From: an uncultured Bacteroidaceae bacterium
Lineage (GTDB): Bacteria; Bacteroidota; Bacteroidia; Bacteroidales; Bacteroidaceae
Reading direction: 5' to 3'
Assembly (NCBI GenBank): GCA_905234745.1
Contig: CAJOJD010000011.1
Coordinates: 1 to 39,212 of the forward strand
DNA length: 39,212 nucleotides
Each line of letters opens with the position of its first letter. Within the stretch, counting starts at the first letter, position 1. The notes below the pieces were generated by a model that made no database searches, was not told the DNA's origin, and worked only from the letters and a program-made list of their open reading frames with translations. Position numbers and translations under genes: made by a program. Shown here one piece after another: positions 1-39,212 of this stretch.

Positions 1-3000
1 GTATTTGAGTAAACCTCGGTATCCAGAACCAGGATGTTAACGTCCTCACCGCTGGCAATTACGTGGTCAAGACCGCCGTAACCTATATCGTATGACGCAC
101 CGTCACCGCCGATAATCCACTGTGAACGCTTAACCAGATAGTGGTCAAGAGTCTTAAGCTCAGTGCATACGGGGCAACCCTTGGCAGCACCGTCGGCAAT
201 GCAAGCGCGCAGCTTGGGAGCAATCTCCTTGGTCTTATCGGCATCCTCCTTGTTGGCAATCCACTCCTGAGCCAATTCCTTGTACTCGGCGCTGGTCTTG
301 TCAGAGTCTATCATCTCCTGGAGCAGCTTGGTTACACGCTCTTTCATCTTCTTGTTACCCAGAGCCATACCCAGACCGAACTCGCAGAAGTCCTCAAACA
401 ATGAGTTGTTGAATACAGGACCCTGACCCTTCTCGTTCTTGGTGTAAGGAGTTGAAGGTATTGAAGCTGAATAGATTGATGAGCAACCGGTAGCGTTGGC
501 AATCATCTGACGGTCACCAAAGAGCTGTGAAAGCAGCTTCACATACGGAGTCTCACCGCAACCTGAGCAAGCACCTGAGAACTCGAACAGAGGCTGAGCG
601 AACTGTGAGTTCTTTACGTTTGACTTGATGTCAACCAGATCCTGCTTTGAAGGAATCTTAACCAGCTTGTCCCAATCGGCAGCCATCTTCTTCATATCGG
701 CTGCATCGGGGTTGAACGGAACCATTGTAAGAGCCTTGCCGGTCTTGGGGTTACCCGGGCAGATGTCGGCGCAGTTGCCGCAGCCAAGGCAGTCAAGAAC
801 AGAGGGCTCGATGACAAAGTGCATGCCCTTCATTGCGGCGGGAGCCTTCATCTCGATGGTATCAAGGTTATCAAAGCCCTTGAGCTCGTCATCGGTCAAG
901 ACGAACGGACGGATGGCAGCGTGAGGACAGATGTATGCGCACTGGTTGCACTGGATACAGTTGTCTTTGTTCCATGCGGGAACGAATGCCTCGACACCGC
1001 GCTTCTCATAAGCGGCGGTACCAACCATCCATGAACCGTCAACTGTGCCATGCTTTGTAAAGTCCGAAACCTTGAGCAGGTCACCAGCCTGGGCGTTGAT
1101 AGGACGAACCAGCTCCTTAACGAATGCGGGAGCATCATCCTTCTTAGGCTCATCATCGGGCAGGTTAGCCCACTCGGGCTTAACAACGAGCTGCTTGTAC
1201 TCACCACCACGGTCGATAGCGGCGTAGTTCAGGTCAACAACATCCTGACCCTTTGCTCCGTAAGACTTCAGGGCGGCAGCCTTCATCTTCTCAACGGCAA
1301 GCTCCACGGGAATAACGCCTGTGATGCGGAAGAATGCACTCTGAAGGATGGTGTTGGTACGGTTACCCAGACCAATCTCCTGAGCAATCTTGGTAGCGTT
1401 GATGGTATAAACGGTGATATTGTTCTTTGCGAAGTAACGCTTTACCTTGTTAGGCATGAACTTCTCCAGCTCGTCGCCCTCAAAGATGGTGTTGAGCAGG
1501 AACTGACCGTTCTTCTGCAGACCGCGTGTAACATCGTACATGTGCAGGTAAGCCTGAACGTGGCATGCAACGAAGTTAGGTGTGGTTACCAGATATGTGC
1601 TGCGGATAGGTGTGTCACCAAAACGCAGGTGTGAGCAGGTAAAGCCGCCTGACTTCTTTGAGTCATAGCTGAAATATGCCTGGCAATACTTATCAGTGTT
1701 GTCACCGATGATCTTGACCGAGTTCTTGTTGGCACCTACGGTACCGTCGGCACCAAGACCGTAGAACTTAGCCTGGAACATACCTGCACCGCCAAGAGCG
1801 ATCTCCTCAACCTCGGGCAGTGATGTGAATGTAACATCATCAACAATACCGATGGTGAAGTGGTTCTTGGGCTCGGGCATAGCCAGGTTGTTGAATACGC
1901 TGATAATCTGAGCGGGAGTAGTATCGTGGCTGCCCAGACCGTAGCGGCCGCCTACGATGAGAGGACGGTCCTGAACATCGTAGAAAGCATCCTTTACATC
2001 CAGATACAGAGGCTCGCCGTTTGCGCCGGGCTCCTTGGTACGATCCAGAACGGCTATGCGCTTTACAGTCTTGGGAACTGAAGCAAGCAGGTGCTTTACT
2101 GAGAACGGACGATACAGATGAACTGAGATCATACCTACCTTCTGGCCGCCCCCGTTCAGGTAGTCGATAGCCTCGCGGGCTGCATCGGTAGCAGAGCCCA
2201 TAAGGATGATCATGCGGTCTGCATCCTTGGCACCATAATATGAGAACAGATGATACTCACGGCCGGTAATCTTGGAGAGCTCGCCCAGATACTTCTCAAC
2301 TACATCGGGCACTGCATCGTAGTAAGGATTGCTGGCCTCACGGTGTGTGAAGAATGTCTCGGGGTTCTCGGCAGTACCACGGGTGATAGGACGCTCAGGT
2401 GACATAGCGCGGTCACGGAAGCGCTTGATATACTCCTCCTTAACCAGAGGACGTACATCCTCCTGATCCAGAAGCTCAATCTTGTGATACTCGTGTGATG
2501 TGCGGAAACCGTCAAAGAAATTGACGAAAGGAACGCAGGTCTCAAGTGAAGCAAGGTGAGCGGCAGCTGTCATATCCATAACCTCCTGAACAGAACCTTC
2601 GCAAAGCATTGCGAAACCTGTCTGGCGGCAAGCCATAACATCCTGATGGTCACCGAATATGCACAGAGCGTGAGATGCCAGTGTACGTGCCGATACGTCG
2701 AACACACAAGGAATCAGCTCACCGGCAATCTTGTACATGTTAGGGATCATAAGGAGCAGACCCTGAGAAGCTGTGAAGGTGGTGGTAAGGGCACCGGCCT
2801 GAAGTGAACCGTGCACTGCACCTGCGGCACCAGCCTCAGACTGCATTTCCTGAACTGTGACTGTCTGGCCCCAGAGGTTCTTACGACCACGGGCAGCCCA
2901 CTCGTCAACATGCTCCGCCATAGGTGATGACGGGGTGATGGGGTAGATAGCGGCTACCTCCGAGAACATATAGCTCACATGAGCAGCAGCCTCGTTACCA

Positions 3001-3026
3001 TCACAAGTGATAAATTTCTTTGCCAT
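1..3026 (-). CDS. nifJ: Pyruvate:ferredoxin (flavodoxin) oxidoreductase, C-terminus cut by window edge
   Basis: Oxidatively decarboxylates pyruvate to acetyl-CoA and CO2 and reduces ferredoxin or flavodoxin; a cytoplasmic core enzyme of anaerobic metabolism. The frame is open from ATG at 3026 to the window start, about 1008 residues of the usual 1170-1200, so it is absent from the ORF track. Near residue 28 is the family motif YPITPSSPMAEHVDEW. Two [4Fe-4S] ferredoxin motifs follow (CNQCAYICPH near 692 and CLGCGNCADICPGNP near 750), then the TPP-domain cysteines in CSGCGETPYVK near 820 and GGDGASYDIGYGG near 980. The start MAKKFITCDGNEAAA matches the family N-terminus. It begins 30 nt after the stop of the ATPase gene; a weak TATATTGA lies in between, so it may have its own promoter or be co-transcribed. 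Identification is secure. Confidence 0.97.
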   Translation of the reverse strand, partial: MAKKFITCDGNEAAAHVSYMFSEVAAIYPITPSSPMAEHVDEWAARGRKNLWGQTVTVQEMQSEAGAAGAVHGSLQAGALTTTFTASQGLLLMIPNMYKIAGELIPCVFDVSARTLASHALCIFGDHQDVMACRQTGFAMLCEGSVQEVMDMTAAAHLASLETCVPFVNFFDGFRTSHEYHKIELLDQEDVRPLVKEEYIKRFRDRAMSPERPITRGTAENPETFFTHREASNPYYDAVPDVVEKYLGELSKITGREYHLFSYYGAKDADRMIILMGSATDAAREAIDYLNGGGQKVGMISVHLYRPFSVKHLLASVPKTVKRIAVLDRTKEPGANGEPLYLDVKDAFYDVQDRPLIVGGRYGLGSHDTTPAQIISVFNNLAMPEPKNHFTIGIVDDVTFTSLPEVEEIALGGAGMFQAKFYGLGADGTVGANKNSVKIIGDNTDKYCQAYFSYDSKKSGGFTCSHLRFGDTPIRSTYLVTTPNFVACHVQAYLHMYDVTRGLQKNGQFLLNTIFEGDELEKFMPNKVKRYFAKNNITVYTINATKIAQEIGLGNRTNTILQSAFFRITGVIPVELAVEKMKAAALKSYGAKGQDVVDLNYAAIDRGGEYKQLVVKPEWANLPDDEPKKDDAPAFVKELVRPINAQAGDLLKVSDFTKHGTVDGSWMVGTAAYEKRGVEAFVPAWNKDNCIQCNQCAYICPHAAIRPFVLTDDELKGFDNLDTIEMKAPAAMKGMHFVIEPSVLDCLGCGNCADICPGNPKTGKALTMVPFNPDAADMKKMAADWDKLVKIPSKQDLVDIKSNVKNSQFAQPLFEFSGACSGCGETPYVKLLSQLFGDRQMIANATGCSSIYSASIPSTPYTKNEKGQGPVFNNSLFEDFCEFGLGMALGNKKMKERVTKLLQEMIDSDKTSAEYKELAQEWIANKEDADKTKEIAPKLRACIADGAAKGCPVCTELKTLDHYLVKRSQWIIGGDGASYDIGYGGLDHVIASGEDVNILVLDTEVYSN

Positions 3027-3056
3027 AGTTTATTATGTTGTTAATAATCTTGTGTC

Positions 3057-4235
3057 TCAATATAACATTCCGAACATCCACAACGGAATCACGTTGTCAT
3101 GTCCTTTATCCAGTCCGTCAACCGCGTAGAAACTGTCTGCCTGCTGACGTGTCTTACCCTCAACGGTTGAAACCTTGAAGTTTATTCCTCCATCCACCAG
3201 GAACGACCATCCCTTTGCGCCCTTGTGCACCACATGATCCTTCCACATGGAGTTCACAAAGAATGTGTCAATCACATCCTGACGGTCCTGACGCGGCGGA
3301 TATATGGTATATATCAGGTTCGAGTTATGCATCAGCACGCGGCACGGTTTCTTGGGGAAACTGTCGCCCTTGGCATAAACCATATTGATGAGTCGGGCAT
3401 CGGCCAGATACTTTATGTAGTTCATGACCGTGGCGCGTGACGTATCGGTCTCAATAGCCAGCTGGCTTACATTGGGAGCCGATGTACCCTGCACCGCCAT
3501 CATGTAGAACAGCTTCTTGATCTTGGCCAGGTACTTCAGGTCAATCTGCTTGATGAGCAGTATATCAACCTCCATCATCATGTTCATGGTCTTGAGCAGG
3601 TTCTCGGAGTAGTTGCGCTGCTGAAGGAAGAACGGATAGAAGCCGTGATGCACGTAATCCTGGAAATACTCCAGCGGATTAACCTTTTGCAGCACCTCCT
3701 TTGCTATCTGAACATGATTCTTGAGTATGTCATCCAGACGGTGTGCCTTGAACTGCGTGCCTGCCTTAAGGTTCAGGAACTCACGGAATGAGAAACCGCG
3801 CAGATTGTATGAGCTTACAATGCCGTTCAGTTCCGGGTTCTCCTCCTTAAGACGCATGACCGATGATCCCGTAAAGATGATCTTAAGGTCAGGGTACATA
3901 TCATAGCACTTGCGCAACTCCTTGCTCCAGTCGGGGTGCTTGAACACCTGGTCTATAAGCAGTACTTTGCCGCCCATCTTATGGAAATTGCCCGCAAACT
4001 CGGCAATGCCGTGACCCTGGAAATAGAAGTTGTTCATGTTGATATACAGACATGAACGGTCACGTCCGAATTTCTCCTTGGCGTACTGCAACAGGAACGT
4101 GGTCTTACCCACTCCGCGCGTGCCCTTGATACCGATCATACGGCTGGACCAGTCAATCTCATCCATGAGGTCACGCCTTACAGATGCCTGCAAGTGCTCC
4201 ACCAGATAGTCATGTGTCCTGAAAAACTGCTCCAT
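3057..4235 (-). CDS. ATPase of the AAA_14/DUF4143 type with C-terminal winged-helix region
   Basis: A 392-residue protein starting MEQFFRTHDYLVEHL; the upstream in-frame ATG of the ORF track (4256) is less likely because it overlaps the inverted repeat next to the promoter. Walker A is GTRGVGKTT (near residue 38). The Walker B position reads KVLLIDQV, with Gln where most AAA proteins have the catalytic Glu. A sensor-like IIFTGSSVMRL follows near 120. A helix-turn-helix-like stretch (VSQLAIETDTSRATVMNYIKYL, quoted in part: TSRATVMNYIKYL) lies near 265, and a nuclease-like C-terminal DUF4143 region follows. Such ATPases are common in Bacteroidales, often in multiple copies; their role is not well established. 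It has its own well-formed promoter and precedes PFOR by 30 nt. Family assignment is good; function is unknown. Confidence 0.85.
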   Translation of the reverse strand: MEQFFRTHDYLVEHLQASVRRDLMDEIDWSSRMIGIKGTRGVGKTTFLLQYAKEKFGRDRSCLYINMNNFYFQGHGIAEFAGNFHKMGGKVLLIDQVFKHPDWSKELRKCYDMYPDLKIIFTGSSVMRLKEENPELNGIVSSYNLRGFSFREFLNLKAGTQFKAHRLDDILKNHVQIAKEVLQKVNPLEYFQDYVHHGFYPFFLQQRNYSENLLKTMNMMMEVDILLIKQIDLKYLAKIKKLFYMMAVQGTSAPNVSQLAIETDTSRATVMNYIKYLADARLINMVYAKGDSFPKKPCRVLMHNSNLIYTIYPPRQDRQDVIDTFFVNSMWKDHVVHKGAKGWSFLVDGGINFKVSTVEGKTRQQADSFYAVDGLDKGHDNVIPLWMFGMLY

Positions 4236-4246
4236 ATATAACACGC

Positions 4247-4270
4247 GTCCGCGCACTCGTGTGCACGGAC
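4247..4270. repeat. Inverted repeat at the 5' end of the ATPase transcript
   Basis: Arms GTCCG-C-GCAC and GTGC-A-CGGAC are separated by TCGT: nine paired bases interrupted by one mismatch. It lies between the TAnnTTTG box (4273-4280, minus) and the start codon at 4235, at the expected transcription start. It could be an operator or a leader hairpin. The structure is seen directly; the role is inferred. Confidence 0.45.
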
Positions 4271-4272
4271 CG

Positions 4273-4305
4273 CAAAGTTAATACAAATACTCCACATTTT
4301 GCAAA
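4273..4305 (-). promoter_or_regulatory. Bacteroidota-type promoter for the ATPase gene
   Basis: Read on the minus strand, TAACTTTG (4273-4280) matches the -7 consensus TAnnTTTG, and TTTG (4302-4305) lies 21 nt upstream as the -33 element. The predicted start is about 30 nt before the ATG at 4235. Confidence 0.65.
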
Positions 4306-4370
4306 GTAGAGTTTGCAATTTAATGCTTTTTATTACTCACACAAAAGAGACCATTCTATCTGTGTGGCAT

Positions 4371-5429
4371 TTATGGTTTCTTCCAATCGAAAGAGGTTAC
4401 GGTATCATCCCAACCTACAATCTCAAACCTTGCATTGGGTTGTTCCTTACTATCGTCCAGATAGTTCACGAACTTATAGACTATCTTGGTGGCCTCATCG
4501 ACCCAATAATCGGCCTTTACCACAAAGTCATAGTCGTAGCGGGTGCATTCAACGCCCAGAATTTCCTGCTTATCGGATGTAGCCTCTCCGTACTTCTTGC
4601 AGTTGCCTGCAGGTACACCGGCATCAAACAGGACATTGATCTCGGAGTTCTTGGCATAACCGGCAAAGTGCAGGTAGCTGTCATCACCGCTTTCAAGCAG
4701 GTTGACCCAATGGGCTTCATCATAAGATTCACTGTGATCTGTTGTCTTTCCGTATGCCTTGAGTGTATTTCCGTTCTTGTCAAACTCACAGTACAAATAT
4801 ATGATATATCTGGGTGAGACATTCTTGTAGAACCATTCGTTGCCCAGTTTGATAAGGGTTGTGGTTTCCTCTTGATTGTTATATGATGGCTGATGAGTCA
4901 TCTCTATCCTTACGTTTTGGGGGAATGTGGCGGCCAGCACCTTGGTATTTATGGGCTCGTAAGTCTGCGTGGTATTGTTGTTGCCTCCGTTATCATCGCC
5001 ATTGTCACTACCGACCTTGGTGAGAGTGTAGGTTTCATTATCGTAGGTAAATGCCATTGTATTATCCTTAATTGTGAATGTGGCTGTACCCATTGCTGTG
5101 CCGTTAGTCAGGTCCTTACACTCGATGGAGCCCTGGCCATCGGAATAGGTATAAGATCCTCCCATAGCCTTTGCAGTGGGTGTTCCGCCCTCCTGCTTAT
5201 TGATGCTTACTGCTGCTGACACGTCATTTATAAAACTCACAAACACCTGAAAGAAACCGTTCTGGCCGATGGTGCCGACACGATATCTCCACTGTGTACT
5301 TACCAACGACTCGACCTTTTGGGGTTCTTCATTGTTAATCTCATCATCACTATCCTCGCTGCAGGATACAAATGCTGTCGCAAACAGAGCGACCATCATC
5401 ATTGCGAATACATTCTTTCTCATTTCCAT
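4371..5429 (-). CDS. Lipoprotein of unknown function, probably surface-exposed
   Basis: A 352-residue protein (350 if Met3 at 5423 is used) with a lipoprotein signal ending FVSC (Cys23). The cysteine is followed by SEDSDDE, an acidic run resembling the Bacteroidota lipoprotein export signal that sends lipoproteins to the outer surface. An N-terminal region (about 35-145, beta-rich in appearance) is joined by a Gly/Asn/Asp-rich linker (DNGDDNGGNNN) to a C-terminal region (about 165-350) rich in aromatic and charged residues. I do not recognise either domain. The gene lies 21 nt downstream of the small LuxR-type HTH gene on the same strand and is probably co-transcribed with it. It may be the output or the sensed partner of the divergent regulators, which is inference. 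Confidence 0.8.
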   Translation of the reverse strand: MEMRKNVFAMMMVALFATAFVSCSEDSDDEINNEEPQKVESLVSTQWRYRVGTIGQNGFFQVFVSFINDVSAAVSINKQEGGTPTAKAMGGSYTYSDGQGSIECKDLTNGTAMGTATFTIKDNTMAFTYDNETYTLTKVGSDNGDDNGGNNNTTQTYEPINTKVLAATFPQNVRIEMTHQPSYNNQEETTTLIKLGNEWFYKNVSPRYIIYLYCEFDKNGNTLKAYGKTTDHSESYDEAHWVNLLESGDDSYLHFAGYAKNSEINVLFDAGVPAGNCKKYGEATSDKQEILGVECTRYDYDFVVKADYWVDEATKIVYKFVNYLDDSKEQPNARFEIVGWDDTVTSFDWKKP

Positions 5430-5450
5430 TATTGTTTTAAGTTAGACAAA

Positions 5451-5666
5451 TTATATCATGTTACTGGCCATTGCCTTAACCAAGAGTTCGCCGGTAGTGG
5501 CGGCATCAAACTTGATCTTGAGGCGCTGGCGGTACCACTTTATGGCGGGCAGACTGAGATGCATTATATCGGCTATCTCAGTACTCTTTTTACCTACCGC
5601 CATAAGACATAGAATCTGCTCTTCTTTTGCGGACAGAGTTATCTGGTTATTGGCTGTCTGTTCCAT
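5451..5666 (-). CDS. Stand-alone LuxR-type HTH protein (71 aa)
   Basis: A very small protein consisting almost only of a GerE/LuxR-type DNA-binding domain. LSAKEEQILCLMAVGKKSTEIA forms the first helices (quoted in part: EEQILCLMAVGKKSTEIA), followed by a recognition-helix region with AIKWYRQRLKIKFDA. It has no receiver, sensor or membrane segment. About 28 of 62 positions are identical to the C-terminal domain of the divergently transcribed TPR protein at 5811, including IKW, RQRL, KFDA and the spaced T, E, L, KA residues, so the two probably share an origin. It is followed after 21 nt by the lipoprotein gene. It likely binds DNA on its own or competes with or pairs with the TPR regulator for the same site; that is inference. 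Compact length and the conserved motif favour a real gene. Confidence 0.8.
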   Translation of the reverse strand: MEQTANNQITLSAKEEQILCLMAVGKKSTEIADIMHLSLPAIKWYRQRLKIKFDAATTGELLVKAMASNMI

Positions 5667-5720
5667 ACCGCTAGGTTGTTATTTGCGATGCAAAACTCTG
5701 AATTCCAGATGATTTAAGAA

Positions 5721-5736
5721 TTATACTAAAGTATAA
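5721..5736. promoter_or_regulatory. Perfect dyad, candidate operator between divergent LuxR-type genes
   Basis: TTATACT-AA-AGTATAA is a perfect 7+2+7 palindrome in the 144-bp region between the two divergent LuxR-type genes, 54 bp from one start and 74 bp from the other. LuxR/GerE domains usually bind as dimers to dyads of about this size. The site is visible; binding is inferred. Confidence 0.5.
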
Positions 5737-5762
5737 AAATGACCTTCTGAGGGAGAAATTTC

Positions 5763-5803
5763 ACCCCTAAAAACCCCTGAAAGCGGTGATTTTGCTACTT
5801 TTG
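5763..5803 (+). promoter_or_regulatory. Tandem 10-bp repeat and -7 box before the TPR-LuxR gene
   Basis: ACCCCTAAAA (5763-5772) is followed directly by ACCCCTGAAA (5773-5782), occupying the place of a -33 element. TACTTTTG (5796-5803) matches TAnnTTTG. The box ends only 7 nt before the ATG at 5811, so the transcript would be leaderless or nearly so. The repeats could be an activator site. Confidence 0.5.
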
Positions 5804-5810
5804 TGATGTT

Positions 5811-7067
5811 ATGAGAAAAGAATATATCATTTCAACCTTGCTGCTGTTTTGCGTGACTATGGCACACGCACAATACAACGACCACCGTGACCGGAAACTA
5901 GATTCACTGGAGAATGTGGTGGCAGGATGGACGCCTGAGCAACTGGAGGAACAGCCGTTTGAGACCAAGGCTGCCGTCTGCAAGGCCTACTCTGAACTAA
6001 TGTACGGATATGAGCGTATCAATCCGGACCGTTCCATGTATGCCGCACGCAGAGCATATACGATTGGAAACGAGTTAGGATCTCTGTACCAGCCATATCT
6101 GGCATCCAAGTTCATAGGCCAGCTTTATTACAATAAGGAGAGATATGACAGCACTATATACTACTACAATGTGTCATTAGGTTTCCTGGAGCGTATGACT
6201 GCAGGTGAAGCCGGACCGGACAATCCGGACGGCTATCCGCGGGAGAAGATTGATGATGCGGCATCAAGCCTGTACGGCAACATAGGTAACCTGTATTACG
6301 AGATTGACTCCATTGACCGGGCTATGGACTATTACGCCAAAGCCAGACAGATATTTGACAAGTATGACTGGAAAGTGAGCAATGCAATCCTTTGGCATAA
6401 CATGGGTGACATTTGGACGGAGCAGGATGAGTTTGACAAGGCGATTGAGTGTTATGACAAAGCCATTGGTTATGGTAAGGCGGCCGATGACTCACTCTGG
6501 GTTGCATCACCCAAACTGAGCCTTGGAGCACTCTATATGAAACAAGGCCGCACTACCAAGGCAATGCGTTACCTGAAAGAGGCCGATGAGTATTACTCCG
6601 TACATCAGGACCAAGAGTATAACGACCGCATAGCCACTCTTGATGTAATGGGACAGGCGCTGCGAGTACAGAAGAGACAAACTACGCTACTGGCCGCCAG
6701 TATGGGAATACTGGTTATAGTGCTGCTGATTCTGCTGTTTATGAGCCGCAGGATAAACCGACTGAACAAGGAGAATACCGGTGCCGATGAAGCAATTGAT
6801 GAGGCTCTGAATGAGATTGAACAGCGCACGTATACTCCCAAGAGCAGATATAAGGAGAAGATTGAACTGACCGAGCGTGAGGCCGAGGTGCTGCCGCTTA
6901 TTGCTTCAGGTATGACCAGCAAGGAGATTGCACAGAAAATATGCCTGACGGAGCAGACCATCAAGTGGCGCAGACAGAGGCTGATGGCCAAGTTTGACGC
7001 AAGAAACACAGCCGAAATGCTTACCAAGGCAAGAGAATTAGGGTTCTTTGGCCCTGCGCACGCTTAA
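5811..7067 (+). CDS. Membrane TPR protein with C-terminal LuxR-type HTH (one-component transmembrane regulator)
   Basis: A 418-residue protein. An N-terminal signal peptide ends near AHA (residue 20). Residues about 35-275 form tetratricopeptide-like repeats, for example SLYGNIGNLYYEIDSIDRAM and NMGDIWTEQDEFDKAIECY. One membrane span (LLAASMGILVIVLLILLFM) lies at about 290-312 and is followed by a charged linker. A LuxR/GerE domain (ELTEREAEVLPLIASGMTS, then TIKWRRQRLMAKFDA) lies at about 350-412. The topology implies periplasmic TPRs sensing a protein or peptide and a cytoplasmic DNA-binding tail held at the membrane. Its HTH is closely similar to the divergent 71-aa protein. A hairpin at 7074-7090 lies just past the stop. 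Similar TPR-TM-LuxR proteins occur in Bacteroidota; the ligand is unknown. Confidence 0.85.
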   Translation: MRKEYIISTLLLFCVTMAHAQYNDHRDRKLDSLENVVAGWTPEQLEEQPFETKAAVCKAYSELMYGYERINPDRSMYAARRAYTIGNELGSLYQPYLASKFIGQLYYNKERYDSTIYYYNVSLGFLERMTAGEAGPDNPDGYPREKIDDAASSLYGNIGNLYYEIDSIDRAMDYYAKARQIFDKYDWKVSNAILWHNMGDIWTEQDEFDKAIECYDKAIGYGKAADDSLWVASPKLSLGALYMKQGRTTKAMRYLKEADEYYSVHQDQEYNDRIATLDVMGQALRVQKRQTTLLAASMGILVIVLLILLFMSRRINRLNKENTGADEAIDEALNEIEQRTYTPKSRYKEKIELTEREAEVLPLIASGMTSKEIAQKICLTEQTIKWRRQRLMAKFDARNTAEMLTKARELGFFGPAHA

Positions 7068-7073
7068 AAAACG

Positions 7074-7090
7074 ATGGGGACAGTCCCATT
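7074..7090. repeat. Short palindrome related to the GGGTCAGACCC repeats; possible terminator
   Basis: ATGGGGAC-A-GTCCCATT begins 7 nt after the TPR-LuxR stop. The core GGGGACAGTCCC equals the core of the larger repeats with one T-A pair flipped to A-T, so pairing is kept. It is preceded by an A-run but not followed by a strong T-run. Likely a degenerate member of the same repeat class or a transcript-end hairpin. Confidence 0.5.
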
Positions 7091-7106
7091 ACGCCAATCT
7101 ATATTA

Positions 7107-7135
7107 TTGTATAAAATCAGATTTTTGTATCTTTG
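7107..7135 (+). promoter_or_regulatory. Promoter for the ORF6N gene
   Basis: TATCTTTG (7128-7135) matches TAnnTTTG exactly. TTG at 7107-7109 lies 18 nt upstream. The predicted start is about 55 nt before the ATG at 7195. Confidence 0.55.
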
Positions 7136-7144
7136 CTATATCTG

Positions 7145-7158
7145 ATACCAAGAGGTAT
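7145..7158. repeat. Short dyad near the ORF6N transcription start
   Basis: ATACC-AAGA-GGTAT is a 5-bp inverted repeat about 10 nt past the -7 box. It could be an autoregulatory operator for the DNA-binding protein encoded downstream, but it is short enough to occur by chance. Confidence 0.25.
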
Positions 7159-7194
7159 TATGACTTGATAGTTAACCAATAATTTGTTTGCGCT

Positions 7195-8127
7195 ATGGAA
7201 AAGAAAAAGAATAAGGAAAAACAAGTGGAGCTTATAGCAAATATCCGTAAACCTGAAGAAACTGATACTGCATTAAGCCAACACTCTATCGAGAAACTAA
7301 TCATCACCATCAGAGGAGAACAAGTTCTTATAGACCAAGATGTTGCCAAACTATATGGCGTAACGACAAAACGTTTGAACCAACAAGCCAACCGCAACGC
7401 CGCAAGATTCCCGCTTTCTTTTCGTTTCAAATTGACTAAAGAAGAACGAGACGAGGTGGTTGCAAATTGTGACCACCTAAGAACTTTGAAGTTTAGTCCC
7501 ACTTTACCTTTTGCTTTTACAGAGCAAGGTATAAGCCAACTATCATCGGTCATTCATAGTCAGCAGGCCATTGATACAAGCATCAAAATCATGAATGCTT
7601 TCGTTGCCATGCGTCGTTTCATGTTACAAAATGCCAGTATATTAATGAGAATAACTCATCTGGAAAAACATCAGATTGAAACAGATGAAAAAATAGATAT
7701 GATTCTTGATAAGATGGAATCAAACTTACCTAGCCAACTACCCGAACAGGTATTCAATAATGGTTGCACATGGGATGCGTGGACATACATGTCGGACCTA
7801 ATAAGAAGTGCCAAGAAACGGGTAATACTGATAGACAATTATGTCGATGACCGTACACTATTGCTCCTTGACAAGCGATTAAAAGGAGTTGAAGCCACCA
7901 TCTATTCCCGTTATAACGAATCGTTATTGACCGATATTCAAAAGCACAACAGCCAGTATAGTGAAATCAAGTTCATACAACTCCCCCACCGTAATCATGA
8001 CCGTTTTCTAATCATTGATGAAGACATCTATCTTCTTGGTGCAAGTGTGAAGGATATGGGCATCGGTCTATGCGCCATCACAAAAATGATCATATCACCC
8101 GACGTTATACTACAAATGCTAAAATGA
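7195..8127 (+). CDS. ORF6N-domain DNA-binding protein with PLD-like C-terminal region
   Basis: A 310-residue protein. An ORF6N domain spans about residues 33-140: the characteristic LIDQDVAKLYGVTTKRLNQ, RNAARFP, and FAFTEQGI. A helical stretch follows (about 150-180, EKHQIETDEKIDMILDKME). The C-terminal part (about 195-305) reads like a phospholipase-D-type fold: KKRVILIDNYVDDRTLLLL, and NHDRFLIIDED, which resembles an HxKx4D motif with Arg for Lys. Only one such motif is visible. ORF6N proteins are typical of phages and integrated elements and are widespread in Bacteroidota chromosomes. This gene is clearly more AT-rich, with more A/T-ending codons, than its neighbours, suggesting later arrival, though I see no integrase or att site. 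It may bind DNA to regulate or defend; the function is unknown. Confidence 0.88.
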   Translation: MEKKKNKEKQVELIANIRKPEETDTALSQHSIEKLIITIRGEQVLIDQDVAKLYGVTTKRLNQQANRNAARFPLSFRFKLTKEERDEVVANCDHLRTLKFSPTLPFAFTEQGISQLSSVIHSQQAIDTSIKIMNAFVAMRRFMLQNASILMRITHLEKHQIETDEKIDMILDKMESNLPSQLPEQVFNNGCTWDAWTYMSDLIRSAKKRVILIDNYVDDRTLLLLDKRLKGVEATIYSRYNESLLTDIQKHNSQYSEIKFIQLPHRNHDRFLIIDEDIYLLGASVKDMGIGLCAITKMIISPDVILQMLK

Positions 8128-8142
8128 GGAGTTCGACGTTTA

Positions 8143-8162
8143 GGGTCCGGAGGGGTCCGGAG
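8143..8162. repeat. Two tandem copies of GGGTCCGGAG
   Basis: A perfect 2 x 10 bp repeat in the 89-bp gap between two convergent genes. A related TCCGGCGGAG follows near 8194. Outer segments GGAGTT (from 8128) and AACTCC can pair, so the region may fold into a transcript-end structure. Confidence 0.6.
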
Positions 8163-8216
8163 TAGCCTCGGAACGTTGTCTCCCCAACTCCATAGTCCGG
8201 CGGAGCCTAAAAGAAA

Positions 8217-8858
8217 TTATTTACCCAAGTAAGACAGTATCATCTCAACCGCCTGGTCCTCGGTGATGTAATCCATGTTGAGGACTATGTGGTAGTTGCG
8301 GGCGTCGTAACGGCTCTGTCCGGTGTAGCGCTTAACGTAGTTGTCGCGGGCCTTGTCGACGTTGTCTATCACCTCCTCCGCCTTCTGTCGGGACAGGTTC
8401 TGCTTGTCCATAATGCGGGCAATGCGCTTGTCGCGTGATGCAGTGATAAGGATATCCACCTTGTTGGGACGGCCCTTGAGCACAAAGAAACCGGAGCGGC
8501 CGGCAATCACGCACGATCCCTCATCGGCAATACCGTTAAGGATCTCCCTCTCTGCCTCAAAGACATCATTCACAGAGAGTGACAGGTTGTACTCGCTTAT
8601 GTAATCGCTGTCGCCGTCCACCAGCATGCCGCTCATGGGCACCGGAGCCACCATCTGGATGAAATCATCCAGCCAGCGTTTTTTCTTTCCCTTAAGCTCC
8701 TCAATAGCGTTTGCAGAAAGGTTGAATTTTGCCTGGAGCGCATCAATAAGCTCCTTGTCACTGAAACGGACACCCAGTTTTTCGGCCAGTTTACGGCCGA
8801 TGGTCCTGCCGCCGGAGCCTACCATACGGCTGATGGTTATAACAAACGGTTCTTTCAT
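8217..8858 (-). CDS. Cytidylate-kinase-like family protein
   Basis: A 213-residue P-loop protein. FVITISRMVGSGGRTIGRKLAEKLG (quoted in part: SRMVGSGGRTIGRKLAEK) at residues 5-29 is the nucleotide-binding loop of the cytidylate-kinase-like family (Cytidylate_kin2). Further family signs are FSDKELI, a lid-like segment DKQNLSRQKAEE, and DNYVKRYTGQSRYDARNYHIVLN. This family is separate from the housekeeping Cmk, and its substrate is generally not established. It begins 2 nt after the cstA stop and is the last gene of a three-gene minus-strand unit, so its product probably acts with the transporter or the PPDK-like protein. That link is contextual only. Confidence 0.85.
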   Translation of the reverse strand: MKEPFVITISRMVGSGGRTIGRKLAEKLGVRFSDKELIDALQAKFNLSANAIEELKGKKKRWLDDFIQMVAPVPMSGMLVDGDSDYISEYNLSLSVNDVFEAEREILNGIADEGSCVIAGRSGFFVLKGRPNKVDILITASRDKRIARIMDKQNLSRQKAEEVIDNVDKARDNYVKRYTGQSRYDARNYHIVLNMDYITEDQAVEMILSYLGK

Positions 8859-8860
8859 TG

Positions 8861-10279
8861 TTATGCGATATTTTGTTTGTCAAAACGACGTTTCCAAAGA
8901 ATATAAATAATCAGGAATGTCAATGCCGTTACTCCGGCAATGATATAGGCAATCCACGGAGCAAGACGGAACCCTTCGGGAGCCATAAAAATATATGTCA
9001 CTGTGACTATAGTCATGAACATGGCCGGGATAAGTGTTACCAGATACATCTTTTTCTTCTGGGTAAGATATACCGTTACAGCCCACAGCGTGAACACCGC
9101 AAGTGTCTGGTTGGACCAGGCAAAGTAACGCCATACAATATTGAAGCCCTCCTTGTCGCGGATGCTGTAGAGCAGAGCGGCCAGAGTAATCACGAACAGC
9201 GGGATGCTGATGGCAAGACGGCGTCCTATGGATTTCTGCTTGATCTTAAAGAAATCAGCAACGATAAGACGGGCCGAACGCAGAGCGGTATCACCGGTTG
9301 ATATGGGAGCAGCCACAACACCAAGTATTGCAAGCACGCCACCTACCTTGCCAAGCCAGGTCTTGGAAATCTCAAGGACGATCTGGGCTGCAGTGTGGTC
9401 TGTTCCGTGCTCACCGAAATATGCGGTGGCGGCAGCGGCCCAGATAAGAGCCACGATACCCTCGGATATCATTGCACCGTAGAAAACGACGCGGCCATTG
9501 GACTCATTGGTCATACATCGGGCCATAAGGGGTGATTGGGTTGCATGGAAGCCGCTTATGGCACCGCAGGCAATCGATATGAACATCATGGGGAATATGG
9601 GGTTCTTATCGTACTTGGTACCGAATCCGTTCCACATCTCGGGCAGTTCGGGACGCTCCACAAGCAGTGCAATCATTATTCCGAATGCCATGAACAGCAG
9701 GGCGGCGCCGAATATGGGATAGAACTTTCCGATAATCTTATCGATCGGGAACAGTGTTGCTATCAGATAATAGACGAATATAATGCCAATCCATGCGTTT
9801 ATTCCCACTGCGTTATTGGTGAGTCGTGCCAGTATGTCGGCCGGCTGGGAGATAAACACCGCACCCACAAGTATCAGCAGAACCAAAGAGAAGATTATGA
9901 AAACCTTCTGGACCGGACCGCCCAGATAACGGCCGATAAGCTGCGGCAGACTTTCGCCACCGTGGCGCATGGACATCATTCCCGACAGGTAATCGTGTAC
10001 GCTACCGGCAAAAATGGTTCCGAACACGATCCACAGGTAAGATGCCGTTCCGAACTTGGCACCCATGATGGCGCCGAATATCGGACCCAGACCTGCAATG
10101 TTGAGGAACTGGATCATATAGGCTTTCCAGGTAGGCATGGCGATATAATCCACGCCATCGGCCATACTCTTGGCCGGCACTTCACGGTTAGGATCAGCTC
10201 CAAAAAGGCGCTCAATGAATTTTCCGTAGAACACATAGCCCAGGACCAGGACTATCAAAGCTATCACGAACGTTAGCAT
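8861..10279 (-). CDS. cstA: CstA-family transporter (carbon starvation / pyruvate or peptide uptake)
   Basis: A 472-residue polytopic inner-membrane protein. CstA family motifs are clear: VDYIAMPTWKAYMIQFLNIAG (quoted in part: PTWKAYMIQFLNIAG), GPIFGAIMGAKFG, FAGSVHDYLSGMMSMRHGG near 92-110, and SGFHATQSPLMARC and TGDTALRSARLIVADF later. It is shorter than the roughly 700-residue E. coli CstA and matches the compact form found in Bacteroidota. Characterised family members import pyruvate or peptides during carbon limitation. Here it lies 9 nt downstream of a PPDK-type ATP-grasp regulator-like protein and 2 nt upstream of a cytidylate-kinase-like gene, which favours pyruvate or a related C3 acid as the substrate. 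That choice is inference. Confidence 0.93.
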   Translation of the reverse strand: MLTFVIALIVLVLGYVFYGKFIERLFGADPNREVPAKSMADGVDYIAMPTWKAYMIQFLNIAGLGPIFGAIMGAKFGTASYLWIVFGTIFAGSVHDYLSGMMSMRHGGESLPQLIGRYLGGPVQKVFIIFSLVLLILVGAVFISQPADILARLTNNAVGINAWIGIIFVYYLIATLFPIDKIIGKFYPIFGAALLFMAFGIMIALLVERPELPEMWNGFGTKYDKNPIFPMMFISIACGAISGFHATQSPLMARCMTNESNGRVVFYGAMISEGIVALIWAAAATAYFGEHGTDHTAAQIVLEISKTWLGKVGGVLAILGVVAAPISTGDTALRSARLIVADFFKIKQKSIGRRLAISIPLFVITLAALLYSIRDKEGFNIVWRYFAWSNQTLAVFTLWAVTVYLTQKKKMYLVTLIPAMFMTIVTVTYIFMAPEGFRLAPWIAYIIAGVTALTFLIIYILWKRRFDKQNIA

Positions 10280-10288
10280 ATTGTCTTG

Positions 10289-13240
10289 TTACTTTATCAT
10301 TGCCTTGTTGTTTCGACCGTCAATGCAGATTTCCAGTTCGCGGTCAAATTTCACGTGACGCAGGAACTCTGTCTCCTCTACGACAGGCAGTTTCTCAAGC
10401 GCCTCATAGTCAAACACATCACCCCTACCAGAGAACGGATCGACATTGATGTAACCTGCATTGAACGATGTCAGGTTCTGGAAGAAATGGGTTCCCTGAC
10501 TGGGATCCACACGGAAATTCTCCAGACCGCATTCCACTATCACCTTTGCCTCCGATATGTCACCCCACTGAACGGGAACGCCAAGCGAAGGTATGCTTGA
10601 GCCCCATCGGCCGTAACCTATAAGGACATAGTTGAGTCCCTGAGTGCGCATACGGTTGTTCATGGCCGTAAGTTCACGGGCCATCTGCACGGTCTTCTGG
10701 GTATCGAACGTATCCTGTTTGAGATAGATGACATCGGTCAGGCCCTTGATCCAGCCTGTTCCGAGCGCGCTCTCCGACTTGATCAGGGCGCCTTCAGTAT
10801 CAATCTCATCCCAGTCAACATCCACGTTGCGGCTGTCAACTGATATGGGGCGTATCTGCAGGACATTGAACTTGGGCAGTTTGTTGGGGTCGCCGCCGCG
10901 GTCTATATCGGCCGCGAACTCTATCTCGACACCGCATTTCATCTCCTTGCGGGCTATGTCAAGCAGGTCATCCACTATCTCGGCCAGCGGGAATGTCTTG
11001 TACTTGAGCATCTGGGCGAACGTGATGAAACGGGGGCCGGTAGGATATGCCGAATCCACCATTCGCTGGTTCTCCAGGTCAAAGGTGCTGACCACATGCT
11101 TCAGGTTGCGGAACTTCTCACAGTCCGCTATGCTGATGCGCTCCAGGTTCACTGCATCATCGATTGATGTGGTGAACTTCTCCGGCTTGAGGTTCAGGGC
11201 GAACATTGACTTCTGGGTCTCGGTCATGGTCTGCTCAACTGTCGATGTCTGCAGCACATGCTTGGGGTACTTTGGTGAGAAACGCAGAACCTGGTCACCG
11301 TCAACCACAGCCTTGCCAAGTCCGAACGCCACCTTCACGATACCGTCCTCAGCCTTCTCATGGCCGATGGGATAGAAATTGACCGAACGGGCCACACCCG
11401 ACAGCGTCGGGAAGAAATAACCCTGGTCGCTGCTGCCGCATATCTCCTGCAGTATGATAGCCATCTTCTCTTCCGATATCACATTGGCCGTAGCGGTTAT
11501 GTAACTACGTGAAGATGCATAGAAGATTGATGCATATACGCTCTTGATAGCCTTGGAGAGCAGACGCAGCTGCTGGTCCTCATTGTCGGTGCGCGGAATC
11601 ATGTATGTTGAATAGACTCCGGCAAACGGCTGATAATAAGAGTCCTCCAGTTTGGACGACGAGCGCACGGCAAGCGGCTTGCGGATATTGTGTATGAATA
11701 CCTTGAGGTTGTCAATCAGGTCACGCGGCAGGGTCGATGCCACGAACTCGGCCAGGATCTCCTCATCGGATATATCAGAGTTGATAACGTACTGCAAGCC
11801 GTTATCAATGATAAACCTGTCAAAATACTCGGTGGTTATGACAAGCGTACGGGGTGTGGTGATACGCACATCCTCATATTTGTCAAACATATCGTACTTG
11901 ACAAGGATGTGGTTCAGGAAAGCCAGTCCACGCGCCTTACCGCCCAGCGAGCCGTTACCCAGACGGGCAAACCTTATGGTATCGTTGTATGTCTTGGGAT
12001 CAAAACGTGCCACGACGCCCACGCCCTGGTTGAGACGGAAATCATGTATCATCTTAAGGTTGATACGGCGTATCTCCGGCAACTCGGCATCGTTATGGAT
12101 GGTGAGCGGACGCAGCTGTTTGCCAAGTGCGAACAGACCGCGGGCAAACAGCCAGCGGGATATGTAATTCTTATCGGAAAGACGGCGGAAATCGCGGTCC
12201 GATATATTCTTGATGATCTTCTCGAATCCGTACAGGTCACTGGCACGCAGCAGCTCCTCACCCGTGTTGGGATCGGTCACCACAAAATCACCGAATCCGA
12301 ATTCACGGCCGATGTACTCCGACAGGTCATGTGTCAGTGTCTTTGAGGTCTTTACGACAAAGCCCACGCCCAACTGCTCGGCAACTTCACGCATACTCTC
12401 CTGTGACGACTGCATCAGTATGGGCATGGTGGGGTTATCGGCATGGATGTGGTTGCAAAGGTCAATACCAGCATCCAGTTTTTCCTGCTCGGGAGCATCG
12501 TCCTTATGGATTACGAAACCTATGTCCGATATCACTCCCAGTATGTTCTGCTTGTAACGCTCATACAACTCGACGGCCTCATCATAACAGGTAGCCATGA
12601 GTATCTTGGGGCGCGAGCGCTTGCGCAGGGTCTGCTGTTTCTCGTTTAGGGTATCACGGATAGCCTCGCTGTTCTGCTGCAGTACCAGTTTGTAGAGAAC
12701 GGGCAGATAGGTTGAGTAGTAACGCACCGAGTCCTCAATCAGAAGTATGGCGCGGACGCCCTCCTCCAGTATGTCGTGCTCGGCATTCATGCGGTCCTCA
12801 AGCAGCTTGATGATGGCAATCATCAGGTCGGTGGAGTTATTCCAGCAGAAGAACCAGTCTATGGCGCTGTTCGCGCGGTCCTGCATGCGGTTGTAGATCT
12901 CACGCGAGAATGTGGCCAGCAGCACGATGGGCGTATCGGGTGCAATCTCCTTCATCTGCTTGGAGAAATCAAACACATCGATCTCACCCACGTTGTACAT
13001 GGTGATCACCAGGTCGAATGACATATCGGACTTGGCAAGTTCCAATGCCTCGACGGTGGTCGATACACGTACAATGTCTGGCGGGTTACTCAAGTTCAAC
13101 TCCGCATAGTCCTGTGCAATCTGTGCCTCAATATGACCGTCCTCCTCGAGTGAGTAGCTGTCATAATTGTTGCAAACCAGAAGTATACGGCGTATCCTCC
13201 TGGCCATGAGTTCGGCATGATGTCTCTCCTTCTCTTCCAT
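10289..13240 (-). CDS. Receiver-like domains fused to a PPDK/PEP-synthase ATP-grasp domain
   Basis: A 983-residue protein starting MEEKERHHAEL; the longer ORF to 13324 overlaps gdhA and spans a hairpin, so it is rejected. Residues about 12-150 look like a degenerate receiver (DLVITMYNV has Met where the phosphoacceptor Asp is expected). Residues about 165-330 form a second receiver with an apparently complete site: AILLIEDS, Asp in ILGVISDIGF, PILMQSS, and Lys in FVVKTSK. Residues about 430-800 are a PPDK_N ATP/pyruvate-binding domain: GSLGGKARGLAFLN, AVRSSSKLEDSYYQPFAGVY and NVLQIRPI. I find no phosphohistidine domain (no GG..SH motif) and no C-terminal PEP-binding barrel, so it cannot be a complete PEP synthase. 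Bacteroidota carry similar long proteins annotated as PEP/pyruvate-binding. It leads the unit with cstA. A regulatory or partial-reaction role is likely. Confidence 0.85.
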   Translation of the reverse strand: MEEKERHHAELMARRIRRILLVCNNYDSYSLEEDGHIEAQIAQDYAELNLSNPPDIVRVSTTVEALELAKSDMSFDLVITMYNVGEIDVFDFSKQMKEIAPDTPIVLLATFSREIYNRMQDRANSAIDWFFCWNNSTDLMIAIIKLLEDRMNAEHDILEEGVRAILLIEDSVRYYSTYLPVLYKLVLQQNSEAIRDTLNEKQQTLRKRSRPKILMATCYDEAVELYERYKQNILGVISDIGFVIHKDDAPEQEKLDAGIDLCNHIHADNPTMPILMQSSQESMREVAEQLGVGFVVKTSKTLTHDLSEYIGREFGFGDFVVTDPNTGEELLRASDLYGFEKIIKNISDRDFRRLSDKNYISRWLFARGLFALGKQLRPLTIHNDAELPEIRRINLKMIHDFRLNQGVGVVARFDPKTYNDTIRFARLGNGSLGGKARGLAFLNHILVKYDMFDKYEDVRITTPRTLVITTEYFDRFIIDNGLQYVINSDISDEEILAEFVASTLPRDLIDNLKVFIHNIRKPLAVRSSSKLEDSYYQPFAGVYSTYMIPRTDNEDQQLRLLSKAIKSVYASIFYASSRSYITATANVISEEKMAIILQEICGSSDQGYFFPTLSGVARSVNFYPIGHEKAEDGIVKVAFGLGKAVVDGDQVLRFSPKYPKHVLQTSTVEQTMTETQKSMFALNLKPEKFTTSIDDAVNLERISIADCEKFRNLKHVVSTFDLENQRMVDSAYPTGPRFITFAQMLKYKTFPLAEIVDDLLDIARKEMKCGVEIEFAADIDRGGDPNKLPKFNVLQIRPISVDSRNVDVDWDEIDTEGALIKSESALGTGWIKGLTDVIYLKQDTFDTQKTVQMARELTAMNNRMRTQGLNYVLIGYGRWGSSIPSLGVPVQWGDISEAKVIVECGLENFRVDPSQGTHFFQNLTSFNAGYINVDPFSGRGDVFDYEALEKLPVVEETEFLRHVKFDRELEICIDGRNNKAMIK

Positions 13241-13249
13241 CTTATATAA

Positions 13250-13284
13250 TTTGGGCTGGCCCAGAATCTCTAAGCCAGCCCAAA
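13250..13284. terminator. Strong hairpin between gdhA and the PPDK-like gene
   Basis: An 11-bp perfect stem, TTTGGGCTGGC with GCCAGCCCAAA, and a 13-nt loop. It sits after the gdhA stop (13303) and ends 9 nt before the next start codon (13240). On the minus strand it is followed by AU-rich sequence rather than a clean T-run. It may end gdhA transcription and also form the 5' leader structure of the next unit. Confidence 0.65.
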
Positions 13285-13312
13285 AATAGTTATTAATAAG
13301 GATTATACCAAA
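13281..13312 (-). promoter_or_regulatory. Promoter of the PPDK-like/cstA unit, overlapping the gdhA 3' end
   Basis: On the minus strand TATTTTTG (13281-13288) matches TAnnTTTG, and TTTG (13309-13312) is placed 20 nt upstream, inside the last gdhA codons. The predicted start falls within the hairpin at 13250-13284. Confidence 0.55.
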
Positions 13313-14658
13313 CCCTGCTCGCACATTGCATTCGCAACCTTGATGAAGCCGGCGATGTTGGCGCCCTTCACGTAGTTGATGTAGCCGTCCTCCTCGGTAC
13401 CGTACTTAACGCAGGCTGCGTGGATATCGGACATGATGCGATGCAGCTTCTCGTCAACCTCCTCAGCGGTCCACTTAAGACGCATTGAGTTCTGTGACAT
13501 CTCAAGACCTGATGTTGATACACCACCGGCGTTTGAAGCCTTACCGGGTGAATACAGCATCTTGTTCTTCTGGAACAGAGCTATTGCATCGGGAGTGGTA
13601 GGCATGTTGGCACCCTCGGTTACGCAGTAGCAACCGTTGGCAACCAGCTTCTCGGCATCCTTGAGCTCGATCTCGTTCTGAGTAGCGCAAGGCATAGCGA
13701 TGTCGCACTTGACTCCCCAAGGACGCTCGCCCTCAAAGTACTTGGCGTTAGGATACTGCTTTACATACTCCTTGATACGGCCACGGATAACGTTCTTGAG
13801 GTTCTTTACATAAGCGATCTTCTCCTCGGTCATGCCCTCGGGATCGTAGATGTAACCGTTTGAATCAGAGAAGGTAACAACCTTGGCACCCAGACGCATT
13901 GCCTTCTCGGCTGCATACTGAGCAACGTTACCTGAACCTGAGATAACAACTGTCTGGCCCTTGAATGACTTACCGCGTGTAGCAAGCATATCCTGAGCAA
14001 AGTAGCAAGCACCGTAACCGGTTGCCTCGGGACGCAGCAGGCTACCGCCCCAGCACTGACCCTTACCGGTATAAGTACCAGTCCACTCGTTCTTGAGCTT
14101 CTTGTACTGACCGAACATGAAACCAACCTCACGGCCGCCTACACCTATATCACCAGCAGGTACATCAGTGTCAGGACCGATATGACGATAAAGCTCGTTG
14201 ATGAAGCTCTGGCAGAAACGCATTACCTCAGCGTCTGACTTGCCGCGCGGGCTGAAGTCTGAACCACCCTTGGCACCACCCATAGGCAGTGTGGTAAGGC
14301 TGTTCTTGAAGGTCTGCTCAAAAGCAAGGAACTTCATGATGCTCAGGTTAACGCTTGAGTGGAAACGTACACCACCCTTGTACGGGCCGATGGCGCTGTT
14401 CATCTGTACGCGGAAACCGCGGTTTACATGAATCTCACCTTTGTCATCCATCCAGGGAACACGGAACATGATAACTCTCTCGGGCTCAACGATACGCTCC
14501 ATGATCTTCTGATCCAGGAGGTAAGGGTTCTGAAGGATATAGGGAGCAACGCTCTCTACAACCTCACTAACTGCCTGATGGAATTCCTTCTCACCGGGAT
14601 TCTTGGCTATAAGCTCAGCCATGAATTTCTCAACGTAATTCTTTACCTGCTTGTCCAT
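13303..14658 (-). CDS. gdhA: NADP-type glutamate dehydrogenase
   Basis: Makes glutamate from 2-oxoglutarate and ammonia; cytoplasmic and hexameric in this family. The 451 residues match the usual 444-450 of family I enzymes. Seen: the substrate region PYKGGVRFH near 92, the catalytic-Lys segment MGGAKGGSDFSPRGKS near 125, GDIGVGGREVGFMFGQYKK, the Rossmann motif VVISGSGNVAQYAAEKA near 235, and ATQNEIELKDA near 325. The start MDKQVKNYVEKF fits the family N-terminus, and a good promoter lies about 53 nt upstream. It is followed by a hairpin, so it is probably transcribed alone, possibly with read-through into the PPDK-like gene. Confidence 0.97.
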   Translation of the reverse strand: MDKQVKNYVEKFMAELIAKNPGEKEFHQAVSEVVESVAPYILQNPYLLDQKIMERIVEPERVIMFRVPWMDDKGEIHVNRGFRVQMNSAIGPYKGGVRFHSSVNLSIMKFLAFEQTFKNSLTTLPMGGAKGGSDFSPRGKSDAEVMRFCQSFINELYRHIGPDTDVPAGDIGVGGREVGFMFGQYKKLKNEWTGTYTGKGQCWGGSLLRPEATGYGACYFAQDMLATRGKSFKGQTVVISGSGNVAQYAAEKAMRLGAKVVTFSDSNGYIYDPEGMTEEKIAYVKNLKNVIRGRIKEYVKQYPNAKYFEGERPWGVKCDIAMPCATQNEIELKDAEKLVANGCYCVTEGANMPTTPDAIALFQKNKMLYSPGKASNAGGVSTSGLEMSQNSMRLKWTAEEVDEKLHRIMSDIHAACVKYGTEEDGYINYVKGANIAGFIKVANAMCEQGLV

Positions 14659-14710
14659 AGTTTTTGCAAATAATTTGTATATTGTGTTATTTTGTTATCA
14701 AAATCGTTTG

Positions 14711-14742
14711 CAAAGTTACCATTTGTCATCAAAACAAGCAAA
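14711..14742 (-). promoter_or_regulatory. Promoter of gdhA
   Basis: On the minus strand TAACTTTG (14711-14718) matches TAnnTTTG, with TTTG (14739-14742) exactly 20 nt upstream. The predicted leader is about 45 nt. This is one of the best promoter matches in the window. Confidence 0.7.
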
Positions 14743-14874
14743 GAAAGCGCAAATATTTTCACTTATTTTATGTAAATAATTCATTTTGATATGCAAAATG
14801 TCAGAAAAACGCCCATTTTCACTCGTTTTGGGCATAAATATGCGTCATTCCGGCTCTCTTCTATTCATTTTGTC

Positions 14875-14917
14875 AAAAATGGTACCATTGGGGTCAGACC
14901 CCTTTGGTACCATTTTT
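14875..14917. repeat. Palindromic repeat, copy A (GGTACCA-armed)
   Basis: Two 21-nt arms around a single A: AAAAATGGTACCATTGGGG... and its complement ...CCCCTTTGGTACCATTTTT, with two mismatches (TT against TT). The core is GGGGTCAGACCCC as in copies B-D, but the outer arms are GGTACCA instead of GACACA, and pairing is retained. It lies upstream of the epimerase gene and 1 nt before its -7 box. Confidence 0.85.
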
Positions 14918-14918
14918 A

Positions 14919-14926
14919 TATCTTTG
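14919..14926 (+). promoter_or_regulatory. -7 box for the epimerase gene
   Basis: TATCTTTG matches TAnnTTTG, 18 nt before the ATG at 14945. No correctly spaced -33 element is seen: TTTG at 14903 is too close because the repeat occupies this position. Confidence 0.5.
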
Positions 14927-14944
14927 CACACAAATACAAAAAGC

Positions 14945-15982
14945 ATGAAGATACTTGTAACGGGAGCAGCCGGATTCATCGGCTCAAAACTGGCTTACCG
15001 CCTGGCTCAGCGCGGTGATGAGGTCGTGGGATTGGACAACATCAATGATTATTACGATGTGCGCCTCAAACTTGGACGCCTTACCCAATGCGGTATAATT
15101 TCCCATAGCGGCCGATACATAGACGGCTCCATTCGCGAGAGCACTCTGTTCACGAACTACCGCTTTATAAAAATGGATCTGGCCGACCGGGGGCAGATGA
15201 CAGAGTTTTTCCAGCAGGAAAAGTTTGACATAGTAGTCAATCTGGCTGCACAGGCTGGTGTCCGATACTCAATCACCAATCCCTATGCTTATCTGGACAG
15301 CAACCTGGTGGGATTCATGAACGTGCTGGAGTGCTGCCGCCACAATGATGTGAAGTATCTGGTCTATGCATCGTCATCATCGGTCTATGGAATGAATGAC
15401 AAGGTTCCGTTCTCTGAGGATGACCGCGTGGATAATCCCGTAAGCCTGTACGCCGCCACCAAGAAGGCCAACGAGCTTATGGCCCACTCCTACAGCAAAC
15501 TGTACGGCCTGCCCACCACAGGACTCCGTTTCTTTACCGTTTACGGTCCCTGGGGACGTCCCGATATGGCACCCATGCTCTTTGCCACAGCCATCAGCAA
15601 GGGAGAGCCCATCAAGGTATTCAACAACGGCAACCTGAGCCGCGACTTTACCTATATAGATGATATAGTGGAGGGCACCATCCAGGTAATCGACCATCAG
15701 CCCGTAGCAGAGCAATGCCCCAACAACGTTCCCTGGAAGGTATATAATATAGGTTGCTCACAGCCCGTCCAGCTGATGGATTTCATCAATGAGATTGAGA
15801 GCGCCCTTGGCGTAGAGGCTAACAAGATATTTCTGCCCATGCAGCAGGGCGATGTGCTTAAGACTTATGCCGATACCTCCAAGCTGGAAAAGGAGTGCGG
15901 TTACAAGCCCTCCACCAGCCTTCACGAGGGAATCGGCAAATTCATAGACTGGTTCAAATCCGACCTTAACCCGCTGAAATGA
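14945..15982 (+). CDS. NAD-dependent nucleotide-sugar epimerase (UDP-glucuronate 4-epimerase type)
   Basis: A 345-residue short-chain dehydrogenase-type enzyme. I place the start at MKILVTGAAGFIG (14945): the 53 extra residues of the track ORF run through the palindromic repeat and promoter, and this start puts the NAD-binding GAAGFIG at residues 7-13. Catalytic Tyr169 and Lys173 are in YAATKK. RFFTVYGPWGRPDMAPMLF and the spacing NDYYDVRLK are typical of UDP-glucuronate 4-epimerases that supply UDP-galacturonate for surface polysaccharide. UDP-glucose 4-epimerase activity is the alternative. It is monocistronic and convergent with the asparaginase gene; its TGA stop lies within repeat copy B. 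Confidence 0.9.
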   Translation: MKILVTGAAGFIGSKLAYRLAQRGDEVVGLDNINDYYDVRLKLGRLTQCGIISHSGRYIDGSIRESTLFTNYRFIKMDLADRGQMTEFFQQEKFDIVVNLAAQAGVRYSITNPYAYLDSNLVGFMNVLECCRHNDVKYLVYASSSSVYGMNDKVPFSEDDRVDNPVSLYAATKKANELMAHSYSKLYGLPTTGLRFFTVYGPWGRPDMAPMLFATAISKGEPIKVFNNGNLSRDFTYIDDIVEGTIQVIDHQPVAEQCPNNVPWKVYNIGCSQPVQLMDFINEIESALGVEANKIFLPMQQGDVLKTYADTSKLEKECGYKPSTSLHEGIGKFIDWFKSDLNPLK

Positions 15983-16010
15983 CACAAAGGGGTCAGACCC
16001 TATTGTGTTA
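15980..16010. repeat. Palindromic repeat, copy B, shared by two convergent 3' ends
   Basis: TGACACAAAGGGGTC-A-GACCCTATTGTGTTA, arms of 15 nt with three mismatches. The epimerase stop TGA is its first three bases, and the asparaginase stop (TAG, read on minus at 16000-16002) plus its last codons lie in the other arm. Placement between convergent genes suits a bidirectional terminator. Confidence 0.85.
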
Positions 16011-17031
16011 TACCGCCGCGGATGTTCTTGTCAAGAAGGCTCTTGACCTGAGCGTTGCCTTTGGTGCTGCCCATAAGGAAGAAGAGTTTGGCAAGGGCGG
16101 CCTCGGTAGTCATGTCACCACCCGATACCACACCTGCGTCACGCAGGGCGCAACCCGTAGCGTAAAGGTCCATATTCACCGTACCGGCCAGGCACTGGGT
16201 TACGTTGAGCAGTATCTTGCCCATGGCCGATGCCTCCCGCACAATCTGTATGAACCAATCCTTTGATATGGCGTTGCCCGATCCATAGGTCTCTATGATT
16301 ACGGCACGGGTTTCAGGGCCCAGCAAAATGTTGCGGACCACCTGCGGCGTTATGCCCGGATGCACCTCAAGAATTGATACCCGGGTATCGAGTTCGGTAT
16401 GTATGATGAGAGGTTTGCCCGTGGCGGGCGCTATCATCTTGCGGTTGTAGCGAATGTCTATTCCGGCAGTTGCCAGAGGCGGATAATTGGGCGAACGGAA
16501 TGCGTTGAACGATGTGGCATCGGCCTTGGTGCTGCGGTTGCCGCGCAGAAGCTGGGAGTTGAAGAATATGCAGACCTCAGGCACAACGGCGCTGCCGTCA
16601 GGATTCTTTGCCACAGCGATCTCGACCGATGAAATCAGGTTCTCCTTGCCATCGGTACGCGGACGCCCCACAGGCAGCTGGCTTCCTGTAAATATCACAG
16701 GCTTGGAGAGGTTCTCCAGCATGAAACTAAGGGCCGATGCCGAATAAGCCATGGTATCGGTTCCGTGCAGGATCACGAATCCGTCATACTCATCATAACG
16801 GTCACGGATAATCTCAGCCAGACGAATCCACAGCCCGGGTTCAACATCGGACGAATCTATCAGCGGGGAGAATGTATAGTGGTCAATACGGCATGTGAAC
16901 TTGCTCAGTTCAGGCACGGACTCGATCAGTCCGTCAAAGTCAAACGGGGTGAGCATTCCGCGCTCATCCTCTTTCATGCCTATGGTACCGCCGGTATAAA
17001 TGAGCAGTACCGATGAACCGCCCTTAGTCAT
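16000..17031 (-). CDS. ansA: Type I L-asparaginase
   Basis: Hydrolyses L-asparagine to aspartate and ammonia; no signal peptide is seen, so it is cytoplasmic. The 343 residues match the family. The first catalytic motif is YTGGTIGM (nucleophile Thr13), and the second is VILHGTDTMAYSASAL near residue 85, followed by KPVIFTGSQLPVGRPRTDG. C-terminal GGDMTTEAALAKLFFLMG is also typical. It starts 7 nt after the Rid-family gene, so the two form an operon. The last codons (ITQ-stop) are encoded by repeat copy B, which suggests the natural C-terminus was altered or set by the repeat. Confidence 0.95.
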   Translation of the reverse strand: MTKGGSSVLLIYTGGTIGMKEDERGMLTPFDFDGLIESVPELSKFTCRIDHYTFSPLIDSSDVEPGLWIRLAEIIRDRYDEYDGFVILHGTDTMAYSASALSFMLENLSKPVIFTGSQLPVGRPRTDGKENLISSVEIAVAKNPDGSAVVPEVCIFFNSQLLRGNRSTKADATSFNAFRSPNYPPLATAGIDIRYNRKMIAPATGKPLIIHTELDTRVSILEVHPGITPQVVRNILLGPETRAVIIETYGSGNAISKDWFIQIVREASAMGKILLNVTQCLAGTVNMDLYATGCALRDAGVVSGGDMTTEAALAKLFFLMGSTKGNAQVKSLLDKNIRGGITQ

Positions 17032-17038
17032 AATCCTT

Positions 17039-18142
17039 TCAGTAAATTGCTACGCACTCCATCTCCACCAGCCAGCCCGGACGGCAGACGGGAGCCTGAA
17101 CGATGACGCGGGGACAATCGGGAAAACGGGTGTCAAATATTTTCTTAACAACAGAATAGTCTGCGGCATCCCGCAGATAAACTATCATGGAGCCCACCTG
17201 GCCGAATCCGCAACCGGCCTCGGACAACAGGACCCCCACATTCTCAATCATGCGGTTGGTCTGGCTCACGATATCTCCTTCGTAGAGAATCTTGCCTTTA
17301 TTGTCGATGCTCGCGGTTCCTGAAATGTAAACGTGCTTACGGTCCGGATACTCGACCATAGTTCCGCGCTCAAACCTTACGCCGTACTGCGACGTACGGT
17401 TCAGATGGCTTTCGCCGTGAAGATATTTTACCAGAACGCCGGGGCCCGAAACGGCTACGGCATCAAGCATCACTTTATTACGGCAGTCAGCCGTGTGGCC
17501 CTCAATGCCGGTACTGGCAATGAAGTGCGTATCTGTCGTGAGTCCGTGACGGTCAAATACGGTGTTCCGGCCATCGACCACACCCTTGTAATTGACATCT
17601 ATGTTCTGGACAAACAGCCAGGTGCGCATGCAGTTGGTCTCGAGCGTGAGGCCCTGCGATTCCAATCCGGCACTCAGTTCATCAAGCAGCGCTACGGTCT
17701 GATGGTAGGAGCCCTCGCTGTCGGACAGACCACCTGTAAACCAATACTCGTCAATGCCTCTTTCGGTCACTTTGTACATCCTCTCCCCTACGCGGCAGAT
17801 AGCGGCCGACTGACGGCACCAGACCATTGCGGCTATCTTGGTCCCGTTAAGCGGAGCCTGGCCGATGACCGATACAGGGCAGTCAAAACCAAGACGTACG
17901 GTAAGCACCGCAGTCTGATTGGCGGGATCGCTCAGGAAGAAACGCATCAGCACGGGAGTGCCATCGGCCTCTACTACATCGTGCAGTTTGAGCAGCAGCA
18001 CTTCAAGCTGGCTCTCAAACGGCATGAACGCATCGGTAAGGGTCAGGACCGTGAATGATTCCATGGCGAACCCCGCACCCTCTGCGGACCATCTTGCGGT
18101 CTGCATCAGAACGTCTTTATCGGTGTATGTAGAGTAAAGCAT
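17039..18142 (-). CDS. Rid (YjgF/YER057c/UK114)-family protein, extended form
   Basis: A 367-residue protein starting MLYSTYTDKD; the 45 upstream residues of the track ORF overlap the pepC promoter region and are not protein-like. The C-terminal third (about 245-367) is a recognisable Rid domain: HVYISGTASIDNKGKILYEGD (quoted in part: YISGTASIDNKGKILYEGD), VGSMIVYLRDAADYSVV, and CRPGWLVEMECVAIY, whose Arg occupies the conserved substrate-binding position. The N-terminal part resembles a degenerate second Rid-like fold, as in chorismatase-like proteins. Rid proteins hydrolyse reactive enamines and imines. The operon with asparaginase suggests a link to amino-acid nitrogen release; the substrate is unknown. 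The upstream -7 candidate TATATTCG (18167-18174, minus) is weak. Confidence 0.8.
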   Translation of the reverse strand: MLYSTYTDKDVLMQTARWSAEGAGFAMESFTVLTLTDAFMPFESQLEVLLLKLHDVVEADGTPVLMRFFLSDPANQTAVLTVRLGFDCPVSVIGQAPLNGTKIAAMVWCRQSAAICRVGERMYKVTERGIDEYWFTGGLSDSEGSYHQTVALLDELSAGLESQGLTLETNCMRTWLFVQNIDVNYKGVVDGRNTVFDRHGLTTDTHFIASTGIEGHTADCRNKVMLDAVAVSGPGVLVKYLHGESHLNRTSQYGVRFERGTMVEYPDRKHVYISGTASIDNKGKILYEGDIVSQTNRMIENVGVLLSEAGCGFGQVGSMIVYLRDAADYSVVKKIFDTRFPDCPRVIVQAPVCRPGWLVEMECVAIY

Positions 18143-18194
18143 TGATTCCAATGGATAAATATGCCGCGAATATAGCGTTTTTCGGGGTATAAGC

Positions 18195-18225
18195 TTTGCC
18201 GAATGGCACAAAAAGAATACTTTTG
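18195..18225 (+). promoter_or_regulatory. Promoter of pepC
   Basis: TTTG (18195-18198), a 19-nt spacer, then TACTTTTG (18218-18225), a full match to the Bacteroidota consensus. The predicted leader is about 30 nt before the ATG at 18261. Confidence 0.7.
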
Positions 18226-18260
18226 GCATCACGAAAATCAAAAAATCATCATTTATAAGT

Positions 18261-19403
18261 ATGAAAAGAATATTCATTATCGCATCATTGGCACTCTTCT
18301 GCGCAACCGTTTCCGCACAGGAAGAAGAGAAAAAAGAGGCTCCTAAGGGTTACCAGTTCACAACAGTTGATTCACTTGGAATAACATCTGTCAAGGATCA
18401 GGCCAATTCAGGCACATGCTGGTCATTCTCATCGATAGGTTTCTTTGAGTCAGAGCTGCTCCGTCTGGGCAAGGGCGAGCATGATTTGGCCGAGATGTTC
18501 GTAGTCCACAAGACAATGGAGGACCGCGCCAAGGCAGCCGTACGCCTGCACGGAGACATTGAGTTTGCGCAAGGCGGCAGTTTCTATGATGTAGTTTATT
18601 GCTGGAAAAACTACGGAATGGTTCCGCAGGAGGTAATGCCCGGCATCATGTACAAGAGCGACCGCATCAACCACACTGAACTTACCGCTGTGGCAAAGGC
18701 ATACGTGGATGCTTTAGCCAAGAGCAACATTAAGAAACTGAGTGACGTTTGGCAGAAAGGATTCTCCGGAATATACGATGCATACATAGGCGAGTGCCCC
18801 GAGAAATTTACTTACAACGGAAAGGAGTACACCCCGCAGTCATACGCTCAGTCACTGGGCCTGAACATGGATGATTACGTATCACTGACATCATTCACCC
18901 ATCACCCCTTCTACGAGCAGTTCATCATTGAGATACAGGACAACTGGCGCTGGGGTCAGTCATACAACCTGCCGCTTGACGAGTTCATGCAGGTAATGCA
19001 CACCGCCATCAAGACCGGTTACACATTCGCTTGGGGTGCCGATGTTTCCGAGACCGGATTCCTGCGCTCAAAACCGGCCGTATGCGTAATACCCACCGAT
19101 GAGGATAAGGAGAACAAGATTCTGCGCGAGCCCGGACAGGAGAAGGAAATCACTCAGGAGATGCGTCAGGAGGGCTATGACAACTGGGAGACCACCGATG
19201 ACCACGGCATGCAGATATTCGGCATCGCCAAGGACCAGAACGGCAAGGAGTATTTCATGGTAAAGAACTCATGGAACACCACAGCCGGAAACAACGGTAT
19301 CTGGTATGCCAGCGACGCTTACGTTGCCCTGAAGACCATCAACATCCTGGTTCACAAGGATGCACTGCCCAAGGACATCAAGAAGAAACTGGGTATAAAG
19401 TAA
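18261..19403 (+). CDS. pepC: Aminopeptidase C (C1-family, bleomycin-hydrolase type), exported
   Basis: A papain-fold cysteine aminopeptidase of 380 residues that trims amino acids from peptides. A signal peptide (MKRIFIIASLALFCATVSA, then Q20) indicates export to the periplasm, unlike the cytoplasmic PepC of lactobacilli and consistent with Bacteroidota homologues. The catalytic Cys53 is in DQANSGTCWSFSS, the His in TDDHGMQIFG (about 314) and the Asn in VKNSWNT (about 335). Family landmarks GGSFYDVVYCWKNYG and FTHHPFYEQF are present. It is monocistronic, with its own promoter and a strong terminator. It probably supplies amino acids from peptides taken up by this likely asaccharolytic-capable gut-type organism, which is inference. 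Confidence 0.94.
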   Translation: MKRIFIIASLALFCATVSAQEEEKKEAPKGYQFTTVDSLGITSVKDQANSGTCWSFSSIGFFESELLRLGKGEHDLAEMFVVHKTMEDRAKAAVRLHGDIEFAQGGSFYDVVYCWKNYGMVPQEVMPGIMYKSDRINHTELTAVAKAYVDALAKSNIKKLSDVWQKGFSGIYDAYIGECPEKFTYNGKEYTPQSYAQSLGLNMDDYVSLTSFTHHPFYEQFIIEIQDNWRWGQSYNLPLDEFMQVMHTAIKTGYTFAWGADVSETGFLRSKPAVCVIPTDEDKENKILREPGQEKEITQEMRQEGYDNWETTDDHGMQIFGIAKDQNGKEYFMVKNSWNTTAGNNGIWYASDAYVALKTINILVHKDALPKDIKKKLGIK

Positions 19404-19428
19404 ACCGATAGAGTGCAGTTGATGACAT

Positions 19429-19460
19429 AAGGCAGGGGCGTTCAGATACGCTCCTGCCTT
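19429..19460 (+). terminator. Rho-independent terminator after pepC
   Basis: Stem AAGGCAGGGGCGT with ACGCTCCTGCCTT (one G-U pair), loop of 6 nt, followed by TATTATTT. It lies 26 nt past the pepC stop. Confidence 0.8.
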
Positions 19461-19499
19461 TATTATTTAAAAATACTCACTAATAATGATAGTCAACTA

Positions 19500-19530
19500 T
19501 TGACAAAAAGTAAGGGGTTTCCTATATTTG
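19500..19530 (+). promoter_or_regulatory. Promoter of the recJ chain
   Basis: TTG (19500-19502), 20-nt spacer, TATATTTG (19523-19530). The predicted leader is about 70 nt to the recJ start at 19606 and contains an out-of-frame ATG at 19578 that opens a short AT-rich reading frame overlapping recJ. Confidence 0.65.
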
Positions 19531-19605
19531 CAGTTTGGAATAAACCAGTCTTATAAAGAGACTACACTTCAACACTTATGGAAAAAATAAAAAATAACAT
19601 AAATA

Positions 19606-21339
19606 ATGAACTTCAGATGGAACTATGTGCCCCCCACCCCGGAGATGACAGAGGCAGCCAATGAGTTATCAAAGGCTGTCGGGATAAGTCCCGTACTCTG
19701 CCGACTCTTGATTGAGAGAGGCATAAAAGACAAAACCGAAGTACAGAAATTTTTCAACCCGCAACTGAACGAACTGCTTGATCCTTGGCTCATGGACGAC
19801 ATGGACAAGGCGGTAGCACGTATCAACAGCGCCATTGAGCGTGGCGAGCGCATTCTGGTTTACGGTGATTATGACGTTGACGGCACTACAGCCGTAGCGT
19901 TGGTTTACAACTTCCTTAAAAGGGATTACGACAATCTGGACTACTATATTCCGGACCGTTACAACGAGGGTTACGGAGTATCGGTACAGGGTGTGGATTA
20001 CGCCTATGAGACAGGCGTAAAACTGGTTATCGTGCTTGACTGCGGCATCAAGGCCATCCAGGAGATTGCCTATGCCAAGGAGAAAGGCATTGATTTCATA
20101 GTATGTGACCACCACGTGCCTGACGACGAACTGCCCCCTGCAGTAGCCATCCTGAACGCCAAGCGGTTTGACTCCACATATCCGTTCAAGCACCTTTCGG
20201 GATGCGGTGTAGGGTTCAAGCTGATGCAGGCGTATGCACTTGACAACGGCATTCCTTTCAGCGAGTTGCTGCCCAGTCTGGATCTGGTGGCAGTGAGCAC
20301 CGCATCGGACATAGTACCTATCATGGGCGAGAACCGTGTCCTCACCCACTATGGTCTGGAACAGCTCAACAGCAATCCGTGCACTGGTTTGAAGGCCATA
20401 ATACAGGTGTGCAAACTCTCTGACAAGACACTCACCATCAACGACATAGTATTCAAGATAGGACCGCGTCTGAATGCGGCCGGCCGTATGAGCAGCGGCA
20501 AGAAGGCCGTTGACCTTATGGTTGAGAAGGACTTTAACCGCGCACTTGAACTGGCCGAGAACATAGACAAGGAGAACGACGACCGCAAGAAGGATGACAA
20601 GGAGATGACCGAGGAGGCCAACAACATTGTCACCAACCTTGAGGACGGCGAGAACCGCCACGCCATCGTACTCTATAATGCAGAATGGAAACGCGGCGTG
20701 ATAGGCATCGTGGCTTCCCGCCTGACCGAGGTGTTCTACAAGCCTGCCGTAGTGCTGACCAAGACCGGCGAACTGGCTACCGGCTCAGCACGTTCAGTAT
20801 CCGGATTTGACGTATACAAGGCCATTGAAAGCTGCAAGGATCTGCTGGAGAACTTTGGCGGTCACACCTATGCCGCCGGACTCTCACTCAAGGTTGAGAA
20901 CGTTGAGGAATTCAAACGCCGCTTTGAGGAGTATGTATCGACCCATATCGAACCCGATCAGATAGAGGCATCGATAGATATTGACGCCGATCTGGATTTC
21001 AAGGACATCACGCCCAAATTCTTCCGTGACCTCAAGAAATTCCAGCCCTTCGGACCCGACAACAGCAAGCCTGTGTTCCGCACCCGCAATGTCTATGACT
21101 ACGGCACCAGCAAGGTGGTGGGACGCGGCCATGAGCACATAAAACTGGAACTGATTGACAGCAAGAGCGGCCATCCGCTCAACGGCATAGCATTCGGCCA
21201 GAGTTCATACGTAAGCTATATCAAAACCAAGAAATCGTTTGATATCTGCTATACCATCGAGGAAAACAACTTCAAGCAAGGTGACGTATTGCTCCAGATT
21301 GAGAGCATCAAACCGAACCTGCCTGAACAAAAAGCCTGA
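19606..21339 (+). CDS. recJ: Single-stranded-DNA-specific 5'-3' exonuclease RecJ
   Basis: Degrades single-stranded DNA from the 5' end in recombination and mismatch or base-excision repair. It has 577 residues, the normal family length. DHH-phosphoesterase motifs are in order: VYGDYDVDGTTA near 86, VLDCGIK near 144, VCDHHVPDDELPPA near 166, and a serine-rich motif region around SLDLVAVSTASDIVP near 225. The DHHA1 motif is FGGHTYAAGLSL near 418. The start MNFRWNYVPPTPEM is typical. It is the first gene of a tight plus-strand chain, 9 nt before recQ, so the nuclease and the helicase that act together in RecF-pathway end processing are co-expressed. Confidence 0.97.
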   Translation: MNFRWNYVPPTPEMTEAANELSKAVGISPVLCRLLIERGIKDKTEVQKFFNPQLNELLDPWLMDDMDKAVARINSAIERGERILVYGDYDVDGTTAVALVYNFLKRDYDNLDYYIPDRYNEGYGVSVQGVDYAYETGVKLVIVLDCGIKAIQEIAYAKEKGIDFIVCDHHVPDDELPPAVAILNAKRFDSTYPFKHLSGCGVGFKLMQAYALDNGIPFSELLPSLDLVAVSTASDIVPIMGENRVLTHYGLEQLNSNPCTGLKAIIQVCKLSDKTLTINDIVFKIGPRLNAAGRMSSGKKAVDLMVEKDFNRALELAENIDKENDDRKKDDKEMTEEANNIVTNLEDGENRHAIVLYNAEWKRGVIGIVASRLTEVFYKPAVVLTKTGELATGSARSVSGFDVYKAIESCKDLLENFGGHTYAAGLSLKVENVEEFKRRFEEYVSTHIEPDQIEASIDIDADLDFKDITPKFFRDLKKFQPFGPDNSKPVFRTRNVYDYGTSKVVGRGHEHIKLELIDSKSGHPLNGIAFGQSSYVSYIKTKKSFDICYTIEENNFKQGDVLLQIESIKPNLPEQKA

Positions 21340-21348
21340 CAGGCCGCT

Positions 21349-23241
21349 ATGACCTACCTGGAGATACTCAAGCAATACTGGGGTTACGACAGTTTCCGAG
21401 GCATACAGGAGCAGATTATAGAGAGTATCGGCAGTGGCCGTGATACCCTCGGGCTCATGCCTACCGGAGGCGGTAAGAGTATCACGTTCCAGGTGCCGTC
21501 ACTTGCCATGGACGGCGTGTGTCTGGTAATCACTCCCCTCATTGCACTCATGAAGGATCAGGTGCGCAAACTCCGCGAATACGGAATCAAGGCGGCCGCC
21601 ATTCACACCGGCATGAAGCGCGATGAGATAATAGCCGTCATGGAGAACTGCATATTCGGCGGTTACAAGTTCCTGTACGTATCACCCGAGCGTCTGTCAT
21701 CGGACCTTTTCCGCACCAAGCTGCGTCACTTGAAGATATGTCTGCTCACGGTCGATGAATCACACTGCATATCCCAGTGGGGCTACGATTTCCGCCCGTC
21801 ATATCTTACCATAGCCGATATCCGCAAGGAGTTGCCCGATGTCCCCGTACTGGCACTTACTGCCACCGCAACCCCTCAGGTAACCGATGATATCCAGGAC
21901 AAACTGGGATTCAGGGAGAAGAACGTAATCAGCATGAGTTTCTTCCGCGAGAACCTCTCATATGTGGTCCGCAAGACTGAGAACAAACTCATGGAACTGA
22001 AACACATACTGGACCATGTGCCCGGCTCCGGCATAGTCTACGTACGCAACCGTGCCGCGACCAGGGAGGTGGCCGATTTCATTAATGCCGAGGGCATTCC
22101 CGCCACGAACTACCATGCCGGCCTGGACCAGGTGGTCAAGGACGAGCGCCAGCGTGCATGGACCGACAACCGATACCGCGTGGTGGTAGCCACCAACGCA
22201 TTCGGAATGGGAATTGACAAGCCCGATGTACGCACGGTAATCCATATGGACATACCAAGTTCAATCGAGGCATATTTCCAGGAGGCCGGCCGTGCAGGAC
22301 GTGACGGACTGCGCTCTTACGCGGTACTGCTCCATACACCGGGCGACAAACGCACCGTCAGCAAGCGCATCAGCGACAACTTCCCCAAGGAGGATTTCAT
22401 ACGTGACGTCTATGAGAAACTGGGCTTCTATTACGAGATGGCAGTCGGTGACGGCTGTGGCTGCACCTTCTCATTCTCATTGGGAGAGTTCTGCAAACAT
22501 TTCTCACTGCCCGTTCTCCCCACTGACAGTGCACTGCGCATCCTTACCCGTATGGGCTACATAGAGTACGTGGATGAGATGGACTATTCGGCCCGGCTGC
22601 TCTTTACCGCGGGACGCGATGACCTGTACCGCATGCATCAGGACAAGGTTACCGACAATGTCATGAACATCATCCTGCGCAACTACAGCGGCATCTTTAC
22701 CGATTACGCCTACATAGACGAGCCTCTTATCTGCTCGCGTGCAGGCATCGACCGCGAACAGCTCTACACAACGCTCATGAACCTTCAGAGTCAGGGCGTG
22801 GTACGTTACGTTCCCGAAAGACGCACCCCCGTGATCATCTGGACACGTGACCGCATAGACACCCACCTGCTGCGTTTTGACCCCGAGGTTTACGCCATGC
22901 GCAAGGAGGAGTTCAAAGAGAGGATAGGCGCCATGATGGAATACGTGACACGTGAGACCGGATGCCGCAGCGCCATGCTGCTCAAGTATTTCGGAGAGCA
23001 TCAGAAAAAGCCCTGCATGTGCTGTGACCTCTGTCAGGAAAAGGTTCAGGGTGAGATAACCCGAGGTGAGCGTGAAGCCATAATGGGTGACATACTGGAC
23101 ACATTCCATGCCAACCCCGACAATCCCCAGAAAGTATACACCCTGCCCTACGACAGGAAGAAAATAGACATTGTCCTGCATTACATGGTCGATGAAGGCC
23201 ATATCCTGATGCGGGACGGAAAGATTTTTGCTCAAAAATGA
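21349..23241 (+). CDS. recQ: ATP-dependent DNA helicase RecQ
   Basis: A 3'-5' helicase that unwinds duplex ends for RecJ and processes recombination intermediates. The 630 residues contain motif I LMPTGGGKS near 36, motif II DESHCISQWG near 137, ALTATATPQV, ATNAFGMGIDKPDVR near 285 and QEAGRAGRDG near 312. A zinc-binding segment ends in CMCCDLCQ near 555. The C-terminus has a helical tail but no obvious HRDC domain, so it differs from E. coli RecQ there. It is joined to recJ by a 9-nt gap and overlaps the next gene by 4 nt (ATGA), implying translational coupling. Confidence 0.96.
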   Translation: MTYLEILKQYWGYDSFRGIQEQIIESIGSGRDTLGLMPTGGGKSITFQVPSLAMDGVCLVITPLIALMKDQVRKLREYGIKAAAIHTGMKRDEIIAVMENCIFGGYKFLYVSPERLSSDLFRTKLRHLKICLLTVDESHCISQWGYDFRPSYLTIADIRKELPDVPVLALTATATPQVTDDIQDKLGFREKNVISMSFFRENLSYVVRKTENKLMELKHILDHVPGSGIVYVRNRAATREVADFINAEGIPATNYHAGLDQVVKDERQRAWTDNRYRVVVATNAFGMGIDKPDVRTVIHMDIPSSIEAYFQEAGRAGRDGLRSYAVLLHTPGDKRTVSKRISDNFPKEDFIRDVYEKLGFYYEMAVGDGCGCTFSFSLGEFCKHFSLPVLPTDSALRILTRMGYIEYVDEMDYSARLLFTAGRDDLYRMHQDKVTDNVMNIILRNYSGIFTDYAYIDEPLICSRAGIDREQLYTTLMNLQSQGVVRYVPERRTPVIIWTRDRIDTHLLRFDPEVYAMRKEEFKERIGAMMEYVTRETGCRSAMLLKYFGEHQKKPCMCCDLCQEKVQGEITRGEREAIMGDILDTFHANPDNPQKVYTLPYDRKKIDIVLHYMVDEGHILMRDGKIFAQK

Positions 23242-24290
23242 TTGAAACGGAAAAAATAGAAAACTGCTCCCTGATTGCAGGCCCCTGCAGCGCCGAGTCC
23301 CGCACCCAGGTACTGGAATGCGCCGTCAGTCTGGCTAAGCAGGGAGTGAAAGTGTTCCGCGCCGGAGTGTGGAAGCCACGCACCCGTCCGGGCAACTTTG
23401 AGGGTGCGGGAGAACCGGCACTTGAGTGGCTCAAGGAGGTAAAAACACAGACAGGCATGAAAGTAACCACCGAGGTTGCCAATGCCCGCCACGTGGAGGC
23501 CGCGCTGAAAGCCGGCATTGACATTCTGTGGATAGGTGCACGTACCACAACCAGCCCATTCGCCGTACAGGAGGTGGCCGATGCCCTTCGCGGCACCGAC
23601 ATTCCGGTTCTGGTAAAGAACCCCATCAACGCCGAGTTGGAACTCTGGATAGGTGCATTCGAGCGTCTGGCCGGTGCAGGCATCAAACGCATGGCCGCCA
23701 TTCACCGCGGATTCAGTTCGTACTACGAGCGTGTTTACAGATACTCTCCGGAGTGGCAGATACCCATTGAACTGCGCCGCCGCATACCCGGTCTGCAGGT
23801 AATATGTGACCCAAGTCACATGGCAGGACGCAGTGAAATGGTCCCCCATCTTGCACAGATGGCACTGGATATGAAAACCGACGGACTGTTCATTGAGGTG
23901 CATCCCAATCCCAGCCAGGCCTTGAGCGACAATATGCAGCAACTTACCCCTGCTCAGTTCAGTGACATGATGGGAAAACTAGTGTTCCACCGTGAACCTG
24001 AACCCGCTGACATAAAGTTCATGGAGCCCTATCGGTCACGGCTGAGTGATATAGACCTGCAGCTCATACAGGACCTTGCAGACCGTTTCCACGTCACCGG
24101 CAGCATAGGTGAATACAAGAATTTACACAACCTTGCCATACTCCAGCCCGAACGCTACAATGCCATTTCCGATATACTTACCCAGAAGGGAAAGGAGTTG
24201 GGACTGGACGAGGATTTCATCCGTCTGCTTTTTGAGACCATTCATGCCGAGAGCATTCGTTGCCAGATTAACAAAAAGAACACAATATGA
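23238..24290 (+). CDS. Bifunctional DAHP synthase / chorismate mutase
   Basis: Couples the first step of the shikimate pathway (PEP + erythrose-4-phosphate to DAHP) with chorismate to prephenate. Residues about 1-250 are a class I-beta (KDO8PS-like) DAHP synthase: AGPCSAESRTQVLE, VKNPINAELELW near 132, AAIHRGFSSY near 155 and CDPSHMAGRSEMV near 190. Residues about 262-345 are an AroQ-type chorismate mutase: YRSRLSDIDLQLIQDLADRF, IGEYKN, and ETIHAESIRCQ. This arrangement is common in Bacteroidota, where the mutase acts as the feedback-sensing domain for prephenate or aromatic products. It overlaps recQ by 4 nt and the next gene by 4 nt; the functional link to DNA repair is not obvious. Confidence 0.95.
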   Translation: MIETEKIENCSLIAGPCSAESRTQVLECAVSLAKQGVKVFRAGVWKPRTRPGNFEGAGEPALEWLKEVKTQTGMKVTTEVANARHVEAALKAGIDILWIGARTTTSPFAVQEVADALRGTDIPVLVKNPINAELELWIGAFERLAGAGIKRMAAIHRGFSSYYERVYRYSPEWQIPIELRRRIPGLQVICDPSHMAGRSEMVPHLAQMALDMKTDGLFIEVHPNPSQALSDNMQQLTPAQFSDMMGKLVFHREPEPADIKFMEPYRSRLSDIDLQLIQDLADRFHVTGSIGEYKNLHNLAILQPERYNAISDILTQKGKELGLDEDFIRLLFETIHAESIRCQINKKNTI

Positions 24291-24946
24291 ATATGAAAAA
24301 GAGTCTTTTATTTTTGATGTCAGTCTTAGTACTGACTCTCTCCGCTTGCAAAAGCGAGCCTACCCGTGTAGCCTGCGTAGGCGACAGCATTACCTATGGC
24401 CACGGTATCAAAGACCGCGACCACGACACCTACCCCGCCCTTCTGAGCGCAATGCTCGGTGAGAAGTATGATGTCCGCAACTTTGGCGTAAGCGGATCCA
24501 CCACGATGATGGGTACCGATATGCCTTACATGAACGAGCAGGCATACAAGGACGCCCTGGCATTCAATCCGCAGATCGTTACGATCAAGTTGGGCACAAA
24601 TGACAGCAAGCCCTACAACTGGAGCGGCAGCGACCATTTCAAGAAGGACCTGAAGACCCTGATCGAGTCATTCCGTGCATTACCTTCAAAACCCGAGATC
24701 TGGCTTTGCCTTCCGGTTCCCGCCTACGGTCACGCATGGAGCATCAATGACAGCGTAATATACAACGGCGTCATTCCCTACATCAGGGAGGTGGCCCAGG
24801 AGGAGAACATTCCCCTTGTAGACCTCAATACCCCCATGCAGGGAAAGCGTCAGTATTTCCCCGACACCATCCATCCCAACGAGGAGGGCCAGAAACTGCT
24901 GGCTCAGCTCATCTTCGATGCAGTGTTCGCCAAGAAAAAGAAATAA
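24287..24946 (+). CDS. SGNH/GDSL-type hydrolase lipoprotein
   Basis: A 219-residue lipoprotein (Met3 at 24293 is an alternative start) with lipobox LSAC at Cys21, followed by KSEP. The residues after Cys are not acidic, so it is probably retained facing the periplasm. SGNH blocks are clear: CVGDSITYGHG (Ser nucleophile) near 30, a conserved Gly in NFGVSGSTT, IKLGTNDSKPYNW (Asn) near 102, and DTIHPNEEGQKLL (Asp/His) near 193. Such enzymes remove acyl or acetyl groups from glycans or lipids; homologous forms in Bacteroidales are often sialate or carbohydrate esterases. The substrate cannot be told from sequence. Its start overlaps the preceding stop (ATGA), so it belongs to the recJ chain. Confidence 0.9.
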   Translation: MNMKKSLLFLMSVLVLTLSACKSEPTRVACVGDSITYGHGIKDRDHDTYPALLSAMLGEKYDVRNFGVSGSTTMMGTDMPYMNEQAYKDALAFNPQIVTIKLGTNDSKPYNWSGSDHFKKDLKTLIESFRALPSKPEIWLCLPVPAYGHAWSINDSVIYNGVIPYIREVAQEENIPLVDLNTPMQGKRQYFPDTIHPNEEGQKLLAQLIFDAVFAKKKK

Positions 24947-24970
24947 CCAATAGAACCTTAAAACAATAAC

Positions 24971-25897
24971 ATGGATTCAATTCTTAAGATCGAGCACGTG
25001 TCCAAGACATATACCGGACACAAGGCTCTTGACGATGTATCAATGGAGATCCCGCGTGGCTCCATCTACGGTTTGCTCGGCCCCAACGGAGCCGGTAAGA
25101 CCACACTCATCCGTGTGGTCAATCACATGACGATACCAGATTGCGGTAAAGTCTGGTTTGAGGGCCATGAGATAACAGCCGAAGACATATACCAGATAGG
25201 TTATATGCCCGAAGAGCGTGGTCTCTACAAGAAGATGAAGGTCGGTGAACAGGCCGTCTTCTTTGCACGCATGCGCGGTATGGGTCGCCAACAGGCTGTA
25301 CGCAAACTGCACGAGTGGTTTGACCGCCTGGGACTCATCGATTGGTGGGACAAGAAGGTCGAAGACCTGTCAAAGGGTATGGCCCAGAAGGTACAGTTCA
25401 TAACAACCGTCGTTCATGAGCCCAAGCTGCTCATATTCGATGAGCCGTTCTCCGGTTTTGACCCCATCAATGCCGATTTGCTCAAGCAGGAGATACTGGG
25501 TCTGCGTGACCGTGGTGCCACAGTGATTTTCTCAACCCACAACATGGAATCAGTCGAGGAGATCTGCGATGACATCACCCTCATCAACAAATCCCACAAC
25601 ATCCTGTCCGGATCTGTCGAGGAGATACGTCGCAAGGCCGGCGGAAACACCTTCCAGGTACTTTACAGCGGCACCCATGAGGATTTCTGCGCCGCAGTCA
25701 CCGGCAAGGCCAACCTTATCGGACAGTCAGAGGGCGTGATTGGAGGTTACACCCAGCAGAAGATCCATATCGCATCCGATGACGACGTGCGTGCGGTCAT
25801 CGGCTCACTCAATGACAGCGTTAACCTGCGTTCTTTCCAGGAGATCATTCCCAGTATGAACGATATATTCATCCGTGCCGTGAACGGTACACTTTAA
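24971..25897 (+). CDS. ABC transporter ATP-binding subunit (NatA-like)
   Basis: A 308-residue cytoplasmic ATPase. Walker A GPNGAGKTT near 38, Q-loop region GYMPEERGLYKKMKV, signature LSKGMAQKVQF (an LSxGM variant of LSGGQ) near 137, Walker B LLIFDEPFSGFDP near 155 and H-loop STHNMES near 188. The C-terminal domain (about 215-308) is the DUF4162 type seen in NatA/CcmA-like exporter ATPases. It pairs with the permease 12 nt downstream; the type suggests export of Na+, lipid or an antibiotic-like compound. Because the permease is frameshifted, the complex may not be functional in this sequence. Confidence 0.93.
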   Translation: MDSILKIEHVSKTYTGHKALDDVSMEIPRGSIYGLLGPNGAGKTTLIRVVNHMTIPDCGKVWFEGHEITAEDIYQIGYMPEERGLYKKMKVGEQAVFFARMRGMGRQQAVRKLHEWFDRLGLIDWWDKKVEDLSKGMAQKVQFITTVVHEPKLLIFDEPFSGFDPINADLLKQEILGLRDRGATVIFSTHNMESVEEICDDITLINKSHNILSGSVEEIRRKAGGNTFQVLYSGTHEDFCAAVTGKANLIGQSEGVIGGYTQQKIHIASDDDVRAVIGSLNDSVNLRSFQEIIPSMNDIFIRAVNGTL

Positions 25898-25909
25898 ACA
25901 GCTACAACT

Positions 25910-27222
25910 ATGAACAACAAGATAGGTCTTATAGTAGAACGTGAGTTTGCAGAGAGAGTACGCAAAAAATCATTCATCGTAAGTACTCTGCTCACACCGT
26001 TGTTTATGATTGCCATGATGGTGCTGCCCAGCGTCATGATGCTCAAGGGTAATTCAGATACCAAGAACGTGGTGGTAATTGACAATTCACCCGAACAGTT
26101 TGTAGGCAAACAGCTCACATCGGGCAAGACGGTAGCCTTCAATCTGCTTCCGGAGGGCGAAACTCTGGGCAAAGCACGTATGGAGCATAAGTCGGAATAC
26201 GGTATTCTGGTTATCGGAAACGACATTCTTGACAATCCCCAGAACCTCCAGCTCATACTTAATGACGCATCATCCATGAGCGTCGAGGAGAATATACAGA
26301 GCCAGATTCAGGGAATCCTGCGCACAGAGCGCCTCAAACGCTACGACCTGGAGAACATGGACCAGATCCTGGCCGATGCCAACGTACGCGTAAACAGTCT
26401 ACAGACACTCAAGAACAACGAGCAGGAGGATGACGATAACATGGAGCGCACATCCACAGCCGCATCATGGGGACTGGGCCTGATTCTGGGCATGCTGCTC
26501 TATTTCATCCTGATAGTTTACGGTCAGCAGGTTCTGCAGTCTGTAATTGATGAGAAGCAGACCCGCGTGCTTGACGTCATGGTTACATCTTGCACCCCGT
26601 TTGAACTTATGATGGGTAAGATTCTGGGTATCGCCGTAGTTGCTGCCCTCCAGATTGTAATCTGGGCTGTCCTGATTATCGGTGCCAGCGCATTCGTAAT
26701 GCCGCTCGTAGCCGGTAAGTTGGGAGTGGACACCGCAGCCATTGCAGCAACTGCCGCTTCATCAGGTTCCGAGTTAGCCGGTATCGTAGGTAAATTCACC
26801 GATGTAAGTTTCCTGGCCTCCTGGAACTGCTGCTCTATATCGTAGGCGGATTCCTGTTCTATGCATCAATGTATGCAGCCATAGGTTCAGCCGTTGATAC
26901 CCCGCAGGATGCAGCCCAGTTCAACGGAATCATCATGATGCCGGTAATTATAGCCATAATGGTAATGATGAGCGTAATGAACGATCCCAACTCCGACCTG
27001 GTGTTCTGGTGCTCCATCATCCCGTTCACATCACCTATCGTGATGATGGCCCGCATACCTTTCGGCATCCCCACATGGCAGGTTGCAGTATCACTTGTGG
27101 TACTCTACATATCATTCGTCGCAATGACATGGGTAGCCGCACGCATATTCCGCGTAGGCGTATTCATGCACGGCAAGAAACCCACCTGGAAAGACTTAGG
27201 TGCCTGGATCAAGATGAAATGA
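25910..27222 (+). pseudogene. ABC-2 type permease (NatB-like), interrupted by a frameshift
   Basis: Partner of the preceding ATPase, about 437 residues if restored. The first frame (25910-26845) has an N-terminal span (STLLTPLFMIAMMVLPSVMML), a large extracytoplasmic region and spans up to residue 302, then ends in ASWNCCSIS. The remaining protein continues in another frame from CTC at 26818: LLELLLYIVGGFLFYASMYAAIGS and on to WIKMK. One base is missing at about 26810-26820 relative to an intact gene. No slippery heptamer is seen there, so a mutation or sequencing error is likelier than programmed frameshifting. The ORF 26869-27222 is the C-terminal remainder, not a separate gene. The TGA stop is the first triplet of repeat copy C. 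Confidence 0.88.
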
Positions 27223-27250
27223 CACAAAGGGGTCAGACCCCTTTGTGCTA
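27220..27250. repeat. Palindromic repeat, copy C, shared by two convergent 3' ends
   Basis: TGACACAAAGGGGTC-A-GACCCCTTTGTGCTA; the inner 12 bp (CACAAAGGGGTC) pair perfectly. Its first bases are the permease TGA stop and its last (CTA) the antiporter TAG stop on minus. A 26-nt stretch including TGAAA just before the arm is identical to copy B. Confidence 0.9.
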
Positions 27251-29512
27251 TGCCCACCAGTCGCAGGCCGATTTTTCGCCTGCCAGCCAGACTATATCGC
27301 CAGTTTTGAAGCGATAGTCTGGCTTGGGATTGGTGGTAACCTGACCGTCGCTCACTACACTTATCACCATGCAGCCGTAAGAGCGCATATCGGTCTCACG
27401 CAGAGTCTTGCCCGTGAGCCACGAATCCTCCTTCAGGGTGATGCTCTCCAACTCGAATGCACGCGGTGCCAAGGCATCGGCATCGGTCTCTTCGGGAACA
27501 TAGACGTTCTCGGTCATATCCTTGCGGAACTCGGCCAGTTGCTCCTTAGTGCCCACAGCCAGCAGTTTGTCCATGGGGAATATCATCTCCTCTCCCTTGG
27601 GTATCATAATACTGCGGCTACCGCGAATAATCTTTACAATATTCACTCCCGATTTGTGTCGGAACGGCAGGTCGCGCAGCATCTTGCCGGCGTATAGTGA
27701 ATCGGCCGATATGGTTATCATGTCGGTCTTTACGTTGTAGCGTGACATCTTGTCGCTGACCGATGAGGTGACGGGAGCCATTCGGCGCTGACGCTGCTCC
27801 TTCTCGTTCAGGTTGGCCATGAAACGGTCCTCGACAATGGTGAACTTGCTTATTGAACGGCGGCCGATGAAGAAGAACGCCACACCCGATACCAGAATCA
27901 GCAGGAATGTCCAGAAAGCAAGGTCAAAGTGAGTGGCTATGACACTCAGGACAAATCCCATGGCAATCAGTATTCGCAGCAAAGCCAGCGATATTACCGG
28001 CCAGATATTGGCCTGCCTTGCCTTGATGAGTTTGATCGATGAGCGGTTTATGTCATCGCCCGAGATGGCTATTCCCACCAGGAACGGTGACATGACCACA
28101 AGCGTCGTCACCACGCTGATAAGGTTGCGAACAAAAGGCGAAAGGCTATCCAGACGGCTTATTATGTACTTGTCCAGGAATATGTGCGAGCCCAGGTCAA
28201 TGGCAATCAGGATTACTCCATAAAGCAGTACTCTCAGGGCCAGGTTCTTGATAAGGCGTTTCCACTCGTTCTGGGCGGCTGCAGTATTGTTGCGGTCCTG
28301 AGTTGAGAATGAGTTTATCCTGTCTACAAACTGCTCCGGCAGTTTCTTTATCAGGAACTCATATGCAGGAGTGCCCGCCTTAATCATATAAGGTGTAGTG
28401 AAGGTAGTTATGACCGATACCGTGATTATGACAGGATAGATAAAGTCACGCATCACACCCAGTGATACGCCCAGACCGGCAATGATGAACGAGAATTCAC
28501 CCAACTGTGCCAGACTGAAACCGGCGTGTACCGCGTTGTCCAGTCCCTGACCTGCCAGAACCGCGCCTGACGTGGAGAAAAACAGTATTCCCGCCATTAC
28601 CGTAATGGTCAGGACAAGAATCGTCCCCCAGTGCTCCGCAATCACATGCGGATCTACCATCATACCTACCGACACAAAGAATATGGCTCCGAACAGGTCC
28701 TTGATACCCTTGGTAAGATGCATTATATGCTCACTCTCAAGAGTTTCGGCCAGGATGGAACCCATCACGAATGCGCCCAGAGCCTCGGAGAATCCGGCCA
28801 GACTGGCCAGCGTCACCATCACGAAACAGAGTCCCAGACTTACCAGAAGCAGTATCTCGTCATTCAGGTATTTATGGGCTTTCTTAAGTATGGTGGGAAT
28901 CATGTAGATACCCACAAGGAACCAGAGTATAAGGAAGAACACCAGTTTGGCTAGACCCATGAGCATCTCTCCGCCTGCGAATTTATTTGACACGGCCATA
29001 GTGGAGAGCAGCACCATGAGCACCACGGCTATCAGGTCCTCAAACACCAGGGCACCGAACACCAGCGGAGCGAACGGACGGTCCTTGTAACCCAGATCAT
29101 CATAAGCCTTGATGATGATAGTGGTCGATGACATGGAGAGCATACCGCCCAGGAATATGGATTCCATATTGCTCCACCCTATGGCCTCACCCACCAGGAA
29201 TCCAAGTATGAACATACCCAGGCACTGGGTCATTGCTGTAATCAGGGCACTGCTGCCCACCTTGATGAGTTTCTTGAAACTGAACTCCAGTCCCAATGCG
29301 AACAATAGGAATATGATACCTATATCGGACCATTCCTTTACCTGAACGGTGCTGGTAACCGTAGGGAACAGACCCATATGCGGTCCCACCAGGAAACCGG
29401 CCACAATATAGCCAAGTATGAGCGGTTGTTTGAGTGCTTTTGATATGATGGTAAAGACTCCGGCCGAAATCAGTATCAGCGCAAGGTCCTTTACAAGATT
29501 GGCTTCTTCCAT
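27248..29512 (-). CDS. Kef-type cation:proton antiporter with TrkA-C domains
   Basis: A CPA2-family inner-membrane antiporter of 754 residues from MEEANLVKDLALIL (29512); the six upstream residues of the track ORF are not needed. Residues about 1-400 form the Na+/H+-exchanger membrane domain: ILGYIVAGFLVGPH, SDIGIIFLLFALGLEFS, FGALVFEDLIAV near 160 (ion-binding Asp). A second hydrophobic region (about 430-560) with several spans follows. The C-terminus has two RCK_C/TrkA-C-like domains (about 590-670 and 690-754: RDLPFRHKSGVNIVKIIRGS, YRFKTGDIVWLAGE). There is no clear full KTN nucleotide-binding domain. It probably exports K+ in exchange for H+, controlled by ligand at the C-terminal domains. 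It is monocistronic; its stop is inside repeat copy C. Confidence 0.92.
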   Translation of the reverse strand: MEEANLVKDLALILISAGVFTIISKALKQPLILGYIVAGFLVGPHMGLFPTVTSTVQVKEWSDIGIIFLLFALGLEFSFKKLIKVGSSALITAMTQCLGMFILGFLVGEAIGWSNMESIFLGGMLSMSSTTIIIKAYDDLGYKDRPFAPLVFGALVFEDLIAVVLMVLLSTMAVSNKFAGGEMLMGLAKLVFFLILWFLVGIYMIPTILKKAHKYLNDEILLLVSLGLCFVMVTLASLAGFSEALGAFVMGSILAETLESEHIMHLTKGIKDLFGAIFFVSVGMMVDPHVIAEHWGTILVLTITVMAGILFFSTSGAVLAGQGLDNAVHAGFSLAQLGEFSFIIAGLGVSLGVMRDFIYPVIITVSVITTFTTPYMIKAGTPAYEFLIKKLPEQFVDRINSFSTQDRNNTAAAQNEWKRLIKNLALRVLLYGVILIAIDLGSHIFLDKYIISRLDSLSPFVRNLISVVTTLVVMSPFLVGIAISGDDINRSSIKLIKARQANIWPVISLALLRILIAMGFVLSVIATHFDLAFWTFLLILVSGVAFFFIGRRSISKFTIVEDRFMANLNEKEQRQRRMAPVTSSVSDKMSRYNVKTDMITISADSLYAGKMLRDLPFRHKSGVNIVKIIRGSRSIMIPKGEEMIFPMDKLLAVGTKEQLAEFRKDMTENVYVPEETDADALAPRAFELESITLKEDSWLTGKTLRETDMRSYGCMVISVVSDGQVTTNPKPDYRFKTGDIVWLAGEKSACDWWA

Positions 29513-29532
29513 AATCCTTATGTTTATCAATA

Positions 29533-29561
29533 CAAAATTACTACTTTGAGTAGAGAGTCAA
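29533..29561 (-). promoter_or_regulatory. Promoter of the Kef-type antiporter gene
   Basis: On the minus strand TAATTTTG (29533-29540) matches TAnnTTTG; TTG (29559-29561) is 18 nt upstream. The predicted leader is about 15 nt. Confidence 0.5.
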
Positions 29562-29575
29562 TAACAAAAAAATAA

Positions 29576-29583
29576 TAAATTTG
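29576..29583 (+). promoter_or_regulatory. -7 box of the cobalamin operon
   Basis: TAAATTTG matches TAnnTTTG and ends 14 nt before the riboswitch P1 stem, so the transcript would begin just before the aptamer. No well-placed -33 element is seen (TTTG at 29545 is 27 nt away). Confidence 0.5.
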
Positions 29584-29597
29584 TAGTCCGATACGGT

Positions 29598-29767
29598 GAT
29601 GCAGCCACCCGCGGTGACTGCATAGAGGGAATCCGGTGAAAATCCGGAACAGTGCCCGCTACTGTAAAGTCCACCATATCCCGGAGATATCTGTTTGCCA
29701 CTGCTTAATAAAAGGACGGGCGGGAAGGCACTCCAGGGAGGGACCAAGTCAGGAAACCTGCCGCATC
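29598..29767 (+). ncRNA. Cobalamin (B12) riboswitch aptamer
   Basis: Binds adenosylcobalamin or a related corrinoid in the leader RNA and lowers expression of the downstream genes. The conserved blocks are present: AGGGAATCCGGTGAAAATCC, GTGCCCGCTACTGTAAAGTC, and the B12 box AAGTCAGGAAACCTGCC near 29746-29762. GATGC (29598-29602) pairs with GCATC (29763-29767) as P1. Length and order fit the class. It controls the two TonB receptors directly and probably the whole operon to cobJ. Confidence 0.97.
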
Positions 29768-29777
29768 AATTATTTAT

Positions 29778-29816
29778 GGACAACGGTTCCGGGACAGAAC
29801 CAGTCCGCACTTTTTT
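29778..29816 (+). terminator. Terminator of the B12 riboswitch expression platform
   Basis: GGAC...GTCC enclosing GGTTC-CGGGACA-GAACC, then GCAC and TTTTTT (29811-29816), 10 nt before the first receptor start. A competing stem GGAC (29792)-GTCC (29803) is possible. The T-run favours control by transcription termination, though the hairpin could also mask the translation start. Confidence 0.7.
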
Positions 29817-29825
29817 ATTTCTTGA

Positions 29826-32048
29826 ATGGTAATGCTTAAGAAACTGATTCTGTCAGTGTTTGCATTTGTCGCCATGCCCGTATGCGCACAGGTTACATTG
29901 GGCGGCATAGTTATTGACTCTGAGACCGGCAAGCCGGTACAAGGGGCGAATATCCGCGTGGAGCATAGTCTGAGCGGTACATCGGCCAACAGTAAGGGAG
30001 AATTCTCAATAACCAACCTCCCACAGCAGGAGAGTTACAAACTCAGTGTCACCCATGTATCATATCTGCCTGTAACAGTAACTACCGCAGCGGACAACAG
30101 CATAATCATCAAGATGCAGGAGAGTTACATCAACCAGGGGCAGGTGGTGGTTACCGGAACCGGAACGCACCGCCGTATGACCAACTCTCCGGTACCCATC
30201 CAGGTAATCACCGCCAAGGATATTGAGAATGCGGGAGCCACGTCACTTGAGGATGCCCTGACCCGACTGTCTCCCAATATCACCACCATGACCAACGGCA
30301 TGGGCACGTTCCTGAACCTGAACGGTATGAGCCAGGACTACATGATAATCCTGGAGAACGGCCATCGTCTGGGCGGCGACGAGCGTATGGCACGCATCAG
30401 CACAGGCAACATCAAACGCATTGAAATTCAGAGCGGTGCAGCATCGGCCCTGTACGGAAGCGAGGCTATAGGCGGTGTAATAAACATAATAACCGATGAC
30501 TCCAAGAACGGAATAGGTGCATCAAGTTACACCCACTACACCAGCCACGGCCGTTTTACTCAGACTGTCGATGCCGATGTATCGCAGGGCCGTCTGTCAT
30601 CATACACCACGTACCAGCGCAAGGAGGCCGATAACTGGCAGGTAAACGACATTGACGAAGAGGGCAACAAGACCGGACGCCCTATGTCTATGGGCTACCG
30701 TTCCGATAACCTGAGCCAGCGTTTCACCTATGCCGTAACAGACAAGCTTAACCTATCGGTGCGCGGCAACTACAACGACTATGAGACCCGCCGTCCCGAG
30801 AGCGCCACATACTTCAAGAAAAGCGGCGGCGACTTCAAGGAGACCCAAGCCTACACCTACAACATGTCGCACCATACCTGGCTGTACGGTCTGAGCGCAG
30901 ATTACATGATCAGCTCAGCTGCCTATTTCGAGGCCGATTTCTACAGTGACAACTTCAGGTCGTCATACAGGTATTTCAGCAAGAGCGGATCATTCCTGCC
31001 CGGTGATGAACAGGTACGCAAAGAGACCGCCTACTATGACGGGACCCTTAAAGGTATATTCAAGCCCAATGATATGAACAAGCTTTCGGTCGGTATGGAG
31101 TATATCAACGAACAGCTTGACAGTGAATCGGACAACATCAGGAGTGAGAGTATGTTCACCGCTGCCGCTTTTGTGCAGGATGAACTCTCCCTTACTGATG
31201 ACATTCAGGCTGTGGCCGGCGTCCGTTACCTCTACAACGGTAATTTCAGGAGCCATGCCACACCTAATGTATCACTTATGTACAAGCCCGGCAATTTCAG
31301 GTTCCGCGCAGCCTGGTCGTCCGGATACCGCGCTCCCACTCTGAGTCAGATCTATGCCACCGACCAGGCCAAGAGCACCAGCCGTGCCACGGTGGGCAAT
31401 CCCGCGCTCAAGCCTGAGAAGAGCACGTCGGCTTCACTCAATGCCGAGTTCTCAAACCAGCGTCTTTCAGTTTCTGTAACCGGAATGGTAAACAACGTGA
31501 CCGATATGATCAACTACCGTGTACTGAGTGATGCGGAGATATCGGCCATGGGATACGATGACCTTCATGCCCAGTTCAGCACCATACGCCAGCGCAGCAA
31601 CATTGATGAGGCTCACATAAAGAGCCTGAGCGCCAATGCCAATGTCTATGTAGGAGCCGGATTCACCCTGGGAGGCGGATACATACTGACTGACTCCAAG
31701 GCCATAAGTGACGGCAAGGAGACTCCGGTTGACAAGAGCGTAAAGCACAGCGGTAATGTAAACGCCCGCTGGGACCACAACTGGGGAGACTACCATATGA
31801 ACATAAACCTGAACGGTCACATACAGAGTGAACGCTGGTCAAGCACCTACGGATATGCTCCGGGATACAGCCAGTGGGACCTGAACACCACCCATACGTT
31901 CTATGTGGAGGATTTCATCCTGGAGCCGGGTCTGGGTATTGAGAACATCTTCAATGAGCGCGATACACGTCCGTGGAACAGTAACTTCTCGACCATAAGT
32001 CCGGGTCGTGCCGTTTATGTAAGCCTGGCCCTTAAATTCCGCAAGTAA
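29826..32048 (+). CDS. TonB-dependent outer-membrane receptor, probably for a corrinoid (first of two)
   Basis: A 740-residue receptor (Met3 at 29832 is an equally good start). The signal peptide ends near VCAQ. Residues about 22-105 form a carboxypeptidase-regulatory-like beta-sandwich (GGIVIDSETGKPVQGANIRV), common in Bacteroidota receptors. The plug at about 110-225 contains VVVTGTGTHRRM and GAASALYGSEAIGGVINIIT, followed by a beta-barrel ending in an aromatic strand (YVSLALKFRK). Its place directly behind the B12 riboswitch and upstream of the Btu genes implies uptake of cobalamin or another corrinoid. Its stop abuts the start of the second receptor with no gap, so the two are translated together. 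Confidence 0.92.
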   Translation: MVMLKKLILSVFAFVAMPVCAQVTLGGIVIDSETGKPVQGANIRVEHSLSGTSANSKGEFSITNLPQQESYKLSVTHVSYLPVTVTTAADNSIIIKMQESYINQGQVVVTGTGTHRRMTNSPVPIQVITAKDIENAGATSLEDALTRLSPNITTMTNGMGTFLNLNGMSQDYMIILENGHRLGGDERMARISTGNIKRIEIQSGAASALYGSEAIGGVINIITDDSKNGIGASSYTHYTSHGRFTQTVDADVSQGRLSSYTTYQRKEADNWQVNDIDEEGNKTGRPMSMGYRSDNLSQRFTYAVTDKLNLSVRGNYNDYETRRPESATYFKKSGGDFKETQAYTYNMSHHTWLYGLSADYMISSAAYFEADFYSDNFRSSYRYFSKSGSFLPGDEQVRKETAYYDGTLKGIFKPNDMNKLSVGMEYINEQLDSESDNIRSESMFTAAAFVQDELSLTDDIQAVAGVRYLYNGNFRSHATPNVSLMYKPGNFRFRAAWSSGYRAPTLSQIYATDQAKSTSRATVGNPALKPEKSTSASLNAEFSNQRLSVSVTGMVNNVTDMINYRVLSDAEISAMGYDDLHAQFSTIRQRSNIDEAHIKSLSANANVYVGAGFTLGGGYILTDSKAISDGKETPVDKSVKHSGNVNARWDHNWGDYHMNINLNGHIQSERWSSTYGYAPGYSQWDLNTTHTFYVEDFILEPGLGIENIFNERDTRPWNSNFSTISPGRAVYVSLALKFRK

Positions 32049-34190
32049 ATGAGAAAGAGCCTCGTCATATTACCCATCCTGTTCTGTGCTCCGCTTCTGG
32101 CGCAGACCGATGACCTTTCCCGGCAACTTGACGAGGTTGTGGTAACCGCCACAGGCACACCCCATACGCTTAAGGATGTCCCGGTCCAGACCGAGATTAT
32201 CTCACGCAAGCAGATTGAGCAGCTGGGAGCCGCATCGTTTGAGGATATACTGTCACAGCTCAGCGCCGGTTTTGATTTCAATGCCGGCGATATGGGCAGC
32301 CAGATGACCCTTAACGGACTGGGCAACAACTACATCCTGATAATGATTGACGGCAAGCGTCTGAACGGTGACAACGGCGGCGAGAATGATCTGGGCCGCA
32401 TAGACCCGCACAACATAGACCATATTGAGATTGTAAAGGGAGCAGGCAGCGCACTTTACGGCAGCGATGCCATGGCCGGCGTAATAAACGTCATAACCCG
32501 CCGTCACGATGACCAGGCTCTCTATCTGGAGAACACCACCCGCGGCGGATCATACATGGATTTGCGCCAGCATAACAGCATAGGGTTCAGTGTGGGCAAG
32601 TTCACATCGCTCACCACATTCCAGATGCAGCACACCGACGGCTGGCAGAACACAGCCGAGGAGGACCCTGCACAGACCGAGTATCACATATTTGATTCGC
32701 GCAACAAGACGGTCAATATGTACACCAACGGTCAGATAGGCCAGCGTATCACCTACACCCCATCGGACTGGCTCTCCTTTGAGGCCGACGGATACCTGTA
32801 CCGTAAGCGCATATTCCGCCCCACCAACGGACGGCATCCGTCATGTGACGTAAACACGTTCGATATGAAATACCGTGATGCCGGCGCTTCGCTGGGATCG
32901 GAATACAAGCTTAAAGGAACTGACCGCATCACGCTGGATGTAAGCTGGGACCGCCACGCCTACTACTATCACTACACGGATACCACTCTTGAGGAGGGTT
33001 ATGATCCCAACGGCAACTATACCCCCTATTTCCCATATTTCCCGGATCAGGAACATCTGCAGAGTGACCAGCAGCGCACCATGGCCGAGCTCAAGGGCGT
33101 TTTCAGCCTGCCTTGGGGTAATTTGCTCAGTGCCGGTGCCGAGTACCGCTTTGATTACCTGCGTGCCCCCATGCGCGTAAAGGGAGGACGGGCCGATGAC
33201 TGGACCACAGCACTTTACCTGCAGGATGAATATACCGGAGTAAACTGGCTCAATGTGACCGCCGGAATACGCCTTATTGAGAACAAGTCGTTCGGATTCC
33301 ACGCCACGCCCAAGATAAGCGCCATGTTCAAGGTGGCCGACCTGCGCATTCGCACCGGCTGGAGCCGCGGATTCAAATCGCCCACCCCCAAGGAGCAGGG
33401 TTACCACTATCTTCGCACCATGGGTGCCTCCACATTCTTCTACATGGGCAACCCGGACCTCAAGCCCCAGACATCCGATTACCTGTCGGCTGGCATTGAA
33501 TTCAGCCGCGCCGGGTTCTCGGCATCGGTTACGGGATACTACAATGAGCTCTACAACATGATTACCCTGGTAAATGTGCCGCTCAGCCAGATTCCTGCCG
33601 GCCAGGCTCCCGAGTATATGGGTGACGGAAGCGGTCAGGTTACCCCGCGCATGTACATGAATATGGAGGATGCACGCACCATGGGTGTTGACGCATCGCT
33701 GACCTGGCGCATCACGTCCGATATAACCCTGGGCGGATCATACAGCTGGCTGGACACCAAGGCGCATGTTTATGACACCAAGCACAGCCGGCTCAACGAG
33801 GTGACCATTGACGGTATGGCCCACCACAAGGGCAATCTGTACGGAACCTGGCAGCACCGCTACAATGATGCCTACCGTTTGGGCATCGGCCTTTACGGAC
33901 GCGCCAGCAGCACACGCTACTATCAGAACAACGGCAACGGCAAGCCCTATCAGATATGGAAACTCACCACCACCCATGACCTGGGACGCGGCAAGGACGG
34001 AATGACATGGCGTCTGGAAGCCGGTATTGACAACATACTTGATTATAAGGAGACTACTCCTCACGGACTGCATTACGGTACCACTAGCCCCGGACGGACT
34101 TTCTACTGCACTCTGAGTCTTAAGTTCTCAAAGGGCCGCAAGATGAATACCAAGGATGTGGAAAAGGGGAGTTTGGATGATGATGACTGA
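32049..34190 (+). CDS. TonB-dependent outer-membrane receptor, BtuB-like (second of two)
   Basis: A 713-residue receptor with signal peptide (ends near LLAQ). It lacks the N-terminal regulatory-like domain of its neighbour and resembles BtuB in starting with a TonB-box/plug region DEVVVTATGTPHTLKDVPVQ soon after the signal. The plug motif GAGSALYGSDAMAGVINVIT is near 140. The barrel ends YCTLSLKF, but an additional hydrophilic tail (SKGRKMNTKDVEKGSLDDDD) extends past the last strand, which is unusual because the terminal aromatic residue normally ends the barrel. It immediately follows the first receptor. The two may serve different corrinoids, as multiple BtuB homologues do in gut Bacteroides. 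Confidence 0.92.
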   Translation: MRKSLVILPILFCAPLLAQTDDLSRQLDEVVVTATGTPHTLKDVPVQTEIISRKQIEQLGAASFEDILSQLSAGFDFNAGDMGSQMTLNGLGNNYILIMIDGKRLNGDNGGENDLGRIDPHNIDHIEIVKGAGSALYGSDAMAGVINVITRRHDDQALYLENTTRGGSYMDLRQHNSIGFSVGKFTSLTTFQMQHTDGWQNTAEEDPAQTEYHIFDSRNKTVNMYTNGQIGQRITYTPSDWLSFEADGYLYRKRIFRPTNGRHPSCDVNTFDMKYRDAGASLGSEYKLKGTDRITLDVSWDRHAYYYHYTDTTLEEGYDPNGNYTPYFPYFPDQEHLQSDQQRTMAELKGVFSLPWGNLLSAGAEYRFDYLRAPMRVKGGRADDWTTALYLQDEYTGVNWLNVTAGIRLIENKSFGFHATPKISAMFKVADLRIRTGWSRGFKSPTPKEQGYHYLRTMGASTFFYMGNPDLKPQTSDYLSAGIEFSRAGFSASVTGYYNELYNMITLVNVPLSQIPAGQAPEYMGDGSGQVTPRMYMNMEDARTMGVDASLTWRITSDITLGGSYSWLDTKAHVYDTKHSRLNEVTIDGMAHHKGNLYGTWQHRYNDAYRLGIGLYGRASSTRYYQNNGNGKPYQIWKLTTTHDLGRGKDGMTWRLEAGIDNILDYKETTPHGLHYGTTSPGRTFYCTLSLKFSKGRKMNTKDVEKGSLDDDD

Positions 34191-34232
34191 TTTAAATATT
34201 ACTTGTTTAACCTTTTTATTAAACTAAAAAAA

Positions 34233-35315
34233 ATGAAGAAAATCAGATTTATTCTGGCCGCTATGGTAGCCATAGCAGGTTTCAGCTTTGTAAGCTGCGA
34301 CAAGGACTCCACCGAGGAGGCAACCAAGAACAACTACACCCGTTATCAGGATGCAGTAGATGCACAGATCAACAAGAAGAATGACAGCGCCATCCTTCTG
34401 GTTGCATTCGGATCAACCTGGGAGCAGGCATTCGGTGCTTTTGATGAGACAATTGATGCCTACAAGAAGGCTTTCCCAAAATCAGACATTTATCTGAGCT
34501 ACAGCTCAGCTATCTGCATCAACCGTGCAGCTGCCGGTGAGAACGGCGTTTCACGTAACTACTACGCTCCCAACTTCTGGCTCCACGGACTGGGTGCCAA
34601 GCAGTACAAGGAGATTACCGTTCAGTCACTGCAGGTTATCCCCGGTGAGGAGTTCTCACGCGTAGTAAACTACATCAAGGACTTTGCCAACAACAGCCTG
34701 GGTGACCTGGATGACAAGTATCTGAGCGAGGTTACAATCAAGCTGGGTATGCCTCTGCTGGCAGCCGAGGAGGATGTAGTAACCACAGCAAGGGTTCTTA
34801 ACAACATTTACCAGGATTCTGTTGCCAACGGCGTGGTTGCTTTCATGGGTCACGGAAACCCCGACAGCTATGACACTTACAAGGCCAACATCCGTTACAA
34901 CCAGCTTGAGGAGGAACTCCAGAAACTCAACCCCAACTACTTTGTAGGTACCGTTGATGCTCCCGAGAACTATAAGGTTCAGGTTCTGGAGCGCATGAAG
35001 GAGGCTGGTATCAACAGCGGTAAGGTTTATCTGCACCCGCTTATGTCAATTGCCGGTGACCACGCTCACAACGATATGGCCGGTGACGACGGTGAGGATA
35101 TGAATCCCGCAGAGTATGAGTACAACGATGAGGGTGAGATCGAGGACCTGAGCTGGAAGTGCTTCTTTGCCCAGAACGAATACGAGTGCAACGATGAGAC
35201 CATGATCACTAAGGGTCTGCTTGAGCTTGAGACCGTACGTAACCTTTGGGTTGAGCACACAAGAGGTGCCGAGACTCTTGAGGATTATTACCACAGCATG
35301 TTCCCCGAGGAATAA
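34233..35315 (+). CDS. cbiK: CbiK-type sirohydrochlorin cobaltochelatase, lipoprotein form
   Basis: Family members insert Co2+ into sirohydrochlorin (first committed step of anaerobic B12 synthesis) or act on related metals and tetrapyrroles. It has 360 residues from MKKIRFILAAM at 34233, chosen because it gives a proper lipoprotein signal (FVSC, Cys22). CbiK motifs: ILLVAFGSTWEQAF near 50, FMGHGNPD (catalytic His) near 205, and HPLMSIAGDHAHNDMAGDDG (second His group) near 270. After Cys22 comes DKDSTEE, an acidic stretch like the Bacteroidota surface-export signal. An acidic insert (GEDMNPAEYEYNDEGEIED) follows the second His motif. Exported CbiK proteins are known in Desulfovibrio. Here it may capture cobalt or a tetrapyrrole outside the cytoplasm. 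A small AT-rich hairpin (34205-34224) precedes it. Confidence 0.92.
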   Translation: MKKIRFILAAMVAIAGFSFVSCDKDSTEEATKNNYTRYQDAVDAQINKKNDSAILLVAFGSTWEQAFGAFDETIDAYKKAFPKSDIYLSYSSAICINRAAAGENGVSRNYYAPNFWLHGLGAKQYKEITVQSLQVIPGEEFSRVVNYIKDFANNSLGDLDDKYLSEVTIKLGMPLLAAEEDVVTTARVLNNIYQDSVANGVVAFMGHGNPDSYDTYKANIRYNQLEEELQKLNPNYFVGTVDAPENYKVQVLERMKEAGINSGKVYLHPLMSIAGDHAHNDMAGDDGEDMNPAEYEYNDEGEIEDLSWKCFFAQNEYECNDETMITKGLLELETVRNLWVEHTRGAETLEDYYHSMFPEE

Positions 35316-35324
35316 TAAACTGTT

Positions 35325-36458
35325 ATGAAAAGACTGGCTCTCATTATCTGTCTGACTGCAGGCATTCTGCTGGTTGCAGGCTGCAAAAACCGTTCCGCAG
35401 GTTCGCGTGCGGGCATCGGCCATGCCGACAGTACAACCGTCAAGTATGCTCAGGGCTTTACCCTGACATACCTGGGCGACATACGTCTGATTGACCTGCA
35501 GGACCCGCAGAGAGAGGAGAGCCAGTCTTTCCATTATGCTCTTGTTCCCCGCAATGGGAGCACACAGGAAATACCGGATGGTTACACCCCCGTTCCTGTA
35601 CCCATCAATAAGGTTATCTGCATGACATCTCTGCAACTCTCCAGTTTCATAAAACTGGGGGAACTTGACGCAGTGGTGGGCATAACCAGCACCCGGCATC
35701 TCTTCAATGAGGAGATGAACCGTCGTCTGGAGGATGGCCGAACGCACAAGATAGGCATTGAGGGAAATTTTGACAATGAGGTCATAATGGCCGTCAATCC
35801 CGATATCATACTCATTTCGCCGTTCAAGCGCGGCGGATATGAGGCACTAAAGAACGTTGACATAACACTTGTGCCCCATCTGGGCTACAAGGAGACCACT
35901 CCGCTGGGACAGGCCGAGTGGATAAAGTTTGCCGGCATGCTGCTGGGCTGTGAGGAGAAGGCCGACAGCATATTCCGCGGCATCGAGGAGCGTTATCTGG
36001 CACTCACAAAACTTACCGGAAATGTGACCAGCCGGCCGGTGGTATTCAGCGGTGAACTCCAGGGCGGCAACTGGTATGCAGTGGGCGGTCAGAGTTTCCT
36101 GGCACAGATTTTCAAGGATGCCGGCGGAGACTATTTCCTTAAAGATGACCCCCACTCAGGCGGATTCACCATGGATTATGAGGTGGTTTACAGCCAGGCT
36201 GCCAATGCTGACTACTGGCGCATAGTAAACAGTTACCAGGGTGACTATTCGTATCAGGTGCTGGCCGATGACGACACCCGCTATACCGATTTCAAGGCAT
36301 GGAAGCAGCATGGAGTCATCTATTGCAACATGAGCAAGACTCCGTTCTACGAGAGCATGCCCATGGAGCCGGAACTTGTACTGAGTGATTTCATCAAGGT
36401 GTTCCACCCCGAACTCCTGCCTGATTACACTCCTCATTATTACCGACTTCTCAAATAG
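35325..36458 (+). CDS. btuF: BtuF-like substrate-binding lipoprotein
   Basis: A 377-residue periplasmic-binding-protein of the FepB/BtuF class (Peripl_BP_2), anchored by Cys20 in the lipobox LVAGC. The residues after Cys (KNRSAGSR) are basic, so it should stay on the periplasmic side, in contrast to CbiK just upstream. Family landmarks: KVICMTSLQLSSFIKLGELD (quoted in part: SLQLSSFIKLGELDAVVG), MAVNPDIILISPF near 145, WYAVGGQSFLAQIFKDAGG near 250. It delivers a corrinoid (or a metal chelate) to the BtuC/BtuD transporter encoded directly downstream. Iron-siderophore binding is the alternative by family, but the riboswitch and chelatase context favour B12. Gap to cbiK is 9 nt. Confidence 0.87.
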   Translation: MKRLALIICLTAGILLVAGCKNRSAGSRAGIGHADSTTVKYAQGFTLTYLGDIRLIDLQDPQREESQSFHYALVPRNGSTQEIPDGYTPVPVPINKVICMTSLQLSSFIKLGELDAVVGITSTRHLFNEEMNRRLEDGRTHKIGIEGNFDNEVIMAVNPDIILISPFKRGGYEALKNVDITLVPHLGYKETTPLGQAEWIKFAGMLLGCEEKADSIFRGIEERYLALTKLTGNVTSRPVVFSGELQGGNWYAVGGQSFLAQIFKDAGGDYFLKDDPHSGGFTMDYEVVYSQAANADYWRIVNSYQGDYSYQVLADDDTRYTDFKAWKQHGVIYCNMSKTPFYESMPMEPELVLSDFIKVFHPELLPDYTPHYYRLLK

Positions 36459-36479
36459 AATTAGTATCTTAGCGGTTCT

Positions 36480-37517
36480 ATGAAGCGCTCCGTCATACCT
36501 AATATGCTGATCATCACGGCACTGATTATGGTGCTGTTTTTGCTCAATGTAGCCCTGGGCTCAGTGAGCATCCCTACCCGTGCAGCATGGAACATACTTT
36601 GGGGCGCATCGGACCAGGATCCCATCTGGACCAACATCATTCTTAAATCAAGAGTTCCGCAAACTCTTGTGGCCATAGTGGCCGGCGCAGGTCTGGCCAT
36701 CAGCGGTCTGCATATGCAGACTGTTTTCCGCAACCCTCTGGCAGGACCGTCGGTACTGGGTATCTGCTCAGGTGCCAGTCTGGGTGTTGCATTCGTAGTA
36801 CTGCTTTCGGGCAGCATAGGCGGCGTTGCACTGAGCCGTCTGGGATTTGCCGGTGACCTGGCAATGACGGTAGGCGCCATAGCGGGTGCCCTTGCCGTGA
36901 TGGCACTCATTGTCTATGTGTCACAGCGAGTAAAAGGCAACGTGACACTGCTTATCATAGGTGTTATGATAGGTTATGTGGCCAACGCCATCATCGGTGT
37001 ACTCAAATACTTCAGCGTCGAGGAGGATATCCGCGCATATGTGGTATGGGGCCTGGGCAGTTTCAGCCGCGTATCGGGCAATCAGATGACACTTTTTGTC
37101 ACTATGATGTGCATACTGCTGCCGCTCTCTTTCTTACTTACCAAGACACTTAATCTGCTCCTTTTGGGCGACCAGTACGCCCGCAACCTGGGGCTTGACA
37201 TAAAACGCGCACGCCTGCTGGTAATCAGTTACTCGGGTATTCTGGTGGCTGTGGTTACCGCTTACTGCGGACCCATCAACTTCCTGGGTCTGGCAGTTCC
37301 GCATCTGTGCCGCGCCGTTTTCCGCACATCGGACCACCGCATACTTACTCCCGCCTGCGTTCTTATGGGTGCACTATTTGCATTGGCCTGCAGCCTGATA
37401 GCCCGAATGCCGGGTATAGAGGGCGCTCTGCCGGTCAACTCCGTTACCGCACTTGTAGGCGCTCCCATAGTGATATCGGTCCTGTTCCGTCGTCGTAAAG
37501 AAGATACTGCCGAATAA
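36480..37517 (+). CDS. btuC: BtuC/FecCD-family ABC permease
   Basis: A 345-residue polytopic inner-membrane permease of the FecCD/BtuC family. Typical sequence: LKSRVPQTLVAIVAGAGLAISGLHMQTVFRNPLAGP (quoted in part: AGAGLAISGLHMQTVFRNP) near 60-85, SVLGICSGASLGVAF, the cytoplasmic-loop region LLGDQYARNLGLDIKRAR near 225, and CGPINFLGLAVPHLCR near 265. About ten spans are expected. It forms the channel of a type II importer with BtuD and BtuF. It ends 1 nt before btuD starts, so the two are co-translated. Confidence 0.93.
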   Translation: MKRSVIPNMLIITALIMVLFLLNVALGSVSIPTRAAWNILWGASDQDPIWTNIILKSRVPQTLVAIVAGAGLAISGLHMQTVFRNPLAGPSVLGICSGASLGVAFVVLLSGSIGGVALSRLGFAGDLAMTVGAIAGALAVMALIVYVSQRVKGNVTLLIIGVMIGYVANAIIGVLKYFSVEEDIRAYVVWGLGSFSRVSGNQMTLFVTMMCILLPLSFLLTKTLNLLLLGDQYARNLGLDIKRARLLVISYSGILVAVVTAYCGPINFLGLAVPHLCRAVFRTSDHRILTPACVLMGALFALACSLIARMPGIEGALPVNSVTALVGAPIVISVLFRRRKEDTAE

Positions 37518-37518
37518 T

Positions 37519-38322
37519 ATGAAACAGCCCACCATTCAGATAGAGTCCCTGAGCACGGGATACCGTGGCAAGAACAACGTGACCGTTGTTGCCCGCGACA
37601 TCAACGCTACCATACACGGAGGTGAACTTACCTGCCTGCTTGGCCCCAACGGTGCCGGTAAATCTACCCTTTTGCGTACCCTGTCGGCTTTCCTGCCGCC
37701 TGTGGAGGGCACAATCACCATAATGGGCCGTAACCTCAAGGACTACTCTGACAAGGAGTTGGCAAAGACTATCGGCGTGGTACTGACTGAGAAGACTGAT
37801 CTGCGCAACATGACCGTTGAGGACCTGATAGGTCTGGGCCGAAGCCCTTACACCGGGTTCTGGGGCACGCTGCATGAGGATGACCGCCGTGTAGTGGCCC
37901 AGGCTATAGAGATGGTGGGAATTGAGCCTCTGAAAGACCGCATGATACAGACCCTGAGCGACGGCGAGCGTCAGAAGGTCATGATTGCCAAGGCTCTGGC
38001 CCAGCAGACTCCCGTGATATTCCTTGACGAGCCCACTGCGTTCCTGGATTTCCCCAGCAAAGTGGAGATAATGCAGTTGCTGCATACCCTGTCACGAACC
38101 ACAGGCAAGACCATATTCCTCTCTACCCATGACCTTGAACTGGCTCTGCAGATTGCCGATACCATCTGGCTCATGGACAAGGAAAAAGGCGTTATGATAG
38201 GCACCCCTCAGCAGTTGGCCGGCAACGGGTCTCTTAACGATTTCTTCTCACAGAGAGGAATTGAATTCAACATACATGATGTGGACGGTTCGCTCTGCAT
38301 AATCCCCAAATTGACACATTAG
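37519..38322 (+). CDS. btuD: BtuD-like ABC ATP-binding subunit
   Basis: A 267-residue ATPase of the FepC/BtuD class. Walker A LLGPNGAGKSTLLRT near 38, signature LSDGERQKVMIAKALAQ (LSDGE variant of LSGGQ) near 150, Walker B VIFLDEPTAFLDF near 172, H-loop STHDLEL near 205. It powers the BtuC channel for corrinoid import. The last codons LTH and stop TAG are encoded by repeat copy D, so the repeat defines the C-terminus here too. Confidence 0.92.
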   Translation: MKQPTIQIESLSTGYRGKNNVTVVARDINATIHGGELTCLLGPNGAGKSTLLRTLSAFLPPVEGTITIMGRNLKDYSDKELAKTIGVVLTEKTDLRNMTVEDLIGLGRSPYTGFWGTLHEDDRRVVAQAIEMVGIEPLKDRMIQTLSDGERQKVMIAKALAQQTPVIFLDEPTAFLDFPSKVEIMQLLHTLSRTTGKTIFLSTHDLELALQIADTIWLMDKEKGVMIGTPQQLAGNGSLNDFFSQRGIEFNIHDVDGSLCIIPKLTH

Positions 38323-38342
38323 GGTCAGACCCCTTTGTGTCA
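38312..38342. repeat. Palindromic repeat, copy D, between btuD and cobJ
   Basis: TGACACATTAGGGTC-A-GACCCCTTTGTGTCA, 15-nt arms with three mismatches, followed by TTTTTC. It contains the btuD stop and lies within the operon, 13 nt before cobJ. With the T-run it could act as an attenuating terminator or an mRNA-stability hairpin on the transcript. Confidence 0.88.
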
Positions 38343-38355
38343 TTTTTCAAGAAAA

Positions 38356-39212
38356 ATGAAGAACGGAAAGATATATGTGGCCGGTATAGGACCGGGAAAT
38401 GAGGCCGATGTCACACCGGCTGTAGCCCAGGCATTGTGCAGCAGCGATGTGGTTGTGGGATACAAGTACTATTTCAGATTTGTGGAGCAATATCTGAACC
38501 CCGGGACAGAGTGCGTTGATACCGGAATGAAACGTGAGCGTGACCGCGCACAGCAGGCCTTTGAACTTGCAGAACAGGGAAAGACCGTATGTGTTATCAG
38601 CTCAGGTGACAGCGGCATTTACGGTATGGCTCCGCTCATCTGGGAGATGAAACGTGAGCGTAACAGCATTATTGAAATAGAAGTACTGCCCGGAATCAGT
38701 GCTTTCCAGAAAGCTGCTTCACTGCTTGGTGCTCCCATAGGCCATGATTTCTGCATCATATCTTTATCAGACCTGATGACTCCCTGGGAGCTTATTGAGA
38801 AACGTATCATCGCCGCAGCCCAGGCCGATTTCGTGACCGCCATATATAACCCCAAGAGCAACGAACGCTACTGGCAGCTCTATCGCCTTAAAGAACTGTT
38901 CCTTAAGGAGCGTTCATTCGATACGCCCGTTGGCTATGTACGGCAAGCGGGTCGGCCCGAACAGGAAGTGACTGTGACCACTTTGGCCGAGTTCGACCCA
39001 GAAGCGGTGGACATGTTCACCGTCATCCTCATCGGCAACAGTCAATCCTACGAATGGAACGGCAAGATGATCACACCTCGTGGCTATTATCGAGAGGCAC
39101 AAGAAGGCTCAGAGAAAAAGGGACAGTTGATTATGATGGAGTCCTTCCGCACCATTGAGGGTGAGCTAAAACGCCAAGACTATCCGCTCGATCACAAGTG
39201 GGCACTCCTTCA
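38356..39212 (+). CDS. cobJ: Precorrin-3B C17-methyltransferase, apparently fused to CbiC (cut by window edge)
   Basis: A partial CDS of 285 residues running off the window, hence missing from the ORF track. CobJ/CbiH transfers a methyl group from SAM to C17 with ring contraction in corrin synthesis. Motifs: IYVAGIGPGNEADVTPA at 5-21, VCVISSGDSGIYGMAPL near 80, VLPGISAFQKAASLLGAP near 115, and VTAIYNPKS near 160. After about residue 240 the sequence goes on as LIMMESFRTIEGELKRQDYP, which resembles the N-terminus of precorrin-8X methylmutase (CbiC/CobH), so this is likely a CobJ-CbiC fusion as in other Bacteroidota. From about 38,930 on, codon use shifts (more CAA, CGG, CTC). Read from the B12 operon through repeat D. 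Confidence 0.9.
   Translation, partial: MKNGKIYVAGIGPGNEADVTPAVAQALCSSDVVVGYKYYFRFVEQYLNPGTECVDTGMKRERDRAQQAFELAEQGKTVCVISSGDSGIYGMAPLIWEMKRERNSIIEIEVLPGISAFQKAASLLGAPIGHDFCIISLSDLMTPWELIEKRIIAAAQADFVTAIYNPKSNERYWQLYRLKELFLKERSFDTPVGYVRQAGRPEQEVTVTTLAEFDPEAVDMFTVILIGNSQSYEWNGKMITPRGYYREAQEGSEKKGQLIMMESFRTIEGELKRQDYPLDHKWALL

Follow-up and report, generated by a model that had tools for sequence, protein, structure and literature searches.

A divergent gene pair in Bacteroidales encoding a predicted membrane TPR-LuxR regulator and a stand-alone LuxR-type HTH protein, with a conserved putative operator

Introduction

The whole GerE protein of Bacillus amounts to about one LuxR helix-turn-helix (HTH), and RcsA and BglJ are second LuxR-type proteins that heterodimerise with RcsB at altered sites. 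In Porphyromonas gingivalis, the FimS-FimR system has a periplasmic TPR sensor and controls surface structures (PMC11053733). SusR-type membrane regulators of Bacteroides combine a periplasmic sensor with a cytoplasmic C-terminal HTH and activate adjacent genes; for SusR, direct repeats spaced by 67-77 bp are the predicted sites, and its DNA-binding domain does not significantly resemble other families (PMC3878776).

We analysed a stretch of 39,212 nucleotides from an uncultured Bacteroidaceae bacterium (the window). An earlier note, whose coordinates and domains proved correct, had described in it a TPR membrane protein with a LuxR-type HTH (TPR-LuxR) and, divergently encoded, a 71-aa HTH protein linked to a lipoprotein gene. 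The locus is of the FimS-FimR kind in that the periplasmic TPR sensor is homologous (tblastn) and shares the N-terminal motif Y-x-D-H-R...D-S-L-E common to TPR kinases; residues 155-266 match the NCBIfam FimS model with an E-value of 1.6e-8, but with a score far below the cut-off of that model. It differs in having the DNA-binding domain fused to the sensor, without a histidine kinase or receiver. As in SusR, sensor and HTH lie in one membrane protein, but the window has a 16-bp inverted repeat and a GerE-type HTH, SusR being compared by its published description. The small protein is of the length of stand-alone LuxR-type HTH proteins such as GerE (70-75 aa; the PedR model has 74 positions); unlike these, it has as its partner a membrane protein with a paralogous HTH and the same presumed operator. 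It shares with RcsA and BglJ the status of a second LuxR-type protein alongside a main one, whereas the sites of the window module are symmetric. No description of a TPR-LuxR/small-HTH pairing was found in the literature searched, most subscription journals lying outside its scope.

Results

Domain organization of the TPR-LuxR protein

The gene on the forward strand and the parts of its product were located as follows.
5811..7067, + strand: TPR-transmembrane-LuxR one-component regulator, 418 aa (Pfam, AF2 model, 43 homologues)
5811..5873, + strand: signal peptide, residues 1-21 (sequence inspection; model helix 2-17)
6687..6743, + strand: transmembrane segment, about residues 293-311 (inspection and model)
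6858..7046, + strand: cytoplasmic LuxR-type HTH, residues 350-412 (PF00196; model helices 355-409)

Pfam identified TPRs and a C-terminal GerE domain at residues 353-404 (E 1.6e-12, 47.3 bits, cut-off 23.5). In the AF2 model (pLDDT 88, pTM 0.65), a long helix formed by residues 270-336 connects the TPR array with the membrane segment and with the linker that leads to the HTH. The signal peptide would place the TPR part in the periplasm, and with this predicted topology the sensor, the transmembrane segment, and the DNA-binding domain all belong to one chain, the layout of a one-component membrane transcription factor (Pfam, model, and inspection). A fold search matched only generic TPR proteins (LGN, Rap), and DUF6377 (PF19904) scored 21.4 bits, under its curated cut-off of 36.7. 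With Pfam, neither window protein showed the autoinducer-binding N-terminal domain of acyl-homoserine-lactone LuxR receptors and LuxR solos, and no histidine kinase or receiver domain was detected in them. An ORF6N-domain protein with a weak C-terminal PLD-like match is encoded directly downstream (7195-8127, + strand); this gene was not seen next to the loci of close relatives.

The stand-alone HTH protein and the output genes

Two genes are read in the opposite direction.
5451..5666, - strand: small HTH protein, 71 aa, first gene of the output operon (LuxR/NarL-type HTH, PF00196)
4371..5429, - strand: output gene, 352-aa lipoprotein (lipobox by inspection; homologues adjoin the TPR gene in 13 related loci)

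Residues 10-61 of the small protein match the GerE/LuxR HTH (PF00196; E 4e-9, 36.4 bits, cut-off 23.5), Pfam showing nothing else above cut-off, and the protein retains the entire LuxR fold, last helix included. Its close similarity to the tail of TPR-LuxR, asserted earlier, was confirmed by BLASTP (28/58 identical, 48%, E 5e-14); IKW, RQRL, and KFDA are common to both HTHs. Omega values of about 0.05-0.19 between relatives (pairs with usable dS) point to a translated and selected gene, and core residues are invariant across distant homologues. The two proteins account for two of the three GerE matches in their own genome, a draft that is about 80% complete. The sole other LuxR HTH there ends a hemerythrin-like protein (L029 3091-3891), and genome G018 has a similar hemerythrin-like protein beside a separate LuxR gene (L028 5360-6641). 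In other Bacteroidales, genes for stand-alone LuxR-type HTH proteins of 70-86 aa occur in unrelated neighbourhoods (L131 3419-3679, L133 853-1065, L134 4098-4346); these were rejected as instances of the module because their arrangement differs.

The lipoprotein ORF begins 21 nt past the stop of the small ORF and by inspection contains the lipobox FVSC followed by acidic residues. Its C-terminal ~200 aa form the conserved part of the family. Between this and the lipid anchor lies an extra domain of about 110 residues (~38-145), present in the window only and missing from all 12 homologues compared. The structure model of the lipoprotein was poor (pLDDT 48). In nearly all readable loci the gene after the small HTH gene encodes an exported protein, as had been proposed for a surface lipoprotein; its family, however, varies among loci and includes the window-type lipoprotein, another small lipoprotein, OmpA-family proteins, large lipoproteins, and an LRR/Big_2 protein. 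The output would be located at the cell surface. Where the small gene is lacking, it is usually the gene for the exported protein that is divergent from the TPR gene. At L069 (1-3992), a lipoprotein gene sits between two TPR-LuxR genes of the same orientation.

Conservation of the module and loss of the small gene

Among 37 genomes of the genus, the window's own genome, G014, G026, and G033 encode close orthologues of the small protein, each beside orthologous TPR-LuxR and lipoprotein genes, and the three-gene order is kept in the latter three while the outer neighbours differ. G016 has a distant version, in which the TPR-LuxR protein is 38% identical and is accompanied by a small HTH and by an exported protein of another kind; G018 has a TPR-LuxR gene without a small partner. 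Scanning GTDB contigs with the TPR-LuxR alignment yielded 67 loci, mainly from rumen and gut Bacteroidales. The window's family comprised 44 TPR-LuxR loci (43 plus the window), 42 of them with upstream DNA. An order-wide HMM search with the small HTH returned mostly ordinary LuxR response regulators and was left out of the co-occurrence counts.

By HMM, 23 of the 42 loci, across two clades, have a short HTH gene divergent from the TPR-LuxR gene; the short gene is absent from 18, is cut to a 35-residue remnant at L077, and has its reading frame disrupted near the end at L089. It is intact in L071, a remnant in L077, and lacking in L065 and L066; the TPR upstream regions of these four loci are nearly the same. 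Operator and output persist where the small gene is absent or broken. About half of the loci lack an intact copy, so the small gene is not essential to the switch, and the idea that it is an obligatory part had to be abandoned. The series of losses, together with the divergent output in loci lacking the small gene, thus indicates a core of TPR-LuxR and a divergent exported protein, with the small HTH as an accessory. The proposal of a self-contained module was upheld by the conserved three-gene arrangement in relatives, and, judged by sequence, the module is real and selected.

A putative operator at a fixed distance from the output promoter

The intergenic elements of the window are the following.
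5721..5736, no strand: putative palindromic operator, TTATAC-N4-GTATAA (TTATACTAAAGTATAA), 16 bp, invariant in close loci
5691..5698, - strand: -7 box GAGTTTTG for the small/lipoprotein operon; exactly 30 bp separate the operator from the end of this box
5796..5803, + strand: -7 box TACTTTTG for the TPR-LuxR gene, at 15 bp from its ATG

All 12 fixed bases of the palindrome are invariant in 21/21 loci of the close clade, those without the small gene included, compared with a mean top-base frequency of about 0.69-0.71 in the flanking columns, and in all 21 the palindrome lies 89-91 bp before the TPR start. An exact match occurs as a single copy in 19 of the 21 genomes (the window's own genome, G026, and G033 among these) and in two copies in G014 and in G440; the reversed-pattern control gave counts of 0-2. 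Distant loci have CCACCC-N4-GGGTGG or close variants, in one or two copies and rare genome-wide; no exact CCACCC-type match was found in G016, G018, and G440, where the sites have mismatches.

The Bacteroidetes -7 box has the consensus TAnnTTTG (PMC7366714). On the small/output strand, the gap between the palindrome and the TTTG of this box measures exactly 30 bp in all 21 close loci and in 16 of 21 distant ones, and other spacings from 20 to 40 were found in two loci or fewer each. The distance between palindrome and TPR start, by contrast, is variable in distant loci, where it can be as short as 45 bp or reach about 150 bp and more, which argues that the palindrome serves the small/output promoter. 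With the 30-bp spacing, the palindrome centre falls at about -42 relative to the point where the small/output transcript is expected to begin, which would be an activator position overlapping the -33 region. Because the palindrome is invariant even without the small gene, TPR-LuxR is its most economical binder. On the other strand, the -7 box of the TPR gene stands 15 bp from the ATG in 19/21 close loci and 13-14 bp in the other two, which suggests a leaderless or nearly leaderless mRNA; in Bacteroides, 5' UTRs of <10 nt are uncommon (PMC7366714).

Eighteen paralogous regions from the same genomes were used as a held-out test, and 14 of them had a usable upstream region. A near-perfect palindrome was present at 30 bp in 9/14 and at 31 bp in 4/14 (L139, L142, L143, L146), several of the held-out regions being near copies of one another; L147 showed no palindrome in its usable upstream region. 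In three of the 31-bp cases (L139, L142, L146) a T-run follows the palindrome, which may therefore be a terminator. An alternative arrangement was observed in L137, L139, L142, L143, and L146, with a stand-alone HTH gene, other genes, and the TPR-LuxR gene all on one strand and palindromes 30-31 bp ahead of the TTTG of the first promoter. Genome G433 contains four modules with four operators (TTATAC, CCCCCC/GGGTGG, CTATCC/GGATGG, and CCACAT), and G438 (L072, L089) and G440 (L074, L097), which have both operator types, contain one locus of each kind.

Co-variation of recognition helices and operators

HTH positions that we take to be the counterparts of the NarL base-reading residues were examined. 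In the close clade, with the TTATAC operator, TPR HTHs have KWRRQ and small HTHs KWYRQ; in the distant clade, with CCACCC-type sites, both kinds have K/RWYRK (rarely KWYRR or KWYKK). This co-variation of the recognition helices of both proteins with the operator suggests that the two read the same operator, so that the earlier claim of a shared DNA specificity is probably right. The co-variation may reflect one evolutionary event, because the short HTH tree leaves the alternatives unseparated: AU tests rejected neither grouping of the close-clade small and TPR HTHs (p-AU 0.37), and by this tree the small HTH could derive either from the tail of the TPR protein or from a response regulator.

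Two-component relatives

At six distantly related loci (L101, L103-L106, L108), the same type of TPR sensor, here with a C-terminal kinase part, is followed by a receiver-LuxR response regulator; Pfam found HisKA_3/HATPase_c in L103 and L104. The divergent neighbour in L104 belongs to the OmpA family, which also supplies the output in many one-component loci, and the L103 upstream region contains, by inspection, a secreted-protein start resembling that of the LRR protein of L085. The 30-bp spacing recurs in L103, where the palindrome is accompanied by a TAATTTTG box; L104 contains a pair of perfect palindromes, with TTTA at 30 bp. Given these relatives with similar outputs and palindromes, the one-component modules appear to descend by rewiring from two-component systems with a TPR sensor, as in FimS/FimR, or at the least to be homologous to them; the change would have run from two-component to one-component. 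The earlier note knew of no named system of this form; by this homology the module does not stand alone.

Discussion

Gene order, conservation, the putative operator, its fixed spacing from the promoter, and helix co-variation together define the module at the sequence level. We consider it reasonably probable that TPR-LuxR is a signal-gated membrane one-component activator of a single adjacent exported-protein operon, and that the small HTH is an accessory feedback regulator acting at the same operator. The periplasmic TPR array would sense a ligand or protein. A dimer of the cytoplasmic HTH would bind the palindrome, which is at about -42 in the divergent promoter, and activate the operon of the small HTH and the exported protein. 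Once made, the small HTH would bind the same palindrome as a soluble dimer and, by positive feedback, amplify the signal received by the scarce membrane protein. Palindrome binding, activation, the sign of the feedback, and the ligand are parts of the model that we infer; activation is preferred to repression because of the site position only. In LuxR-type activators the isolated HTH domain often suffices for activation, and for this reason, together with the activator position of the site, amplification by the small HTH is favoured over competition.

The opposite sign of feedback is almost as probable. The small HTH would then displace the membrane activator from the palindrome and limit or pulse the output. 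It is the DNA-reading part without a sensor, the co-varying recognition helices predict the same operator for it, and it has been lost repeatedly with the output operon kept, as a brake could be. However, a bound HTH that has the whole LuxR fold and a site in an activator-type position would be expected, from knowledge of LuxR/GerE, to activate. The earlier designation of the small protein as a competitor thus covers a single sign of feedback out of the two with which the sequence is compatible.

It is unlikely that the small HTH acts as a heterodimer partner of TPR-LuxR in the manner of RcsA/BglJ-RcsB, altering its affinity or target. The two HTHs are homologous and co-conserved, but operator symmetry, which is perfect in all 21 close loci and is retained where the small gene is absent, argues against such a partnership, and no second, asymmetric site was found. 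Still harder to sustain is the view of the small gene as a decaying HTH duplicate with no present function: the truncated, frame-disrupted, and absent copies, the last beside a nearly identical TPR upstream region, are what such decay would leave, yet the low omega, the invariant core residues, and the presence of the gene in more than one clade argue against it. Least credible is that the palindromes, instead of being operators, terminate or attenuate transcription, a reading that GC-rich versions with T-runs after them (notably L139, L142, and L146) might favour but that the AT-rich close-clade palindrome without a T-run and the fixed -7 box spacing contradict, and that was rejected for divergent loci, where the palindromes lie upstream of both promoters and are transcribed from neither.

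Returning to the one-component activator with accessory feedback, a wider and more doubtful extension is that an expanded family in rumen and gut Bacteroidales provides insulated switches with private operators, several per genome, in which TPR-LuxR would hand over to a bare HTH that locks the operon on, making the exported proteins bistable.

Predicted operators and target genes are here assigned to a recurrent Bacteroidales regulator family of which the searched papers contain no description. Each copy of the module apparently works through a private switch site of its own in the DNA. The role of the stand-alone HTH protein becomes testable with one reporter, and single genomes offer ready-made pairs of insulated LuxR-type DNA specificities. 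Two-component loci, one-component loci with a bare HTH, and one-component loci without it form a natural series for the rewiring of signalling.
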